In this document: positions 1 through 64,000 of the stretch, piece after piece
Layout of the letters: the number at the start of each line of letters is the position of its first letter
Position numbering within the stretch: position 1 is the first letter of the stretch
Assembly (NCBI RefSeq): GCF_003260205.1
Contig: NZ_QERF01000005.1
Coordinates: 248,001 to 312,000 of the forward strand
DNA: 64,000 bases
Source of the DNA: Winogradskyella tangerina
GTDB lineage: Bacteria; Bacteroidota; Bacteroidia; Flavobacteriales; Flavobacteriaceae
Direction: 5' to 3'
Program-made: the position numbers and the translations under genes
The notes under the pieces: generated by a model
Seen by the model: the letters and a program-made list of their open reading frames with translations, nothing else
Told to the model about the DNA's origin: nothing
Databases searched by the model: none

Positions 1-429
1 CTTCAGTTCATTGATATTTACAAGTTGAATGGAGTTGCTTATAATATTTTCATCATCTTCATAAAGACTACCAATCCAATTGGTGTAAGGATGTCTTCCC
101 AAAGCCACCAATTCGTGAACAGTAAGGTTTTTAGAACTAATAGGTTCTGTGAGTACAATACTTAATTGCTTAGCTAGTTCTATACTCGAGGTAGATTTCA
201 AGTCTTTCCCATTCAACATTATAGATCCTGAAAGTGCAGGTTGAACCTTAATAAGCGTTCTCAATAATGTAGATTTACCAATGCCGTTTGCACCGACAAG
301 CCCAATTAGTTGACCTTGTTCCAATTCGAAATTGATATTCGACGCCACAACAGTTCGCGCGTTTTTAGCATTATAACCAATGGTAAGCTCTTGGGCAGTT
401 AAAATGATATTTTTAGGATCTTCATTCAT
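1..429 (-). CDS. ABC transporter ATP-binding protein, B12/iron-siderophore importer type (partial)
   Basis: Cytoplasmic ATPase of a BtuD/FecE-type importer; it would power uptake through the permease encoded just upstream. The first 143 residues are in the window and the C-terminus lies beyond base 1. The Walker A motif GANGIGKST is at residues 46-54 and a Q-loop-like stretch follows near residue 95. The signature motif and Walker B fall outside the window. The ATG at 429 directly abuts the permease stop codon at 430, so translation is probably coupled. Cobalamin specificity is inferred from the divergent riboswitch-controlled receptor; the ATPase family itself does not separate B12 from siderophore or heme substrates. 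Confidence 0.93.
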   Translation of the reverse strand, partial: MNEDPKNIILTAQELTIGYNAKNARTVVASNINFELEQGQLIGLVGANGIGKSTLLRTLIKVQPALSGSIMLNGKDLKSTSSIELAKQLSIVLTEPISSKNLTVHELVALGRHPYTNWIGSLYEDDENIISNSIQLVNINELK

Positions 430-1452
430 TTAAAACATCATTTTACGTTGTCTAACTAATAACCAAATCACCACGGGAGCACCAACCATTGCTGTAATGG
501 CATTAATTGGTAAGGTATAATCACTTCCCGGTAGTTGGGCAATACTGTCGCATACGAGCATTACTATGGCACCAAATAGAAATACAGCTGGCAATAGTAC
601 TTTGTGATTAGAGGTCTTGAAAATCTGTCGCGTTAAATGCGGAATCGCAAGACCGATAAATGCAATCGGACCTGCAAATGCAGTTATGGTACCGGCAACG
701 AGGCTTGTTGCCAAAATTATGATCAATCGACTTTGTTTCAGATTTAAACCAAGGCTTTTCGCGTAATTTTCGCCTAATAAAAGGCTATTCAGACCTTTAA
801 TAGAAGCAATACTGAGTAACAATCCTACACTATAAATTCCGAAGAAAATTAATAGTTCTTGCCATGACAGATTACTTAAGCTTCCAAATCCCCAGAAAAT
901 ATATTGCTGTAATTGTTCGGCTGAACTAAAATAGGAGAGTACACTTACTACGGCCGCTGTGATACTGCCAAACATCAATCCAATAATTAATATGGCCATT
1001 GTATCTCTCACCTTATTTGAGACGGCCAAAACCGCCAATAATACTAAAAAGCTACCAAGGCTTGCTGCAATAACAATGCTCCATTTAGAGACTAAACTTG
1101 TTGCTAAAAACCCACCGAAAAGTCCAGATCCCAAGATAACCAATGCCACGCCAAGACTTGCACCAGAGGTTATGCCGAGAACAAATGGTCCTGCTAACGG
1201 GTTTCTGAAAAGTGTTTGCATAAGAAGTCCAGATATCCCTAGTCCAGATCCCACTAAAATAGCGGTAATCGCCTTTGGTAAGCGATAATCTGTAATAATG
1301 ATCTGCCAAGTATTGTTATCTGCTGAACCAAAAAGACTACTAAATATTCCTTTAATCGGTATGTAAACCGAGCCCAAACTTATATTGACCAGTAAGCAAA
1401 TCGCTAATATGACAGTCAAAAGAATGAAAGAATATGTGTATGAGGTCTTCAA
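430..1452 (-). CDS. FecCD/BtuC-family ABC transporter permease
   Basis: Inner-membrane permease of a type II importer, 340 residues, the usual length. It shows about ten hydrophobic segments and family motifs such as GLGISGLLMQTLFRNPLAGP (residues 70-89) and GPIAFIGLAIPHLTR near residue 265. The start is a TTG codon at 1452; no in-frame ATG lies close upstream and the N-terminal hydrophobic segment begins right after it. It sits between the binding-protein gene (84 nt upstream) and the ATPase gene (adjacent), so the three form one operon. Transport of cobalamin or a corrinoid is inferred from context; a ferric siderophore is the main alternative. Confidence 0.93.
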   Translation of the reverse strand: MKTSYTYSFILLTVILAICLLVNISLGSVYIPIKGIFSSLFGSADNNTWQIIITDYRLPKAITAILVGSGLGISGLLMQTLFRNPLAGPFVLGITSGASLGVALVILGSGLFGGFLATSLVSKWSIVIAASLGSFLVLLAVLAVSNKVRDTMAILIIGLMFGSITAAVVSVLSYFSSAEQLQQYIFWGFGSLSNLSWQELLIFFGIYSVGLLLSIASIKGLNSLLLGENYAKSLGLNLKQSRLIIILATSLVAGTITAFAGPIAFIGLAIPHLTRQIFKTSNHKVLLPAVFLFGAIVMLVCDSIAQLPGSDYTLPINAITAMVGAPVVIWLLVRQRKMMF

Positions 1453-1536
1453 TATAACTTTTGATTTGTAGAATATGGTGACATGAGTTTTGCCAAAGTT
1501 AACAATAAAGATGCATCGCTACGCCCAGAAGTTCGT

Positions 1537-2676
1537 CTAGTTTAATTTTTTAAAGAAGTACGGTGAATAATCGGGTAGAAGTTCAGGGTGACACACTTTG
1601 ATAATATCTTTTAGAACCAAGTCTGGTCTTGCCGTACCTAATTCATAGTATAAAACGCCGCCCGTTTCTCCTGTAGTGTTTGAAAACGTGTACACTGTTT
1701 TATTTTGAAAGGCACTAAAATTAGTATATAGTGAACTTGCACCTTCCAGTTGGTCAAAACTTGAATAATAAGAAGGACTTAACCAAATATCGGCATCCTT
1801 AGCTTTATCTAAAACGACTTCAAAGCTTAATGCCAGGCTACCATTTCCGGATGTGTCGCTCCATAAATAATCTACATTGGCGTCTTTCAGAAATTGAGCC
1901 TCAGGGCTAGAGCCATTTGGCAAATACCAAACTTCCTTGTGCATGGCGCCACTTAGGATTGTTGGTTTTGATTTGGCTTTTTTAGCAATTTCTTTTGCTA
2001 ACTGATAATCCTTTTCAATTTGATTGAAAATAGAATCGGCTTCCTTTTCCTTATTGAATAGCACACCAAAAAACTTGATCCATTCGGCTTTAGCTAATGC
2101 CGAAGATTCAACCCAGTCACCATTGTAAATCACCGGAATACCAGCTTTTTTTATAGTTTCGAAGGTTTTGTTAACACCATCAACACCAAACCCAATCACC
2201 ACATCTGGGTTCAATTCAAGTAAGACTTCTGTATTAATCCCTTCGTTTTTACCTAATTCTCTTATTTCTCCCGCATTTATGCGTTTTCGAGTTCTTTCAG
2301 AAGAAATATAATTGGTGCCAGGAAAACCAACTAAGGTCTGTTCTACTCCCAAAAGTTCTAAAGCGGGTATATGTGTTGTTGAGGTCACAACAATCTTTTT
2401 GATATCGTCACTTAAAATGCCATCATAAGCATCTTTTGGAAATGTCATTTTTGAAAGTTCCTCCATAGAAGCAATCAGATATTTATAACTCTTTGACGCC
2501 TCTGGCCAAGGTTTAGAGATCTCCAATATTTTATGTGTATTGGCATCCACCAGATTAAATCCTTGCGCATATTTTAATTCAAGCGTATTGTTTTCAGAGT
2601 CTGCAACTACAGTGGTTGTTTCGTTTTTACACGAAACCATGAGGATGATTGCAAAGAGAAATTGATAATATTTCAT
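1537..2676 (-). CDS. periplasmic substrate-binding lipoprotein of the ABC importer (BtuF/FecB-like)
   Basis: Lipid-anchored binding protein that captures the substrate for the downstream permease and ATPase. From the ATG at 2676 it is 379 residues; a GTG two codons upstream is less likely because the signal peptide starts at MKYYQF. A lipobox MVSC lies at residues 14-17. Two Rossmann-like lobes are suggested by KKIVVTSTTHIPALELLG and LNPDVVIGFGVDGVN, typical of helical-backbone metal/B12-binding proteins (PF01497). It is the first gene of the operon and is divergent from the TonB receptor. The cobalamin riboswitch is on the other strand and does not lie in this gene's leader. Confidence 0.9.
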   Translation of the reverse strand: MKYYQFLFAIILMVSCKNETTTVVADSENNTLELKYAQGFNLVDANTHKILEISKPWPEASKSYKYLIASMEELSKMTFPKDAYDGILSDDIKKIVVTSTTHIPALELLGVEQTLVGFPGTNYISSERTRKRINAGEIRELGKNEGINTEVLLELNPDVVIGFGVDGVNKTFETIKKAGIPVIYNGDWVESSALAKAEWIKFFGVLFNKEKEADSIFNQIEKDYQLAKEIAKKAKSKPTILSGAMHKEVWYLPNGSSPEAQFLKDANVDYLWSDTSGNGSLALSFEVVLDKAKDADIWLSPSYYSSFDQLEGASSLYTNFSAFQNKTVYTFSNTTGETGGVLYYELGTARPDLVLKDIIKVCHPELLPDYSPYFFKKLN

Positions 2677-2757
2677 GGGCACTTAATATATTTTCAAAAG
2701 TAAGATTATTTGGAGTTTTAAATAAATCCAATCTAAAAATGACTATTTTAGCCGCGA

Positions 2758-2922
2758 AATTAGGTTTCATTTCCCAACGGAAATGGATTAAAAGGGAATT
2801 TGGTGCAAATCCAGAACTGTTCCCGCAACTGTAAGCTACAAAGCTTGTTGTCACCTTCAATGTCACTGAGTTTAACTTGGGAAGACCGACAACAAGACGC
2901 AAGTCAGGAGACCTGCCAATTT
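2758..2922 (+). ncRNA. cobalamin riboswitch
   Basis: The leader of the TonB receptor gene holds the conserved pieces of an AdoCbl/cobalamin riboswitch in order: the GGGAATTTGGTGCAAATCC block (2793-2811), AACTGTTCCCGCAACTGTAA after it, and the B12 box AAGTCAGGAGACCTGCC at 2901-2917. These are established signatures of the family. Bound cobalamin would be expected to lower receptor expression. The end points are approximate. It fills most of the 348-base gap between the divergent genes. Confidence 0.95.
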
Positions 2923-2959
2923 CAACAAAGAAGTCAAACTTTCGGGATAAAAGTTAACT

Positions 2960-2992
2960 CGATTATCGAAATATGTAACTATTTCGACATCG
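2960..2992 (+). promoter_or_regulatory. stem-loop between riboswitch and start codon (possible expression platform)
   Basis: TCGAAATA (2966-2973) and TATTTCGA (2980-2987) form a perfect 8-bp stem with loop TGTAAC. A second short helix, CGAT (2960-2963) with ATCG (2989-2992), extends it past an internal loop. No T-tract follows, so this is not an ordinary intrinsic terminator. It lies about 33 nt before the start codon, so it may act in translation or in alternative pairing with the aptamer. Confidence 0.4.
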
Positions 2993-3024
2993 CTGTATGT
3001 TCTCTCGAGCAATTAAAAATTAAA

Positions 3025-4956
3025 ATGAACAAAACAAAACTGTTTTGGAGCATACTTTGTATGAGTATGTTTTCAGTCGGATTTGCACAATCTGAGCAAG
3101 ATTCGATAAAGGTTGAGGCCTTAGATGAAGTATTTTTAACCGATTCGCGTTTCGCCTTAAAAAGAGAAAATTCTGGGAAAGTGATAACTAAGATCACTTC
3201 TGAAGACCTAGAAAAATTACAGGGCCAGTCTATTGCAGAAATTTTAGGTAGAACTGTCGGAATTGAGGTCAACGGTGTACGTAGTAATGCCGGACAAAAC
3301 CTAAGTTATTTTGTGCGTGGTGGGCGTAATCGCCAGGTGCTTATTATGATCGATGGTATTCAGGTGACGGATCCTTCACAAATTGCCAACGACTATGATC
3401 TACGACTTTTGAATGCCGATCAGGTTGAATCGATTGAGATTTTGAAAGGTGCTGCAAGTACACTTTATGGAACCGGCGCAGCAACTGCTGTGATTAATAT
3501 CAAATTGAAGGAGGCCTCGCAGAAAGCTTTTAATTTGAATCTAAGAAGTACTTTAGGGACTAATCAATCCTCTGACGAGAATAATTATGCCATCGAAGAT
3601 TTTAGAAATAGTGTTTCGGTAAATGGTAGTGTAGGGAATTTCAATTACCTAGCAAGTTTCGGACAACAATTTACAGATGGTTTGTCTGCAATAGATGGTG
3701 GTACAGAATCTGACGCCTTCAATAGTTATAACACGAACATTAAACTCGGTTACAAGTTTAGTAATGCCTTTAAGGTTAGTGCTTATGCCAGCTTAGACGA
3801 TTATAAAGCTGATTTTGATGATAGTTTTGGTAGAATGGACGCGGATAATACTTCATTTTCCAAACAATATAGAATTGGACTTTCGCCCGAATTTAAATAC
3901 AATAACGGAAGTGTAAGGGTTAATGCGGCATTTAATGATGTAGAGCGTGAAATAGAATCTAGTTTTCCTTCAATGTTTAATGCACAGAGCGTTATCATTG
4001 ATGCCTTTAACCGTTATAATTTTAATGATAAGTTTTACACAGTGATAGGGATTAACTATCAGGATAACCAAATGGAGAGTTTTAATATTCCGTTCGGAGA
4101 AACTGACTTTAGCCAAGCTATTGATCCTGAAACTGCCCAATTCACTATTACAGATCCCTATGCCAATGTGGTTTATATCTCTGATTTTGGATTAAACGTC
4201 AACGCTGGTTTACGTTTGAATAACCACAGTGAGTATGGTAGCCACCTTGTTTATAATCTGAACCCTTCTTACAAGTTTGATGTTGATTTTGGTTATGTAA
4301 AAGCCTTAACTAGTTATAGCACGGCCTTTATTACACCATCATTATTTCAATTATTCGAACCTAGTTTTGGTAACGCGGATTTAGAGCCAGAAGAAAATCA
4401 GACCATTGAAGTAGGCGCGGAAGTTGCCATAACTGGGAAAGCCACCTTTAGTTTGGTTTATTATAATAGAAATGAAGACAATTTTATTGATTTTGTTGAT
4501 ACAGGAAATTTTGTTTTTCAGTATCAAAATATCGACGAATCCTTTACTGCTAGTGGATTGGAGTTTGTTGTACAAGCGCAACTTCTTGACGATCTAGATC
4601 TTAATATGAATGCCACATATACAAATTTAGACGAGGATTTAAGTTTAAGAATTCCTGAAATAAAAGTGAATGCAAGATTGGATTATGCCTTATGCGAAAC
4701 CACGCAATTTAGCTTGTCTTATCAATATAATGATGAGCGTGAGGATCTTGTATTTAACACTGATACTTTCGAAAATGAGGCTGTAACATTAGATGCCTTT
4801 GGGTTATTAGATTTTTATGTAAGTCATAAGATCCTAAAAGGTAAAATGACGGTTTTTGCCAATGTTACTAATATATTCAATGAGGATTATCAGGAGCTAT
4901 TTGGTTTTTCAACACGAGGAAGAGGTGCTAGTTTAGGGTTTAATTTAAATCTCTAA
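3025..4956 (+). CDS. TonB-dependent outer-membrane receptor, BtuB-like
   Basis: Outer-membrane gated channel that would bring cobalamin into the periplasm for the adjacent ABC importer. The chosen ATG at 3025 gives 643 residues with signal peptide MNKTKLFWSILCMSMFSVGFA. The frame happens to stay open upstream through the riboswitch, but that stretch is not protein-like. A plug domain covers roughly residues 35-160 (ILGRTVGIEVNGVRSN, YFVRGGRNRQVLIMIDGIQV, EILKGAASTLYGTGA). A beta-barrel follows and ends in an aromatic-rich terminal strand (GASLGFNLNL). The substrate call rests on the riboswitch and the neighbouring importer. Confidence 0.93.
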   Translation: MNKTKLFWSILCMSMFSVGFAQSEQDSIKVEALDEVFLTDSRFALKRENSGKVITKITSEDLEKLQGQSIAEILGRTVGIEVNGVRSNAGQNLSYFVRGGRNRQVLIMIDGIQVTDPSQIANDYDLRLLNADQVESIEILKGAASTLYGTGAATAVINIKLKEASQKAFNLNLRSTLGTNQSSDENNYAIEDFRNSVSVNGSVGNFNYLASFGQQFTDGLSAIDGGTESDAFNSYNTNIKLGYKFSNAFKVSAYASLDDYKADFDDSFGRMDADNTSFSKQYRIGLSPEFKYNNGSVRVNAAFNDVEREIESSFPSMFNAQSVIIDAFNRYNFNDKFYTVIGINYQDNQMESFNIPFGETDFSQAIDPETAQFTITDPYANVVYISDFGLNVNAGLRLNNHSEYGSHLVYNLNPSYKFDVDFGYVKALTSYSTAFITPSLFQLFEPSFGNADLEPEENQTIEVGAEVAITGKATFSLVYYNRNEDNFIDFVDTGNFVFQYQNIDESFTASGLEFVVQAQLLDDLDLNMNATYTNLDEDLSLRIPEIKVNARLDYALCETTQFSLSYQYNDEREDLVFNTDTFENEAVTLDAFGLLDFYVSHKILKGKMTVFANVTNIFNEDYQELFGFSTRGRGASLGFNLNL

Positions 4957-4972
4957 TGTGTTCGATTGCCAT

Positions 4973-5001
4973 AAAAAAAGCCGCTATAAAGCGGCTTTTT
5001 T
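4973..5001. terminator. bidirectional intrinsic terminator
   Basis: GCCGC, loop TATAAA, GCGGC, flanked by a run of A on the left and a run of T on the right. It therefore works as a rho-independent terminator in both directions, for the receptor gene (+) and the S41 protease gene (-), which converge here. Confidence 0.85.
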
Positions 5002-5003
5002 AT

Positions 5004-6425
5004 TTAATCTATATACATGTCTTGTCCGAGTATAGAAGGCTTCGTTTTAATGAGATCTAAATTGTAAATCTCAGGTTGAAAAAAGCGTCCTAATCCCTGA
5101 ATATCAGCAAGTGCAGCTGCCAATAAAGGTTCATTAATATCACCTAAAGTTCCTAAGGTGTTAGGGCGTTCACTTACAGAAATATCTGGAGAAATCCCGT
5201 TTGCTGGGACTAATTCGTCGTTAACGTTTGTTGAATTCGCAATTAGAGGTTGCATCGCATAGGTATGATTAGGATTAACGTCTTCAAAAGATAAAGTCGC
5301 CGAATCATATATGGTTACTGAGGCCTGAGTTTTTCCAACAGTATTTTCGCCGATGACCACAACATCGATGTATGATCCTAGACTATTAATTACCAATTCG
5401 CTTGCAGAGGCTGTCCTTAGGTTAGTAGTCAATACATAGACCTTAGAAAGGCCTAAACTATTGATACCTCCGATACCATCAATTGTATTGGTAAAAAGGA
5501 AGTCTCTGTTTAGATCCTGTAGATTTTCATTATAAAACAACTTTGAATACACCTGCGCATTGAATTGTCCGGTGACCATGCTACCCAAGTATGCTGCCGT
5601 CTGAATAGCACCACCTCCGTTATATCTAAAGTCGAGTACTAACTCGTCTACGCCATCAGCTAAAAATCCCGCAAATGCATCATTTAATGCGCCATCGAAA
5701 CTGCTATTAAAACCGTTATAGACCAAATACCCAACTTTAGTATCGTCGGCTAGCGTAATGGTTTGGGCGATATGCACAGGGTTTTCTGTATACTGAACCT
5801 TGCTTAAGGTTTCGCTTTCACCATTAAGAGTCACTGTGTCGTCAGTATTGTCTTCTGGTGTACCATTATCGTCGTAATCAGCAAAATTTAAAGTATAGTT
5901 ATCTTGCTCAAATAACAAACTTCTAAAGTTCGACTCGGTTAAATTTGTACCGTTAACTGCCCTAAAAATTTGACCACGCTGAAGGCCTAAATTGTCAGCT
6001 ACGCTATTGTTTAAAACCAGAGTTATTGCACCGTACACTTCGGTTGTACTTCCGGGTAGGAAATAAAGGTTGAACTCTAATCCGTTGCTTATACTTGTTC
6101 CTTGCTGTGCATTTTGAAGGTCGAAATAATTATCAAATATTCGGCTGAATCGATCAACTGTATTTGGTAAATAAAGTAAGGATTCAAAAATAGCTTCAGG
6201 CGAATTGAAGCTATTAAGGTAATTTGAATAAGCTTCATTTGTGGCGAATCTATCATCCGCCAAATCGGGGATTTCAGACTTATATAAATATACTGCATTC
6301 ATACCTTTCCATACAAAGTCATTAATTTCTGAAGAGGCGATGAGGTTATCATCGAGATCTTCAAAACAACCTGTAAGTGATATGCCCACAATACATGTAA
6401 ATATCAGAATTTTTAGCTTTTTCAT
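5004..6425 (-). CDS. S41 family (C-terminal processing-like) peptidase, lipoprotein
   Basis: Predicted envelope-anchored serine protease of 473 residues from the ATG at 6425; a nine-residue extension upstream is disfavoured because the signal peptide begins MKKLKILIF. The lipobox LTGC ends at about residue 19. A PDZ-like stretch (NSVADNLGLQRGQIFRAVNG) precedes the S41 core: LDFRYNGGGAIQTAAYLGS, then the nucleophile region TASASELVINSLG and the lysine region GENTVGKTQAS, which fit the Ser/Lys dyad of Tsp/CtpA proteases. Its substrate is unknown. The gene stands alone, convergent with the receptor gene and divergent from the sigma factor operon. Confidence 0.88.
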   Translation of the reverse strand: MKKLKILIFTCIVGISLTGCFEDLDDNLIASSEINDFVWKGMNAVYLYKSEIPDLADDRFATNEAYSNYLNSFNSPEAIFESLLYLPNTVDRFSRIFDNYFDLQNAQQGTSISNGLEFNLYFLPGSTTEVYGAITLVLNNSVADNLGLQRGQIFRAVNGTNLTESNFRSLLFEQDNYTLNFADYDDNGTPEDNTDDTVTLNGESETLSKVQYTENPVHIAQTITLADDTKVGYLVYNGFNSSFDGALNDAFAGFLADGVDELVLDFRYNGGGAIQTAAYLGSMVTGQFNAQVYSKLFYNENLQDLNRDFLFTNTIDGIGGINSLGLSKVYVLTTNLRTASASELVINSLGSYIDVVVIGENTVGKTQASVTIYDSATLSFEDVNPNHTYAMQPLIANSTNVNDELVPANGISPDISVSERPNTLGTLGDINEPLLAAALADIQGLGRFFQPEIYNLDLIKTKPSILGQDMYID

Positions 6426-6574
6426 AGTTTCAATTTTCTTAATAAATAACAATCTTTTACTTCTGTCTGTAAAACTCTAAATTTACTTACATTATTATAA
6501 ATAAAAAAACTTTGTAACAAAATGTAATGTACATCGTCGTAACTATGAAAGCGCATAAAAAGCGTTTTTATTAA

Positions 6575-6593
6575 CCCTGAGCAAGTCGAAGGG
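6575..6593. repeat. short dispersed-repeat-like motif CCCTGAGCAAGTCGAAGGG
   Basis: A 19-base imperfect palindrome just before the ECF sigma factor gene. Variants of this CCCTGAG...TCGAAGGG sequence are, to my recollection, scattered widely through Flavobacteriia genomes. Only this copy was noticed in the window. Confidence 0.4.
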
Positions 6594-6612
6594 ACCACCA
6601 ATCAAACAAGTA

Positions 6613-7122
6613 ATGAAGCAGGCAGATTTTGTAAGCTTAGTAATGCCATTTAAAGATAAAGTATTTCGGTTAGCCAAACGATTATTGGTTTCCCGTGAGG
6701 AGGCTGAAGATGCCACTCAAGAAATACTATTGAAATTGTGGAATAATAAAGAGAAGATCAGCGAATACAAAAATGTAGAAGCATTCTCGATGACTATGAC
6801 TAAGAATTTTTGTTTAGACAGATTAAAATCAAAACAAGCCCAAAACCTGAAAATCGTTCATAGTAATTACACAGATAACAATGCGTCATTACAAAAACAG
6901 GTAGAAGCAAGGGATAGCATGGGATGGGTTGCAAGGATCATGGAAGAGCTACCCGAACAACAAAAGATAATAGTACAGTTGAGAGATATAGAACAATACG
7001 ACTACGCAGAGATAGCTAAAATGCTAGATATGAATGAAACAGCGATTCGTGTTAACTTATCGAGAGCTAGAAAAACAATAAGAGAAAAATTGACTAATAC
7101 ACATAGTTATGGTATTAAATAG
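6613..7122 (+). CDS. ECF-type RNA polymerase sigma factor (sigma-70 family)
   Basis: 169-residue extracytoplasmic-function sigma factor that would direct RNA polymerase to a stress or envelope regulon. Region 2 spans about residues 10-80 (VFRLAKRLLVSREEAEDATQ, ILLKLWNN, SMTMTKNFCLDRLKS). Region 4 spans about 110-165 (ELPEQQKIIVQLRDIEQYDY, EIAKMLDMNETAIRVNLSRA) and contains the helix-turn-helix. The stop overlaps the next gene by 14 nt, which indicates translational coupling to the membrane protein that follows and suggests that protein modulates it. Targets cannot be told from the sequence. Confidence 0.93.
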   Translation: MKQADFVSLVMPFKDKVFRLAKRLLVSREEAEDATQEILLKLWNNKEKISEYKNVEAFSMTMTKNFCLDRLKSKQAQNLKIVHSNYTDNNASLQKQVEARDSMGWVARIMEELPEQQKIIVQLRDIEQYDYAEIAKMLDMNETAIRVNLSRARKTIREKLTNTHSYGIK

Positions 7123-7603
7123 TATAGAAAAATTATTAGAAAAGTATAACAGTGCAGAGACTACACTGAAAGAAGAAGAGCAGTTAAGAGCTTATTTCGA
7201 AAGTGATAATGTAGCACCGCACTTAGAGCATTACAGACCTTTGTTCCAGTACTTTTCAATAGCACAACAAGAGCAGTATACCAAGGACGTTCCATTAAAA
7301 CCTAAGAGAACATTAATGTATCAATGGATTTCTGTCGCAGCAGTTACAGTTCTAATGCTTGGTTTCGCAGTTCCACAATTTTTCGGTCCAACAGCCGAAG
7401 AAAAGAGGCAACAAGAAGAAGCCTTATTAGTTTACAATCAAACTATGGAAGCTTTTAAGTTGGTTTCGTTAGGAATGAACGAAGGAAAGCAACAGCTTAA
7501 TTCTCTGGCAATGGTTTCAGATAATTTAAATCAAGGAATCGAAGAGGCGAGTAGATTAAGTGAATTTTCAAAAACAACAAACAAAATTTTTAAAAACAAG
7601 TAA
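7109..7603 (+). CDS. single-pass membrane protein, putative anti-sigma partner
   Basis: 164 residues: a cytoplasmic charged N-terminus (LLEKYNSAETTLKEEEQLRA, an anti-sigma-like acidic helical pattern), one membrane segment at about residues 72-92 (YQWISVAAVTVLMLGFAVPQ) and a helical outer region. Its 14-nt overlap with the sigma gene is the main reason to think it controls that sigma factor. No zinc-binding anti-sigma motif (HxxxCxxC) is visible, so it would be a non-ZAS type. The function is inferred from position and topology. Confidence 0.8.
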   Translation: MVLNSIEKLLEKYNSAETTLKEEEQLRAYFESDNVAPHLEHYRPLFQYFSIAQQEQYTKDVPLKPKRTLMYQWISVAAVTVLMLGFAVPQFFGPTAEEKRQQEEALLVYNQTMEAFKLVSLGMNEGKQQLNSLAMVSDNLNQGIEEASRLSEFSKTTNKIFKNK

Positions 7604-7631
7604 CAAACAAACAAACAAAAATTAAGAAATC

Positions 7632-8201
7632 ATGAAAAAAGTTATTGCAATAATCGCGCTTATCGTTGCACCAATGGTGTCAGGAGCACAGAGCATTTTT
7701 GATAAATACGAAGATATGCCAGAGGTTGCATCGGTTATCGTTAATCAGAAAATGTTCAGTATGATCGCAAGTATCGATGTTGATATGGACGATCCTGAAG
7801 CTCAGGAATATATGGACATGGTGAAGAAAATCACAGGTCTTAAAGTTTTTACTACTGGTGATGAGAAAGTATCAGCAGATATGAAGGCTACCGTAAACAA
7901 ATATTTAAAATCTTCTGAATTAGAAGAATTAATGCGTATTAAAGACGGAAATCAAACAGTTAAGTTTTACGTTAAAGAAGGTAAAGATGAAAATCATGTG
8001 AAAGAACTTTTAATGTTCGTTACCGGATTGAAAGAAATTATGGACGGCGATATCGAGATCAACGGTAAAAAGCGTGAAATCGAAACGGTTCTTTTAAGCT
8101 TAACAGGTGATATTGATCTAAGACAAGTATCGAAGATCACCAACCAAATGGATATTCCAGGAGGTGACCAGTTAAAGAAAGCTGGCGACAAGAAAAACTA
8201 A
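7632..8201 (+). CDS. DUF4252 family secreted protein
   Basis: 189 residues with a clear signal peptide (MKKVIAIIALIVAPMVSGAQ) and a DUF4252-type body (EVASVIVNQKMFSMIASIDV, EDKNHVKELL-like lysine-rich helices, LLSLTGDIDLRQVSKITNQM). The family is largely restricted to Bacteroidota, and its members often follow an ECF sigma factor, as here. The biochemical role is unknown. It lies 28 nt after the anti-sigma-like gene and is probably co-transcribed. Confidence 0.85.
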   Translation: MKKVIAIIALIVAPMVSGAQSIFDKYEDMPEVASVIVNQKMFSMIASIDVDMDDPEAQEYMDMVKKITGLKVFTTGDEKVSADMKATVNKYLKSSELEELMRIKDGNQTVKFYVKEGKDENHVKELLMFVTGLKEIMDGDIEINGKKREIETVLLSLTGDIDLRQVSKITNQMDIPGGDQLKKAGDKKN

Positions 8202-8214
8202 TATTTATCGTAGG

Positions 8215-8754
8215 ATGACACAATCAATCAAAAAATTATCAGTAATCAGTTTCTTGGTTGCAACTTTAGTGAGTTGCAACCAAGGTCCTACTTTACAAAC
8301 CTATTTCGTTGACAACGAGCTTAAACCAGGCTATTCGCAAATTGATGCACCAGCCAGTATCCTCAATATGGAACAGGTTGAAATGACCGATGACCAGCGA
8401 GAAGCGTATAAATCTGTGGATAAGCTGAATATATTAGTTTATACACCTACAGATTCTTTGGAAGGCATAAGCACAGAAATCGAAAAAGTCAATAAAATAC
8501 TGAAGGACCCAAAATATGAAGAACTCATTAGAGGTAGCACAGTTGATGGTAAATTTAGTGTCAAATATATCGGTGAGGTTGATAATGTAGATGAGGTTAT
8601 TCTATTCGGAAGTTCTGAAGATAAAGGGTTTGTAATTGCTCGGTTATTAGGAGATAACATGAATGCCGGAAAGATCTATTCCTTACGAAATGTATTGGAA
8701 AACGCTAAGTTCGATGATTCTAACCTTAACGGGCTAACCGACTTTTTTAAATAA
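8215..8754 (+). CDS. DUF4252 family lipoprotein
   Basis: 179 residues. The N-terminus has a hydrophobic stretch followed by a lipobox-like LVSC at about residues 18-21, so it is probably a lipoprotein. The body resembles the preceding DUF4252 protein (lysine-rich central part, VILFGSSEDKGFVIARLLGD). It starts 13 nt after the previous gene and ends the sigma factor operon at a strong terminator. Function is unknown; the pair may be paralogous envelope sensors or effectors of the ECF system. Confidence 0.8.
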   Translation: MTQSIKKLSVISFLVATLVSCNQGPTLQTYFVDNELKPGYSQIDAPASILNMEQVEMTDDQREAYKSVDKLNILVYTPTDSLEGISTEIEKVNKILKDPKYEELIRGSTVDGKFSVKYIGEVDNVDEVILFGSSEDKGFVIARLLGDNMNAGKIYSLRNVLENAKFDDSNLNGLTDFFK

Positions 8755-8773
8755 ACTGACAATTATTTAAATG

Positions 8774-9001
8774 TTAATGTAAATCGTCTTGAGGAAGTTC
8801 TTCAGGACGATTTTTTTTGGCTTCATTTTGAAAAGCATATGAGATAGCTATAACGATCAAAATTCCGAAGCTACCAAAAAGTAATACCTTAACGATAAAG
8901 TAATCGAGTATTTGCATTAATCCTGAAATGAAAAAACCAATGCTCAACACAGCCACTGTGATTAGCGCCAAAGAATTCTTATTTAGGGGTAATAATTTCA
9001 T
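8774..9001 (-). CDS. small two-pass membrane protein
   Basis: 75 residues with two hydrophobic helices at about 11-33 and 36-57 (LITVAVLSIGFFISGLMQIL, FGSFGILIVIAISYAF), then a charged tail ending PQDDLH. Its ATG overlaps the purB stop codon by four bases (ATGA), which strongly supports a translated, coupled gene. No family is recognised. The 3' end carries a terminator for the opposite strand. Confidence 0.75.
   Translation of the reverse strand: MKLLPLNKNSLALITVAVLSIGFFISGLMQILDYFIVKVLLFGSFGILIVIAISYAFQNEAKKNRPEELPQDDLH
8781..8818 (+). terminator. intrinsic terminator of the sigma factor operon
   Basis: AAATCGTC and GACGATTT form an 8-bp stem, extended by a G-U pair and TGA/TCA, followed by eight T. 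The hairpin lies inside the 3' end of the opposing 75-codon gene, so the same bases encode the C-terminus of that protein. Confidence 0.75.
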
Positions 9002-10341
9002 ATCCCAGTGTAATTACTTGGAGAAATTGCTTTTAATTCAGATTTGATGACATCTGAAACCTCTAAGGTATCAATAAAATCCGAAATAGAACCTTTAGTA
9101 ATAGCTTCATTGGTTCTTGTAAGTCCTTTTAAAGCTTCATAAGGATTTGGATAGCCTTCACGTCTTAGAATGGTTTGAATGGCCTCTGCAACCACTGCCC
9201 AGTTTTGTTCTAGATCTTGTTCAAACTTAGCATTGTTCAGCAGTAATTTCCCTAAACCTTTAAGTGTTGATTTAAAACCTATGATTGTATGACTAAAAGG
9301 CACGCCTACATTGCGCAATACGGTGCTGTCTGTTAAATCGCGCTGTAATCTCGAAATGGGTAATTTCGCTGCTAAATGTTCAAAAATAGCATTCGCCATT
9401 CCTAAATTTCCTTCACTGTTTTCAAAATCAATAGGGTTTACTTTATGCGGCATAGCAGAACTTCCAACTTCTCCTTTTTTTATTTTCTGTTTGAAATAAT
9501 CCATCGACACGTAAGTCCAGATGTCTCTATCCAAATCAATGACTATGGTATTAATGCGTTTTAAGGCATCAAACAAGGCAGCCATATGGTCGTAATGTTC
9601 TATTTGAGTTGTTGGAAATGAATGTTGAAGGCCTAATTTTTCTTGTACAAATGAGGTTCCGAAGGCTTTCCAATCAATAGAAGGATACGCAACTTTATGC
9701 GCATTAAAGTTTCCGGTTGCACCTCCAAATTTAGCAGCACTAGGCACATCATTCAAGAGGTTGAATTGCTCCTTTAAACGTACCACAAATACCTCAATTT
9801 CCTTTCCTAATCGTGTTGGTGATGCAGGCTGACCGTGGGTTCTCGCGAGCATTGGGATAGCTGCCCATTCTTTGGCCAATTCTTCGATCTTATTAAGCAA
9901 AGTTAAATATTCAGGCACATAAACATCGTTCATCGCTTCCTTAATACTTAGAGGAATAGCCGTATTGTTAATGTCTTGAGACGTCAACCCGAAGTGAATA
10001 AATTCTTTATAGTCCGATAAACCAAGTGCGTCGAATTTCTCCTTTATGAAGTACTCTACAGCTTTAACATCGTGGTTGGTTACTTTTTCGATCTCCTTAA
10101 TGGCGGATGCGTCTAGAGGCGTAAAATTCTTGTAAATGGCTCTTAGGTCATCAAAAATAGCTGCGGGAACAGATTCTAATTGTGGCAACGGAATTTCACA
10201 AAGTCCAATGAAATATTCGATCTCCACTAAAACGCGGTATTTGATCAGAGCTTCTTCAGAAAAATAATTGCCTAATGCTTCTACTTTAGACCGATACCGA
10301 CCATCGATGGGTGAAATTGCGCTAAGAGCTGAAAGTGCCAT
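8998..10341 (-). CDS. purB: adenylosuccinate lyase
   Basis: Cytoplasmic enzyme of purine synthesis that removes fumarate from SAICAR and from adenylosuccinate. It has 447 residues, the normal length. Diagnostic pieces are SPIDGRYRSKVEALG near the start, TSQDINNTAIPL (about residues 123-134), the ARTHGQPASPTRLGKE segment (about 165) and the fumarase-superfamily signature GSSAMPHKVNPIDFENSEGN (about 296-315). The last gives the catalytic serine loop. A -7-type promoter box lies just upstream. Confidence 0.98.
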   Translation of the reverse strand: MALSALSAISPIDGRYRSKVEALGNYFSEEALIKYRVLVEIEYFIGLCEIPLPQLESVPAAIFDDLRAIYKNFTPLDASAIKEIEKVTNHDVKAVEYFIKEKFDALGLSDYKEFIHFGLTSQDINNTAIPLSIKEAMNDVYVPEYLTLLNKIEELAKEWAAIPMLARTHGQPASPTRLGKEIEVFVVRLKEQFNLLNDVPSAAKFGGATGNFNAHKVAYPSIDWKAFGTSFVQEKLGLQHSFPTTQIEHYDHMAALFDALKRINTIVIDLDRDIWTYVSMDYFKQKIKKGEVGSSAMPHKVNPIDFENSEGNLGMANAIFEHLAAKLPISRLQRDLTDSTVLRNVGVPFSHTIIGFKSTLKGLGKLLLNNAKFEQDLEQNWAVVAEAIQTILRREGYPNPYEALKGLTRTNEAITKGSISDFIDTLEVSDVIKSELKAISPSNYTGI

Positions 10342-10363
10342 TTACTTGGAAATTTAGAAGCAT

Positions 10364-10371
10364 CAAAGATA
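10364..10371 (-). promoter_or_regulatory. probable purB promoter -7 box
   Basis: TATCTTTG on the minus strand exactly matches the Bacteroidota TAnnTTTG element and lies 22 bases before the purB ATG. No clear TTTG -33 element is present at the usual distance. Confidence 0.5.
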
Positions 10372-10442
10372 GCAAAGTAAGTTTGAAGAATGAAGTAAGA
10401 CCTTAGAAGTTTTCAACCTTTAATGAACCATAAATTTAGCCT

Positions 10443-11009
10443 CTAATTTGGCTTTATTTTTTTAAGTATATGACGTGCACGTGCCTTAAAACCTGAACTT
10501 TGCATCTGAAAGTCGCGCTCTAAGATCATTGCGAGCTCAGGATGTATCCAATCGTAATCCTTTCCTAATAGAAATAAAGAATTCATAGCATAGGCCTTAG
10601 GTGCGATTTTCTCGTCGTTGATCATCCAATCAAAACAAGCCTCTACAATTTTTTCTTTATGTGTTTCTGTTAATGCAGATTTAATAGGATTATCGTCTTT
10701 CGAATAATAGGCTTTAATAAGATATTCGCAAATTTTGGCAACTGGCCTTACGGCAGGATCGAGATGTACTTTTGAAACATTTTGAGTAAAAATATCGAGA
10801 TATGGAATGATGGCTTCAAGTTTTTCACCGCACATAAACTCAAAAACCCAAGCGGCTCTACAAGAGATCTTATCGTCTACTTCAAACAGAATTTCTAGAA
10901 GTGGATTTGTCAATTCAGGCTTATCGATAACCAAATTTGCATAGTACAAACGTTTCTCACGAGAGTGATTAACATAATTTAATTCTTGATAAAGTTGGTC
11001 TTTTGTCAA
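10443..11009 (-). CDS. HEAT-like helical protein of unknown function
   Basis: 188 residues, mostly alpha-helical, with repeats resembling HEAT units (TNPLLEILFEVDDKISCRAA, EKIVEACFDWMINDEKIAPK, YAMNSLFLLGKDYDWIHPEL). Similar proteins occur near purB in Flavobacteriia and are sometimes mislabelled adenylosuccinate lyase; no lyase motif is present here. The start is a TTG at 11009 giving MTKDQLYQELNY. It is transcribed with or separately from purB, 101 nt upstream of it. No enzymatic role can be assigned. Confidence 0.75.
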   Translation of the reverse strand: MTKDQLYQELNYVNHSREKRLYYANLVIDKPELTNPLLEILFEVDDKISCRAAWVFEFMCGEKLEAIIPYLDIFTQNVSKVHLDPAVRPVAKICEYLIKAYYSKDDNPIKSALTETHKEKIVEACFDWMINDEKIAPKAYAMNSLFLLGKDYDWIHPELAMILERDFQMQSSGFKARARHILKKIKPN

Positions 11010-11051
11010 AACGTTTCTTATTTTTAACGCTTCTAAATTAGTTAAAAAACG

Positions 11052-11531
11052 ATGATAAAAAAACTCCTTAAGAATCTTGGTCTCGCTATCTTAATTGTAT
11101 TCATTATAGCTCAATTTTTTGGACCTGAAAAGAACGATGGTGATATTGCTTCAGTTGAAGCCTTTCTTGAAGATACCAATCCACCTGAAGACGTAAAAAT
11201 GATCTTAAAAACTGCATGTTTCGACTGCCATAGTGATCACACACGTTATCCTTGGTACAATAATATCACGCCTGTAAATTATTGGTTGGCTGATCATATA
11301 AGACATGGTAAGGGCGATTTTAACGTTTCGAAATGGAATGACTATTCAGATAAGAAAAAGGATCATAAACTCGAAGAACTAGCCGAAGAAGTAGAAGAAG
11401 GACACATGCCTCTTCCTAGTTATACTTGGACTCACAGTGACGCTAAGTTATCCGAAGAGCAAATCGAAGCTGTTGAGGCTTGGGTTAAAACAGCCCGTTT
11501 AAAGTATGCCTTTTTAAAGGAAGCCGAGTAG
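11052..11531 (+). CDS. heme-binding domain protein (Haem_bd, CxxCH)
   Basis: 159 residues: an N-terminal membrane anchor (KNLGLAILIVFIIAQFFG), then one c-type heme motif CFDCH at about residues 56-60, followed by the family pattern YPWYNNITPVNYWLADHI. This matches the small periplasmic Haem_bd family (PF14376), which is common in Bacteroidota. A role in electron transfer or peroxide handling is possible but unproven. It is divergent from the HEAT-like gene and followed 16 nt later by a glycosyltransferase gene. Confidence 0.85.
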   Translation: MIKKLLKNLGLAILIVFIIAQFFGPEKNDGDIASVEAFLEDTNPPEDVKMILKTACFDCHSDHTRYPWYNNITPVNYWLADHIRHGKGDFNVSKWNDYSDKKKDHKLEELAEEVEEGHMPLPSYTWTHSDAKLSEEQIEAVEAWVKTARLKYAFLKEAE

Positions 11532-11547
11532 TATTTAATTTTCAATT

Positions 11548-12798
11548 TTGAATAAGTTACTAGTCATTGGTTTTGTTTGGCCAGAGCCTAAAAGTTCTGC
11601 TGCCGGCAGTCGAATGCTTCAATTGATTCAACAGTTTCAAAATCAAGATTATGAGGTCACATTTGCCTCGGCTGCAAAAACTTCTGAAAACACCTATGAT
11701 TTATCTTCGTTAGGCGTAAAAACAGAAGAAATAAGATTAAATGATAGTAGTTTTGACGATTTTATATCAGAATTAAATCCTCATGCTGTTTTATTTGATC
11801 GGTTTATGACTGAAGAGCAATATGGTTGGCGTGTTGCAGAAAAGTGCCCTGACGCTCTACGAATATTAGATACTGAGGACTTTCATGGCTTGCGAAAAGC
11901 TAGAGAACTCGCATTGAAGGATGGTGTTGATGTAACAACTTCGTATTTACAAAACGACACCACAAAGCGTGAGATTGCTAGTTTATACCGATGCGACCTC
12001 AGTCTGATGATCTCGGAGGCAGAAATCGATATTTTAACTAAGCAATTCAGTATTGATAGGAGATTATTGTACTATTTACCGTTTTTGCTCGAACCAATTT
12101 CAAAAGAAATAATAAACCAATTACCTGGTTTTAATGAACGTTCACATTTTATTTCCATTGGTAATTTTTTACATCCGCCAAATTATGATGCTGTTCGTTA
12201 CCTTAATGAAACTATCTGGCCTTTAATAAGAAAGGAATTACCTCATGCCGAATTACATTTTTATGGAGCCTATGAATCTCAGAAGGTCACACAATTGCAT
12301 AATGAAGCGCAAGGATTTTTAGTTAAAGGTTTTGCTACAGAGGTCAGTGAGGTTATGCAATCTTCCAAGGTCTGTTTGGCACCTTTGCGATTTGGCGCCG
12401 GACTTAAAGGTAAACTGATTGATGCCATGCAAAATGGGACGCCTTGTGTTATGACCTCAATTGCTGCTGAAGGCATGTTTAATTCAAGTACTGATAATGG
12501 TCCGTTCGAGGTTAATGGGTTTATAGAAAATGATCCTCTGGTTTATGCTCAAAGGGCTGTGGAATTATATACCAACCAAAAACTTTGGAATTCTAATCAA
12601 GCGATAGGTTTTAATGTTATAAATGAGCGATTCAACAAAAACGCTTTTGAAAATGCTTTCAGAAATAAAATTGAGGACTTAACTCATCATTTGAAAACAC
12701 ACCGTCAGAAAAACTTCATCGGGACCATGTTACAACATCAGACTTTACAAAGCACTAAGTATCTAAGTAAATGGATCGAGGAGAAGAACAAGAATTAA
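11548..12798 (+). CDS. glycosyltransferase, GT4-like (GT-B fold)
   Basis: 416-residue predicted cytoplasmic or membrane-associated glycosyltransferase. The N-terminal half opens with a Rossmann strand (LLVIGFVWPEPKSSAAGSRM). The C-terminal half shows group-1 features: FISIGNFLHPPNYDAVRYL, AELHFYGAYESQKVTQL and APLRFGAGLKGKLIDAMQNG, the donor-binding E/G-rich region, followed by GTPCVMTSIAAEGM. The start is a TTG at 11548; no ATG is near. Donor and acceptor are unknown. It ends 4 nt before the convergent glucanase gene. Confidence 0.85.
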   Translation: MNKLLVIGFVWPEPKSSAAGSRMLQLIQQFQNQDYEVTFASAAKTSENTYDLSSLGVKTEEIRLNDSSFDDFISELNPHAVLFDRFMTEEQYGWRVAEKCPDALRILDTEDFHGLRKARELALKDGVDVTTSYLQNDTTKREIASLYRCDLSLMISEAEIDILTKQFSIDRRLLYYLPFLLEPISKEIINQLPGFNERSHFISIGNFLHPPNYDAVRYLNETIWPLIRKELPHAELHFYGAYESQKVTQLHNEAQGFLVKGFATEVSEVMQSSKVCLAPLRFGAGLKGKLIDAMQNGTPCVMTSIAAEGMFNSSTDNGPFEVNGFIENDPLVYAQRAVELYTNQKLWNSNQAIGFNVINERFNKNAFENAFRNKIEDLTHHLKTHRQKNFIGTMLQHQTLQSTKYLSKWIEEKNKN

Positions 12799-12802
12799 TA
12801 CG

Positions 12803-13660
12803 CTATTTTTTATAAACTTTCACCCAATCTACTTCCATAACCGAACTGTCCACGTAATTTTTCGAATTTCGATCAGAAATGAACCAACCACCAACAGCTG
12901 TGTTTAAAACTACTTTCTGTTTTTTACCAAACATGTTGTTAATGTTGTTGTTTGGCGCAGATTGATAACTGTGTAGTAGCTCCCCATCGAATAAGAGATC
13001 TATGCTATTTTCACGCCAGATCATTTCATAAATATGAAATTCTTTAGTGAGATCCTTTCCTATATGATGCTTAATTTCGGTATTGGAGTTGATGTTTATG
13101 CTAGGTTCTCGACCAAAAAATAAATTACTCGAATAGTCTTCAGGTTCACCACCTCGTGCTTCAAGGATATCAATTTCGCCAGTGGTTGGCCATGGATCAC
13201 CGTATGTCCAGAAGGCTGGCCACATACCATGTCCAGGAGGTAATTTTAATCTAGCCATAAACCGATACTCACGTTCACCTTCGGCATCGCTGGGGCCGAA
13301 CAGCGTCTTGCTTTCTATCCGCCCTGAAACATATTCAAAATCCTTTAAAGCATTATTAATTGGATTAGTAACACCACGAGCGGCTTCGCGTTTTATGTTA
13401 ATTTCAAGTATGCCATTATTTAAAGTTACCTGCTCGGGCTGGTAGAACTGAATTTCATTATTAAAGGCACCGCTCTTCCAGATATTCCATTGCTCAAGGC
13501 CTTTATCAAAATTATCTTCAAAAATTAAAGTCCAATCTTTTGTTATGACTTCACTTGTATCTGTGGATAATGATTTTTCATTCTGCTTGCAGCCCGTTAG
13601 CCCGATTATTAGGAATAGTGCAAGGATATTTTCAATTACAAAGCTAGATCTATAGTGCAT
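12803..13660 (-). CDS. glycoside hydrolase family 16, laminarinase-like lipoprotein
   Basis: 285 residues with signal peptide and lipobox LTGC (residues 21-24), so it is probably surface- or periplasm-anchored. The GH16 catalytic motif EIDILE gives the nucleophile E162, D164 and the acid/base E167. It is preceded by MWPAFWTYGDPWPTTG, which lines the sugar cleft. The ExDxxE form with this spacing is typical of beta-1,3-glucanases (laminarinases), a common trait of marine Flavobacteriia that use algal glucan. No sulfatase or SusCD genes are next to it, so this is not an evident polysaccharide utilisation locus. Confidence 0.9.
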   Translation of the reverse strand: MHYRSSFVIENILALFLIIGLTGCKQNEKSLSTDTSEVITKDWTLIFEDNFDKGLEQWNIWKSGAFNNEIQFYQPEQVTLNNGILEINIKREAARGVTNPINNALKDFEYVSGRIESKTLFGPSDAEGEREYRFMARLKLPPGHGMWPAFWTYGDPWPTTGEIDILEARGGEPEDYSSNLFFGREPSININSNTEIKHHIGKDLTKEFHIYEMIWRENSIDLLFDGELLHSYQSAPNNNINNMFGKKQKVVLNTAVGGWFISDRNSKNYVDSSVMEVDWVKVYKK

Positions 13661-13744
13661 TTTATTTGACTTTATGTAAATATAACCATACCAATGAAAT
13701 TACTCACGAGTTGCAACATAGATTTAACAGGTTGATGTGATCGA

Positions 13745-13776
13745 TTTGGAAATTTAGAAAATGTAAAGTATATTTG
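13745..13776 (+). promoter_or_regulatory. Bacteroidota-type promoter for the membrane protein-HTH pair
   Basis: TTTG (13745-13748), a 20-nt spacer, then TATATTTG (13769-13776). This is a full match to the TTTG...TAnnTTTG promoter, 44 bases before the ATG at 13821. Confidence 0.7.
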
Positions 13777-13820
13777 TCATATAGTAAAAATAATTTTACT
13801 TAATATAAAAAGTATTTGTC

Positions 13821-14264
13821 ATGAATTTTAAAAAAATAAATGAATGTGAGCGTAGTAGATTAGAGCGTTGGTCTCAATTTCAATTGTCGCACCGATGGAA
13901 ACGAGTTGGTATAATAATTTGTTTAGTGGCCTTCGGAATTCTAACAAGTCTGAAGTTTATGGATGGTGAATTCCTTGAACATAGGTTTGTATTGAGACGT
14001 GCCATTTTGATAGGACTATTGATCATTACCTTATCTAAGGAGCAACTCGAAGATGAAATGATCGTTTCTCTTAGAGCAAAATCATTCACACTTGCTTTTG
14101 TTTTAGCAGTTTTATACGCTTTGATTCAGCCCTTAGTAAATGCATTGGTATTTTATATACTAGACTCAAAAGATATCTCCAATGGGTTCAGCTATTTTCA
14201 GGTATTATCATTTATGCTATTAATACAGATTCTTTTTTTCGAAGTTTTAAAGCGCAATAGATAA
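13821..14264 (+). CDS. small multi-pass membrane protein
   Basis: 147 residues with four likely membrane helices (VGIIICLVAFGILTSLKF, FVLRRAILIGLLIITLS, LAFVLAVLYALIQPLVNALV, VLSFMLLIQILFFEVL). Its stop overlaps the next gene by one base (TAATG), so it is translationally coupled to an XRE-type regulator. This membrane protein plus small HTH arrangement recurs in many bacteria, but the function is unknown. Confidence 0.8.
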   Translation: MNFKKINECERSRLERWSQFQLSHRWKRVGIIICLVAFGILTSLKFMDGEFLEHRFVLRRAILIGLLIITLSKEQLEDEMIVSLRAKSFTLAFVLAVLYALIQPLVNALVFYILDSKDISNGFSYFQVLSFMLLIQILFFEVLKRNR

Positions 14265-14464
14265 TGGAAAATACAATTAAAGTTGAACGCGCAATTCTGA
14301 GTATTACTCAAGATGAATTAGCTAAGAAGATTGGTGTCTCCCGACAGACCATAAACTCTATTGAGGCCAATCGTTATGTGCCATCCACAGTATTAGCATT
14401 GAAATTATCTGAGGTATTTAATAAACCCGTTAATGCGTTTTTTAAGCTTACTGAAGACGATTAG
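14264..14464 (+). CDS. XRE/Cro-CI-type transcriptional regulator (YozG-like)
   Basis: 66-residue DNA-binding protein made almost entirely of a helix-turn-helix: ERAILSITQDELAKKIGVSR followed by QTINSIEANRYVPSTVLALK. It has the length and sequence of the small YozG-like family. Coupled by TAATG to the preceding membrane protein, so the two probably act together; it may also control its own promoter at 13745-13776. Ligand and targets are not visible. Confidence 0.9.
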   Translation: MENTIKVERAILSITQDELAKKIGVSRQTINSIEANRYVPSTVLALKLSEVFNKPVNAFFKLTEDD

Positions 14465-14554
14465 TTGAAAATTGTAATATCATGAAAATCAACTTTTTGA
14501 TGACATTTTTTTAGTATTTCGATAGAATAGTGTAAAACAAAAAACTACACTATT

Positions 14555-15070
14555 ATGAAATCTAAAATTCAATCAATTACAATCCTTTTTCTATGTCTAA
14601 TCTTTGGATCGTGTTCATCCGATGACGAAGGAAATGTAACTATAACTCCTGAAGGTCAATGGTTTATAAATTCACTGCTCGTAGAATCGTCCTTCGATTT
14701 TAATAATGATGGCAATGCTTCAAGAGATTTGTTCTTAGAAACACCTTGCTACGCTGGTAACTTCATCGAGTTTTTTGATAATGGTAGTGTTACTATCGAT
14801 ATTGACTTCACCTATATTTTTGTGGACAACACAAATACCCAAGATTTTGAATGTCAGAATGGCTTCGGAATAAGTTCAACTTGGACACAAAATGGCAATA
14901 CCATTACCGTGGCAAACGATGACGAACAAGGTGACATTATTGGCACAATCAATGGTAATACCATAACAGTAACCATTTTAAATGGTTTTGAAATAGAAGT
15001 TTACAATACGCTAACCGGTCAGGTTGATATCGTAACCGAAGATTTCACTATAGTATTTACAAGACAATAA
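14555..15070 (+). CDS. lipocalin-like lipoprotein
   Basis: 171 residues with signal peptide and lipobox FGSC (about residues 17-20), then SSDDE, which is typical of Bacteroidota lipoproteins. The body has the beta-rich lipocalin-like pattern: EGQWFINSLLVESSFDFNND at the N-terminal strand, FIEFFDNGSVTIDI, TWTQNGNTITVANDDEQGD, TINGNTITVTIL. This domain is common in surface lipoproteins of unknown function. It ends 6 nt from the convergent sirtuin gene. Confidence 0.8.
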   Translation: MKSKIQSITILFLCLIFGSCSSDDEGNVTITPEGQWFINSLLVESSFDFNNDGNASRDLFLETPCYAGNFIEFFDNGSVTIDIDFTYIFVDNTNTQDFECQNGFGISSTWTQNGNTITVANDDEQGDIIGTINGNTITVTILNGFEIEVYNTLTGQVDIVTEDFTIVFTRQ

Positions 15071-15076
15071 ATAGAA

Positions 15077-15751
15077 TTACAACAGTACTTTGCGCATTTC
15101 GATCATACCTTCAGTTGCTGTTTTAGCAATGACCTGAATGTTTGAATCGCGCACTGTGGCTGGTTTGGGATCTATGTAATAGATAGGCGTATTAGCACTT
15201 ACATAGTGCATTAATCCAGCTGCAGGATAAACTTGCATACTTGTGCCAATAATTAATAAAATATCTGCAGTAAGGCATATTTCAACGGCTTTTTCGATCA
15301 TAGGAACATCCTCACCAAACCAAACAATATGTGGTCTTAATTGATAACCTTTCTCGCAGGTGTCACCAAGGTTGATGTCTTCGGTCCATACTTTTACATC
15401 TCTTGGATTCCCAGTACTGCGTACTTTTTTTAATTCGCCATGAAGATGTACTACATTGCTACTACCAGCACGCTCATGCAGATCATCTACATTTTGAGTT
15501 ACAATGGTTACTTTATAATTTTTTTCTAGGGCCGCTAAGTCTTTATGTGCCTGATTAGGTTCTACTTCTTTTAGTTGTCTACGTCTTTGATTGTAGAAAT
15601 CTAAAACGAGCGCAGGATTTTGTCTGAAGCCTTCTGGAGAAGCTACCTGCATAACGTCGTGTCCTTCCCAAAGACCATCATGATCTCTAAAAGTTTTAAC
15701 GCCACTTTCGGCACTCATTCCTGCACCGGTAAGTACTACGATATGTTTCAT
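15077..15751 (-). CDS. cobB: Sir2-family NAD-dependent deacylase (class III, zinc-cysteine-less)
   Basis: 224-residue cytoplasmic sirtuin that removes acyl groups from lysine using NAD. The NAD-binding GAGMSAESGVKTFRD is at residues 9-23, TQNVDDLH at 85-92, and the catalytic histidine of HLHG is at residue 104. Y53 and R56 (FYNQRR) correspond to the Tyr/Arg pair that gives SIRT5-type sirtuins desuccinylase activity. The zinc ribbon is missing: the region between HLHGEL and HIVWFGE holds one cysteine (C132) instead of four. The enzyme is otherwise complete. Confidence 0.93.
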   Translation of the reverse strand: MKHIVVLTGAGMSAESGVKTFRDHDGLWEGHDVMQVASPEGFRQNPALVLDFYNQRRRQLKEVEPNQAHKDLAALEKNYKVTIVTQNVDDLHERAGSSNVVHLHGELKKVRSTGNPRDVKVWTEDINLGDTCEKGYQLRPHIVWFGEDVPMIEKAVEICLTADILLIIGTSMQVYPAAGLMHYVSANTPIYYIDPKPATVRDSNIQVIAKTATEGMIEMRKVLL

Positions 15752-15760
15752 GCTATTGTG

Positions 15761-16969
15761 TTAGGACTTACGCTTCCATTTTTTATACACTTTAGACGCT
15801 AGGAAAGCTTCGAGAGGGTTAGAGCCATCAGCCTCGTCTTCTTCTAAAAAGTCGACCAATAGCTTTTTCTCATATCCCTTTTCAATTAAGATTTCAACCG
15901 TAGAAATAATTTCTTCAAATCGCTCTTGAAAATTTAGACTTACAATATAACCAACATAACCTTCGAGCAAATCGGGATAATTGTCAATCATATATTTATA
16001 ATTCTTTTCAGCTTTTTCAAAATCTTCACTCATCATAAACAGATTCCCTCTAATGAGATTTAGAAAGTCATCTTCGGTTTCATATTCGAGTTTATTGACA
16101 TTTTGGAGTGCTTTATCAAAATCACCTTTTAAAATATTGAAGTCAATTTCCTTCAGATAAAGCGTAGGATCATTTGGGTAGAGTTCAGCAAATTCAACTA
16201 AATCCTCTTCATATATTTTATCATTATAATTACTGGCGTAATTCCCTTTCAGAAGTAAAACAAACTTCTCTTTTGAAAAAGGACCTTTTAATTCATCAAT
16301 GGTTTCATAAGCCTTTTTAAAGTTGCCTTTCTCGGCAAACTCTTTGGCTTCAAGGAGTTTTATAAACTCATTCCCTGTGTTTTTATTAAACAGCTTTTTA
16401 AAGGTTTTCTTTGAGGGTTGAGAAAGCAGTAATACTCTGCGTAATGTGGAAGAAATATTTTCTCCTGTGATATAAATGTAGATATCGTTAAACTTGAATT
16501 TTTCACCATCCCAGCACACTTGGTAATCGTGATAATTGATACCAATATCTTCGGAATAAAGTCTAAAAGTAAAGTAATACGTCATTACTTCAGCGCTATA
16601 TTGATAGTTCACCAAATTATAATAAGCGCCATTTTCAATTGCATTAAGGATGTTCTGTGATAGTCCTTTTGTGGTATCGTTAATACCACTTAAAAAGCCC
16701 TTAGTAAATTCGTCATTAGTATCGATATTGTACCCACTAACGATTCGATTTTCAAAAGAACATTTGTCAAATTTTTCGTCAAAGCCTGTCTTTTCGTATT
16801 CGAAGAATGAATCTTGAATATACTCTGCAAGTGCAATGACCTTGGCGTCATTTTCTTCAGTCTCTTCTAGAAGTTGGCACGAACAGTCTTTATTGTTATC
16901 TTGTGTAAATCCAATTTGGTGCAATGAAAGCGTCAATAATAACGCAAATAGAATGGTATTATGTTTCAT
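15761..16969 (-). CDS. secreted protein with TPR-like repeats, unknown function
   Basis: 402 residues from the ATG at 16969 (a TTG two codons upstream is less likely). Signal peptide MKHNTILFALLLTLSLHQIG ends near a QDN junction. The first 200 residues match no family I recognise. The second half has tetratricopeptide-like helical pairs (FAEKGNFKKAYETIDELKG, DFEKAEKNYKYMIDNYPDLL, EGYVGYIVSLNFQERFEEII). It is probably periplasmic. It is divergent from trmH with only 33 nt between start codons. Confidence 0.7.
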   Translation of the reverse strand: MKHNTILFALLLTLSLHQIGFTQDNNKDCSCQLLEETEENDAKVIALAEYIQDSFFEYEKTGFDEKFDKCSFENRIVSGYNIDTNDEFTKGFLSGINDTTKGLSQNILNAIENGAYYNLVNYQYSAEVMTYYFTFRLYSEDIGINYHDYQVCWDGEKFKFNDIYIYITGENISSTLRRVLLLSQPSKKTFKKLFNKNTGNEFIKLLEAKEFAEKGNFKKAYETIDELKGPFSKEKFVLLLKGNYASNYNDKIYEEDLVEFAELYPNDPTLYLKEIDFNILKGDFDKALQNVNKLEYETEDDFLNLIRGNLFMMSEDFEKAEKNYKYMIDNYPDLLEGYVGYIVSLNFQERFEEIISTVEILIEKGYEKKLLVDFLEEDEADGSNPLEAFLASKVYKKWKRKS

Positions 16970-17002
16970 AGTCAATATTTATAAGTATAAATATAAACTT
17001 TT

Positions 17003-17659
17003 ATGGCAGATATAGAACTCCTTAATTATCTTGAATCTTATCTAACCGAAAATCGACGCGAGCGATTCAGAAAGGTATTAGCACAACGCACCAAACATTT
17101 TACAGTTGCTACTGAAGATGTCTATCAATTACACAATACGAGTGCGGTGATCAGATCCTGCGATATTTTTGGGATTCAGGAAGTGAATATTGTGGAAGAG
17201 ATCAACTCAAAACGAATTGATCGTGAAATAGCAATGGGTGCTCAGAAATGGGTAGATTTAAATAGATATAATACGGTAAATTCTTGTATCCAAAACCTAA
17301 AGAATAAAGGCTATCAAATTGTTGCTACAAGTCCACATGTTGATGGATATGATTTGGTAGATTTTGATATTACGAAGAAGTCTTGTTTTTTCTTCGGAAG
17401 AGAAACAGAAGGGTTATCGCAACAAGTTATAGACGAAGCGGATACTTTTATTAAAATCCCAATGTTTGGTTTTACTGAAAGTCTGAATATTTCAGTTTCA
17501 GCAGCTATAATTCTACAACATGTAACCTCCAAATTGCGCAAATCAAACCTAAATTGGCAGCTCACTGAAGCTGAATTGATTGAAAAACGATTCGATTGGA
17601 TTAAAAAAACCATTAAAAATTATGATGCTATTGTAGAACGATATAAGTCTCAAGCTTAA
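17003..17659 (+). CDS. trmH: SpoU/TrmH-family tRNA 2'-O-methyltransferase
   Basis: 218-residue SPOUT-fold methyltransferase, probably making 2'-O-methylguanosine at position 18 of tRNA. Motif 1 is NTSAVIRSCDIFGIQEVNIV (about residues 49-68). Motif 2 is FFFGRETEGLSQQVIDEAD and motif 3 is IKIPMFGFTESLNISVSAAI, which together form the trefoil-knot SAM site. Length and motif spacing fit TrmH; an rRNA target as in other SpoU members cannot be excluded. Confidence 0.93.
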   Translation: MADIELLNYLESYLTENRRERFRKVLAQRTKHFTVATEDVYQLHNTSAVIRSCDIFGIQEVNIVEEINSKRIDREIAMGAQKWVDLNRYNTVNSCIQNLKNKGYQIVATSPHVDGYDLVDFDITKKSCFFFGRETEGLSQQVIDEADTFIKIPMFGFTESLNISVSAAIILQHVTSKLRKSNLNWQLTEAELIEKRFDWIKKTIKNYDAIVERYKSQA

Positions 17660-17700
17660 TTTTTTGTAACTTTAAGTACTAACTAAAAAATCAAAAAATC

Positions 17701-18231
17701 ATGTTGACTGCACTTTATATCGTTGGTGGTATTATTGCCGTTATCGTCTTTCTGGCCTTAGTAGCACCCAAAACGTATCACGTAAATCGAAGTATCACTA
17801 TTGAGAGACCCATAGCTGAAGTCTTTAGTTATTTAAAATCCATTAAAAACCAAAACGAATGGTCACCTTGGAAAAAGAAAGATCCGAATATGACCCAAGA
17901 ATTTGTTGGCACAGACGGAGAAGTTGGGTTTATTTCTAAATGGGAAGGCAATAAAGATGTAGGAACTGGTGAGCAAGAAATAGTTGCTATCGCGGAGAAC
18001 GAATCTATAAAAAGTCAATTGCGCTTTTTTAAACCATGGAAATCTCAATCAGATGCCTACATTAATACCACTAAGCTTAGTGATCATTCAACTGAAGTGG
18101 TTTGGGGGTTTTCGGGTGTAAATAAGCCACCTTCTAATATTTTCTTTTTGTTTTTTAATATGGATAAAACCGTTGGAAAAGATTTTGAAGAGGGCCTGAA
18201 TGACTTAAAACAAATTTTAGAATCAAATTAA
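17701..18231 (+). CDS. SRPBCC (START-like) family protein with N-terminal membrane anchor
   Basis: 176 residues. One hydrophobic helix at about residues 3-22 (LYIVGGIIAVIVFLALVAP) is followed by a polyketide-cyclase/SRPBCC fold: ITIERPIAEVFSYLKSIKNQ, NEWSPWKKKDPNM, VWGFSGVNKPPSN. Such domains bind hydrophobic ligands; the ligand is unknown. It is followed 6 nt later by a VOC-family gene, forming a two-gene operon. Confidence 0.85.
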   Translation: MLTALYIVGGIIAVIVFLALVAPKTYHVNRSITIERPIAEVFSYLKSIKNQNEWSPWKKKDPNMTQEFVGTDGEVGFISKWEGNKDVGTGEQEIVAIAENESIKSQLRFFKPWKSQSDAYINTTKLSDHSTEVVWGFSGVNKPPSNIFFLFFNMDKTVGKDFEEGLNDLKQILESN

Positions 18232-18237
18232 AATATT

Positions 18238-18600
18238 ATGGTTGGTTGGTTTGAAATTCCGGTAAATGATATGAATCGTGCCATTGCCTTTTATGAGGCT
18301 GTCTTTAAGGTTGAAGTGAAAGAGGTAGATTTTGGAGGCTTTAAAATGGGATGGTTTCCTGATAATAATGGTGCCTATGGCGCCACAGGAACTTTAGTTC
18401 AGAATGAGGCTTATGTGCCGTGTCAGGATGGTACTTTGGTTTATTTTATGAGCAAGGATGTTCAAAATGAACTTGATAGAGTAGAAGCGGCAGGTGGAAA
18501 AATTCACCAAGGGAAAACTCAGATATCAGAAGAGCATGGTTATATGGGTGTTTTTATTGATACGGAAGGAAATCGCGTTGCGCTGCATTCTAAAGCCTAG
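18238..18600 (+). CDS. VOC superfamily (glyoxalase/bleomycin-resistance-like) protein
   Basis: 120 residues with the paired beta-alpha-beta-beta-beta units of the vicinal oxygen chelate fold: GWFEIPVNDMNRAIAFYEAV at the N-terminus and GYMGVFIDTEGNRVALHSKA at the C-terminus. The specific activity is not predictable. Its TAG stop overlaps the stop codon of the convergent gene by four bases (18597-18600). Confidence 0.87.
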   Translation: MVGWFEIPVNDMNRAIAFYEAVFKVEVKEVDFGGFKMGWFPDNNGAYGATGTLVQNEAYVPCQDGTLVYFMSKDVQNELDRVEAAGGKIHQGKTQISEEHGYMGVFIDTEGNRVALHSKA

Positions 18601-19406
18601 GCTTTATTTTTCTTCTTTTTGTTTTTGCGCTCTTTACTGCGTTGAATAACTTTATATTCTTCGTAGCATTCGCTAATGGCATCTAATATTTGAAGATCAT
18701 TTGCCGTGTTTATAAAGTCTACAGAATAGTTACATTGGTTTACAATCTCATCCAAATCGTATTTGGTAACCTGAAGTAATACCATAAGCATTTCTCGATC
18801 GAAGCGCTTAGCAAGCTGATTTCTAATCTCATCATCTTCTTTGATCTTCTTCAACTTTTGCATCTCATTAGGCTTCTTTCCAAACATTTTGTACAAGAAG
18901 TCTGCAGGATTGAAAATAGCACCTAACACCTTGGTGGCAACATTGGTCTTTCGACCTTCATAAGCCTTACCGTATAAACCAGAAATTCGGTATTGGTTGT
19001 TATTTCGAATGGGAACCTGCTTCATATCTACTTCAAGATAGCCGGTAAGTTCTAGTGATTTTACGGTCACTTCTTCTAAGGCCAGAGCCAATTCGGTCAT
19101 TACAATTTCAGTATTACCAAATTTCAACCAGTCGTTTGTAACTCTTACTTTAATTGATTTGTAGCCTAAATAGGAAAGGTGCAGCGTGTCATTGGCTTTG
19201 GCTTTAATTTCAAATTTACCATCATCATCTGTAGCCGTTCCAACAACTTGATTGATATTCACGATATTCACCTCACTCAAAGGTCCCTCGGTCGTAGAAC
19301 TGGTGATCGTCCCTTTTACGGTTTCAGGAGTTTTGGTGGCTGTACTGTCTTGACTATGGCTATATACTATAGTAAAACATAAAATTATCGCTAATAAATA
19401 TCGCAT
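18597..19406 (-). CDS. carboxypeptidase-like regulatory domain protein, secreted
   Basis: 269 residues with signal peptide (MRYLLAIILCFTIVYSHSQD). A CarboxypepD_reg-like beta-sandwich spans about residues 30-110 (VKGTITSSTTEGPLSEVNIV, GTATDDDGKFEIKAKANDTL, LSYLGYKSIKVRV), the domain found at the start of SusC-type receptors. The rest is helical and lysine-rich at the C-terminus (SKERKNKKKKNKA). It looks like a stand-alone envelope protein; no barrel follows. Confidence 0.8.
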   Translation of the reverse strand: MRYLLAIILCFTIVYSHSQDSTATKTPETVKGTITSSTTEGPLSEVNIVNINQVVGTATDDDGKFEIKAKANDTLHLSYLGYKSIKVRVTNDWLKFGNTEIVMTELALALEEVTVKSLELTGYLEVDMKQVPIRNNNQYRISGLYGKAYEGRKTNVATKVLGAIFNPADFLYKMFGKKPNEMQKLKKIKEDDEIRNQLAKRFDREMLMVLLQVTKYDLDEIVNQCNYSVDFINTANDLQILDAISECYEEYKVIQRSKERKNKKKKNKA

Positions 19407-19542
19407 TTGTACAATTTACAATGTAAAGGTAGTAAACAAAACCGATTTTGTGTCTTGATATTACCGATTTGACTAAATATTAACAGCTATAACTTAAATT
19501 TTACGCCAAATTGATACTTCAATTTAACGGGGTCTACTTAGT

Positions 19543-21315
19543 CTATTTTCTTCTAGAACGACGTGGTCGATCTGATGCTGACCGTCTATTTTTCTTAGAG
19601 CCCGAAGCACCTCGTCTTCCAGAGTCCTTTGATCTTCTTGAACGTCTTTCGCCGCGTGGTTGTTCATCTCTATTTCGTCTTCCTCGTTTTCTGTCGCGTT
19701 TGCCGCCGCCGCTTCGACCTCTATTTTCGGTGATCTCAACATTTACGAAACGTCCATTATATTTAAAGTCGGTAAAAAAGGACAAGACTTTCTCTTGCAA
19801 GGCTTTTTCTGTGTTAAAAAATGAAAAACTGTCCTTCACATCAACCTTAAAAACGTCGTCTCGACCTAATTCTAAAATTGCTTTTAAAAAGTCTTTTAAA
19901 GACATCCAATCGTATCCATCTTTGCGACCAACATTGATGAAATAACGCACATCGTCAGACGAACGTTCCCTTGAATGACTCTCTCCAGATTCTGAAACTG
20001 TAAGATCTTTAGAGTCTTTATAATAATTGAAAAATCGTGTAAACTCTACCGAAAAGAACTTTTTGATCAGCTCTTCTTTATTGGTGTCTTCAAACAAATC
20101 GTTGATACTATCCAGGTAGGGATCAATTTCGTGGTTAACTTCAGTATTATGGACTTTATTGGCCAAGCTCATTAGCTGAACTTCGCAAATTTCCATTCCA
20201 GATGGAATGTCTTTCTTCTGAAATTGCTTTTTAATAATTCGCTCAATACTCTTTATTTTTCGCACCTCACTTTTAGCAACAATCACCATTGAAACGCCAG
20301 TTTTACCTGCACGACCAGTTCTTCCGGAACGATGTGTATAGGTTTCAATTTCATCTGGTAGTTGGTAATTGATCACATGCGTAATATCATCAACATCTAT
20401 ACCTCGTGCAGCAACATCGGTTGCCACCAACATTTGAATTTGATTATTTCTGAAGGCTTTCATCACCAGATCGCGTTGATTCTGACTGAGATCACCATGA
20501 AGTGCACCGGCGTTATAGCCGTCTTCTACTAGTTTTTCAGCAACACGCTGCGTATCGCGCTTTGTTCTACAGAAAACAACAGAGAAAATATCAGGATTTG
20601 CATCGGCCAATCGCTTAAGTGCTAAATAACGATCACGCCCGTTAACCACATAGTATTCGTGTGATACCTGATTGGTGCTTTCATTGCGGTTACCAACTGT
20701 TATCTCTAAAGGATCGTACATGAATTTCTTTGCGATTGAAGCCACCTCTTTTGGCATGGTTGCAGAAAATAACCAGGTACTTTTTTCCATTGGAGTATGT
20801 GCTAAAATATCAGTAATATCCTCGTAGAAACCCATGTTAAGCATTTCATCGGCTTCGTCTAATACACTGTATTCGATTTTTGAAATGTCGACAAGTTTGC
20901 GACTAATCATGTCTTTCATTCTACCTGGAGTGGCAACGACAATCTGCGCCCCTTTTTTAATTTGATTCGCTTGCTCAGTAACGCTAGCACCACCATAAAT
21001 AGCAACGACATTAAGACCTTTACAGTACTTACCATAAAGCTTTAACTCGTTTGTAATTTGAAGACAAAGTTCGCGTGTTGGAGATAAGATCAGTCCTTGT
21101 GTAGTGCGACTCTTAATATTGATTTTTTGAAGCATAGGAAAACCGAAGGCGGCTGTTTTCCCTGTACCTGTTTGTGCTAAAGCTACAAGGTCGCGCTCTT
21201 CTTCTAATAGAACCGGAATTGCTTTTTGTTGAACTTCGCTAGGTGTAACGAATCCTAAATCGTTAATAGCATTAAGAAGGTCTTCGTTAAGACCTAATTC
21301 TTGGAATGTACTCAT
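19543..21315 (-). CDS. DEAD-box ATP-dependent RNA helicase with DbpA-like RNA-binding domain
   Basis: 590-residue RNA helicase for ribosome assembly or cold adaptation. Order of motifs: Q motif (FQELGLNEDLL...GFVTPSEVQQKAIP), Walker A AQTGTGKTAAFG, PTRELCLQI, DEAD in SVLDEADEMLNMG, SAT in LFSATMP, ATDVAARGID, and HRSGRTGRAG. A DbpA/CsdA-type RNA-binding domain lies at about 455-540 (YFINVGRKDGYDWMSLKDFL, VNVEITENRG). It ends in an arginine/glycine/serine-rich basic tail of about 50 residues, which would bind RNA non-specifically. A long leader precedes it. Confidence 0.95.
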   Translation of the reverse strand: MSTFQELGLNEDLLNAINDLGFVTPSEVQQKAIPVLLEEERDLVALAQTGTGKTAAFGFPMLQKINIKSRTTQGLILSPTRELCLQITNELKLYGKYCKGLNVVAIYGGASVTEQANQIKKGAQIVVATPGRMKDMISRKLVDISKIEYSVLDEADEMLNMGFYEDITDILAHTPMEKSTWLFSATMPKEVASIAKKFMYDPLEITVGNRNESTNQVSHEYYVVNGRDRYLALKRLADANPDIFSVVFCRTKRDTQRVAEKLVEDGYNAGALHGDLSQNQRDLVMKAFRNNQIQMLVATDVAARGIDVDDITHVINYQLPDEIETYTHRSGRTGRAGKTGVSMVIVAKSEVRKIKSIERIIKKQFQKKDIPSGMEICEVQLMSLANKVHNTEVNHEIDPYLDSINDLFEDTNKEELIKKFFSVEFTRFFNYYKDSKDLTVSESGESHSRERSSDDVRYFINVGRKDGYDWMSLKDFLKAILELGRDDVFKVDVKDSFSFFNTEKALQEKVLSFFTDFKYNGRFVNVEITENRGRSGGGKRDRKRGRRNRDEQPRGERRSRRSKDSGRRGASGSKKNRRSASDRPRRSRRK

Positions 21316-21483
21316 TCTTGTTTGATGTATGCGATAAATTTATGTAGTGTTACATAAGAAGCGTATCGACATACAATTAACCTGAACTTCTGGTAACACG
21401 TCCTCACCCTGAGGATATTCTCAACGTAGCTTTAACTAAGTCAAGTTTTACATTCTACTTAAAACTATTTTGCAGAACGGGTG

Positions 21484-21491
21484 CAAAGATA
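21484..21491 (-). promoter_or_regulatory. probable promoter -7 box of the DEAD-box helicase gene, with long leader
   Basis: TATCTTTG on the minus strand matches TAnnTTTG exactly but lies 169 nt before the ATG at 21315. Transcription from it would give a leader of roughly 160 nt. No better box was seen nearer the gene. The -33 element is weak. Confidence 0.45.
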
Positions 21492-21537
21492 GGCTTTTAT
21501 CGGATTATAAATCAGAAAATCAATATATTAATCAAAG

Positions 21538-23235
21538 TTAGTCGATTCTTTCAAAAAATAAATTTCTCACACGTCCTGTAGTAACGGTAAGCCCACTAAT
21601 ACTTTTGTCCTTATCTCGTAGAAACTTAATAATGTTTCCGCCAATAATGAAAACATCGGGCTTGGCTGTGCTAAGTCCAAAATCACTGGCTCGAGAGTGT
21701 GTTCCGACTAATTGATCGTCTTTAACAATAAAGTCGTAGGTTGTACTGAGTTCCTCGCTGTAATAAGACCCTGCAAACTCTTTCAACGAGGTAGCGTTGT
21801 AATTTGGAGGTGTAAATTCTTCTGAAATAATAGGATCTTCGTTGTTGATAACAACAGTCATGATCTTGTTATTATCACTTCCTGTGAAATCAACGTATAA
21901 GTCAACGCCCACATTCAACATTTTAAATTTGTTGCTCGCAACAGGTGCAAGTTTACTTTCATTACTTGCTCCGCGATTGTACATTAAGGTATCGTTTTTT
22001 ACATAAATTCTGCGAGCATAGCTTCCAGGTTCATTCCAATAGCTCCCTTCAAATGCTTTTAATTCTTTATTACTTAGTACAATAAACGCGTCATCTTTCT
22101 GATTTTGATTATTCTGATCACTTGAGTTTTGTACTTCGAATTGGTCTTCAAGGAACAAATCTGCAACCTGAAGTGCCAAACCCGTCGGATTGGCTTGAGC
22201 CAAATTACTAAATACCATCACAGCAAAATCTTGTTCTGGAAAGCGTCCCAAATAACTGCGATAACCAGCATCGGCACCACCGTGTTGGATTTGCTTTAAA
22301 CCTTTATAATCATTAACAAATTGACCATAAGCACCGCCAAATTCAGATCCGTTGTTAAGAACGGCAAGTGTGTTCATTTTAGAAACGATGTCTTTTATAT
22401 CGTCTTTTGGGCGATTGAGATGCATAGACCAAAGCGCTAAATCTTCAACCGTAGTAAATAGGCTAGTGGCACCAACGTTGGCGTAGCTCAAAACACTTTT
22501 TTTATAGTTACCACCTTGATTATAATAAGAGTAGGCGCGGTCTTTCACAATTTTTTCATGATCATCATAAAATAGTGTTTTGTTCATTTTAAGAGGTGCG
22601 AAAATATTTTCGTGGGTAAACTCTGCAAAAGATTTCCCGGATATACGAGCTACAACTTCAGCTAATAAGGTAAACCCAGTATTGCAGTAAACATATTCTT
22701 CTCCAGGTTGAAAATTGAGCTCCTTTTGCTTTTTAACCATTTTCATGATATGCTCTTTTGTGATCACATCATCCCAACGCCAGCCGGCTAGATTCAATAA
22801 ACTCCACTGATCGCGCATACCACTGGTATGTGAAGCCAAATGTCTTAATGTGATTGTTGTACCAAAATCTGGAACCTCAGGAATGTGCTTTCTGATATCG
22901 TCATCAAAGGAAAGTTTACCTTGTTGTTCGAGCAATAAAATTGAATAAACCGTGAACTGCTTCGACACTGAAGCAATATGAAAAACGGTAGATGGTGTCA
23001 CCGGAATGTCATATTCGAGCTGAGCACTACCATATCCTTTTTTAAAGACCACTTCGCCTTTACTAACCACAGCAACAGCCGCACCAGGTTTATTGATATC
23101 GTTATAGTTTTTGAAAATCTCATCGATTTTCTTTTCAATGTCTGTAGTGTTATTATCCTGCGTAAATGCACATAGTCCTGAGAAGACAAGCACTACCAGA
23201 ATAGCTTGAGTGCTTAGTTTTTTGATTGATTTCAT
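21538..23235 (-). CDS. serine hydrolase, class C beta-lactamase/AmpH-like family
   Basis: 565 residues, exported (signal peptide ending near VFSGLCAFTQD). The beta-lactamase fold (PF00144) spans about residues 33-365: the nucleophile motif SVSK (HIASVSKQFTV), the tyrosine motif YCN (EYVYCNTGFTLLAE) and the third motif HGG (QIQHGGADAGYRS). An additional C-terminal beta-rich domain, about residues 390-565, is typical of Bacteroidota relatives. Likely roles are peptidoglycan or D-amino-acid peptide hydrolysis or esterase activity; it is not evidence for antibiotic resistance. Confidence 0.9.
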   Translation of the reverse strand: MKSIKKLSTQAILVVLVFSGLCAFTQDNNTTDIEKKIDEIFKNYNDINKPGAAVAVVSKGEVVFKKGYGSAQLEYDIPVTPSTVFHIASVSKQFTVYSILLLEQQGKLSFDDDIRKHIPEVPDFGTTITLRHLASHTSGMRDQWSLLNLAGWRWDDVITKEHIMKMVKKQKELNFQPGEEYVYCNTGFTLLAEVVARISGKSFAEFTHENIFAPLKMNKTLFYDDHEKIVKDRAYSYYNQGGNYKKSVLSYANVGATSLFTTVEDLALWSMHLNRPKDDIKDIVSKMNTLAVLNNGSEFGGAYGQFVNDYKGLKQIQHGGADAGYRSYLGRFPEQDFAVMVFSNLAQANPTGLALQVADLFLEDQFEVQNSSDQNNQNQKDDAFIVLSNKELKAFEGSYWNEPGSYARRIYVKNDTLMYNRGASNESKLAPVASNKFKMLNVGVDLYVDFTGSDNNKIMTVVINNEDPIISEEFTPPNYNATSLKEFAGSYYSEELSTTYDFIVKDDQLVGTHSRASDFGLSTAKPDVFIIGGNIIKFLRDKDKSISGLTVTTGRVRNLFFERID

Positions 23236-23320
23236 GGTTTAGTATTTCTCACTAAAATACTAAAAATGAAGTGAATATCATCAATTGATAAATCAAAAGA
23301 TCAGTGTCAAAATATAGTGT

Positions 23321-24268
23321 TTATTCAGCCGACTCCCAATTTGCAACCTTAATAACTTCATTTAAATAATTCAATTCGTTTTCCCAGAGATCGTCACTTC
23401 CCATTTGTTCTCTGAATTGAAGAATTCCGCTTTTGGCATTGATCACGGCATCTTTAAACCAAGGAAATTCTTGTGCACACGTTAACAGCTTTGCCATTCC
23501 TCTTAGACTTTCGCCTTTATTTAATAGCCAAAAGGCATGCTGACTTCTAAAATAAGGGCAGTGGTAAAATTCTTCTGCTGCTCTATCCCAGGTAATTTCA
23601 TCAGTTTGTTCATTAGACAATAGGCCTACAGCATATACCGAAGAATGTAATATGTCATTATTGAAGTCAATAATTTCAATGACATTTATTTCATCTTTAC
23701 CCCAAGAACTTAGTTTACTATTTTTAATGACAGCTTCGTAGATCTGATGTGCTTCGTCGTGTTTACTTTGTAAATGTAATGCGTCTGCCAAGATAATTTG
23801 AGCCTTTTTATGATCCTTTTCCTTAGCTAAGGCCTTATTGGCAAAATCTACACTCTCGTCGAGTTTATTTAAGAAAAAGTAACATTTAGCTAATGCGGCA
23901 AGATAATCGGGATCTTCTAGGTTATCATCTTTAACAAATTCATTATGAAACATAAGAGCTTTTTCAGGGTATCTGTCAATGACGAACCTTTCAATAATCT
24001 GTGATTTTGTCATTTTACTCAGATAAATGTCATCGAGAGCAGAAAAAATCACGCTTCGTTTATCCCAAACAGATTGTATGTTTTTCCATTCGTTATAGGC
24101 GCCTTCAAAAGCATGGGATGGTGGTATAACACGACCCTTTTTATCTTTGAAGGTATATTCTATTTCACCGCCTGGATATCCCATATATCTTATGAGAGCG
24201 TCGTTAAAGTCGACTGTGAATTCTGTGTCTTCGGTGATTTTCTTCTTGCCAAATAAATTGTTGAACAT
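23321..24268 (-). CDS. TPR-containing cytoplasmic protein, unknown function
   Basis: 315 residues without a signal peptide. The N-terminal 90 residues match no family I know. Tetratricopeptide-like repeats occupy about residues 120-200 (LAALAKCYFFLNKLDESVDF, ANKALAKEKDHKKAQIILAD, ALHLQSKHDEAHQIYEAVIK). The C-terminus is helical and rich in tryptophan. It lies 11 nt downstream of rdgB on the same strand and is probably co-transcribed with it. Confidence 0.75.
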   Translation of the reverse strand: MFNNLFGKKKITEDTEFTVDFNDALIRYMGYPGGEIEYTFKDKKGRVIPPSHAFEGAYNEWKNIQSVWDKRSVIFSALDDIYLSKMTKSQIIERFVIDRYPEKALMFHNEFVKDDNLEDPDYLAALAKCYFFLNKLDESVDFANKALAKEKDHKKAQIILADALHLQSKHDEAHQIYEAVIKNSKLSSWGKDEINVIEIIDFNNDILHSSVYAVGLLSNEQTDEITWDRAAEEFYHCPYFRSQHAFWLLNKGESLRGMAKLLTCAQEFPWFKDAVINAKSGILQFREQMGSDDLWENELNYLNEVIKVANWESAE

Positions 24269-24279
24269 AGATGTTTGCT

Positions 24280-24855
24280 TTATGATTGATTTAAATAGTT
24301 AATTAATTGCTGAACCGCCTTTCCACGGTGACCGATCTTATTTTTTTCTTCTAATGAAATTTCCGCGAAAGTTTGGTCATAACCTTCGGCTTTAAAAATC
24401 GGATCATATCCAAAGCCTTTTTCGCCATGTTTTTCTTTAGTTATTTCACCTTTACAAATTCCTATAAAAGTTTTGAACTGTCCATTGAGGTGCAAGGCAA
24501 TGACCGTTTTAAACTGTGCTTTCCTAGAATTCTTTGTCTCTAACTCGGTTAGGAGTTTGTCCATATTGTCACTGGCATTTCGCTGTGGCCCTGCATAATG
24601 AGCTGTGTCAACACCCGGAGCGCCATTTAAGGCTTCTACTTCCAACCCTGTATCATCAGCAAAACAATCATAGCCGTAATTTTCCTTAATGTAATTTGCC
24701 TTCTGTTGAGCATTACCTTCAATGGTTCCGGTGGTTTCAGGAATTTCTTCAATACAGTTTATGTCTTTCAAACTGAGCAATTGTATGTGCTGCGGCACAA
24801 GTGATTGAACTTCTTTAATCTTATTAGGATTGTTGGTCGCAAAGACGATTTGCAT
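24280..24855 (-). CDS. rdgB: non-canonical purine NTP pyrophosphatase (RdgB/HAM1 family)
   Basis: House-cleaning enzyme that hydrolyses dITP, ITP and XTP to monophosphates, keeping deaminated purines out of DNA and RNA. The start at 24855 (MQIVFATNNPNKIKEV) gives 191 residues and places the family N-terminal motif at once; an upstream TTG extension adds only seven residues. Other motifs: CFADDTGLEVEALNGAPGVD, SARYAG-equivalent TAHYAG, GEKGFGYDPIF and the C-terminal KNKIGHRGKA. Confidence 0.95.
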   Translation of the reverse strand: MQIVFATNNPNKIKEVQSLVPQHIQLLSLKDINCIEEIPETTGTIEGNAQQKANYIKENYGYDCFADDTGLEVEALNGAPGVDTAHYAGPQRNASDNMDKLLTELETKNSRKAQFKTVIALHLNGQFKTFIGICKGEITKEKHGEKGFGYDPIFKAEGYDQTFAEISLEEKNKIGHRGKAVQQLINYLNQS

Positions 24856-24917
24856 GGAGACATTGATTTTATTCAAATATAATTACATAATCACTAATTT
24901 TATCTCAAATCAATCAA

Positions 24918-26408
24918 ATGATGAAAAAATACTTCCCGATTATCCTTGTTTTTGCAGTCCTCAAATTTATTGTCCATTGGATAGGTAATCGAAATTATGG
25001 CTACCACCGTGATGAGTTATTACATCTTTCGGTAAGCGAACACATGGATTGGGGTTTTATGGAGTTTCCACCGTTCATAGGGTTTATAGGTAAACTTTCA
25101 TATTGGTTCTTTGATTATGATTTACTTGGTGTTAGATTGTTTCCAACATTGGCGGGCGTAGCAATTTTGGTTTTGTGCTGTGTAATGGCCAAGGAGTTAG
25201 GAGGAAAGTTTGGTGCAGTTTTTTTGGCGGGTATATGTATCCTTGCTTTTGTGCCCTTTTACAGAAATCATACATTGTTTCAGCCAGTTGCTTTTGATCA
25301 ATTGTTTTGGGCTCTGGGATTTTATATTTTGGTTAGATATATAAATTCTAAAAATAGAAATTATCTCATTTTGGTAGGCATTACGCTTGGTTTTGGCTTG
25401 CTGAATAAATATACCATGCTCGTTTGGGCTTTTGGAGTTTTTGTTGGGTTATTTTTCTTTGAAAAATCGCGTCTTTACAGGAATAAATGGTTGTACATTT
25501 CTGGGTTGGTTGCATTATTACTTTTTATACCGAATATTATCTGGCAAATAAATAATGATTTCCCATTGGTAGCTCATATGCAGCGTTTAAATGAAAGTCA
25601 GCTTGAAAGTATCAGCCCTTGGGAATTTATCCTAGATCAAGTTGAAATGGCGCCGATTTTCATCATGTTTATTTGTGGCTTTATTGGTTTATTTTTCAGT
25701 AAAAGGCTGAAGAACTATAAGTTTATAGGAATTGCTTGTTTGGTAATATTTTTCACAATGTGGATTACTAAAGCAAAGACGTATTATGTTTTTGCATTGT
25801 ATCCAATGTTATTTTCTGCAGGTGCTGTTTTTATTGAACAACTCCTAGTAAAACGTAAAAGATTAATTTATCTAGTTGCAGGCTCTATTTTTCTGCCAAT
25901 GGTATTTTTTATACCTGAAGCGGCACCAATTTTGCCAATTGAAAAATATACAGATTACATGAATTTAGAAGAAGTTGATGGTCGCTATGAACTCACTGGT
26001 GATTTTGCTGATATGCATGGTTGGGAAGAACAGGTGAAACTCGTAGATAGTGTATATAAATCCTTAACTGAGGACGAAAGAGTGAATTGCGTGCTATGGG
26101 CTGAAAACTACGGTGAAGCTGGAGCCTTAAAAATTATAGGCAAACGCTATGGACTTCCAAATCCTATTAGCAGACATGGAAGTTTCTGGACATGGGGTTA
26201 CGGCAACAAAAATGCTGAGGTTTGGATTAGCTTAGGAAACGAAAAAGCCTCTGTTGAATATGTTTTTGAAGATATAGAACTAGTTAAAATGATAACGCAT
26301 AAATATGCTATTGATGAGGAAAATAATATTCCTCTTTACATATGCAGAAATCCAAAAGTTGATATTGAGGAATGGTGGAGTATCTATGAGCCTTATATTT
26401 TTGATTGA
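24918..26408 (+). CDS. GT39-type integral membrane glycosyltransferase (ArnT/PMT-like)
   Basis: 496 residues with about ten membrane helices and a C-terminal periplasmic domain from about residue 340. The N-terminal loop motif YGYHRDELLHL contains the Asp-Glu pair expected of polyprenyl-phosphate-sugar-dependent glycosyltransferases (PMT_2 domain), followed by FPPFIGFIGK and GVRLFPTLAG. It probably transfers a sugar onto a lipid or protein at the outer face of the inner membrane; donor and acceptor are unknown. It is followed 29 nt later by a glycosidase gene. Confidence 0.87.
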   Translation: MMKKYFPIILVFAVLKFIVHWIGNRNYGYHRDELLHLSVSEHMDWGFMEFPPFIGFIGKLSYWFFDYDLLGVRLFPTLAGVAILVLCCVMAKELGGKFGAVFLAGICILAFVPFYRNHTLFQPVAFDQLFWALGFYILVRYINSKNRNYLILVGITLGFGLLNKYTMLVWAFGVFVGLFFFEKSRLYRNKWLYISGLVALLLFIPNIIWQINNDFPLVAHMQRLNESQLESISPWEFILDQVEMAPIFIMFICGFIGLFFSKRLKNYKFIGIACLVIFFTMWITKAKTYYVFALYPMLFSAGAVFIEQLLVKRKRLIYLVAGSIFLPMVFFIPEAAPILPIEKYTDYMNLEEVDGRYELTGDFADMHGWEEQVKLVDSVYKSLTEDERVNCVLWAENYGEAGALKIIGKRYGLPNPISRHGSFWTWGYGNKNAEVWISLGNEKASVEYVFEDIELVKMITHKYAIDEENNIPLYICRNPKVDIEEWWSIYEPYIFD

Positions 26409-26437
26409 ATCGCGTATCTTTATAAAAAAAACAGGCT

Positions 26438-28249
26438 ATGCGGTTACTCCTTGTTATTTTCTTTGTTTCATATCTATCGTTTGCTCAAACTACTGTTGAA
26501 AAAATTGATGATCAATGGCTATTAAAAGTAGATGGAGAGCCTTTTGACATCAAAGGAGCAACTTTTGGGTATGATGAGTACTACACTAATTACGATACAT
26601 ATTTTCAAGATTTAAAATACCTCGGCGTTAATACGATTAGAACATGGGCAACTGGTGAGACCACGCCTTTTTTACTTGAAGCCGCAGAAAAGCATAATAT
26701 TAAAGTAATGGTAGGTATTTGGATGCGTCACGGTAGGCCAGGAATGGAAGATGACGACCATTTCGATTACCTAACTGATAAGCAAGGGATGGAAGTTATG
26801 TACAACAACGCCATTGAAACTGTTGAAAAGTACAAAGACCATCCAGCAGTTTTAACCTGGGGCGTTGGTAATGAGGTATATCTAAATATGGCAACAGATG
26901 AAGAGAAATTAGTCTATTCAAAATTTCTTGAACGTGTATGCAGTAACATTAAGAAACTAGATCCTAATCATCCCATTACCTCAGTTGAGGCATGGACATT
27001 TGGCTTAGATTGGTGGGAGAAACATGTGCCTTCACTCGATATTTACGGACTGAATAGTTATGGTCCTGGAGCCGGATTTCTTCAAGAGGAATTAAACAAA
27101 CGAAACATTGACAAACCTTATATCGTTACTGAGTTTGGAGTGACAGGAGAATGGGATGCGCCAACGGATAAAAATGGTGTAAAAATAGAACCATCAGACT
27201 CAGAAAAATACGATGTAATCGTGAAAGGCTATAAAGACTGGATTTCTAATAAACCATCTTGTCTTGGGGTTTATGTATTTCATTACAGCAGTGGTACGGA
27301 TTTCGGAGGTGTGTGGCTAATGTCTCATTTCAATGGTAAGTTCAGGCCACAATATTGGGCCATCAGGGAAGCATATACGGGTGAAAAGCCAGTAGATATG
27401 GTGCCGACTATTGAAGTGTTTTCTCTTCCAGATTCAAAGTACGAAAGTGGTACTTGGGTTCCTGTGAAATTAAATGTGAATGACGCCGAAAATGATAACT
27501 TAAAAATCAGTTTTCATTATAACCAACGCGAAGGTAGCAGAAAACGAAGGAATCAAATTCTTCCGTTGAATTATAGAGGTAGTCTTTCCGAAGGCTTTGA
27601 AATTCAACTCCCAAAGGAAAATGGTGCTATTAAGGTTTATGTTTATGTTGAAGATGATGTTGTAGATTTTAGAACTTCAAACCTAGGCATTGCTTCAAGT
27701 TCTATTATTGTTGAAGATGAGGAAGCTGCTGCCGTAAAGTATAAGGTGCCAAAAGTAGAATTACCGTTTTACGTGTTTAAGGACAATTCAGAATTACCTT
27801 ATCTGCCTACAGGTTATATGGGTAATTATAAGGCCCTGAATGTAGATCTAAATGAAAAAAAAGAAGTGCATTCTGGCGAAACTGCCATAAAGATTACCTA
27901 TTCAGAAGAAAGCGGTTGGTACGGAATTGCATTTGTTGATCCGGCAAATGATTGGGGCGAAATATTGGGCGGTTATGATATTTCGGGAGCCAAAACTTTT
28001 AGCTTTTGGGCAAAATCGAAATTTAGTGGCGTGGTTGTGAGACTCGGTTTCGGGCTAATTGAAGATGACAAGCCTTTCCCTGATACATCCATTAAACTTG
28101 AGGAGATTAAATTGAATTCGGAATGGACCAAGTACACCTTCAAAATTAAAAGGGAAGATCTAAGTTGTATACGATCTGGTTTGGTAATGTTTGCAAGTAG
28201 TTATGGGTATCCTCAAACCATTTATATAGACGATGTTGTTTTTGAATAA
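26438..28249 (+). CDS. secreted TIM-barrel glycoside hydrolase with C-terminal carbohydrate-binding-like domain
   Basis: 603 residues with signal peptide MRLLLVIFFVSYLSFAQ. The barrel (about 22-320) resembles clan A hydrolases (GH2/GH5-like). The predicted acid/base is E146 in WGVGNE and the nucleophile is E232 in IVTEFG, preceded by DIYGLNSYGPG. A middle beta domain (about 325-430) and a C-terminal jelly-roll (about 450-603, GYDISGAKTFSFWAKS...IYIDDVVFE) suggest sugar binding. A glucan or mannan substrate is plausible but unproven. Confidence 0.85.
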   Translation: MRLLLVIFFVSYLSFAQTTVEKIDDQWLLKVDGEPFDIKGATFGYDEYYTNYDTYFQDLKYLGVNTIRTWATGETTPFLLEAAEKHNIKVMVGIWMRHGRPGMEDDDHFDYLTDKQGMEVMYNNAIETVEKYKDHPAVLTWGVGNEVYLNMATDEEKLVYSKFLERVCSNIKKLDPNHPITSVEAWTFGLDWWEKHVPSLDIYGLNSYGPGAGFLQEELNKRNIDKPYIVTEFGVTGEWDAPTDKNGVKIEPSDSEKYDVIVKGYKDWISNKPSCLGVYVFHYSSGTDFGGVWLMSHFNGKFRPQYWAIREAYTGEKPVDMVPTIEVFSLPDSKYESGTWVPVKLNVNDAENDNLKISFHYNQREGSRKRRNQILPLNYRGSLSEGFEIQLPKENGAIKVYVYVEDDVVDFRTSNLGIASSSIIVEDEEAAAVKYKVPKVELPFYVFKDNSELPYLPTGYMGNYKALNVDLNEKKEVHSGETAIKITYSEESGWYGIAFVDPANDWGEILGGYDISGAKTFSFWAKSKFSGVVVRLGFGLIEDDKPFPDTSIKLEEIKLNSEWTKYTFKIKREDLSCIRSGLVMFASSYGYPQTIYIDDVVFE

Positions 28250-28257
28250 ACGGGCAA

Positions 28258-28641
28258 CTATCTAAAATCAATAGTACAACTATTCGATTGTCCGAACCAC
28301 TTCACGCGGTTTTTAGAAGCAGTTTTATAGATAAAATCTCGAATCATTCGAGGTATAAATGCCAATAATGCCGCTACGCGTTTCCACTTCGGTATTTTTG
28401 AAATGATCTTCAAAAATCCATCTGAATGCGTCTTCACACCAGTTTCATCAATTAAAATAACAGTATCTAAGCGTTCCGTTGGAAATCCATATTCCATCAA
28501 TAATTCTTGTCCATAACTAGACTGAAAAGCGACAAATTGAAATAAGTCTTCAGGTGCAAATTTCAATAGCCAACCCACAACACCATTGCAAAGATTGCAC
28601 TCGCCGTCGAATATTATAATGTCTTTAGAAGGATTTTCCAT
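28258..28641 (-). CDS. DCC-family thiol-disulfide oxidoreductase-like protein (DUF393)
   Basis: 127 residues from the ATG at 28641 (MENPSKDIIIFDGECNLC); a longer TTG-started form adds 17 residues that look unrelated. The family motif DGECNLC (DxxCxxC) at about residues 12-18 gives a redox-type cysteine pair. The fold is thioredoxin-like. The function in bacteria is not established. The start lies 78 nt from the box that drives hpf in the other direction. Confidence 0.87.
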   Translation of the reverse strand: MENPSKDIIIFDGECNLCNGVVGWLLKFAPEDLFQFVAFQSSYGQELLMEYGFPTERLDTVILIDETGVKTHSDGFLKIISKIPKWKRVAALLAFIPRMIRDFIYKTASKNRVKWFGQSNSCTIDFR

Positions 28642-28718
28642 GATCAATTGTTTTATGAATAAGTAGACGTAAGTCTGATCAAATACTTTCAATGATGAAG
28701 AATTTTAAAAATTATTTA

Positions 28719-28761
28719 TGATAATTGTCAGGTGGAAAAGTCACTTAAAATCGTATATTAG
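28719..28761 (+). promoter_or_regulatory. CRP/FNR-like box and -7 element before hpf
   Basis: TGATAATTGTCA at 28719-28730 (TGA-N6-TCA) and TATATTAG at 28754-28761. The distance from box centre to the first T of the -7 element is 29.5 nt, the same as in nine promoters of the 53-63 kb island. The box is less symmetric than the others. Confidence 0.5.
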
Positions 28762-28794
28762 ATATAGGAATTATTAATTAAAACAATTACGATT

Positions 28795-29094
28795 ATGACG
28801 GTAAATTTTCAATATGTAAATACGCATGTAAGTGATACATTATCAGCTTTTACAACAGAAAAATTAGAAAAATTAGCAAACAAATTTGAGTTTTTAATTT
28901 CTGCACAGGTTTATATCAAGCATGATGACAAAGACCATGAGGCAGGTAAAATTTGTAATATAGAATTGAGTTTACCAGGACCACGTATATATGCCACTTC
29001 CAATGAGGCCACTTACGAGATGGCAGTTAATGAAACTATAAGTGATTTAACACGCCAATTAAAGAAAAGAAAAGAAGTGTTTAAAACGCATTAG
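28795..29094 (+). CDS. hpf: ribosome hibernation promoting factor (HPF/RaiA family, short form)
   Basis: 99-residue protein that binds idle ribosomes at the tRNA/mRNA channel during stress or stationary phase. Family features: TEKLEKLANKFEFLISAQVY, then NIELSLPGPRIYATSNEATY and a basic C-terminus DLTRQLKKRKEVFKTH. It lacks the long C-terminal dimerisation domain of long-form HPF. Its promoter carries the CRP/FNR-like box shared with the universal stress genes, which would link ribosome dormancy to that regulon. Confidence 0.92.
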   Translation: MTVNFQYVNTHVSDTLSAFTTEKLEKLANKFEFLISAQVYIKHDDKDHEAGKICNIELSLPGPRIYATSNEATYEMAVNETISDLTRQLKKRKEVFKTH

Positions 29095-29141
29095 GTTCAT
29101 GGCTATTTAGCTTAATGACTACAAATACTTATACTATATCG

Positions 29142-29175
29142 AATGGTATTAGAGGATTCCTTTAATACCATTTTT
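29142..29175. terminator. bidirectional terminator between hpf and the cyclase gene
   Basis: AATGGTATTAGAGG pairs with CCTTTAATACCATT around a three-base loop, a 14-bp stem with one G-U pair, followed by TTT. It separates two convergent genes. Confidence 0.7.
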
Positions 29176-30271
29176 ATTTATCCATTTTAAGATCATATAA
29201 TTCTACCTGTATTTGCTTCCCTTTAAGAGATAAATGCCCAAGATGACTAAACTGTAACCTGTCGTCGGGTTGTAGGGCTTCTTTTAATACCCTCGAAACA
29301 ATGCATTTTGAATCGTAATCGTTGCATTTGGCTTGTATTCTGGCGGACGTATTTAGAACATCACCTGTATAGATAATATCCTTTTTAAGAACTCCGATCT
29401 CACCTGTGGTCACAGATCCCATATGAACACCAGCTTTAAATGTGGGGAAGATCCCGAAAGTCTCCAAGTAGTATGATTTTCGTTTAAGTAAAGCAGCTTC
29501 AATTTCGAAGAGACATTGAATACAATTATTGTTTTCTATGCCTTTTTCTGCATTCCAAGATATTACAATTTCATCACCGACATATTGATAAATTTCACCT
29601 TTACATTCAACAATAGCATTAGTCATATCTGAATAGTACGCACGTATCAAATTGAAATATTTTTGATGTCCTATATTTTCGGCGATGGTAGTTGAGGATT
29701 TCATATCTAGGAACATAAAGATGCGGACTTCATCAATGGGTTGGTGATATTTCCCGAAGAGAAAATTATAGAAAACCTCATTCCCTAGGTAATCAATTAT
29801 TTCAGAAAATAGCAATGCAAAAAACACGCCGAGTCCGGTGTAGATGACAATACTCCAGAAGGCAAATTCAGAAACAAAATTGGTTAAATCCGAATATACT
29901 ATTGCGCTAAATGGTCCAACCTTGTTGACTAAAACACTGTTGATGACACCAACAATTAAAATGAAGACAACTATAATTAATAAGTAAAATAAGGTCTTAA
30001 TTAACACCTTCAGCCATAGACGCGTATGTTTAAATTTCTTCTTAAGCCAGACAATTTCGAGATACCCTTGAAACAGTCCCATTAATATACATGCCGGAAT
30101 TAGAAATTTAAAGTTGTTTTTTGGGTCGTAAATATTTCCGGTGGCTGGATAAATTTCACTATCGCCTAGTATACCAAATTCTAGAATAGAATATACAGTG
30201 CCAAAAATGAACCAAATGATGATAAATGGTAAGTATAAATTTCGATTTCTTATAAATTTAGGTGATAGCAT
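29174..30271 (-). CDS. membrane-bound class III adenylate/guanylate cyclase
   Basis: 365 residues. Four membrane helices lie in the first 175 residues (LYLPFIIIWFIFGTVYSILE, FLIPACILMGLFQGYLEIVW, FYLLIIVVFILIVGVINSVL, FWSIVIYTGLGVFFALLFSE). The catalytic domain, about 180-360, has the metal aspartates in MFLDMKSST and QYVGDEIVISWNA and the substrate region VHMGSVTTGEIGVLKKDI. It makes cAMP or cGMP; which one is not clear. Its ATG immediately follows the rlmH stop (TAAATG), so the two are co-translated. Confidence 0.88.
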   Translation of the reverse strand: MLSPKFIRNRNLYLPFIIIWFIFGTVYSILEFGILGDSEIYPATGNIYDPKNNFKFLIPACILMGLFQGYLEIVWLKKKFKHTRLWLKVLIKTLFYLLIIVVFILIVGVINSVLVNKVGPFSAIVYSDLTNFVSEFAFWSIVIYTGLGVFFALLFSEIIDYLGNEVFYNFLFGKYHQPIDEVRIFMFLDMKSSTTIAENIGHQKYFNLIRAYYSDMTNAIVECKGEIYQYVGDEIVISWNAEKGIENNNCIQCLFEIEAALLKRKSYYLETFGIFPTFKAGVHMGSVTTGEIGVLKKDIIYTGDVLNTSARIQAKCNDYDSKCIVSRVLKEALQPDDRLQFSHLGHLSLKGKQIQVELYDLKMDK

Positions 30272-30748
30272 TTATCGATGATGATAGGGCTCGTTTCTTA
30301 GAATTGTGAATCCACGATAGAGCTGTTCAATAAAAAATAAACGCACCATTTGATGTGAGAAGGTCATTTTTGAAAGTCCTAATTTGCCATTAGCACGTTG
30401 ATAGAGCTGATCAGAGAATCCGTATGGACCACCAATTATAAAGATGAGTGTTTTAATGCCGGAGTTTAAATGCTTTTGAAGATAGCCTGAAAATGCCACA
30501 GAATCTAACTGTTTTCCATTTTCATCGAGAAGGATCACAACATCAGATTTCTGAATCTTATTAATAATAAGGTCTCCTTCTTTTTCTTTCTGCTGGGCTT
30601 CAGAAAGATGCTTTACTTTTTTTAGATCAGGGATAATTTCAAACTCAAATCGAATATAATGACCAAGGCGTTTTTGGTAGTCATCAATTAACGATTGAAG
30701 ATGATTATTATCTGTTTTGCCAATAGCGATTAACTTAATATTGGGCAT
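30272..30748 (-). CDS. rlmH: 23S rRNA (pseudouridine-1915 N3)-methyltransferase
   Basis: 158-residue SPOUT methyltransferase modifying helix 69 of 23S rRNA at the subunit interface. Length and sequence fit RlmH throughout: IKLIAIGKTDNNHL at the start, VVILLDENGKQLDS, FIIGGPYGFSDQLYQRANGK and the C-terminal SHQMVRLFFIEQLYRGFTIL ending RNEPYHH. It overlaps the upstream gene's end by 14 nt and abuts the cyclase gene. Confidence 0.97.
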   Translation of the reverse strand: MPNIKLIAIGKTDNNHLQSLIDDYQKRLGHYIRFEFEIIPDLKKVKHLSEAQQKEKEGDLIINKIQKSDVVILLDENGKQLDSVAFSGYLQKHLNSGIKTLIFIIGGPYGFSDQLYQRANGKLGLSKMTFSHQMVRLFFIEQLYRGFTILRNEPYHHR

Positions 30749-31607
30749 AACTATAGCAACTTGGTATTTCTACCTCAACAGATATTGTGTTTGGTTTTAC
30801 ATGCATACTGTCATACTGATGTTTCGAGTCGACTGCAAAAGGCTCTAATCGTATTTCATTTTTCAAGCGCATTATCTTGTAATTTTCTGCAAATTCATTC
30901 ATGTCAGTTATGAACTTAGGAGTTTTATTCAAAGCAGTCTTAGTTTTATTAAAGTCCTCAATGTAATCAGACCAATCTTTATTCAGAATTCGGTTTAAAA
31001 ATAGCTGATTAATTTCAGTATAAAAGAAATATTCACCATTTGGTCTTAAAATTATTACACCGTGAGAATTATTTGCAAACAATTTTGATTTCAAATCACT
31101 TGAAATTTGAAACTCTGTATAGTTTTCAGGCTGAAATGTATAGTTTGATTTGTCAGAATATAAGTGATAAGCAGAGGCGTTTTTACGTTTAGCAAATCTT
31201 TTGCATTTTTTTTGTTTTGAATCATATAGCTTCTTATCACTAAGAGAATTATCATCATCTCCATTATCCGAGTTAATTTTAAGATTTTCCTGATAAATTA
31301 AAATAACATTATCGTCAAAGTTTATAGCGTTTATTTCGTTTTGAAGTTCTTTCTTTATTTCTTCAAATTCATCTTTATCATAACTACCGAAATCATAATT
31401 TTGTTTAAGAATCTGAATATCTAACGTTGTGTTAGGGTGTCTTTCTGAAGAATAGATTGAAGTAGAGGTTTTTTTTAAAAATTCACTCTCTTCAATTTGA
31501 TTTAAGTTTTCATCTAAATAGACTTTTGTTTTTGAATTTTCTTGGGCAAAGCAAAAAAAACTAAAGATAAATAATAATAGGCTTGCATATTGTTTGAAAG
31601 TCTTCAT
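30735..31607 (-). CDS. exported protein of unknown function
   Basis: 290 residues from the ATG at 31607, where a signal peptide MKTFKQYASLLLFIFSFFCF begins; the frame is open further upstream but non-coding in look. The mature part is lysine- and aspartate-rich with no family I recognise; it contains EVEIPSCY near the C-terminus. Its 3' end overlaps rlmH by 14 nt. Local base composition is more AT-rich than that of the neighbours. Confidence 0.65.
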   Translation of the reverse strand: MKTFKQYASLLLFIFSFFCFAQENSKTKVYLDENLNQIEESEFLKKTSTSIYSSERHPNTTLDIQILKQNYDFGSYDKDEFEEIKKELQNEINAINFDDNVILIYQENLKINSDNGDDDNSLSDKKLYDSKQKKCKRFAKRKNASAYHLYSDKSNYTFQPENYTEFQISSDLKSKLFANNSHGVIILRPNGEYFFYTEINQLFLNRILNKDWSDYIEDFNKTKTALNKTPKFITDMNEFAENYKIMRLKNEIRLEPFAVDSKHQYDSMHVKPNTISVEVEIPSCYSYAQY

Positions 31608-31814
31608 GGTGTTGGATTTTATTAAACACCTTAATTTACGAACATACCGCGAATTTTGAAAGAATTGAAGCAGGTTTAACACAAATTTAGTTAAGCTAAT
31701 TCTGTCATAGATATGTTCAAAAAATATTATCGGTAACAAAGGATTTTAGATTTTCTATTTTGTTTTTATGATTTAATCTTTCAATCCCTATTTTTACAGT
31801 AAATACCATAATAG

Positions 31815-32672
31815 ATGATTTCAAAAGAACAATTTAACACAGAAATTGAATTAATTATAGCCAATGCCATTCGCGAAGATGTAGGTGATGGTGATCACAG
31901 CTCCTTAGCTTGCATTCCAGCGACCGCTGTAGGTAAAGCTAAGCTATTAGTTAAAGATGAAGGCATTATTGCTGGTGTTGAATTTGCAAAACAAGTCTTC
32001 GCTTATGTTGATCCTAAGATGTCTGTTGAAGTCCTGATCGAAGACGGAACCGCTGTAAAACATGGTGATATTGCATTTTATGTAGAAGGTGCATCACAAT
32101 CAATTCTGAAAGCAGAACGCCTGGTTTTAAATGCCATGCAGCGTATGAGTGCTATAGCCACAAAAACGAAGCATTTTGTTGATCTATTGGAAGGAACCGG
32201 AACAAAGATTCTAGATACTCGTAAAACTACGCCAGGAATAAGAGCCCTAGAAAAGTGGGCAGTTAAAATAGGTGGTGGTGAAAATCATAGATTCGCCTTA
32301 TACGATATGATTATGCTTAAGGACAATCATATTGATTTTGCAGGCGGCGTAGCCAAGGCGATTTCCATGACCAAACAGTATTTAAAAGACACAGATCGCG
32401 ATCTCAAAATCATCGTTGAGGCTCGAAATTTAGAGGAGATCAAAGAGATTTTAGAAGAAGGTGGCGTATATAGAATCCTCATCGATAATTTTAACTATGA
32501 AGATACGCGCAAAGCCGTGGCACTTATTGGTGATCAGTGCTTAACTGAATCTTCAGGAGGAATTAATGAAAACACAGTGAGACACTATGCAGAATGCGGT
32601 GTTGATTATATTTCCTCTGGGGCATTAACGCACTCGGTGTACAATATGGATTTAAGCTTAAAGGCCGTTTAG
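31815..32672 (+). CDS. nadC: nicotinate-nucleotide pyrophosphorylase (carboxylating)
   Basis: 285-residue enzyme of de novo NAD synthesis converting quinolinate and PRPP to nicotinate mononucleotide. Quinolinate/PRPP contacts are visible in ILDTRKTTPGIRALEKWAVK and GGGENHRFALYDMIMLKDNH (about residues 133-170), then IIVEARNLEE and a C-terminal ECGVDYISSGALTHS. The next gene starts after one intervening base. Confidence 0.96.
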   Translation: MISKEQFNTEIELIIANAIREDVGDGDHSSLACIPATAVGKAKLLVKDEGIIAGVEFAKQVFAYVDPKMSVEVLIEDGTAVKHGDIAFYVEGASQSILKAERLVLNAMQRMSAIATKTKHFVDLLEGTGTKILDTRKTTPGIRALEKWAVKIGGGENHRFALYDMIMLKDNHIDFAGGVAKAISMTKQYLKDTDRDLKIIVEARNLEEIKEILEEGGVYRILIDNFNYEDTRKAVALIGDQCLTESSGGINENTVRHYAECGVDYISSGALTHSVYNMDLSLKAV

Positions 32673-32673
32673 G

Positions 32674-33615
32674 ATGACCAAGGCAATAGAAGATAGGCTA
32701 GAAAAGATACCTGTAATAAACCTCGTTGTACGCTTTCTAAAAAGAGTACGACTTCCAGGATTTGAAGGGTTGTCTTTATACGATCTTTTAGAATTATATA
32801 TCCTTGGAATTGCCAAAGGAACACTTACAACGAGAGCTAGTGCCATTGCTTTTAGTTTTTTTACAGCAATTTTTCCGTTTTTATTGTTTGTAATTATTCT
32901 AATACCCTATATCCCTATAGATAATTTTCAAACGGAGTTTTTAGAGTTTTTAAATTCCTTTTTGCCACCACAGACCTCAGATTTTTTCTTTTCTAATATT
33001 TTTGAAAATATAAGTGGTGGATCTGGAGCAGGGTTATTGTCATCGGTATTTGTGCTTTCAATGTTACTAATGGCTAATGGAGTGAATGCTATATTTTCTG
33101 GATTTGAAAATTCATATCACGAGCAACTCACCCGAAACTTTTTTCAACAGTATTTGTATGCCCTTGGAATTGCTTTAATTCTGGTATTTTTGGTGCTGTT
33201 AACCGTGGCGGTATTTGGGTACACTCAAATCTATGTTATTACCCCAATAAATGATGCTTTACATGCGGAGGAAGCCACAGGAAAGCAATGGATACTGGTG
33301 GTTAAATATTTGTTCTTCATCATAATGGTTTACATCGCCACAGCAACTCTTTATTACTTCGGAACCAAAGAGGGTCGACATACAAGATTTTTCTCAGTAG
33401 GAGCACTATTAACCACCTTGCTCATTATTTTAACCTCGTATCTCTTCGGAATATACATCGATAATTTTTCGCAATACAATAAACTGTACGGTTCTATCGG
33501 AGCCCTTCTTATATTGCTGTTGTACCTATGGTTAAATTCGAATATAATCTTACTGGGTTATGAACTAAATGCTACCCTCCGACGTTTACATAAAATAAAC
33601 TTGAATGATGAATAG
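32674..33615 (+). CDS. YihY/BrkB-family inner-membrane protein
   Basis: 313 residues with six predicted membrane helices (about residues 45-300). Family features are GTLTTRASAIAFSFFTAIFP, then LLSSVFVLSMLLMANGVNAI, GALLTTLLIILTSYLFGIYI and YGSIGALLILLLYLWLNSNI. The family was once called ribonuclease BN, but that activity belongs to another gene; the true role is unclear. It starts one base after nadC and overlaps the next gene by 11 nt. Confidence 0.9.
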   Translation: MTKAIEDRLEKIPVINLVVRFLKRVRLPGFEGLSLYDLLELYILGIAKGTLTTRASAIAFSFFTAIFPFLLFVIILIPYIPIDNFQTEFLEFLNSFLPPQTSDFFFSNIFENISGGSGAGLLSSVFVLSMLLMANGVNAIFSGFENSYHEQLTRNFFQQYLYALGIALILVFLVLLTVAVFGYTQIYVITPINDALHAEEATGKQWILVVKYLFFIIMVYIATATLYYFGTKEGRHTRFFSVGALLTTLLIILTSYLFGIYIDNFSQYNKLYGSIGALLILLLYLWLNSNIILLGYELNATLRRLHKINLNDE

Positions 33616-34030
33616 ATTAATAATAGCGTTAATTGTTTGTATTACGTTTCAATTAACCCACGCACAAGAAGGAATATTAGGTAAATGGAAGACCATTGAT
33701 GATGAAACCGGAAAAGAAAAATCCATAGTTGAAATTTATGAAGACAACGGAAAGGTCTATGGCAAGATCGTTGAGATCTTAACCAAGAATAAAACAGCGG
33801 TTTGCAGCAAGTGTGATGGTGATAAAAAAGGACAACCAATTCTAGATATGGTTATCATTGAAGGATTAGAAAAGGATGATGATGCCTACGAAGGTGGAAC
33901 AATCCTTAATCCTGAAAACGGCAAAGAATACAAATGCCGACTGAAAATAGGAGAAGACAAAGACACACTGCAGGTAAGAGGGTATGTAGCCTTCTTTTAT
34001 AAAACCCAATACTGGAAACGTGTAAAGTAG
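33605..34030 (+). CDS. DUF2147 family secreted protein
   Basis: 141 residues with signal peptide MNRLIIALIVCITFQLTHAQ. The body matches DUF2147: GILGKWKTIDDETGKEKSIV, EDNGKVYGKIVEIL, CSKCDGDKKGQPILDMVIIE and a C-terminal RGYVAFFYKTQYWKRV. Two tandem ATG codons (33605, 33608) are equally possible starts. It overlaps the YihY-family gene by 11 nt. The function of the family is unknown. Confidence 0.87.
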   Translation: MMNRLIIALIVCITFQLTHAQEGILGKWKTIDDETGKEKSIVEIYEDNGKVYGKIVEILTKNKTAVCSKCDGDKKGQPILDMVIIEGLEKDDDAYEGGTILNPENGKEYKCRLKIGEDKDTLQVRGYVAFFYKTQYWKRVK

Positions 34031-34131
34031 TACAAAGTAATAAGTTCATAGTAAGAAGTCTTGGTTTTGTATTTTCTTGTGACAAATCAGTTGTATTTTT
34101 GTTGAGCACAAACTTCTAATTACTAGATACG

Positions 34132-36582
34132 ATTTACTTCATAGACGTTATATTACCTATTCCGCTTCAAAAGGCATTTACCTATCATATTACAGAAGCT
34201 GAAGCTGATTTCCTAGAACAGGGCATGCGCGTTGCTGTGCCCTTCGGAAAAAGTAAGATCTACACAGCCTTGGTTTATAAGATTCATTCTGAACCACCTT
34301 TGGTCTACGAACCAAAGACCATTCATCAAATTTTAGATGAAAAGCCTGTAGTGACTTCAATTCAGCTCAAGCATTGGGAATGGATCGCACAATACTACAT
34401 GTGCAGCTTAGGTGAAGTGATGCGCGCCGCCATGCCAAATGCTTTTATTTTAGAAAGTGAAACCATAATTTCCAGAAATGAATTGGTGGATGTTAAGGAT
34501 ACTGAATTAAAAGATGATGAGTTTTTGATCTATGAAGCATTGCAATACCAATCCTCATTAAAGATTGATGATGTGGTTTCTATTTTAGATAAAAAACGCA
34601 TTTTACCTGTTGTGAATGGTTTGGTAGAAAAGGGTGTTCTTCAATTACAAGAAGAACTTTACGAAAAGTACAAACCTAAGTTAGTACGTTATGTAAGACT
34701 TCGAGATCATTACAAATCTGATGAGGAACTTCAGGAGTTGTTAGAACAACTGAGTCGTGCGCCAAAGCAACGTCAGGTAATACTAACACTGTTCAGTTTG
34801 GAAGCTTCAAATGAAAGGCCTATCAAAGTTTCAGAATTGGTAAAACACAGCAATGCGTCATCAGCTAATATAAAGACTTTAATCGATAAGACTATTCTTG
34901 AAGATTTTCATATTCAAACCGATCGTTTTCAGTTTGAAGGTGAACAACCTAATGGGCCTAAAACATTAACGGAAACCCAGCTCGAAGTATTTCAAACTAT
35001 AAAAAAGCAATTCGAAGATAAATCTGTAGTGCTGATGCATGGTGTAACATCTTCGGGGAAGACTGAGATTTATGTTAAGCTAATAGAAGAACAGCTTCAG
35101 GCTGGCAAGCAAGTTCTTTATTTGTTACCTGAAATTGCACTGACAACCCAATTGGTGCAACGTATGCAGGATTATTTTGGAGAAAAAGTAGCTGTATTTC
35201 ACAGTCGATATTCAGGTAATGAACGTGTTGAGGTTTGGAACAATTTAATTGCAAATTCTGAAAAAACACAATTGATCATTGGTGCCAGATCTGCAATGTT
35301 ATTACCGTTTTCTAATTTGGGATGTATTATCGTAGATGAGGAACACGAACAGTCTTTTAAGCAATTCGATCCGGCGCCGCGATATCATGCACGAGATGCG
35401 GCCATTGTACTTGCAAATATGCATAAAGCAAAAACACTTTTAGGATCGGCTACGCCAAGTTTAGAAAGCTATTTTAATGCGCAGCAAGGTAAATATGGAC
35501 TGGTTGAGCTCACAAAACGCTATAACAATGTTTTATTACCTGATATTGAATTGGTTGATCTGGCAGATAAATATCGCCGAAAACGAATGAAAGGCCATTT
35601 TTCAGATCGGTTGATCGAAGAAATGACTGAAGCCTTGGAAGAAGGGTTTCAGGTGATTTTATTCCAGAATAGACGTGGATTTTCACCTATCGTAGAATGC
35701 ACCACCTGCGGGCATTCACCGCAGTGTCCTAATTGCGATGTAAGTTTAACGTATCATCAATATAGAGATCAACTAAGGTGCCATTATTGTGGATTCAATA
35801 CGGTGATGCCAAAAAGTTGTGAGGCATGCGGTAACGCAACTTTAGACACTAAAGGCTTCGGAACCGAACAGATAGAGGAGGAGGTCAAAGTACTTTTCCC
35901 AGATCATAAGGTTGCACGAATGGATTTAGACACTACACGCGGTAAATATAGTTTTGAAAAGATCATTACCAGTTTTGAACAGCGCGAGATTGATGTTTTG
36001 GTCGGAACGCAGATGCTTACAAAGGGACTAGATTTTAGACATGTGAAGCTCGTAGGCATTATGAATGCTGATAATTTGTTGAATTTCCCAGATTTTAGAG
36101 CACATGAAAGAAGCTATCAGTTAATGACACAGGTTTCAGGTAGGGCAGGGCGCACAGACATAAGAGGAAAGGTACTAATTCAAACCTATAATCCAAATCA
36201 TAAGATTTTACAACAAGTATCTACCAATGCTTACAAGGAAATGTATAGCGAACAAATGGACGATCGTTACAATTTTAAATATCCACCTATCTATCGCATA
36301 ATTAAGATCACTTTTAAGCATAAGGATTACAATCGCGTTAATAAGGCGGCTGACTGGTATGCAAAATCCTTACGACAGATATTCAAAGCAAATGTGTTAG
36401 GGCCAGAGTTTCCACCGATTTCTCGCATTCGTAATTTATACAATAAGAATATTTTGGTTAAAATCCCTCAACAACAATCATTGGTTCAGACTAAGGCGGC
36501 CATTAAGAAGATCGATGCTAGTTTTAATGCAATTAAAGACTTCAGAGCGGTACGTGTAATTCTGAACGTTGATAATTACTAA
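34132..36582 (+). CDS. priA: primosomal protein N' (replication restart helicase), non-canonical start
   Basis: Superfamily 2 helicase that reloads the replisome at stalled forks. The N-terminal domain conserved in the family (YFIDVILPIPLQKAFTY) is encoded from 34135 on, but no ATG, GTG or TTG precedes it before the in-frame stop at 34117. The likely start is the ATT at 34132, or ACG at 34129; 816 residues then result. The first ATG, at 34225, would delete 31 conserved residues. Other motifs: Walker A GVTSSGKTEIY, DEEH in IIVDEEHEQSF, and eight zinc cysteines between CTTCGHSPQCPNC and SCEACG. Confidence 0.92.
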   Translation: MYFIDVILPIPLQKAFTYHITEAEADFLEQGMRVAVPFGKSKIYTALVYKIHSEPPLVYEPKTIHQILDEKPVVTSIQLKHWEWIAQYYMCSLGEVMRAAMPNAFILESETIISRNELVDVKDTELKDDEFLIYEALQYQSSLKIDDVVSILDKKRILPVVNGLVEKGVLQLQEELYEKYKPKLVRYVRLRDHYKSDEELQELLEQLSRAPKQRQVILTLFSLEASNERPIKVSELVKHSNASSANIKTLIDKTILEDFHIQTDRFQFEGEQPNGPKTLTETQLEVFQTIKKQFEDKSVVLMHGVTSSGKTEIYVKLIEEQLQAGKQVLYLLPEIALTTQLVQRMQDYFGEKVAVFHSRYSGNERVEVWNNLIANSEKTQLIIGARSAMLLPFSNLGCIIVDEEHEQSFKQFDPAPRYHARDAAIVLANMHKAKTLLGSATPSLESYFNAQQGKYGLVELTKRYNNVLLPDIELVDLADKYRRKRMKGHFSDRLIEEMTEALEEGFQVILFQNRRGFSPIVECTTCGHSPQCPNCDVSLTYHQYRDQLRCHYCGFNTVMPKSCEACGNATLDTKGFGTEQIEEEVKVLFPDHKVARMDLDTTRGKYSFEKIITSFEQREIDVLVGTQMLTKGLDFRHVKLVGIMNADNLLNFPDFRAHERSYQLMTQVSGRAGRTDIRGKVLIQTYNPNHKILQQVSTNAYKEMYSEQMDDRYNFKYPPIYRIIKITFKHKDYNRVNKAADWYAKSLRQIFKANVLGPEFPPISRIRNLYNKNILVKIPQQQSLVQTKAAIKKIDASFNAIKDFRAVRVILNVDNY

Positions 36583-36586
36583 AATC

Positions 36587-36617
36587 AAAAAATCCCAGCG
36601 ATTAGCCAGGATTTTTT
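36587..36617. terminator. bidirectional terminator between priA and the LytTR regulator gene
   Basis: AAAAAATCC and GGATTTTTT form a 9-bp stem around a 13-base loop, with T-runs on both strands. It is short and AT-rich but sits exactly between convergent stops. Confidence 0.5.
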
Positions 36618-36642
36618 AAGATATTCTAAATAGTGTAATTTT

Positions 36643-37338
36643 TTACATATTGTTTAAAGCATCTACAAGTTGTGTCTTTTTGTTTCGACTTAAAGGAATC
36701 TCATAAGCTCCAACTTCGACGTTTTTACTATTAAAGCGGTCGATCTTGTCTAAATTCACGATGTAGGATTTGTGAATTCTTAAGAATTTACCTTCAGGTA
36801 GTTCTTTTTCAAAAGCTTTCATTGTAGATAAAACGACAAGGCTGTTTTCTTCTGTTACGACTTTTACATAATCGCCTAATGCTTCAATCCACTTAATATC
36901 CTTAATGTAAACTTTACGTTTCTTAAGGTTACTCTTTACAAAGATGTGTTCACCATCGGTCTCGTTGAAATCTAGTTTCAATTTGTGTTGCTCAATAGCC
37001 TTTTCAACAGCTGTGTTGAAACGCTCTTTGGTGATTGGTTTTTGAAGATAGTCGGTAGCGTCGTAATTAAATGCTTTAAAAGCATATTCCGTTTTACCTG
37101 TCACAAAAATAATTTGGGGTTTGTTGTTGAGTACATCTAATAGCTCAAAACCGTTTAATACAGGCATCTCTATATCTAAGAAGATAAGATCAACTTTATG
37201 TGTATTAAGACCGTTTTTTGTTTCTAACGCACTGCTGTACTCTGCAATAAGGTTAAGTGAAGAATGGTTCTCAATTAACTTTACTATAGAGAGACGTTGA
37301 ATCGCAGAATCATCAACAACTACACAGTTTAAAGTCAT
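36643..37338 (-). CDS. LytTR-type response regulator
   Basis: 231-residue two-component response regulator. The receiver domain (about 1-120) has the acidic pair VVDDSA, the phospho-acceptor aspartate in LIFLDIEMPVL and the conserved lysine in DYLQKPITKE. The LytTR DNA-binding domain (about 130-230) includes DIKWIEALGDYVKVVTEENS and GKFLRIHKSYIVNLDKI. No histidine kinase of the LytS/YehU type lies next to it, so its partner is elsewhere. Confidence 0.93.
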   Translation of the reverse strand: MTLNCVVVDDSAIQRLSIVKLIENHSSLNLIAEYSSALETKNGLNTHKVDLIFLDIEMPVLNGFELLDVLNNKPQIIFVTGKTEYAFKAFNYDATDYLQKPITKERFNTAVEKAIEQHKLKLDFNETDGEHIFVKSNLKKRKVYIKDIKWIEALGDYVKVVTEENSLVVLSTMKAFEKELPEGKFLRIHKSYIVNLDKIDRFNSKNVEVGAYEIPLSRNKKTQLVDALNNM

Positions 37339-37475
37339 AACATTAATATTTTATTAGGTTAAGATATCGACAATAGTACAATAATTTCGGTTAAAAAACA
37401 AATTTTACCGACAAACTGTAAAATTTAACATAATCTTTAGTGCAAAAAATGTTCGCAACTTTGCGATTAAAAACG

Positions 37476-37506
37476 TTGCTAGAGTTAGAATTAATGCTTA
37501 TTTTTG
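37476..37506 (+). promoter_or_regulatory. promoter of the rpsF-rpsR-rplI operon
   Basis: TTG (37476-37478), a 20-nt spacer and TATTTTTG (37499-37506), a perfect TAnnTTTG element 33 bases before the rpsF ATG. A weaker second box (CAACTTTG) lies near 37457. Confidence 0.6.
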
Positions 37507-37538
37507 CAGCCGTTTTATTAACAAACAAAATTTTTATT

Positions 37539-37877
37539 ATGAATCATTATGAAACTGTTTTCATCTTAAATCCCGTTTTATCTGAAGATCAGATAAAGGA
37601 AACAGTTAAGAAATACGAGGATTTCCTCGTTTCTAAAGGAGCTAAGATGATCGCCAAAGAAGATTGGGGCTTGAAAAAGCTGGCGTATCCAATCCAGAAC
37701 AAAAAAAGTGGTTTTTATCACTTATTCGAGTACCAGGTATCTGGTGAAGCTATTGAACCTTTAGAGTTAGAGTTTAGACGTGATGAGCGTTTTATGCGTT
37801 ACTTAACTGTAAAATTAGACAAGCATGCTATTGCTTGGGCTGAGAAAAGAAGAGAAAGAAACAAACAAAAAGCTTAA
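37539..37877 (+). CDS. rpsF: 30S ribosomal protein S6
   Basis: 112 residues from the ATG at 37539, where the family N-terminus [20 protein letters not shown] begins; the frame extends upstream without protein character and across the promoter. [20 protein letters not shown] and [15 protein letters not shown] confirm S6. It heads a three-gene ribosomal operon and binds S18 in the small subunit platform. No primosomal ssb/priB-type gene lies between rpsF and rpsR. Confidence 0.98.
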
Positions 37878-37879
37878 TT

Positions 37880-38176
37880 ATGTCATCAATAGAACAACAA
37901 GCAAAAGGAAAAAAAGATGGTGAGATCAGATATCTTACACCATTAAACATAGAGACTCAAAAAACAAAGAAGTATTGTCGTTTTAAGAAGTCGGGTATTA
38001 AGTATGTAGATTACAAAGATCCAGATTTCTTATTGAGCTTCGTTAACGAGCAAGGTAAATTGTTACCAAGACGTTTAACAGGAACTTCTTTAAAATACCA
38101 AAGAAAGGTATCTGTGGCTGTAAAGCGTGCTAGACACTTAGCTTTAATGCCATATGTTGCTGATTTATTAAAATAA
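37880..38176 (+). CDS. rpsR: 30S ribosomal protein S18
   Basis: 98 residues, normal for Bacteroidota. The core [20 protein letters not shown] followed by [20 protein letters not shown] and [19 protein letters not shown] is diagnostic. It starts two bases after the rpsF stop and partners S6 in the ribosome platform. Confidence 0.98.
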
Positions 38177-38188
38177 AATATCATAACA

Positions 38189-38638
38189 ATGGAACTTATA
38201 TTAAAACAAGACGTTGAAAATTTAGGATTTAAAGACGATATTGTAACAGTAAAGAACGGTTATGGTAGAAATTATTTAATTCCTCAAGGTCACGCTATTA
38301 TGGCAACACCATCAGCTAAGAAAGTTTTAGCTGAGACCTTAAAGCAAAGAGCTTTCAAAGAAAAGTCAATTATCGAAGCAGCACAGAAAACTGCTGAGGC
38401 GATTTCAGGTTTAGAAGTGAAAATCGCTTCTAAAGTTGGTGCTGGTGATAAACTTTTCGGATCAGTAAATAATATCGATGTTGCTGCAGCATTACAAAAT
38501 GCAGGTCACGAGATCGAAAAGAAATATATCAATGTAATTGGTGGTAACGTTAAGCGTTTAGGAAAATACAACGCTGTAATACGTTTACACAGAGATGTTA
38601 CTATAGATTTACCATTTGAGGTAATCGCAGAAGCATAA
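38189..38638 (+). CDS. rplI: 50S ribosomal protein L9
   Basis: 149 residues. The N-terminal RNA-binding domain has LKQDVENLGFKDDIVTVKNG and YGRNYLIPQGHAIMATPS. The linker helix and C-terminal domain follow (GDKLFGSVNNIDVAAALQNA, IRLHRDVTIDLPFEVIAEA). It is the last gene of the S6-S18-L9 operon and is followed by a terminator. Confidence 0.98.
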   Translation: MELILKQDVENLGFKDDIVTVKNGYGRNYLIPQGHAIMATPSAKKVLAETLKQRAFKEKSIIEAAQKTAEAISGLEVKIASKVGAGDKLFGSVNNIDVAAALQNAGHEIEKKYINVIGGNVKRLGKYNAVIRLHRDVTIDLPFEVIAEA

Positions 38639-38658
38639 TTACAATAAAATGTTTAAAG

Positions 38659-38689
38659 AAAACCGTTTAGTTTACTAAGCGGTTTTTTT
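38659..38689 (+). terminator. intrinsic terminator of the ribosomal protein operon
   Basis: AACCGTTTAG and CTAAGCGGTT form a 10-bp stem with one G-U pair and loop TTTA, followed by a run of T, 21 nt after the rplI stop. Confidence 0.85.
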
Positions 38690-38700
38690 ATATCAATTAA

Positions 38701-39570
38701 ATGAAACGATTAGTATTATATCTTGTAATTGCACTAATTTTTGCTGGTTGCAAGCCAAATAGTGAAAAAATCACCGAAAAATCTAAACTTTTAGAGGTAT
38801 TTAGACCTTCAAAAGGAGATTTTCCGAATATTAGTGTCCATAGAGGTGGGAAAGACATTTTTAATTACCCTGAAAACTGTTTAGAAACCCTTCAGTACGT
38901 AAGTGATAGTATAAATGCCATTTATGAGATCGATGTTGCGCAAACAAAGGATGGAAAACTAGTCTTAATGCACGATAATTCAATCAATAGGACAACTACA
39001 GGAAGTGGTTTAGTACGAAAATTAACCTATACAGAGCTTTTCGATTATAATTTGGTTGATGATTTTGGAAATGAAACCAAATTCAAAGTTCCCCTGTTTG
39101 AAGATGTCCTCAAATGGTCTAAAGCAAATGATGTTGTTCTAACGGTAGATATTAAGCGAAGTGTAGCTCAAAAGGAGGTTATTGAAGCTATTAGGCGTGC
39201 CAAAGCTCAAGATCATTGCATTCTTATTACTTATGATGTAGAACAGGCAAAATCAGCTTATAAATTGGCTCCTGAACTTCTTTTATCTGTTTCGGCGAGA
39301 AATAACGAGGAATTTGACCGGTTATTAAAAGCGAATATACCCGTAGAAAATATGATTGCCTTTACAGGAACACGTTTATCACCATCGGCTTTATACGATC
39401 GTTTACATGAAAATGATATCGTTTGTATGCTCGGTACATTGGGTAACTTAGACCGACAAGCCAAAGCCAGAGGGGATGAATTATATAAGACTTGGAAAGC
39501 TAGTGGTATCGATATTATTGCCACAGACCGACCCTTTGAGGTCCATAATGCAATAAATAATAATGATTGA
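38701..39570 (+). CDS. glycerophosphodiester phosphodiesterase family lipoprotein
   Basis: 289 residues with lipobox FAGC (about residues 14-17). The GDPD core carries the catalytic histidine in SVHRGGKDIFNYPENCLET, the metal ligands Glu-Asp in YEIDVAQTKDG, the second histidine in LMHDNSINRTTTGSG, and a late IDIIATDRP. It would hydrolyse glycerophosphodiesters to an alcohol and glycerol 3-phosphate, in the periplasm or at the outer surface. Confidence 0.92.
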   Translation: MKRLVLYLVIALIFAGCKPNSEKITEKSKLLEVFRPSKGDFPNISVHRGGKDIFNYPENCLETLQYVSDSINAIYEIDVAQTKDGKLVLMHDNSINRTTTGSGLVRKLTYTELFDYNLVDDFGNETKFKVPLFEDVLKWSKANDVVLTVDIKRSVAQKEVIEAIRRAKAQDHCILITYDVEQAKSAYKLAPELLLSVSARNNEEFDRLLKANIPVENMIAFTGTRLSPSALYDRLHENDIVCMLGTLGNLDRQAKARGDELYKTWKASGIDIIATDRPFEVHNAINNND

Positions 39571-39572
39571 AG

Positions 39573-40052
39573 ATGAAATACGCGAGATTAACAAAAGAGC
39601 AGTTTGAAGAATTACACCACGAATTCATTAATTTTTTAGCTACCCAATCGATAACGGCAGAAGAATGGGAAGACATAAAAAAGAACAAACCAGAAGCGGC
39701 AGAGCAAGAACTCGATGTGTTTAGTGATTTAGTTTGGTTTGGTGTACTTAGTAAAGTAGAGTATTTAGAACATATTTCTGCCAATCAGATTCATCTTTTT
39801 AAGTGTCGTGAAAAAGACATGCATCTCATTGCCTTAAAATTGAAAGAAAATAAGGCAGACCTCACTACCAAAGAAGGTTTTCAATGGTTGAGAGATAATT
39901 TATTATCTGATGATATTGAGTTCTTTAATGCTAAAAAAGACTATTCAGAAGATAAGCATCAGGATATTTTCAAGATTATTCAGCAAGGCGCTAATATTAC
40001 TAAGGGCGAGTTATTTCAGTATTTTGAAACCTTATTAGGGCAAAACAATTAA
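39573..40052 (+). CDS. DUF6495 family protein
   Basis: 159 residues from the ATG at 39573 (MKYARLTKEQFEELHHEFIN); a TTG two codons earlier is less likely. Acidic, soluble and helical, with EEWEDIKKNKPEAAEQELDV and FSDLVWFGVLSKVEYLEH. It matches, to my recollection, a family confined to Flavobacteriia-like bacteria and of unknown function. The start lies just after the GDPD stop, and the stop overlaps that of the convergent small gene. Confidence 0.78.
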   Translation: MKYARLTKEQFEELHHEFINFLATQSITAEEWEDIKKNKPEAAEQELDVFSDLVWFGVLSKVEYLEHISANQIHLFKCREKDMHLIALKLKENKADLTTKEGFQWLRDNLLSDDIEFFNAKKDYSEDKHQDIFKIIQQGANITKGELFQYFETLLGQNN

Positions 40053-40237
40053 ATACCACGACTTTGTTCTTGTTGTTCGTAATTTCGTTTACGATTAAGG
40101 GCCTCTTTGTGTTTTTTGTAGGAGTCCTTGGAGCGAAACCCTTTATGATAGGGTAGCGGTCCGTTATGTGGTTGGTCCACATCTTCCAACAATAGATCTC
40201 TGAAAAATTTATTAATACGATTGAAGAATTTCAACAT
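40049..40237 (-). CDS. small basic protein downstream of the MacB-type permease
   Basis: 62 residues from the ATG at 40237, two bases after the permease stop: MLKFFNRINKFFRDLLLEDV then a basic, glutamine-rich tail ending EQQEQSRGI. The tight spacing after the permease gene and the four-base convergent stop overlap with the DUF6495 gene support a real gene. No family is recognised; upstream in-frame codons overlap the permease and are ignored. Confidence 0.5.
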   Translation of the reverse strand: MLKFFNRINKFFRDLLLEDVDQPHNGPLPYHKGFRSKDSYKKHKEALNRKRNYEQQEQSRGI

Positions 40238-40239
40238 TT

Positions 40240-41481
40240 TTATTCGTATCTCAAGGATTCTATTGGGTCTAATCTCGCTGCTTTTGTTGCAGGGTATAAA
40301 CCAGAAATAACAGCAACAATAAAGGCAATACTTGTTGCCCAGATCATAGCCACCCACGGGGTAGAGAACTCAAGGTCAAATCCAGATGCAACACCCCAAC
40401 CAATCAGTATACCTAAGGTTATTCCGAGGATACCGCCAAGTTGCCCAATGATAATAGTTTCCATAAAAAACTGAAATGCAATGGTTCTTCGCTTAGCACC
40501 TAAGGCCTTGCGCACGCCGATCTCACGAGTACGTTCACTCACAGAAACAAGCATAATATTCATCAGGGCGATCGTTGATCCAAAAATGGTAATAATACTA
40601 ATAACCCAAGCCGCTATATATAGAGTACTTGTATTTTCAGCAACACGATTTATTAAGTCCTCGCTGCGTTCTATGCCGAAGTTGTTTTCTTCAACAGGAT
40701 TTAATCCTCGTACATTTCTAAAGGTAAGAATGGCATCATCTTGAGCACCTTCGAGCATATCGGTTTTATCGACTTTCACACTAAGTCTGTAATTAATATT
40801 AGGGCTTGTAAAGATTGATCGTGCTTTTTGTATCGGCATTACGACGGTTAAATCTTGGTTATTTCCAAAGGTTGAACCCTTCTCTTTGATCACACCAACC
40901 ACTTTGAATTTTGAACCTCTAACACTTATGGTTTTGTCTATAGGATTTTCTTCAGGGAACAAGGCCTTTTGAAGATCACTACCAATAACACAAACGGCAT
41001 TGTTGTTTTCAACATCCGCAAAGTTTAGGGAGCGGCCATTCTCAATTTCTAAACCAGAATTCTCAATATAGTACTCATTAGAACCGATTACAGCAACCTC
41101 AGGGTCTGTTTTTTTGTTTTCATATTTTACTTCGGAAGTCACCGAGCCATAAAACGAAACAGCCACCTGCGTGAATGGATAGTCGTAATTATCTATAAAG
41201 TCCTTAACATTTCGATAGCTAATAACCGGATTTATTTTTTGGCGTTCTCTACTGCTCTGACGTTGTGCTCTAAACTCATACCGTTGAAAATTAAAGGTAT
41301 TAGCACCCATCGAAGAAAAATTGCTCGAAATGGTATTTTCTAAGGCCGAAACACCACTTAAAATACCCACCAGAGCCATAATACCTATAGCAATGATCAA
41401 AACGGTTAAAATGGTACGTAGAAGCTGACTTTTTATAGAGCCAAAAGCAATTTTAATATTCTCTCTAGCTAGTGAAAACAT
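40240..41481 (-). CDS. MacB/FtsX-type ABC transporter permease
   Basis: 413 residues. The N-terminal helix (TILTVLIIAIGIMALVGILS) is followed by a periplasmic MacB core domain (about 45-270) and three C-terminal helices with TREIGVRKALGAKRRTIAFQ, the cytoplasmic coupling loop, and GLYPATKAARLDPIESLRYE at the end. The architecture fits mechanotransmission exporters of lipoproteins, peptides or toxic compounds. No cognate ATPase gene is adjacent. Confidence 0.92.
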   Translation of the reverse strand: MFSLARENIKIAFGSIKSQLLRTILTVLIIAIGIMALVGILSGVSALENTISSNFSSMGANTFNFQRYEFRAQRQSSRERQKINPVISYRNVKDFIDNYDYPFTQVAVSFYGSVTSEVKYENKKTDPEVAVIGSNEYYIENSGLEIENGRSLNFADVENNNAVCVIGSDLQKALFPEENPIDKTISVRGSKFKVVGVIKEKGSTFGNNQDLTVVMPIQKARSIFTSPNINYRLSVKVDKTDMLEGAQDDAILTFRNVRGLNPVEENNFGIERSEDLINRVAENTSTLYIAAWVISIITIFGSTIALMNIMLVSVSERTREIGVRKALGAKRRTIAFQFFMETIIIGQLGGILGITLGILIGWGVASGFDLEFSTPWVAMIWATSIAFIVAVISGLYPATKAARLDPIESLRYE

Positions 41482-41567
41482 AGTCTTTTCTAAAGTTAGT
41501 TAGGTTGTTTATAACCATAAGACGTTCTAAACAGCATAAAGTTACTATAAATTTAAAATTCCTTGGG

Positions 41568-41595
41568 TTTGCCTATAAAATTTATAATATTTTTG
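41568..41595 (+). promoter_or_regulatory. probable hisS promoter
   Basis: TTTG at 41568-41571 and a perfect TAnnTTTG element, TATTTTTG, at 41588-41595, 19 bases before the ATG at 41615. The spacer of 16 nt is short for this promoter class, so the -33 assignment is uncertain. Confidence 0.5.
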
Positions 41596-41614
41596 TGACA
41601 AATAAATTGTGAAC

Positions 41615-42985
41615 ATGGCGCAAAAACCAAGCATTCCTAAAGGTACACGAGATTTTAATGCTGTTGAAGTAGCAAAGCGTTCTTACATTATGGATACCAT
41701 AAAAGAACAATTTGAGCTCTATGGATTTCAACCTATTGAGACCCCAAGTTTTGAGAATTCTCAAACACTTATGGGGAAATATGGTGATGAAGGTGATCGT
41801 CTGATCTTTAAGATTTTGAATTCAGGGGAATATTTAAAAAAGATTTCTGAAGATGATTATGCTTCAAGATCTGAAGCTAATTTCACTCCAAAAATTTCAG
41901 AAAAGGCACTTCGCTATGATCTTACCGTACCATTTGCACGCTATGTAGTTCAGCACCAAAATGAGATCGAATTTCCTTTCAAACGCTATCAAATTCAACC
42001 TGTATGGCGTGCCGATCGCCCACAGAAAGGGCGTTTCAGAGAGTTTTATCAATGTGATGCTGACGTTGTAGGATCGACCTCTTTGTTTCAGGAAGTTGAA
42101 TTTATTCAATTGTATGATGCCGTTTTTTCAGCTTTAAAATTAGAAAGTGCAACAATAAAGATTAACAATCGAAAGATTTTGTCTGGGATAGCTGAAGTTA
42201 TTGGTGCTCAGGACAAGTTGATCGATTTTACCGTAGCGCTCGATAAGCTCGATAAAATAGGCGAGGAGAAGGTGAAAGAAGAGATGCGTTCTAAAGGCAT
42301 TTCTGAAGCGGGTATTGCTCAACTTCAACCTTTGTTTTCACTCGAAGGGGATTTTGCAACTCAGGTAGGTACTTTGAAATCAATTCTGAACTCATCAGAA
42401 ATAGGATTAAAAGGTATTGAAGAGCTAGAATTTATTGATGGTGCTATTTCAAACTTAGGATTGAAAACGGCTCAACTTCAGTTAGATGTTACCTTAGCAA
42501 GAGGTCTTAATTATTACACAGGCGCCATTTTTGAAGTTTCTGCACCAGAAGGCGTAAATATGGGTTCAATTGGTGGCGGCGGTCGCTATGATGATCTTAC
42601 GAGTATTTTTGGTAAACCAGATACGAGTGGCGTAGGAATCAGTTTTGGCTTAGATCGTATTTATTTAGTTTTAGAAGAATTAGATCTCTTTCCGGAAACG
42701 ATCACTGATGCTACGAAGGTTTTATTTATAAATTTTGGTGAGCAAGAAGCGATGGCCTGTTTAAACGCTGTTACAGCTTTAAGAGCTGAAAATATCAAGG
42801 CAGAGTTATATCCGGATTCAGCTAAAATGAAAAAGCAAATGACGTATGCAAACAGGCGTAATATTCCTTATGTAGTTTTAGTAGGTGAGGAGGAGCTCAA
42901 TTCGAATACCTTCACGTTAAAGACCATGGAGACCGGAGAGCAACAAGAATTAGATTTGCCGTCCTTAATTAATATACTGCGATGA
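41615..42985 (+). CDS. hisS: histidyl-tRNA synthetase
   Basis: 456 residues from the ATG at 41615 ([14 protein letters not shown]); an in-frame GTG six bases upstream is unlikely. Class II synthetase motifs: [14 protein letters not shown] at the N-terminus, motif 2 [20 protein letters not shown], the histidine-specific [15 protein letters not shown] and [14 protein letters not shown], and motif 3 [16 protein letters not shown]. The anticodon-binding domain follows (about 370-456). Charges tRNA-His in the cytoplasm. Confidence 0.98.
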
Positions 42986-43005
42986 ATATATAAATGTATT
43001 AAAGT

Positions 43006-43036
43006 AAAAAAGCCCTGAATTTCTTCAGGGCTTTTT
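43006..43036. terminator. strong bidirectional terminator after hisS
   Basis: AGCCCTGAA and TTCAGGGCT form a 9-bp GC-rich stem with loop TTTC, flanked by A5 and T5. It ends hisS (+) and, on the other strand, the giant secreted protein gene. Confidence 0.9.
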
Positions 43037-43068
43037 CGTAGGTTAAGATTTAAGATTTGGGGCAAAAA

Positions 43069-46000
43069 TTACTTAACTAAAACTTTCTTAGTCGATACTG
43101 AACCGCTTACAGTATATAACTTAATGACATAAGTTCCAGTACTTAAATTCTTAACTTCATATTCGGAGTAACCGCTCTCCGAAATATTTTCGATAGTGTA
43201 AACCGATTGACCTAGCATATTGAATAGCTCAATAGATTGTACTTCTATAAGGTTAGGGTTAATTAAAACAATTCGTTCTTTATCATTTGAGTAGAGAACA
43301 TCAAGACTATTATGATCAACTTCATCATCTCCTAAGGTCGCAACAGAATTTCTGAAAACAATATCAAAACGTTCTGTATATTCACCTGTATTCAAGAAGA
43401 TCTCGTAATCACTTTCTCTAAGGTCGTGGTATATACCTAATTGCTTATCGTGCACATAGATATTAACCTCATTCGACACATTCTCTAATGAATCTATTGT
43501 GATAGAGTTTAATCCATCTTCATGTACTTTAATACCGATTGGGTAGATGTGATTAAGATCATCATCGTTACTTCCCTGAATCACATATTTTTCATCATCT
43601 AGCATCCAGTACATATCATCTGTTAGGTTATCGATCAATTTAGCATCGTACGCCCAATCTACATCGATAGTTGCATTCTGATCGATAGTTAACAAGATCT
43701 GTCTATGAAGTTGCATATTATAACTTGCATTGAAGCCAAATCTGAACTTCATTCTAGTATCTGCATTTTCATCTTCGTTATCGTCATTACTTGCAAGATT
43801 AGGATCTGCATTTCTAACAAACAATGAGCTCGATCCGCCTTCCCTTTGGAATGCACGCTGATCATTTTCAAAAGTGATCGTTCCGTTACTTGTTCCAGTA
43901 ACAAAGAATCCTTGCGACACAGGTACGTACTGTCCAGGTATTTTTGTACCTACACCAACTTGTGCTACATCAGGATCTGGTGCAGGAGCAGCCAATCCAC
44001 CTGATAAATTATAAGTCGCGTAACCACCTTGATATTCTTGTAATATATGAGTTCCGCCACCCCAGTGCTCCCAGAAATAAAGTGTTCCGGAAAGATCTGG
44101 ATTGTCATTAATAAACTCATCTGCATTTAGGGCCGAGGCATAAGGATTACCAACTAAGTAATCATTATCCTGGCTAATAGGCAATGTAATATCTCCGTTA
44201 TTAGGCTTTCCTAAGAAGACATAGTTTTGATCATCTGAGATGCCACCAGTTCCAGGACCTTTCATTGTAAAGCCTTCACCCGCCAGCAAATTACCTGTAC
44301 GTCTTACGTGTATCCATGCTGAATAGTCATCACTTGTTAAGTTGGCAAATTTCCAAATCCAATAATCAGCAATTTCAATAGGGCTTCCACTAGAACCGTT
44401 ATAGTTATTCGTAATGAAATCTATCGGGGTTGTATCATCGTACATAATGTCTTGTACCGTATAGCTGTATTCATTGGTTCCTGCATCAGTTTCACCAACC
44501 GGAGCAGACCAATAATTATAAGTGAATGTATCAGCAGTACCTTGTTGGTCTTTTTCTAATTCACCATTAACAGCTACAACAAGATCACTATCTTCTGTTT
44601 GAATTAATTGTGACTCACCTTCAAGATCTATTTTACCTGTTAGGCTCAAATAATGTGTTACAGTTAATCCGTTACCAGTTTGCGTTGCATTATTACCCGA
44701 AACAGTAAGTTCATTTGCGTCTACATATAAACCAAGTACATTTCTGTTATCGTTATTACCTGAAGGTAAAGATGAATTATCTAATGTTACATCATGTGAT
44801 GTTCTAACAATATTCCAATTTACTGTCGTTGTTGGATCAACAATTGAAGGCGATCCAGGAATATACTGTACATCACCATTTGCCCATGTAGTACTGGTAT
44901 CCCAGTCACCTGCCTGAGTCGATTCGTATGGCAATGGTGCTGTTTGTCTGTCAACCGTATCAAGATTTCTTAATGCACCTTGATTACCGTTACCCGAAGC
45001 ATCATCGGTGTTCGTATAGGTATAAACAGACATTGGGTAATATCCGGCTAGATCAGACCAAGGAATAGCATCAATATCATTTTTAGTAATCGATGTTGGT
45101 AATTCTTTACCCATTACCTGACCAGAATTATCTTCAATTTCTTGATTCATAACAAATCGTAATTGATCCTGAGTGAGTGCTGTATTCCAAACTCTAACTT
45201 CATCGATATTACCTCTAAAATGTTGGGTAATTGTTCCTTTACCAGCTGCAGCAATTAAGAAGGAATCATCAGTATCCACTGGTGCACTTCTGGCTGTAGA
45301 TCTATTTAATACACCATCAATGTATAAGTAGATCGTTGTACCGTCGTAAATAGCAGCAACATGGTGCCATTCGTCATCTGGTATACCTACATTAGCATTT
45401 AAGGATTGTGTACCACTACCATTAATCCAGTACATCTGAATTCTGTTGGCATCTGAAATTCTAAAGTCATAACCAGACGAGAATGTTGTTGGTCGTTTTG
45501 AAACAATAGACTTAGTACCTGTATCTGCTGCATCACGCTTAATCCATGCAGAAATTGTAAATCCTGAAGCATCTAGGTCAAGATTGTCTTCCATATCTAC
45601 ATAATCAACAGCTCCATCAAAATACACTGAACGCTCAACAACTACTTGAGGTGCATATCCGAATGTGATGTATTTGGTACCGTCAAAGTCGTATTCAGTT
45701 TCTAAATTTCCATTTCCATCAGAAGTCATTACTCTATAATCCGCAGTTGGATCGAAAACACCAGTATTAGAAATGAACATGTAATAACTTCCTGGAGGTG
45801 TAATATTTCTTACCGCCTGTTCTTCTAATCTTACTTTAACTGTTGGAATATCACCACCATTTTCAACAACCTTCCAAACACGTTGCATGCCTGTAAAAGT
45901 AACGTTTGTTGTTAGTGCAGGTGTAATACCAGCACTCATGTTGACGGTAATGGTTGATGCTGCTAAATTTAAATCAGCACCATTATTACCCCACATTAGA

Positions 46001-49000
46001 AATTCCTTATCGTTGAAGGTTGTAGTATTAGTTGACTTATTAATATTATTAGTATCGTAAATGTCGGTTAATCCCATGGTTAAGACACCTTCAATTCTAC
46101 CAGTACCATCAGTAGCGTTATTAACACTTCTAGATTGTTTTTGGTTGAGGTTAGAGTCGTCATCTCTACCAATACCTCCAATATCATAGTTGTAACCACT
46201 GTTAGCTGATTGATCCCATATAACAGTTCCATCACTATCTACATAATCTTGAGTTGTACCGTTTACACCTAGCGTAATACCATATTTAATAGCTAAGTAA
46301 GACATAATTCTGTTTCGCTCATCGGTTAAGTCTGTATCACTTTTTCTTGACGAAAATGTAATAACCTCAGCAACTCTACCGTTTAATGACGCTTCCCAAC
46401 CTTCACTACGACCAAGCCACCATCTTGAATCATCGGTATTCATATACTCGGCGGTATCGTTTTGGGTAGTTTCAATATCATTGGCGTTATAGTATAATTC
46501 TTGTTGCGTATTGGCAGTATTATTTCTTGTATTGATAATACCAACATTATCATAGCTTGAACCTGTTCCGATTTCGGCTACCGCATAACCATCTCCAGAT
46601 TCAGAACTCGTGTAGGAGTCATGCGCATAAATTATGATTTCACCACTAACTCTTCCTGAGTAATCACCAAGACCAATACCAGTTGCATCTTCTGCAGGTG
46701 TATCTAAATGTGCATCACTACAGAATACATCCATAAATCCAAAGGAGTTATTAATTGGCGTATCATCTGGCATGAACACAATAAATATTTCCTGCGTATA
46801 GAATCCATAGTCACCTGATAGAAATTCAGAATTTGTATCGTCATGAGAGAAATCCGTATCCCTTGTAAAGGTTGAATAGGTATTATCAAATTCGATAACT
46901 GGGTTAAAGTTTATGTTGCTTGTAGCATTATCACGATAAGTTGGTGCCTGAGAACTTACTTCAACACGAGCATCAGAACCTAATCCTTGATCTTCCCATG
47001 CCGTTACATCTTGTCCGTCAGTGTAAGTGTGACCATCATCTGTTTTTAACCAAAGTGCTAAATCAGATGTAATTCCACCAGGACCAGTAGTAGGGGTAGC
47101 TTTGTCTTCAATAGTAACAAAATCTATGGCCATATCACTAGTAGTGCCTGTACTTACTTCACCTCTAAATCGTATCTGTACTGTTTGACCAACATAACCG
47201 CTAAGGTCTACAGTAATTGCTGTAAATGAACTGTTGGTATACGTATGGTTCTGACCTACTTGAGAAAATACCGTAGTTGGGTATGAGAGTCCATTATCTG
47301 TACTCAATTCTACATAAAGATCTCCCATTGAAGTACCAAACATGTGATAAAAGAAAGTCATTCTAGGATTTGCAGTACCTGTTAGATCAAAACAAGGACT
47401 GATCAATTGGGCAGTACTACTTGTATTTCCATCCGCTTCTGTAAATATGTAATAACTACCATCTCTGGCAGCATCAGGTCCAGTACTTGCTGTTGGAGTT
47501 GAACCTGTAGTTCTCGACCAATCAAAATCATCTTGTACACCATCAATATCTTGAGTCCATAATCCGAAACCAGATTCGAAGCTCTCCTGATAAGGATAAG
47601 AAGATACGGTTGATGTACAGGCTCCCGGTGTAATACCGAAACCTTGAATACTAAAGTTGTAAGGATTTTCGTCACTATCACCGTTAACAATACTTACGGT
47701 GGCTGTTCTAAGACCAACAGCACTTGGGTCGAATGTTATTTCGAAAGTTGTACTTCCAGAAGCAGCTACAGATGCAGCCGGACTTGAAGTTACAGTAAAA
47801 TCTGCCGCATGTGTACCACCAATAGTGATGGTTCCTACAGATAAACTTAAGGTTCCTGTATTTTGAATAGTAAAGGTATTAGCATTGGTTGAACCCGTAA
47901 CTGAGATCGCACCAAAATCAGTGTCATCACTTGGGTCTGGCGTAGCATCTCCATCCACAATTGTTACACCATTTCCTTGAACATTAATCTCTGGCGCAGG
48001 CGTATAACCTGTACCTTGAATATCAAAATTATATGGGTTTTCATCACTATCATCGTTGGCAATAGAAACAGATGCTGTTCTTAAACCGTCTGCACTTGGA
48101 TCGAATGTAATTTGGAATGTTGTAGTTCCACTTGCACTAATTGGAGTAGTAGGAGTAACTACTAAACTAAAGTCTGCTGCGTTTGTACCAGATATTGTAA
48201 CATATGGTGAACTACCTGTTAAATTTAGATCAAGTGTACCATTATTTTCTATTGTAAACGTATGTGTATCAGTACCACCTGCTGTTACGACGTTACCAAA
48301 ATCAGTATCATCGCTTACATCTGGTGTAGTATCACCATCAGCAATACTTACAGCATTACCTGTAATATTCATTTCAGGCTGTGGAACATTAGCAATAATA
48401 TTTACTGTATAATCTTCTACTTCACCAAAATTTGGGTTGTTACAAGGATCGGTTACTACAATAGCATCATCCATAACAACTCGCATTCTCGTATTACCTA
48501 AAGCTGCACCCAAAGGAACGGTAAACGTTCCGGTTTGAGGTGAAGTCGTATTAGGACCTACTTGTAAAATAATCTCACCGGCTTCGAATACATAATCCTG
48601 ATCGAAATCGATCCAAACTGTTACACCTTCTGTATATTGCGTACCTGGCCAGAATGGTGTTACGGAAATTCCGTTTCCAGTAGAGCCTTGTGTAAGGTCT
48701 GTAGGAGCAACACTACCTGTAAAATCTGAATAACCTGTGCTCGTTGTACCAGCACCAGAGTTGTTGTTTATCGTTCCAACCGTAACGTTACTAATCCATT
48801 CAAACGTATCATTTGCTGAAGCTGCAGAACAGTAACTAGGTGAATAACCTGTACCTTGGATATCAAAATTATATGGGTTTTCGTTTGAATCGTTATTAGC
48901 GATCGAGATCGACGCTGTTCTTACGCCATCGGCACTTGGATCGAAAGTAATTTGAAATGTTGTAGATCCACTAGCACTTATGGTTGAAGATGGTATTGTA

Positions 49001-50418
49001 GTTACTGAAAAATCCGCGGCATTAGTACCGGAGATCGTAACATAAGGTGAACTACCTGTTAAATTCAAATTTGAAATTCCAGTATTTTGAATGGTGAATG
49101 TATGAGCTTGTGTACCACCAGAAGTGATCACTGAACCAAAATCTGTATCATCGCCCACGGATGGCGTTGTGTCTCCATCAGCAATTGTACTTCCATTACC
49201 TTGAATGTTTATTTCGGGTCCGGTTGGTGTATTAATAGCCGATAAGTCTACAATCTGAATCTCATGATTCATGGTATTACCACTTCTATGTGCCCAGTGT
49301 GCAGCTTGTGTTGTTGAATTAAAGTAATAGTTTCTCCAACCTCTACCATAGGCAGTACCACCACCAGAACTAATAGATGATCCTACAATTAAAGCTTGAT
49401 TAGTGTTAGTTAAACCAGCTGAGCTAATATCGATAGTTGTTTCACCTTGGGAATTAGACGTATCTTGAAACCTTGTTACGTTTAGATCTGCATGCGTTAG
49501 AACATGAACAAAATGTCTGTTACTGCTTCCGCCATATCCAGATTGAAAGGTCCAATCTACCGTTTGATCGTTAGATCCTGGGTCCATCATAGGCCAGTTA
49601 TCTACAATACCTTGGTTTGTTCCGTCGTTGGTATTATCACCTCGGTGTTGTGCAAAGATTATGGCTTCACTCCAAGCACTTACGTCGGTTGCTGTACCTG
49701 TACCGTCAGAATTATCTCTTAAAGTTAAAGTACCACTTGAACTGCTTACGGTACCAGAATCACCGTGTAAAACCGTCCAGTTACTTCCTGTAAATTCTAC
49801 TACAGTGACGTAAACGGTAACGTTGTTGGCGTTTGTTCCTTTTTGAACTCTTAATGTTGTTGAATTTTCTAAATAAGCAATGGCTGAACCAGAATCTGAT
49901 CCCCCCGAATTTTTATCTGAAATAATTCCTGTTATAAATGGAATACAATCATCTGCATTTGTAATTCCTGTTAAAGCTTGAGTGACACTGTTTGTTGTCC
50001 CATTTAATGAAATAGCATAGCGTCCTCTTACGATCATTTCATTATTACCTCCTGGCGCACCAATATACTCCCATATCGAGGTATTAAATCGTGCTGTATA
50101 AGTACTTGATGATCCCGATGCTCTATAATAGCTTAGTGTGCCTGTTCCGGTTAAAACGCTGGCACCAGAGACGTCATCAATAGCGAGAGTACTTGCAAAT
50201 CCACTAAAGCCTCCATTCATCTTCCTATTGTTATTAGGTAGAGCGAACGCATTGTTGGTTGATGATACTGCGGTAAAACTGGTATTAGATCCACCAGTAT
50301 TGCCTATATCATCTTGTAAATGCTGGACATTAAAGTCTTGGGCAGTTGCAATGTAGTTGAACATTAAAAATAATGACAACAACACATACTCCTTTAAGGT
50401 TAGAGTAAAAGTTTTCAT
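43069..50418 (-). CDS. giant secreted mosaic protein with type IX secretion sorting domain
   Basis: 2449 residues exported by Sec and then by the type IX system. Approximate order: signal peptide 1-26; an N-terminal domain of unknown type; an ASH/choice-of-anchor D repeat (about 400-525); a GEVED-type domain (about 530-675); two more ASH repeats (about 680-930); a MAM-like adhesive domain (940-1110, YPYQESFESGFGLW); a DUF8202-like domain (1115-1390); a LamG/concanavalin-like domain (1596-1785, SVYFDGAVDYVDMEDN); a beta-rich region; and a type A sorting domain (last 75 residues, LFNMLGQSVY...STKKVLVK). It is probably a cell-surface adhesin or matrix protein. No enzymatic motif was recognised. 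Confidence 0.85.
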   Translation of the reverse strand: MKTFTLTLKEYVLLSLFLMFNYIATAQDFNVQHLQDDIGNTGGSNTSFTAVSSTNNAFALPNNNRKMNGGFSGFASTLAIDDVSGASVLTGTGTLSYYRASGSSSTYTARFNTSIWEYIGAPGGNNEMIVRGRYAISLNGTTNSVTQALTGITNADDCIPFITGIISDKNSGGSDSGSAIAYLENSTTLRVQKGTNANNVTVYVTVVEFTGSNWTVLHGDSGTVSSSSGTLTLRDNSDGTGTATDVSAWSEAIIFAQHRGDNTNDGTNQGIVDNWPMMDPGSNDQTVDWTFQSGYGGSSNRHFVHVLTHADLNVTRFQDTSNSQGETTIDISSAGLTNTNQALIVGSSISSGGGTAYGRGWRNYYFNSTTQAAHWAHRSGNTMNHEIQIVDLSAINTPTGPEINIQGNGSTIADGDTTPSVGDDTDFGSVITSGGTQAHTFTIQNTGISNLNLTGSSPYVTISGTNAADFSVTTIPSSTISASGSTTFQITFDPSADGVRTASISIANNDSNENPYNFDIQGTGYSPSYCSAASANDTFEWISNVTVGTINNNSGAGTTSTGYSDFTGSVAPTDLTQGSTGNGISVTPFWPGTQYTEGVTVWIDFDQDYVFEAGEIILQVGPNTTSPQTGTFTVPLGAALGNTRMRVVMDDAIVVTDPCNNPNFGEVEDYTVNIIANVPQPEMNITGNAVSIADGDTTPDVSDDTDFGNVVTAGGTDTHTFTIENNGTLDLNLTGSSPYVTISGTNAADFSLVVTPTTPISASGTTTFQITFDPSADGLRTASVSIANDDSDENPYNFDIQGTGYTPAPEINVQGNGVTIVDGDATPDPSDDTDFGAISVTGSTNANTFTIQNTGTLSLSVGTITIGGTHAADFTVTSSPAASVAASGSTTFEITFDPSAVGLRTATVSIVNGDSDENPYNFSIQGFGITPGACTSTVSSYPYQESFESGFGLWTQDIDGVQDDFDWSRTTGSTPTASTGPDAARDGSYYIFTEADGNTSSTAQLISPCFDLTGTANPRMTFFYHMFGTSMGDLYVELSTDNGLSYPTTVFSQVGQNHTYTNSSFTAITVDLSGYVGQTVQIRFRGEVSTGTTSDMAIDFVTIEDKATPTTGPGGITSDLALWLKTDDGHTYTDGQDVTAWEDQGLGSDARVEVSSQAPTYRDNATSNINFNPVIEFDNTYSTFTRDTDFSHDDTNSEFLSGDYGFYTQEIFIVFMPDDTPINNSFGFMDVFCSDAHLDTPAEDATGIGLGDYSGRVSGEIIIYAHDSYTSSESGDGYAVAEIGTGSSYDNVGIINTRNNTANTQQELYYNANDIETTQNDTAEYMNTDDSRWWLGRSEGWEASLNGRVAEVITFSSRKSDTDLTDERNRIMSYLAIKYGITLGVNGTTQDYVDSDGTVIWDQSANSGYNYDIGGIGRDDDSNLNQKQSRSVNNATDGTGRIEGVLTMGLTDIYDTNNINKSTNTTTFNDKEFLMWGNNGADLNLAASTITVNMSAGITPALTTNVTFTGMQRVWKVVENGGDIPTVKVRLEEQAVRNITPPGSYYMFISNTGVFDPTADYRVMTSDGNGNLETEYDFDGTKYITFGYAPQVVVERSVYFDGAVDYVDMEDNLDLDASGFTISAWIKRDAADTGTKSIVSKRPTTFSSGYDFRISDANRIQMYWINGSGTQSLNANVGIPDDEWHHVAAIYDGTTIYLYIDGVLNRSTARSAPVDTDDSFLIAAAGKGTITQHFRGNIDEVRVWNTALTQDQLRFVMNQEIEDNSGQVMGKELPTSITKNDIDAIPWSDLAGYYPMSVYTYTNTDDASGNGNQGALRNLDTVDRQTAPLPYESTQAGDWDTSTTWANGDVQYIPGSPSIVDPTTTVNWNIVRTSHDVTLDNSSLPSGNNDNRNVLGLYVDANELTVSGNNATQTGNGLTVTHYLSLTGKIDLEGESQLIQTEDSDLVVAVNGELEKDQQGTADTFTYNYWSAPVGETDAGTNEYSYTVQDIMYDDTTPIDFITNNYNGSSGSPIEIADYWIWKFANLTSDDYSAWIHVRRTGNLLAGEGFTMKGPGTGGISDDQNYVFLGKPNNGDITLPISQDNDYLVGNPYASALNADEFINDNPDLSGTLYFWEHWGGGTHILQEYQGGYATYNLSGGLAAPAPDPDVAQVGVGTKIPGQYVPVSQGFFVTGTSNGTITFENDQRAFQREGGSSSLFVRNADPNLASNDDNEDENADTRMKFRFGFNASYNMQLHRQILLTIDQNATIDVDWAYDAKLIDNLTDDMYWMLDDEKYVIQGSNDDDLNHIYPIGIKVHEDGLNSITIDSLENVSNEVNIYVHDKQLGIYHDLRESDYEIFLNTGEYTERFDIVFRNSVATLGDDEVDHNSLDVLYSNDKERIVLINPNLIEVQSIELFNMLGQSVYTIENISESGYSEYEVKNLSTGTYVIKLYTVSGSVSTKKVLVK
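47637..47998 (-). repeat. ASH-domain repeat 3 within the giant surface protein gene
   Basis: Encodes EINVQGNGVTIVDGDATP through NPYNFSIQGFGI. It directly follows repeat 2 in the protein and is the most diverged of the three. Confidence 0.7.
48002..48380 (-). repeat. ASH-domain repeat 2 within the giant surface protein gene
   Basis: Encodes EMNITGNAVSIADGDTTP through NPYNFDIQGTGY. Its 3' end is almost identical in DNA to that of repeat 1 (compare 48005-48040 with 48845-48880), suggesting recent duplication or gene conversion. Confidence 0.75.
48846..49221 (-). repeat. ASH-domain repeat 1 within the giant surface protein gene
   Basis: Encodes an ASPM-SPD2-Hydin-type unit starting PEINIQGNGSTIADGDTTP and ending NPYNFDIQGTGY. 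It shares long near-identical protein and DNA stretches with repeats 2 and 3. A GEVED-type domain separates it from repeat 2. Confidence 0.75.
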
Positions 50419-50594
50419 AAGCGGTTAAGTTTAGTTTGGGACTAAAATTATGTGTCAAACATAAAGCATAAATCTATTAAGTGCAAAAATAATCGATGAA
50501 ATGCACACTAAAATTTTAACATACTGAAATTCAATACTATAAAAACGGTCAATTTCATGCGTGTTTGCGGCGTTTTTTGCTTAAGGTGAAAGAC

Positions 50595-53111
50595 CTATTG
50601 CTTAATAAGCTGTTTTACAATTGTTTGGTTTGAAGTAACATCTCTAAGTTGCAGTAGATATGTACCATTATTGAAGGCATTCAAATTTGAAAGTTTCAAA
50701 ATATCGTTAGATAATGTTTCAATGCTTTCACTATATACTAATCGACTCAAAGAATCATATATATCAATTGAAAATTCATGTCCTAATAATGATGAAGGAA
50801 TTTTGATTTCTACATCATTGGTAAACGGGTTTGGAAAAATCTTAATGTCATTCAAAGCCAATTCTTCAATACCAAGAGTCTGTTCTGAAATATTAACGGT
50901 GTAGTCCTCAACTTCACCATAAGTAAATGTTTCACAAGGATCAGTTTGAAATGTACCTTCATTCGCATTGTTATAATATTTCATAATAACACGCATTACT
51001 GTATTACCAGTTTTGGCAGTATTAGGAATGTCAAAAGTATTAGAAACTGTCTGAGGATTTATAAAAGCACCAGCCTCGAGAATTTTTTCGTCATTAGTGA
51101 AAATACCATCCTGACTATAATCAATCCAAGCTGAAACGGCTTCATTATATTGCGTACCATCCCAATATTTCATTACAGAAATTGTATGACCAGAGCTTCC
51201 TGCTTCCATCGGATTGAATATTGAAAGACTCTTATAGTTAGAATAACCTGCAGATGTAGATCCGACTGAATTATTGGTAATGCCATTCAAACTAACTTCA
51301 CCAATATATTCGTCATTAATATTGCTTCCCTCTGCATTACAGTATACCACAGCACCTGTAGTAAAGTTATCAGCGGTAGAATACGCTGATGTATTTGAGC
51401 CGCAATTAGAACGTACTTCATATTCATAATCAGTTTCAGGATTTAATCCTGATAGATCATAGGAGGTTGAATCCACGTCTAATATATCGATCCATGTCGA
51501 TGCACCAACTTCTCTATATCTAATATCAAAACTAGAGCCATTGGTTACCGTCCAGTTCAACGTTACAGAAGATGAGACTATATTGGTTACATTCAAACTG
51601 TTGGGAACGGTAGGTGTAAGAGGCGTCATTAAAACATCCGCTAATGATCTAGACTGATAGTTGCCAATAGTTTCACTACTTAGAGTTACAGACTGATAGC
51701 AAGGCGCTTCAAACAAAAGGTCGTAAGTCCCAGCAAATATTGGTCGGTAATAATCGCCATCAACATCAGAAACGGTCCACGATCCAAGTGCATCATGTCC
51801 TACAGCCGTGATAGTTGCACCTTCAATAGGGTTGCCGGTTGAAGCATCTTTCACAAATCCATTAAAACCATAAGTTCCTTGTACCAAGTAATCTAATAAG
51901 GCTTCTCTATTATAATTCCAGAAGTCGTCAAGTTGGTTTGCTGGCGGTTTTTTAGTATTTGAAAGTTCAATAGTAACTTCTTTACAATGATGATCGTGAT
52001 TCATAAAATCTTGACGACCACCATTTACCAGATACCAATCAGCGCCATGGGTTATACCATTATTTTCATCGTCCATATAACCAGCAGGGCCGTCATTTTG
52101 AGCGTTATCTCTATACTCACCAGCAGTTAGAATAAACCAAGAATCGTCTGGATGTCTGTCGTAGGTATTATCCCATGGATAATTAACTAGTTCTATTCCA
52201 CCGTGAAAATTCGCTGAGATCACAAAATGATGATCTTCAGCCAATTGCATAAATGCCAAGGTTTCAGTCTGATAAACTTGGCCATCGGTATGTGCTCCTC
52301 CTAGATTATCTGGATAATTTCTATTAAGATCTACATTATTGCCGTTTCCTCTTCGTGCATTCGCTACAGACGTGTTATCTGAGCTTAAGTGATATGTACC
52401 ATCTGGATTGGCGTTAGGGTTGATCCATATTTCAGAACCATTAACGAGGTTAAAGATTCTTGTATGGTCTGCGTGTGTATTGTCCTTGTATGCGGTAATG
52501 ATATAGTCAATGAGATTCAGCATCATAGGAAAACCAGCTATTTCGTCACCATGCATAGAGGATGTATATAATAATTTAGGTTCGGTCTCATCAGTTGAAA
52601 CATTATCTGAGATTTTAACGAAAAGCAGTTCTTTATCCCCTTGACCGGTAGTTCCAATGCTGAAGAAATCGACAATATCAGAATGTTCGGTTTCAAAATT
52701 TTGCATTTGTGCAGCATAGTCTGCATAGGTTGGATATACGGTCATAGGAAATTCGAGCGTATAACCAGGTTTTGGTGCTCTTGAATATAAACTAAGGTCG
52801 TTAGACATAAGCCTATCGTTAACGTCATTATCTTCTTTATATACTTTGAATGGAATATCTAAAGTGAGAAAGTTTTGAAACTGCTCATTATTTGCCCACA
52901 CTTTAACAAGATTAGTCTCATTATTGAGGGTTACAATGGTCATAGACTTAGAGAGTTCCTTAATTTGGTTTTTATCATCAATTTTAAACTCGAAAGTGAG
53001 TTCGCCTTGAGATGAAAGTAATTCATCAATTTCATGTTTGGTTAATTCTTGTGAATTAGCGGCGAGAATAGATAATAGTATAGCGGTTAAGCAAAGTGTA
53101 ATTTTTTTCAT
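50595..53111 (-). CDS. M14 zinc carboxypeptidase with type IX sorting domain
   Basis: 838 residues, secreted. After the signal peptide and a propeptide-like region, the M14 domain (about 115-415) shows the zinc HxxE in SSMHGDEIAGFP, the third ligand histidine in SANFHGGIELVNYPWDN and the catalytic glutamate in KEVTIELSNTKKPP. Then come a CarboxypepD_reg domain (about 415-495), a fibronectin III domain (505-590, NSLNVTNIVSSSVTLNWTV), a GEVED-like domain (600-745) and a type A sorting domain (FPNPFTNDVEIKIPS to the end). It trims C-terminal residues from peptides outside the cell. Confidence 0.93.
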   Translation of the reverse strand: MKKITLCLTAILLSILAANSQELTKHEIDELLSSQGELTFEFKIDDKNQIKELSKSMTIVTLNNETNLVKVWANNEQFQNFLTLDIPFKVYKEDNDVNDRLMSNDLSLYSRAPKPGYTLEFPMTVYPTYADYAAQMQNFETEHSDIVDFFSIGTTGQGDKELLFVKISDNVSTDETEPKLLYTSSMHGDEIAGFPMMLNLIDYIITAYKDNTHADHTRIFNLVNGSEIWINPNANPDGTYHLSSDNTSVANARRGNGNNVDLNRNYPDNLGGAHTDGQVYQTETLAFMQLAEDHHFVISANFHGGIELVNYPWDNTYDRHPDDSWFILTAGEYRDNAQNDGPAGYMDDENNGITHGADWYLVNGGRQDFMNHDHHCKEVTIELSNTKKPPANQLDDFWNYNREALLDYLVQGTYGFNGFVKDASTGNPIEGATITAVGHDALGSWTVSDVDGDYYRPIFAGTYDLLFEAPCYQSVTLSSETIGNYQSRSLADVLMTPLTPTVPNSLNVTNIVSSSVTLNWTVTNGSSFDIRYREVGASTWIDILDVDSTSYDLSGLNPETDYEYEVRSNCGSNTSAYSTADNFTTGAVVYCNAEGSNINDEYIGEVSLNGITNNSVGSTSAGYSNYKSLSIFNPMEAGSSGHTISVMKYWDGTQYNEAVSAWIDYSQDGIFTNDEKILEAGAFINPQTVSNTFDIPNTAKTGNTVMRVIMKYYNNANEGTFQTDPCETFTYGEVEDYTVNISEQTLGIEELALNDIKIFPNPFTNDVEIKIPSSLLGHEFSIDIYDSLSRLVYSESIETLSNDILKLSNLNAFNNGTYLLQLRDVTSNQTIVKQLIKQ

Positions 53112-53300
53112 CAGATTTGGGATTGAATGAAATCATTATGCAGGCTAATATATCAATTAAATTCAATAAACATCCATAAAAGGTAAAAAAAACCGATGAA
53201 ATACATAATTTTGATTAATTATGAAAGATTTGATTTTAATTTTCTTACATAATTCAAATTAATAATTAACTATTTAGTTAGCTTTTTATAGTCGGTAAGC

Positions 53301-53343
53301 TGATAAATATCATGGGAAAATAGAATTGACAATGGTAACTTTA
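53301..53343 (+). promoter_or_regulatory. CRP/FNR-like box and -7 element of the first universal stress gene
   Basis: TGATAAATATCA at 53301-53312 and TAACTTTA at 53336-53343; box centre to first T is 29.5 nt. This places the box near -41.5, the class II activator position. The ATG follows 28 bases after the -7 element. Confidence 0.7.
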
Positions 53344-53371
53344 AATTCAAGGAAATTAAAATCTGTTCGCT

Positions 53372-54205
53372 ATGTTATCTATCTTATTGCCCACCGATTT
53401 TTCTGAGAACTCTATTAATGCCATCAGATATGCATTAGAGTTTTATAGGGATGAAGATTGTAAATTTCATTTTTTACATTGCTATCCGCCCGTCATATTT
53501 TCATACGAATATCAAATAGAAAGAGGGCTTGTTGGGAAAAATATACATGATATCGTTCAAGGCGAAACTAAAGAACGCTTATATGAACTTGCTATTTCGA
53601 TGATGAGAGATCATGGTAATGGTCAGAAATTTGATGTCGAAGTTGTAACGGGTTTTTTACCAGATCAGGTAGCTCGTGTGGCTTCCGACAACAAAATTGA
53701 TCTCATCGTTATGGGAACAAAAGGCGAAACGGGTTCTGATAGAGTAGTTTTCGGTACAAATACAATTCAGGTGATTAATAAACGCTGTTGCCCAGTTATT
53801 GCCGTTCCTGAAGGATTCGAGTTTAATGGTATTGATAATATTCTGTTTCCTTCAGATTTAAATTTGACATTTTCTTATAACCATTTAAAGGATATTACCA
53901 AAGTTCTTGAGTTGCATCAATGCAATGTCAATATCCTTCATATTTCATTTAGAGGGTTAACATCAACACAGCGTAAGCATAAGGCACTTTTGGAGGAGGC
54001 CTTTTCAGATCATAAAACCAACTTCGTTGTTGAGGACAGTAAAGACGTTACAGATATCATATATGATTATCAACAAAAAAATAAATCTGAGCTTTTAGTA
54101 ATGATAAATAACAAGCACATGTTTTTTGAAAATCTATTCTTTAAGCCTACGATTTCTAAGATTGCAATGCATTTAAGTACGCCGTTTTTGGTAATTCCGG
54201 CATAA
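53372..54205 (+). CDS. universal stress protein, tandem UspA domains
   Basis: 277 residues in two UspA-like halves. The first carries LPTDFSENSINAIRYALEFY and the ATP-binding G-2X-G-9X-G-T pattern GTKG...GTNT at residues 115-131. The second half (about 150-277) keeps the fold but not the motif. Universal stress proteins support survival under growth arrest and oxygen or energy limitation. This is the first gene of the island; a dehydrogenase follows 85 nt downstream without its own box and may be co-transcribed. Confidence 0.92.
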   Translation: MLSILLPTDFSENSINAIRYALEFYRDEDCKFHFLHCYPPVIFSYEYQIERGLVGKNIHDIVQGETKERLYELAISMMRDHGNGQKFDVEVVTGFLPDQVARVASDNKIDLIVMGTKGETGSDRVVFGTNTIQVINKRCCPVIAVPEGFEFNGIDNILFPSDLNLTFSYNHLKDITKVLELHQCNVNILHISFRGLTSTQRKHKALLEEAFSDHKTNFVVEDSKDVTDIIYDYQQKNKSELLVMINNKHMFFENLFFKPTISKIAMHLSTPFLVIPA

Positions 54206-54290
54206 GGTATTTTGAGTTAATAGACATAGAATACATTGTGCTACACCAATAATAACCTTACTTAACATAGTTTAAACTAAATCCAGTATT

Positions 54291-55283
54291 ATGAAAGTTC
54301 TTGTTTACAGCACTAGGGGTTTTGAGAGACCTTATATCGATGCCGCCAATAATTCCAAGCATGAACTATCCTTTATTAGTGACTCTTTATCATCCGCAAC
54401 TGCTATTAAAGCTGTAGGTTACGATGCAATTTCTATTTTTTCTTCAGATGAGGCTTGTTTTTTAACCTTAGAAAAACTCAGGAGTTTTGGTGTAAAATAT
54501 ATTTCCTTACGTTCGGTTGGATACGATAATGTAAATATAAAAGCAGCAAAAAGGGAAGGAATTAAGGTGGCGAATGTACCGGCATACTCACCTTATGCCA
54601 TCGCAGAGCATGCTGTAGCCCTTTTATTAGCGCTGAATAGAAAACTGATTGAAGCGAATGCAAATATTAAGCGGTTTAACTTCGACCTTAATTATCTTAC
54701 AGGTTTTGATCTTAATGGCAAGACTGTTGGTATTGTTGGTACTGGGCGAATTGGTTCGGTAATGACTAAGATTATGAATGGATTTGGTTGTACGTTATTA
54801 GGTTACGACGTTCAAGAAGATAATCTACTAGAGGAACGATACGGCCTTCAATATGTACCGCTCGAGACCTTATGCGAGAATTCAGATATAATTTCACTGC
54901 ATGTTCCATTGAATTCAGACACCCATTATATGATCAATGAAGATCTTTTAGATAAAATGAAACCTAGTTGTTATCTCATTAATACCGCTCGCGGTGCCGT
55001 TGTGAATACTGAAGATCTTATAAAGGCCTTAGAAAGCAAATCTATTGCGGCTTACGGTATGGATGTATACGAAAATGAAAAGGGATTATTTTTTAAGGAT
55101 CTATCTCGAGAAATCCCTGAAGACGATATGTTACTAAAACTAATTGCAATGCCTAATGTACTTGTTACAGGGCATCAGGCCTTCTTAACAACAGAAGCCC
55201 TTAAAAATATCGCTGAAACTACAATTTACAATTTGGATTGTTGGGAAAAAGGAACGACTTCAGATAATGAAATAATTACCTGA
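54291..55283 (+). CDS. D-2-hydroxyacid dehydrogenase, D-lactate dehydrogenase type
   Basis: 330-residue cytoplasmic NAD-dependent enzyme of the LdhA-like D-isomer family. It shows the NAD-binding fingerprint TVGIVGTGRIGSVMTKIMNG (about 145-164), the catalytic Arg region in CYLINTARGAVVNTEDL, a Glu in the following ENEKGLFF segment and the catalytic His in LVTGHQAFLT. It most likely reduces pyruvate to D-lactate, a fermentative sink that fits the oxygen-limitation theme of its neighbours. Exact substrate unproven. Confidence 0.92.
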   Translation: MKVLVYSTRGFERPYIDAANNSKHELSFISDSLSSATAIKAVGYDAISIFSSDEACFLTLEKLRSFGVKYISLRSVGYDNVNIKAAKREGIKVANVPAYSPYAIAEHAVALLLALNRKLIEANANIKRFNFDLNYLTGFDLNGKTVGIVGTGRIGSVMTKIMNGFGCTLLGYDVQEDNLLEERYGLQYVPLETLCENSDIISLHVPLNSDTHYMINEDLLDKMKPSCYLINTARGAVVNTEDLIKALESKSIAAYGMDVYENEKGLFFKDLSREIPEDDMLLKLIAMPNVLVTGHQAFLTTEALKNIAETTIYNLDCWEKGTTSDNEIIT

Positions 55284-55324
55284 AATCGCTCGACTTTTTG
55301 ATTCAGATTTTAAACCAGAAATTA

Positions 55325-55693
55325 TTAATTGGCTACAGCTTCTTTATTTCTGCTTTCGGCAATTTTCTCAATAATATCAGGTATTCTTTCAAAAGCAGCA
55401 GACAAACCATGAGCTTTACCAGCTTCAATAAATGATATCTCAGATCCTCGAGTTACTAAGAAACCTAAAGGTTCAATACCTACACCTGCTCCTGCTCCCA
55501 TACCTTCACCTTTTTTCTCTTTAGATTCTGATCCTTCGCCTCCTCCAGATCCAAATCCCATACCTACTTTAATCACAGGTACACATTTAAATTCACCTAA
55601 TTGAAATTCTTCACCAATTACAGTTTCGGCGTTAGCTTCTGTTTTCATAAAATCCGTAATCTTTCCTAATAATTCTTCTAAATGTAATTCCAT
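55325..55693 (-). CDS. GerW/YtfJ-family protein
   Basis: 122 residues of the spore germination protein GerW family (YtfJ): LLGKITDFMKTEANAETVIG, VPVIKVGMGFGSGGGEGSES, GMGAGAGVGIEPLGFLVTRG, with the central glycine/lysine-rich loop. The organism is not a spore former, so the name does not describe its job here. It starts 12 nt after a DUF2953-like gene, the same pairing as ytfI-ytfJ in Bacillus. The promoter box lies before that upstream gene. Confidence 0.9.
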   Translation of the reverse strand: MELHLEELLGKITDFMKTEANAETVIGEEFQLGEFKCVPVIKVGMGFGSGGGEGSESKEKKGEGMGAGAGVGIEPLGFLVTRGSEISFIEAGKAHGLSAAFERIPDIIEKIAESRNKEAVAN

Positions 55694-55705
55694 AATACTA
55701 ATGTT

Positions 55706-56203
55706 TTAAAAATTGATAAATGATTTTATAATTCGTATTGGTCTATTTTCAATAGCCAATATCAATGAATTTCTTCCTGTAAAGTTGACCTTACAATCAA
55801 CATTGAAATAGTTGAGCAAAGCAAAGACGGGATATAACTTGGCGTTACTTATACAATCACCAGTATCTATATACAAGTGAAATCGTTTTATTTTGAACGA
55901 CTTTATAACCCGGATAACTTTTTTAAAATTTAAATAGCGTTTTGTGCTTTTAGTTTTGACTTGCTTTTTTCTAATTTTTGAAGTTTTATTTTTTCTCAGA
56001 GGATAGATATTGAATTTGAAAAACAAAACCTTCATTTTAATCTTCAAGATGTCTTTTTCATCTGGTGCTATTTGTGCTTTTACAAGGCCTTTTTGCTCAA
56101 CATAATATTGGTTTCTATCGGTGTTTACTACTAACCTAATCGGCGCCAATAAAAGGTAAACTATGATAAAAATTATAAGCGTTATGAAGGCACCTAATAA
56201 CAT
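55706..56203 (-). CDS. DUF2953-like membrane-anchored protein
   Basis: 165 residues from the ATG at 56203; an upstream TTG at 56221 would sit on the promoter -7 element and is rejected. One N-terminal membrane helix (LLGAFITLIIFIIVYLLLAP), a beta-rich region and a basic stretch (RKNKTSKIRKKQVKTKSTK) precede the family-like IKRFHLYIDTGDCISNAKLY and VNFTGRNSLILA. The pairing with gerW supports assignment to the YtfI/DUF2953 group. Function unknown. Confidence 0.75.
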   Translation of the reverse strand: MLLGAFITLIIFIIVYLLLAPIRLVVNTDRNQYYVEQKGLVKAQIAPDEKDILKIKMKVLFFKFNIYPLRKNKTSKIRKKQVKTKSTKRYLNFKKVIRVIKSFKIKRFHLYIDTGDCISNAKLYPVFALLNYFNVDCKVNFTGRNSLILAIENRPIRIIKSFINF

Positions 56204-56218
56204 GATTTTTATTTTGTT

Positions 56219-56261
56219 CAAAAGAACAAATTATAATAGGCTACTACAATGATATTCATCA
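56219..56261 (-). promoter_or_regulatory. CRP/FNR-like box and -7 element of the DUF2953-gerW operon
   Basis: The minus strand carries TGATGAATATCA (56261-56250) and, 29.5 nt from its centre, TTCTTTTG (56226-56219), one mismatch from TAnnTTTG. The predicted start of transcription lies about 10 nt before the ATG at 56203. Confidence 0.65.
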
Positions 56262-56288
56262 ACTTAGAGCTTTTTTTGTGAGCACAAT

Positions 56289-57053
56289 TTAAAGTGCAAG
56301 TTCTTTCTTCAGGATGTTTTTAAATCGTGTTGTACTGAGATAGTGATCGTCTATGAGCTTACCGTTGTAAATTAGACTAAAAACACCAAATCCTGATGGT
56401 GCATTTTTTGCTTGTTCTGAGGTTTCTAGCTTTGTAATTTTAAGATCTATTCCGAAATCCATTGCAGTATTCAATAGATCGAATACTGATTTCTCGTGCC
56501 AAGGACATTGATCAGCATAAATTAAATGCCAACCTTGGTATTGCCTTTGCTTTGCAGTCCAATCTATTAATTTAGGATGCTCAATTTTAGAGTTCCATTT
56601 CTTCGACAACAATTCAAATCGCCCTCGTTGATCAACTTGGGTGAAATTATATTTTTCAAAAATGGTTTTATTTGTTATCCACGAACCATCACTGGTCATT
56701 ACACAAACACCTGACATATTAAGCCGTTTGGCCTCCATTTCGGCTTCATTGATCAGTAACTTTCCATAACCAGTATTTCGATTCTTTTTGGCATATATAT
56801 ACAAGCAATGAATAAACATAAAATCATCTCCAGCTACTGGCCGCCAAGCCTTAGAAGCAGGGATGAATTCTATAAATCCTATCATTTTGTCAGATTCGGT
56901 TTTTAGAATCTTTAATCGTAGACCTTCTTTTAGGCGCTTTTCAAACCATTTTCGCTTACTTTCAAAACCAGGCTTTTTGATATCCTTAATGCAGTAAAAA
57001 GTTTCTTTGTGGACATTGTCTAAATTGACGTCTACAACCTTTAAATTTTCCAT
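56289..57053 (-). CDS. GNAT N-acetyltransferase with C-terminal YoaP-like domain
   Basis: 254 residues. The GNAT domain (about 1-150) has the acetyl-CoA loop KKNRNTGYGKLLINEAEMEA. The C-terminal part (about 175-250) matches the YoaP-like extension: QGWHLIYADQCPWHEKSVFD and GVFSLIYNGKLIDDHYLST. Such two-domain proteins are of unknown substrate. It begins two bases after the cytochrome c stop, so it is in the same operon and under the same CRP/FNR-like promoter. Confidence 0.85.
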   Translation of the reverse strand: MENLKVVDVNLDNVHKETFYCIKDIKKPGFESKRKWFEKRLKEGLRLKILKTESDKMIGFIEFIPASKAWRPVAGDDFMFIHCLYIYAKKNRNTGYGKLLINEAEMEAKRLNMSGVCVMTSDGSWITNKTIFEKYNFTQVDQRGRFELLSKKWNSKIEHPKLIDWTAKQRQYQGWHLIYADQCPWHEKSVFDLLNTAMDFGIDLKITKLETSEQAKNAPSGFGVFSLIYNGKLIDDHYLSTTRFKNILKKELAL

Positions 57054-57055
57054 AA

Positions 57056-57496
57056 TTAATTCATCTTGTGATGCTTACCATAACCACGAGGTGCTTCTAT
57101 AACATTGTTATACATATAATCAGCAATTTGTTCAATATCAGTTTCATTGAAATTAGCCTTTGGCATTATACCAAATCGTCGTACGGCGCCATACATTTTA
57201 GCGTCGTCTTCATTCGGATTAGCAACCCATGATTTTAGATTTTCTGTAAATTCTTCCTTAGTTGTAGTGCCGCTGATATAATGCTTTTTAACAGCTTTCA
57301 TCGGAGGAGCCAGCCTATTATTATTATTTACATTTATAGCATGGCACGTGTAACATAAATTCTCCATCAGCTGTTTGCCTGGGTGTAAATTTTCAGATTC
57401 TTCAATTTGAACTTGTGCAAAGTCAGTTAATTGGTTCGATTTTTTGCAGCTATAATTTAAAGTCAAAATAATGACAAGGATTACCATTTTTTTCAT
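57056..57496 (-). CDS. small c-type cytochrome lipoprotein
   Basis: 146 residues from the ATG at 57496 (MKKMVILVIILTLNYSC), with lipobox NYSC; an upstream TTG extension would include the promoter. One heme c attachment motif CYTCH and a likely distal methionine in RRFGIMPKANFNE make a single mono-heme domain, so it is a periplasmic electron carrier. It ends in a histidine-rich tail (GYGKHHKMN). First gene of an operon with the GNAT-YoaP gene. Confidence 0.88.
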   Translation of the reverse strand: MKKMVILVIILTLNYSCKKSNQLTDFAQVQIEESENLHPGKQLMENLCYTCHAINVNNNNRLAPPMKAVKKHYISGTTTKEEFTENLKSWVANPNEDDAKMYGAVRRFGIMPKANFNETDIEQIADYMYNNVIEAPRGYGKHHKMN

Positions 57497-57521
57497 GACA
57501 ATAGGTTTAATTTTTATCGCG

Positions 57522-57564
57522 TAAATGTAAGTCTGGTGAAAAAAATATAAAATGATATTTGTCA
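57522..57564 (-). promoter_or_regulatory. CRP/FNR-like box and -7 element of the cytochrome c operon
   Basis: The minus strand carries TGACAAATATCA (57564-57553) and TACATTTA (57529-57522); the centre-to-TA distance is 29.5 nt. The ATG at 57496 follows 26 bases after the -7 element. Confidence 0.68.
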
Positions 57565-57585
57565 ATCTAGAATGATAGAATTCCT

Positions 57586-57954
57586 TCAGGTCTTTTTAAA
57601 CTCTAAGCTCAGTCGGGCCATGAAGTTTAATTCAGATTTATTGATCTTGGCAAAGGCATAAGCAATTTCGTTGGCAGTTTTAAGAATGAGATCTTTCAAC
57701 TCTTCAGTGAAATTATCTGGATTTTGATGAAAGTAGTCAATGAATGTTTTAAAACTGTCTGAAGCTGGTTCATCATTATTCTGAAGGGTATTAAACGATG
57801 ATTTAATTTCGTTCATTCCACTTTTACCAATAAAAGACCAATGCTTCTCTAATGAATCTGATAGTTTTACATATTCTTCAAATGTTAGAGATTTATCGGC
57901 CTTCGCGATAGCATAAAATAAATAACCTATATGTACTAACATTTCCGAATTCAT
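57586..57954 (-). CDS. TerB-like small cytoplasmic protein
   Basis: 122 residues, all helical: EMLVHIGYLFYAIAKADKSL, TFEEYVKLSDSLEKHW, LKDLILKTANEIAYAFAKIN. The N-terminal AKADKSLTFEEY pattern resembles TerB/DUF-type metal-responsive helical folds, but the identity is weak. It is divergent from the sensor kinase gene across a 20-bp palindrome and has its own copy of the shared promoter architecture. Confidence 0.65.
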   Translation of the reverse strand: MNSEMLVHIGYLFYAIAKADKSLTFEEYVKLSDSLEKHWSFIGKSGMNEIKSSFNTLQNNDEPASDSFKTFIDYFHQNPDNFTEELKDLILKTANEIAYAFAKINKSELNFMARLSLEFKKT

Positions 57955-57974
57955 AGTAAGAATTATGTATTACT

Positions 57975-58017
57975 GCAAGGTAAAGAATCCTCAAAAAATA
58001 AAGAATGATAATGATCA
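57975..58017 (-). promoter_or_regulatory. CRP/FNR-like box and -7 element of the TerB-like gene (left arm of the palindrome)
   Basis: The sub-site TGATAATGATCA (58006-58017) is centred at 58011.5; on the minus strand TACCTTGC starts at 57982, again 29.5 nt away. The -7 element has two differences from TAnnTTTG. Confidence 0.5.
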
Positions 58018-58024
58018 TTATCAT
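58005..58024. promoter_or_regulatory. 20-bp perfect palindrome in the divergent kinase/TerB-like promoter region
   Basis: ATGATAATGATCATTATCAT is a perfect inverted repeat containing two overlapping CRP/FNR-like boxes, 58006-58017 and 58012-58023. Each is positioned at 29.5 nt from the -7 element of one of the two divergent genes. Confidence 0.75.
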
Positions 58025-58054
58025 AGGTCAATCAGCTTTAATTGCTTATATTTA
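58012..58054 (+). promoter_or_regulatory. CRP/FNR-like box and -7 element of the sensor kinase operon (right arm of the palindrome)
   Basis: The sub-site TGATCATTATCA (58012-58023, centre 58017.5) and TATATTTA at 58047-58054 are separated by the same 29.5 nt. If the encoded regulator binds here, the two-component operon is autoregulated. Confidence 0.62.
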
Positions 58055-58072
58055 ATAGGATAATCTTGACAT

Positions 58073-59959
58073 ATGATTAGGCAAGATCAGGAAATATTCA
58101 ACATCTTATTAGACGCAGTATCCGAGGCTGTTATTATCGTAGACGATAAGCAACACATCATGGAAATCAATGGCACTGCGGAAACTATTTTTGGGTATGC
58201 TAAAGCCGAAATTAAAGGTAAGCCATTAGATGTTTTAATGCCCTCAAATTATCATGAAGCTCATAGAAAAAATGTCGATGAATTTTTAAAAGAGTATCAT
58301 CGGACTAAGATGGGTAAAACAACCGATGTCTTTGCTTTAAAAAAGGATGGAAATATCATTCCAGTTGAAATAGAGCTTAATCCTTTTAGTATTTATGATA
58401 AGGTCTATGTGATGGCCTTGATCAAAGATATTTCGAAACAAAAGGAAACAGAGTTTGATTTTATGCTTAGAAGTAAAGCTCTAGAGTCTGCCAGTAACGG
58501 TATTCTAATCACTGATGCCACCAAACCAGACAACCCAATTATTTATTATAATCCAGCTTTTGAAAAGTTGACAGGGTATTCAAAAGATGAAATACTAAAT
58601 AAAAATTGCCGATTTCTACAAGGTGAAGACAGAGAACAAGAAGGGCTTTCAAAAGTACGACAGGCCATTAAAAAGGGTGAAAGTTGCTTGGTAACCCTTC
58701 GTAATTATAAAAAGGACGGTACCTTATTTTATAATGATTTATACATCACGCCAATTACCAATAAACGAGGGATAGTAACAAATTTTATTGGTGTGCAAAA
58801 TGACGTTACCGAGCGTATTAGGGCAGAAAAGGCGAAAAACCACTTGGCAAAGATATTTGATGAATCTTTAAATGAGATCTATGTGTTTGATGCGGAATCC
58901 TTGAAATTTTTAAACGTTAACCGAGGTGCATTACAAAACATAGGTTATTCTATTAATGAACTTCGGGAAATGACCATATTAGATTTAAAGGCTGATATGG
59001 ATGAATCTGCATTCCGCGAAAAACATGCCGATCTGCTGCTGAGTAAAAAAGTAGAACAAATGGATTACGAGGCATTATTTGTTCGGCAAGACGGGTCAAC
59101 CTATCCCGTAATGGTGCATTTACAACAGTCTCAATTAATTGATAAAGATGTATTTGTCGCCATTGTTGTAGACATCACAGAACAAAAAAACTATACCATA
59201 AAGCTCGAAGAAACCGTAAAAGAAAGAACAGAACAATTACTAGAAGCTTTGAGTAAAGAGAAGGAGCTTAATGAATTGAAAACTAAGTTCTTATCTTTAG
59301 TGTCTCATGAGTTTAAAACACCACTGAGTGGTATAGCAACATCCGTAATGCTTCTCGAAAAATATAAAAGTACCGAAGAACAATCTAAGCGCGATAAACA
59401 TATTGGTATTGTTAAAGACAAATTAAATTATCTAAATACTATTCTTAATGATTTCCTGTCGATAGAACGTTTAGAATCTGGCACCTTCAATTATACCTTT
59501 ACCGATTTTAAACTGAGTAAAGTGATCAATGAAGTGGTATATAATGCTAACATGTTACTGAAACAAGGACAGCACATCAATTATCCGAATGATATAGATG
59601 ATATCACTATTTATCAAGATGAAAGAATTCTAGAATTGATCCTCTCGAATGTGCTTCAGAATGCGGTTAAATATTCAGGCGAAAATACGGTGATCGATAT
59701 TCGTGTAAAAAAAGATATAACAGATGTTGTTTTTGAAATTGAAGACCATGGAATTGGAATTCCGAAAAAGGATTTAGACAATATTTTTACTAGATATTAC
59801 CGCGCAGAAAACGTATTGAATATGCAAGGCACTGGCATTGGTTTGAACATTGTTAAAACCCATCTTGAAAATTTAGGTGGTCATATTGAGATAAAGAGTT
59901 CTGAAAATGAAGGAACCTTAGTAAAACTTCGAATTCCAAAAAAAGTAAGTCATGACTAA
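58073..59959 (+). CDS. sensor histidine kinase with FixL-like PAS, LOV photoreceptor domain and third PAS
   Basis: 628-residue soluble kinase without membrane helices. PAS1 (about 8-122) resembles FixL and has histidines H61 and H64 near the heme-ligand position. PAS2 (about 130-250) is a LOV domain: YYNPAFEKLTGYSKDEILNK, the photoactive cysteine C179 in NCRFLQG, FMN-contact residues in RNYKKDGTLFYND, and Q242 in VQNDVTER. PAS3 spans about 255-372. The kinase core has H412 in SHEFKTPL, an N box LSNVLQNAVKYSG, and glycine boxes in DHGIGIPKK and GTGIGLNIVK. It overlaps the response regulator gene by 8 nt. Confidence 0.93.
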   Translation: MIRQDQEIFNILLDAVSEAVIIVDDKQHIMEINGTAETIFGYAKAEIKGKPLDVLMPSNYHEAHRKNVDEFLKEYHRTKMGKTTDVFALKKDGNIIPVEIELNPFSIYDKVYVMALIKDISKQKETEFDFMLRSKALESASNGILITDATKPDNPIIYYNPAFEKLTGYSKDEILNKNCRFLQGEDREQEGLSKVRQAIKKGESCLVTLRNYKKDGTLFYNDLYITPITNKRGIVTNFIGVQNDVTERIRAEKAKNHLAKIFDESLNEIYVFDAESLKFLNVNRGALQNIGYSINELREMTILDLKADMDESAFREKHADLLLSKKVEQMDYEALFVRQDGSTYPVMVHLQQSQLIDKDVFVAIVVDITEQKNYTIKLEETVKERTEQLLEALSKEKELNELKTKFLSLVSHEFKTPLSGIATSVMLLEKYKSTEEQSKRDKHIGIVKDKLNYLNTILNDFLSIERLESGTFNYTFTDFKLSKVINEVVYNANMLLKQGQHINYPNDIDDITIYQDERILELILSNVLQNAVKYSGENTVIDIRVKKDITDVVFEIEDHGIGIPKKDLDNIFTRYYRAENVLNMQGTGIGLNIVKTHLENLGGHIEIKSSENEGTLVKLRIPKKVSHD

Positions 59960-61001
59960 AGTTTTACTCATAGAAGACGATACAGTATTAAGAGAAAATA
60001 CGGCAGAATTATTAGAACTTTCAAACTTTGATGTTCTTACTTCACCGAATGGAAAACTCGGTCTGAAGTCGATCAATGTTAATCTTCCAGATATTATTGT
60101 CTGCGATATAATGATGCCTGAACTAGACGGGTATGAAGTGCTTAAAGAAGTTTCAGAGAACGATAAGACCAAACATATCCCGTTTATCTTCCTATCGGCA
60201 AAAACCGAGCATAAAGATGTTAGAAAAGGTATGAATCTCGGTGCAGACGATTACATTACTAAACCTTTTACTGAAGATGAATTAGTAAGTGCCATAAAAA
60301 GCAGATTGGCCAAGGCAAGTATCTTAAGAGATCAAGGTGAAAGCAATGTCAATAACTATTCAGAAAAGGACGAATTGATCAACTTGAATGACCTTAAAAA
60401 CTATTTTGATGATTATGGAAAGGAGTTTCATTTTGAAAAGAATGACATCATTTACAGGGAAGGAGATCACTCCAATTTTATTTACTTAGTGCGTGTTGGG
60501 GCAGTTAAATGCCATAAGTTAGATGACAATGGAAAAGAGCTCGCAATAGGTTTGTACAAAGAAGATGATCTGTTTGGTTACACCTCATTTACACATAATC
60601 TGCCACATAAGGAAACTGCAATTGCGATTAAAAAGACGGAATTAGTCGGCTTATCGATTCTTCAGCTTTCAGATATTTTAGAACATAATAATAAAGTGGC
60701 CGTTGCCTTGATTGATCACCTCACAGATGACCTTTCTCACATAAAAGATCAACTTCTGGATATGGCCTATAGTTCGGTAAATAAGAAAACGGCCAATACA
60801 ATTCTTCAATTTGCTGAAAAGATCAATCGCCGACCTAACGATCCCATTAAAATATCAAGGAATGACTTAGCTAGTGTTGCCGGTATTGCTACTGAAACAT
60901 TTATAAGAACACTAACCAATTTCAAAAATAAAGGCCTTATTAAATCCGAAGGGCGAAACATTGTGGTTAAGGATCTAGAAGGCTTGAAACAAATAAAGTA
61001 G
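59952..61001 (+). CDS. response regulator fused to a CRP/FNR-type DNA-binding module
   Basis: 349 residues: receiver domain (about 1-122) with acidic pair E8-D9-D10, phospho-acceptor D52 and lysine in DYITKPFTED; a cyclic-nucleotide-fold domain (about 150-270); and an HTH_Crp domain (about 285-345). The recognition helix reads ATETFIRTL, so E315 and R319 match the Glu and Arg that contact TGA/TCA half-sites in CRP and FNR. No FNR iron-sulfur cysteines and no cAMP-contact Arg-Ser pair are visible, so phosphorylation probably controls it. It is the best candidate to bind the boxes around it. Confidence 0.93.
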   Translation: MTKVLLIEDDTVLRENTAELLELSNFDVLTSPNGKLGLKSINVNLPDIIVCDIMMPELDGYEVLKEVSENDKTKHIPFIFLSAKTEHKDVRKGMNLGADDYITKPFTEDELVSAIKSRLAKASILRDQGESNVNNYSEKDELINLNDLKNYFDDYGKEFHFEKNDIIYREGDHSNFIYLVRVGAVKCHKLDDNGKELAIGLYKEDDLFGYTSFTHNLPHKETAIAIKKTELVGLSILQLSDILEHNNKVAVALIDHLTDDLSHIKDQLLDMAYSSVNKKTANTILQFAEKINRRPNDPIKISRNDLASVAGIATETFIRTLTNFKNKGLIKSEGRNIVVKDLEGLKQIK

Positions 61002-61048
61002 AAAATGATTCTTGTCATTTTAGGACTTCTGCCTGAAGCGTACTTTTG
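61002..61048 (+). promoter_or_regulatory. CRP/FNR-like box and -7 element of the second universal stress gene
   Basis: AAAATGA-N6-TCATTTT at 61002-61021 is a 7-bp perfect inverted repeat around TGA-N6-TCA (centre 61011.5). TACTTTTG at 61041-61048 is a perfect TAnnTTTG, 29.5 nt away. It gives the universal stress gene its own promoter directly behind the kinase-regulator operon. Confidence 0.75.
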
Positions 61049-61070
61049 ATATTATTAAATCGAAGGTATT

Positions 61071-61922
61071 ATGAAAAATATTTTACTACCTACGGATTTT
61101 TCTGAAAACTCATGGAATGCCATTGAATATGCGCTGCGTTTCTTTGAAGATATGGCATGTAATTTTTATCTATTGCATGTTATTAGTTTTAATCATTTTA
61201 TTCCTGTAGACGAGTCTCCAAGTATTGATCAGACCTATATTGATAATACCTACACCATTCCTGCAAATAAAAAACTAGGACAATTTTTAAAACGAATTTC
61301 TGAGCTAAAAATGAATCAGGAAAGACATCGATTCTTCACGTTTACGGATGTCAATTTTTTTGTAAACTCTATCCGAAAGAATACCAAGGAAAAGCAAATA
61401 GATCTCATTGTTATGGGTACTAAGGGAGCTTCAGGATTGAATAAAATAATAATGGGTACAAATACTGCGGATGTGATAACAAAAGTAAAATGTAATACGT
61501 TGGCAGTTCCAGAAAATGCCAAGTTTATTCCACCTAAAGAAATTGCATTTCCAACCGATTTGGCATTAACATACCATATTCAGGTACTTCAGCCAATGGT
61601 TGAGGTTATAGATCATTTTGATGCAGCACTAAGAATTCTTCATATAAATAAAAACAAGCAACCATTAAAAGACGAATTAAAGCAAAACTTAGCCTTGATA
61701 GAGGACTATTTCTATAACAAGCCGAGTAGCTTTCATTATTTATCTAACCGAAAAGTTGAAGATGCCGTGCAATGTTTTGTGGAAAGTAGGGACATCGATC
61801 TTATTTGTATGGTTGCAAAAAACTTAAACTATTTTCAACAGATTTTGTTTCATAGTAGGATTGAGAGAATAAGCTACCATACCGACAAACCATTTTTAGT
61901 CTTACACGAAAACAAAACTTAA
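61071..61922 (+). CDS. universal stress protein, tandem UspA domains
   Basis: 283 residues. The first half begins NILLPTDFSENSWNAIEYAL and carries the nucleotide-binding pattern GTKGASGLNKIIMGTNT (G-2X-G-9X-G-T). The second half (about 155-283) is a degenerate UspA fold starting PKEIAFPTDLALTYH. It is clearly a paralogue of the proteins at 53372 and 62846. Only 4 nt separate it from the following membrane protein gene, so both are transcribed from the box-controlled promoter. Confidence 0.93.
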   Translation: MKNILLPTDFSENSWNAIEYALRFFEDMACNFYLLHVISFNHFIPVDESPSIDQTYIDNTYTIPANKKLGQFLKRISELKMNQERHRFFTFTDVNFFVNSIRKNTKEKQIDLIVMGTKGASGLNKIIMGTNTADVITKVKCNTLAVPENAKFIPPKEIAFPTDLALTYHIQVLQPMVEVIDHFDAALRILHINKNKQPLKDELKQNLALIEDYFYNKPSSFHYLSNRKVEDAVQCFVESRDIDLICMVAKNLNYFQQILFHSRIERISYHTDKPFLVLHENKT

Positions 61923-61926
61923 TCTT

Positions 61927-62313
61927 ATGGAAAATTCAATATTCTTTACCAAATTTTGGGGATGGTATCTGATTATTTTTTTCTTCGTTTTGAGTTTAAA
62001 TCCGAAACGAATAAAACAGATATTCAACAACCTTCAGGATGAGAAATTTTTGATTATCAGTGCCTTTTTATCAATTACAATGGGGCTTGTTACAGTCCTT
62101 TGGCATAATATCTGGGAATTGAATTATAATCTCATTATAACCCTTATAGGATGGTGTTTCTTATTTGCTGGCTTAGCATTATTTATATTTCCAAAAAAGA
62201 CAGTCAAATGGTTGATAATCACTAATGTTAAACTTGTACAGTTTATTTATATACTCTTATTTTTAGTGGGCCTATTTTTACTCAACCATGTATATCAAAT
62301 AATTCCGATTTGA
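61927..62313 (+). CDS. small four-helix membrane protein in the universal stress operon
   Basis: 128 residues with four hydrophobic helices (FWGWYLIIFFFVLSLNPKRI, FLIISAFLSITMGLVTVLW, LIITLIGWCFLFAGLALFI, LVQFIYILLFLVGLFLLN). The pattern resembles small integral membrane proteins often found beside stress genes in marine Flavobacteriia, but no named family can be given with confidence. It starts 4 nt after the universal stress gene. Confidence 0.75.
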   Translation: MENSIFFTKFWGWYLIIFFFVLSLNPKRIKQIFNNLQDEKFLIISAFLSITMGLVTVLWHNIWELNYNLIITLIGWCFLFAGLALFIFPKKTVKWLIITNVKLVQFIYILLFLVGLFLLNHVYQIIPI

Positions 62314-62325
62314 TATCTGTAAAAT

Positions 62326-62368
62326 TGATTGATATCATTTTTCAAATGGGTATTTGTTTTTATGTTCG
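62326..62368 (+). promoter_or_regulatory. CRP/FNR-like box and -7 element with no gene downstream (promoter of candidate sRNA A)
   Basis: TGATTGATATCA at 62326-62337 and TATGTTCG at 62361-62368; the spacing is 29.5 nt. Transcription would start near 62373 and reach a strong terminator at 62446 without crossing an ORF. Confidence 0.65.
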
Positions 62369-62372
62369 TAAG

Positions 62373-62446
62373 TATATTAAGACCGTATGTAGTCTCAATA
62401 AAATGCTATTAATCACTTAAAAAGCCAGAGAAATCTGGCTTTTTTT
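62373..62446 (+). ncRNA. candidate small RNA A, about 74 nt
   Basis: Bounded by the box-controlled promoter and an intrinsic terminator. It contains a weak 4-bp hairpin (62380-62395), an unpaired A/T-rich stretch with ATTAATCACTTAA (62408-62420) and the terminator hairpin. No start codon with a usable reading frame was seen. The organisation resembles FNR-activated sRNAs such as FnrS of enterobacteria; this is an analogy of layout only. Confidence 0.5.
62419..62446 (+). terminator. strong intrinsic terminator (end of candidate sRNA A)
   Basis: AAAAAGCCAGA, loop GAAA, TCTGGCTTTTT: a GC-containing stem with a stable GNRA tetraloop and a run of seven T. It lies 106 nt past the end of the nearest upstream ORF, which is far for that operon but apt for an independent RNA. 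Confidence 0.85.
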
Positions 62447-62474
62447 GAATTCTGATTAATAAATTATTTAAAAC

Positions 62475-62517
62475 TGATATTCCTCATTTTAGTAAAGGAT
62501 TCTTCGACTTATATTTA
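62475..62517 (+). promoter_or_regulatory. CRP/FNR-like box and -7 element with no gene downstream (promoter of candidate sRNA B)
   Basis: TGATATTCCTCA at 62475-62486 and TATATTTA at 62510-62517, again 29.5 nt apart. The box matches only the TGA-N6-TCA core and is the least symmetric of the set. Confidence 0.5.
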
Positions 62518-62522
62518 GGACG

Positions 62523-62731
62523 TTATTAAAGAAGGGGTTCTTATAAAATTAACAAAAATCATTCGTAAATCTCTCAGATTTATGGATAATTAAAGTGCTT
62601 AAAGCTTTGGTTTGATTGGATAGAAGTCAGTATTATACCTTTAGCAATAAAGTAAAATTTATTGGTTTGCAACAGAGGCGAATTATAGGATTAAGCACTT
62701 AACGGAAACAGGGAGTTTACTCCCTGTTTCT
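62523..62731 (+). ncRNA. candidate small RNA B, about 209 nt (or about 84 nt from an internal promoter)
   Basis: Begins after the -7 element at 62510-62517 and ends at the hairpin 62705-62730. An internal promoter-like pair, TTTG at 62611-62614 and TACCTTTA at 62636-62643 with a 21-nt spacer, could give a shorter form from about 62648. ATTAAGCACTTAA (62690-62702) sits just before the terminal hairpin and matches RNA A in 12 of 13 bases. No ORF was found. Confidence 0.4.
62705..62730 (+). terminator. perfect 11-bp hairpin, possible terminator of candidate sRNA B
   Basis: GAAACAGGGAG, loop TTTA, CTCCCTGTTTC. The stem is strong, but the following bases (TACTTTAATAA) are a poor T-tract, so termination may be partial or the hairpin may have another role. 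Confidence 0.5.
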
Positions 62732-62779
62732 ACTTTAATAATAGTCTATCTATTAGTTAGATTCTTGTCTTTTTAAGAC

Positions 62780-62822
62780 TGATTAATATCATTTCAGAAT
62801 GTAAATCTTAGTGGTAATTTAC
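62780..62822 (+). promoter_or_regulatory. CRP/FNR-like box and -7 element of the third universal stress gene
   Basis: TGATTAATATCA at 62780-62791 and TAATTTAC at 62815-62822, with the conserved 29.5-nt spacing. The ATG at 62846 follows 23 bases after the -7 element. Confidence 0.68.
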
Positions 62823-62845
62823 AGCTAGTTCTAAAGGATTTAGTC

Positions 62846-63679
62846 ATGAAAAAAAGTATTCTCTTACCTACCGATTTTTCAGATAATGCCTGGTGTGCAG
62901 CTGTATATGCATTTAAACTTTATGCTAAGGAAGAATGTGCATTTTACTTTTTGCATTCTACAAAAATGAAGGCATCTACAATGTCTAATATTTCTAATCG
63001 ATTGTTGACAACAATGATAGATAATGCTAAAAAAGATTTATTAGAATTAAAACAGATGGCCGAAGAAGCGCATATCAATGAAAAGCACGAATTTCATGTT
63101 ATTCTGAGTGTAGACAGTCTAGATGATGCCATTAAATCTGCAATTACGAAACACAACATAGATCTGATTGTAATGGGGTCTAAAGGAGCGACCGGGGCAA
63201 GCGAGATTTTTATGGGTAGCAATACCGTAAGAATGATAAAGCGTATTAAAGATTGCCCAATTTTATTAGTCCCAGATGAGTTTGATTTTGAACAACCTAA
63301 ATTAATTGCATTCCCAACAGATTTTAATCGTTTTTACGGTGAGGAATTGATACCACTAAAAGAGCTTGCAGAATTGCATAACTCCAAAATCAAAGTGCTT
63401 CATATTACCGAAGAAATACATCTCAGTCATATTCAAGATTACAATTTAGCAATGCTGAAAGCATACCTTGAAGATAATCCGCACTCCTTTCATTGGATGA
63501 CAGATTACACCAAAAAAGCAAAGATCATTGCCGACTTCATAGATAAGTTAAATATTGATATGCTGGTAATGATCAATTACAAACACAGTTTTATTGAAAG
63601 TATAATTAACGAGCCTATAATTAAGAAAATTGGTTTCCATGCGCCCGTACCATTCTTTGTAATTCCTGCATTGAACTAG
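62846..63679 (+). CDS. universal stress protein, tandem UspA domains
   Basis: 277 residues. It opens KKSILLPTDFSDNAWCAAVY and has GSKGATGASEIFMGSNT as its nucleotide-binding pattern at about residues 113-129. The second half (about 148-277) starts PKLIAFPTDFNRFYGEELIP and lacks the motif. It is paralogous to the three other universal stress proteins in the window. Another usp gene starts 44 nt downstream without a box of its own, so the two are probably one operon. Confidence 0.93.
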   Translation: MKKSILLPTDFSDNAWCAAVYAFKLYAKEECAFYFLHSTKMKASTMSNISNRLLTTMIDNAKKDLLELKQMAEEAHINEKHEFHVILSVDSLDDAIKSAITKHNIDLIVMGSKGATGASEIFMGSNTVRMIKRIKDCPILLVPDEFDFEQPKLIAFPTDFNRFYGEELIPLKELAELHNSKIKVLHITEEIHLSHIQDYNLAMLKAYLEDNPHSFHWMTDYTKKAKIIADFIDKLNIDMLVMINYKHSFIESIINEPIIKKIGFHAPVPFFVIPALN

Positions 63680-63723
63680 CATGGTTTTACTTAAATGATA
63701 AAAGTTTTTTTAAAAATTTTACC

Positions 63724-64000
63724 ATGAAACATAAGATATTATTACCAACGGATTTTTCTGATAACGCCTGGCATGCCATTCAATATGCTATAGAGCTATT
63801 TAAAAATGAAGACACAGATTTTTATATTCTGAATGTCTTCTCGGCAGGTGGAAATATTGTTGATAATTTAATGAATCCACAGTCTGGCACAGATCTTTAT
63901 CAAGTCAAAAAAGAGGAATCAGAAAAGGGATTAGCCCAACTTTTAGATCAACTCATTTTGGGTGAACATAGTAATCCAAACCATCAGTTCAAGGTGTTAT
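63724..64000 (+). CDS. universal stress protein (partial, cut by window end)
   Basis: The first 92 codons of a fourth UspA paralogue are present. The N-terminus KHKILLPTDFSDNAWHAIQY is nearly identical to that of its upstream neighbour. The start is the ATG at 63724, 44 nt after the previous stop. The nucleotide-binding motif and the rest of the protein lie beyond the window. No regulatory box is in the short gap, so co-transcription from 62780 is likely. Confidence 0.9.
   Translation, partial: MKHKILLPTDFSDNAWHAIQYAIELFKNEDTDFYILNVFSAGGNIVDNLMNPQSGTDLYQVKKEESEKGLAQLLDQLILGEHSNPNHQFKVL

Follow-up and report, generated by a model that had tools for sequence, protein, structure and literature searches.

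Do the palindromic boxes around a sensor kinase gene of Winogradskyella tangerina mark the promoters of one regulon and, if so, which proteins read them and what do they switch on? In the window (the whole 64,000-nt stretch of contig NZ_QERF01000005.1 that was analyzed), a first-pass annotation had listed nine TGA-N6-TCA boxes, mostly TGAT-N4-ATCA, each with its centre 29.5 nt from the first T of a TAnnTTTG-like -7 element, a spacer of 23 nt (N23). All nine boxes were found where they had been placed, six with the exact TGAT-N4-ATCA form (six were also counted in 53-64 kb), and the T lay at the claimed distance and on the claimed strand in 9/9. On the plus strand, box TGATAAATATCA and element TAACTTTA (53301..53343) form a predicted class II promoter before a usp gene (53372-54205), TGATCATTATCA and TATATTTA (58012..58054) precede the kinase-regulator operon, and TGATTCTTGTCA with TACTTTTG (61006..61048) and TGATTAATATCA with TAATTTAC (62780..62822) precede the usp genes 61071-61922 and 62846-63679, respectively. 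Two further plus-strand promoters, TGATTGATATCA with TATGTTCG (62326..62368) and TGATATTCCTCA with TATATTTA (62475..62517), lead into predicted transcripts lacking an ORF, here called RNA-A and RNA-B. On the minus strand, TGATGAATATCA and TTCTTTTG (56219..56261; box at 56250) stand before gene 55706-56221, which had no Pfam match, and the Spore_YtfJ/GerW domain gene 55325-55693, TGACAAATATCA and TACATTTA (57522..57564; box at 57553) before a cytochrome c gene (57056-57565), and TGATCATTATCA and TACCTTGC (57975..58017; box at 58006) before a divergent TerB-like gene (57586-57954). Boxes 58006 and 58012 overlap by half, an arrangement also seen in two related loci (L039 and L040). The annotated TTG start of the cytochrome c gene overlaps its box; translation probably begins at an ATG further on.

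The six fixed letters of TAnnTTTG were all present at box 61006, five at 53301, 56250 (where TT replaces the expected TA), 57553, 58012, 62326, and 62475, and only four, a weak match, at 58006 and 62780. Elements with at least five letters occurred seven times at N23 in 53-64 kb, compared with a mean of 0.41 and a maximum of 2 at 59 other spacings; over the whole window there were nine, against a mean of 1.03 and a maximum of 3. The statement that isolated boxes elsewhere lack the spacing proved incorrect, since two of the 30 boxes in 0-53 kb (28719 and 29586) have a five-letter element at that position. Box 28719 (TGATAATTGTCA with TATATTAG; 28719..28761, plus strand) is intergenic, lies before an HPF/YfiA-type gene (28795-29094; TIGR00741, 39.7 bits, below the cut-off of 40.9) and looks like a true regulon member that had been overlooked, while box 29586, inside ORF 29174-30271, looks like a chance match. 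Boxes were also found at hemN and cco genes of the same genome. When this genome was scanned strictly (TGAT-N5-TCA, gap 8-38, TAnnTTTG), N23 exceeded the ~0.7 matches expected per spacing but accounted for only three of 23; the strong proof of the spacing comes from the loci of relatives.

These comprised 80 related loci (1.6 Mb, mostly Flavobacteriaceae) picked by the presence of the regulator described below. TGA-N6-TCA followed by TAnnTTTG at N23 gave 125 pairs in 73/80 loci, compared with a mean of 1.08 pairs at other offsets and four at the next best downstream offset, and three altered box types produced no peak at N23 in the same loci. Although A+T makes up 64% of the window and neither motif is long, these counts already refute a chance origin of the spacing, to which we assign practically no probability; in 199 genomes, two 14-base box patterns likewise gave 462 and 566 matches (summed from retyped counts), and the reversed pattern gave 12 and 47 (totals added by hand). 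With the shorter TAnnTT, an element stood at N23 to one or both sides of 433 of the 955 boxes in the 80 loci. Promoters lay outside ORFs in 465 of 496 cases (80 loci plus the window), and 374 of the 465 had as next feature a same-strand ORF beginning <150 nt from the predicted transcription start; the predicted leader had a median of 18 nt (quartiles 14 and 23; 375 targets). In 20 loci from beyond the family, N45 was an equally common second spacing, so one spacing does not hold for the whole class.

Class II CRP/FNR promoters of Escherichia coli carry the dyad TGA-N6-TCA with the activator centred at -41.5. The palindromic activator box with its dyad is present here as well, and its centre is predicted to fall at -41.5; the downstream element is the TAnnTTTG of Bacteroidota in place of TATAAT, and the box flank differs, reading (A/C)TGA(T/C)-N4-(A/G)TCAT. 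The class II placement proposed by the first-pass annotation was upheld with a borrowed start position: in the published Flavobacterium psychrophilum start-site map, TAnnTTTG is reported at -12 to -5 (PMC9723704), which together with the 29.5-nt distance puts the box centre at -41.5. The distance from box to -7 element is thus exact, and the start itself is taken from another flavobacterium.

The kinase gene (58073..59959, plus strand) encodes three PAS domains followed by HisKA and HATPase domains, and the haem-type and LOV-like character of the first two PAS domains had been overlooked. The first matches DosP (3.4e-14) and FixL (3.3e-8), and its histidine aligns with the DosP histidine, a position that we take, from DosP, to be that of the proximal haem ligand; with HisKA and HATPase, this points to a FixL-type haem PAS kinase. 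In the second, the cysteine of NCRFLQ aligns with that of LOV domains (best E 4.2e-38), as expected of a putative LOV domain. The kinase is accordingly predicted to sense oxygen and here perhaps light too. Among the kinases of 73 relatives the haem-type PAS histidine was found in 67 (scored by text pattern) and the LOV motif in just 16. The adjoining gene (59952..61001, plus strand) encodes a response regulator, REC-CRP, composed of a receiver, a cNMP-type domain, and a Crp helix-turn-helix. It is not a FixJ, since the receiver is joined to HTH_Crp_2 instead of a LuxR-type output. In the cAMP-responsive CRP, cAMP contacts Glu72 and Arg82; judged by eye, this motif reads differently in REC-CRP. 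The gene was present in 86/199 genomes.

The promoter set that had been claimed, including usp genes, the kinase operon, and the two transcripts lacking an ORF, was supported, as was conservation in the related loci. Counted by locus among the 80, the targets were usp (79), TerB-like (40), WG-repeat (21), Hsp20 (20), pyridoxamine-oxidase-like (19), ccoNO (15), DnaJ (10), kinase (6), and HPF (4) genes, and the cbb3 oxidase genes were preceded by a box in 30/30 genomes examined. Many of the genes behind the box are predicted to serve low oxygen or dormancy. Rhizobial FixL-FixJ-FixK likewise combines a haem-type PAS kinase, a receiver, a CRP/FNR-type output, cbb3 and usp targets, and a FixK-type box; it differs in that here receiver and CRP-type output form one protein without the LuxR-type FixJ output and some kinases carry a LOV domain. 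The mycobacterial DosS/DosR dormancy regulon shares the haem-based kinase, many Usp proteins, Hsp20, and a ribosome hibernation factor, whereas its DNA-binding domain and box are unrelated and the set described here also takes in cbb3, hemN, and structured RNAs. In F. psychrophilum, oxygen limitation is reported to induce the cbb3 oxidase and haem synthesis (PMC9723704). We consider it probable that the boxes define a low-oxygen or dormancy regulon, in which a class II activator binds a FNR/FixK-type box 29.5 nt from the -7 element, usp genes, respiratory genes, and a structured RNA are predicted targets, and two proteins read the box. Neither the regulon nor the RNAs were described in the open-licence PubMed Central articles searched, judged by their titles and the starts of their abstracts.

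RNA-A (62373..62447, plus strand; start predicted from the -7 element) is a predicted short RNA in which GCUAUUAAUC is followed by an intrinsic terminator hairpin (~62419-62444), with a fold z-score of -4.17. GCUAUUAAUC is conserved, and its context GCTATTAATC was found in relatives. The complement, TGATTAATAGCC, matches the same genome exactly at six sites and, when up to one mismatch is allowed, at 35, compared with 17 for the reversed-pattern control; the 18 own-genome sites inspected showed no consistent position relative to gene starts, and no targets are claimed. When 62000-63000 was scanned for promoters and terminators, the box promoters and the RNA-A terminator were not picked up. The enterobacterial sRNA FnrS is likewise preceded by an FNR-type box and followed by an intrinsic terminator; RNA-A shares this layout and differs in sequence. 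Neither RNA-A nor RNA-B matched an Rfam family at gathering in the window and seven of the 80 loci; for FnrS there was no match up to E 5, the best weak match being STnc40 (27.1 bits, cut-off 45).

The second transcript, RNA-B (62522..~62735, plus strand; predicted 5′ end), belongs to a structured RNA family that had gone unnoticed. Its core helices P2 and P3 lie at 62592-62732, its fold z-score is -5.47, and the family model scored 98.9 bits (E 1.3e-14) on the window, which is itself one of the seed sequences of that model. The window holds a single copy of a unit of ~180 nt that is tandem in many relatives, with one to four copies in 23/199 genomes, 22 of them with the REC-CRP gene. The genome search used filters stricter than default, and the RNA-B counts are lower bounds, because two of the 17 model seeds (L044 and L079) were not recovered even with default filters. 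Opposite-strand matches were taken as echoes of the palindromic P3 and were not counted. The tandem copies, together with the strong P3 hairpin and weak T-run in the window, would suit an RNA that serves the following gene as leader or attenuator, or else a palindromic repeat of the selfish kind, but we regard either as quite improbable: an exact N23 promoter lies upstream in 21/22 loci (the exception is near a contig end), 26 of 30 pairs show compensatory changes, and a REC-CRP gene is found no more than 5 kb away from 19 of 25 clusters. Against a leader in particular, L045 and L083 have their next ORF on the other strand, and the downstream usp gene has a box of its own in several loci. Compared with FnrS, RNA-B is larger, structured, and often tandem. 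It resembles the decoys of the CsrB/RsmZ type in its repeated hairpins (CsrB) and 6S RNA in the long interrupted helix; it differs from them in repeating as whole units, in its lack of an Rfam family, and in that a partner protein is hypothetical.

Which protein reads the box is best judged from genomes with and without REC-CRP. The first-pass annotation had proposed the product of 59952-61001 as the one activator, and in favour of this the gene sits among the boxes, boxed usp genes occur near it in 79/80 loci (chosen by the regulator), RNA-B occurs together with it in 22/23 genomes, and boxes of the CTGAT type number 4.21 per genome with the gene compared with 1.35 in oxidase-bearing genomes without it (p 9e-12). 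A single activator was nonetheless rejected, and sole control by REC-CRP appears unlikely, since the same box and spacing precede the cbb3 genes in 17/17 examined genomes without the gene (no match at E ≤ 1e-40), and 100 CTGAT-type and 199 ATGAT-type matches occur even in the 113 genomes that lack it. REC-CRP is thus likely not the only reader. A candidate second reader is a FNR-like protein encoded near the cbb3 oxidase (L031:14405-15082), whose six cysteines, including an N-terminal CX2C, are kept in 12/12 orthologues in the 80 loci and whose best NCBIfam match, below cut-off, is Fnr. The [4Fe-4S] cluster of FNR is held by C20, C23, C29, and C122. Three of these four align, the position of the third N-terminal ligand has no cysteine, and an alternative Cys29 is present in 12/12 orthologues. 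The FNR recognition helix reads E-x-x-S-R; in 12/12 of these proteins E and R are retained and S is replaced by I, for which reason the protein is filed as FNR-like only, and the same E-x-x-I-R occurs in 81/81 REC-CRP proteins. That the FNR-like protein is the sole reader, with REC-CRP acting elsewhere or only modulating, would agree with the existence of the box irrespective of REC-CRP and with the conserved cysteines, and we rate it as slightly less unlikely than sole control by REC-CRP; against it, RNA-B and CTGAT-type boxes follow REC-CRP, and the base before TGA varies by target class, being A in 30/30 cco boxes, C in 32/38 orphan-promoter boxes, and mixed in usp boxes (A 62 and C 48 of 116). 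Two readers fit better, because the presence of REC-CRP tracks RNA-B and about three times as many CTGAT boxes, yet cco boxes persist without it. It is suggestive only that the base before TGA is the mark of the two activators.

In the circuit that we propose, two activators would read the box, a FNR-like protein whose gene lies next to those of the cbb3 oxidase and which is predicted to hold an iron-sulphur cluster, and REC-CRP, which the neighbouring kinase would phosphorylate under the control of its haem-type (oxygen) PAS domain, with the LOV domain adding blue-light control in some species. A single protein would in effect do what rhizobia divide between FixJ and FixK. Bound at -41.5, an activator of the CRP/FNR family would switch on usp genes, respiratory genes, and RNA-B, and the last is likely to respond to the predicted oxygen-sensing kinase and its CRP-type partner. 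Positive feedback is likely in the window, because a box precedes the kinase operon itself, and is not general, because only 15/73 kinase genes of relatives have one (counting every row marked as a box). RNA-A probably acts by base pairing through the conserved and predicted single-stranded GCUAUUAAUC; for RNA-B the repeated fold is the likely means of action, and its copies may together form a binding platform. More tentatively, RNA-B may represent the first bacterial regulatory RNA of a new class, in which one to four copies of a 180-nt fold per transcript would come under the control of oxygen, joined in some species by blue light, through the receiver-CRP protein and would form a multi-site platform on which an RNA-binding protein or ribosomes are captured as the cell enters dormancy.

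Taken as a whole, these results make a promoter code of the Flavobacteriaceae readable, in that sequence alone, through a box and one spacing, is enough to flag candidate genes of a low-oxygen regulon. The accompanying gene pair fuses a receiver to a CRP/FNR output and, in some species, has a kinase that unites haem-type and LOV-type sensors. Because the RNA-B family has a defined promoter and is often tandem, its function is open to direct testing.

All nine CRP/FNR-like boxes (TGA-N6-TCA) described in the first-pass annotation were recovered. Each has a T at a distance of 29.5 nt from its centre and, at that point, a TAnnTTTG-like element (N23 spacing), which matched 6/6 in one promoter, 5/6 in six and 4/6 in two. 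When matches of at least 5/6 were counted, seven elements stood at N23 spacing in the 53-64 kb region vs. a mean of 0.41 over the 59 other spacings. The accompanying claim that boxes elsewhere in the window lack the spacing was contradicted by two sites. Most usefully, the box at 28719 (+), with TATATTAG, is a predicted class II box in front of an HPF/YfiA-type hibernation factor gene (28795-29094; 39.7 bits, cut-off 40.9), the whole region spanning 28719-29094. The other, at 29586, fits the spacing but lies within an ORF and was taken as a chance match. The genome-wide scan that had been proposed yielded, under strict settings, 23 matches across 31 spacings in the strain's own genome, three of them at N23, a modest excess. 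Further boxes in this genome include L035:7710 (-; G000:C11), which has N23 spacing with TATCTTTA near another CRP-type gene (C11:23674-23868), and L033:8127 (+; G000:C14), where a box with a 6/6 element precedes the gene of a 161-residue product resembling an outer-membrane protein. In the window, a 2-hydroxyacid dehydrogenase gene (54291-55283, +) lies directly 3′ of usp 53372-54205 with no box of its own listed, and this candidate fermentation gene is possibly part of the usp transcript.

In silico analysis of relatives used the 80 top-ranked loci among 550 confirmed in a regulator scan (1.606 Mb in total; nearly all Flavobacteriaceae or Flavobacteriales by record titles). There were 125 cases of TAnnTTTG lying N23 downstream of TGA-N6-TCA, spread over 73 of the 80 loci; other offsets from -20 to 79 averaged 1.08 (maximum 17) and the runner-up among downstream offsets 0-129 reached 4. 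Control boxes (TCA-N6-TGA, AGT-N6-ACT, TGT-N6-ACA) gave no peak in these loci. With the element relaxed to TAnnTT, 433/955 boxes carried it at N23 on at least one side and seven on both. When T[A/T]nnTT was used and the window added, 496 promoters were obtained, 31 within ORFs; for 374 of the 465 outside ORFs, the next feature was a same-strand ORF starting <150 nt from the predicted transcription start, and predicted leaders had a median of 18 nt. The overlapping box pair 58006/58012, which separates the TerB-like gene from that of the kinase, was also present in relatives L039 and L040, and a single box with an element on both sides precedes the kinase in L077, L078, L079, L101, and L102. 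In the Flavobacterium psychrophilum start-site map, TAnnTTTG occupies -12 to -5 (PMC9723704); with the start position carried over from that species, the box centre would fall at -41.5, agreeing with the class II placement proposed at first.

Boxes preceded usp genes in 79/80 loci, a TerB-like gene in 40/80, and genes for a WG-repeat protein (21/80), Hsp20 (20/80), a pyridoxamine-oxidase-like protein (19/80), ccoNO (15/80), DnaJ (10/80), the kinase (6/80), and HPF (4/80), counts that are regulator-biased since the loci were picked by regulator and distant regulon members go uncounted. Targets were named by a Pfam scan of one representative per cluster, except the kinase and cco clusters, which were named from earlier domain identifications.

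The first-pass annotation assigned all boxes to one activator, the product of 59952-61001, which combines a receiver domain, a cNMP-type domain and a Crp-type helix-turn-helix (receiver-CRP). Matches at E ≤ 1e-40 were found in 86/199 sampled genomes of the family and 43/296 of the phylum sample. The strain itself also carries a cbb3 oxidase (cco) cluster that includes the gene for an FNR-like protein of 225 residues; boxes whose elements match 6/6 precede hemN and the cco genes. Box and spacing preceded cco in 30/30 loci (the 30 best among 147 matching genomes), and 17 of these 30 genomes had no receiver-CRP match at E ≤ 1e-40; the box thus does not depend on receiver-CRP, and a single activator is unlikely. 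The recognition helix reads E-x-x-I-R in 12/12 FNR-like proteins and 81/81 receiver-CRPs. Receiver-CRP still seems to matter, since CTGAT-N4-ATCAT-N22-TAnnTT averaged 4.21 per genome where it is present (86 genomes) vs. 1.35 in 65 with cco only (p = 9e-12) and the ATGAT version 4.27 vs. 2.71 (p = 0.0035), both p-values being optimistic because the genomes are related. The base before TGA was A in 30/30 cco boxes, C in 32/38 orphan-promoter boxes, and mixed in usp boxes.

The kinase (58073-59959, +) combines a PAS of the haem type with a LOV domain in one protein. Its first PAS matched DosP (3.4e-14) and FixL (3.3e-8), and one of its histidines aligns with the haem ligand of DosP; its second matched LOV domains, at best with 4.2e-38, and the photoactive cysteine is aligned as well. 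Among 73 kinases located immediately 5′ of the regulator (of which 76 were recognised across the 80 loci), the histidine pattern was kept in 67 and an NCRFLQ-type motif in 16, so oxygen sensing is likely the core of the input, with light added in some lineages. Six cysteines of the FNR-like protein are conserved in 12/12 orthologues; three align with FNR cluster cysteines but the fourth does not.

The proposal of ORF-less transcripts gained ground: promoters without a close ORF occur 3′ of the usp that follows the regulator, in the window and many of the 80 loci. For predicted RNA-B (62522 to about 62735, +), which folds better than shuffles (z -5.47), the consensus of 17 aligned sequences had double changes in 19/30 pairs. 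Its covariance model found tandem units about 180 nt apart. It matched 23/199 genomes, with one to four units per cluster (four in two genomes), and 22 of the 23 carry receiver-CRP (Fisher p = 2.6e-8). Of 25 clusters, 19 lay <5 kb from a receiver-CRP gene, and copies also adjoin more distant paralogues (genomes G061, C1:549738 and 550084; G031, C12; G007, C5; G037, C314). An exact N23 promoter was upstream in 21/22 fetched loci; the remaining one lies close to a contig end. Across 64 matches, seeds included, 94.8% of cells pair, double changes affect 26/30 pairs, and covariation scored 0.475 vs. 0.254 for shuffles and ≤0.146 for slid controls, in an alignment fitted to the model and hence biased towards its structure. 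Predicted RNA-A (62373-62447, +) also folds better than shuffles (z -4.17). Its motif GCTATTAATC occurred 20 times in the 80 loci and window, 13 of them in the RNA locus, where a script found a hairpin with a T-run close behind in 11/13 vs. 1/7 elsewhere. In some relatives this module lies 3′ of the RNA-B array without its own promoter; L083:14810-15560, where three RNA-B units precede the GCTATTAATC module and a hairpin resembling a terminator, suggests that both RNAs can share a transcript. Neither matched Rfam at gathering thresholds in the window and seven of the 80 loci. The window also holds a cobalamin riboswitch (2745-2934, +; 110.2 bits).

Outside the family, 20 stretches surrounding more distant receiver-CRP genes kept the N23 peak (nine in eight loci), alongside a second peak at N45, 22 bp further upstream at -63.5 (11 in 10 loci: L228, L230, L231, L233, L235, L240, L241, L243, L244, and L245); by eye, L230, L233, L235, and L241 have another box between, at the -41.5 position. 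The analysis establishes the sequences, their spacing and conservation, the RNA structure and the co-occurrence, and from these transcription, binding, sensing and RNA function are inferred. DosR governs a low-oxygen dormancy regulon, and the target set found here resembles such regulons. Taken as a whole, it is most likely that two CRP/FNR-family activators share one class II box, one of which would sense oxygen directly while the other would act under a haem-type, sometimes also LOV, kinase in a circuit likely to include positive feedback. The shared box would drive respiration genes, dormancy genes, and two RNAs.
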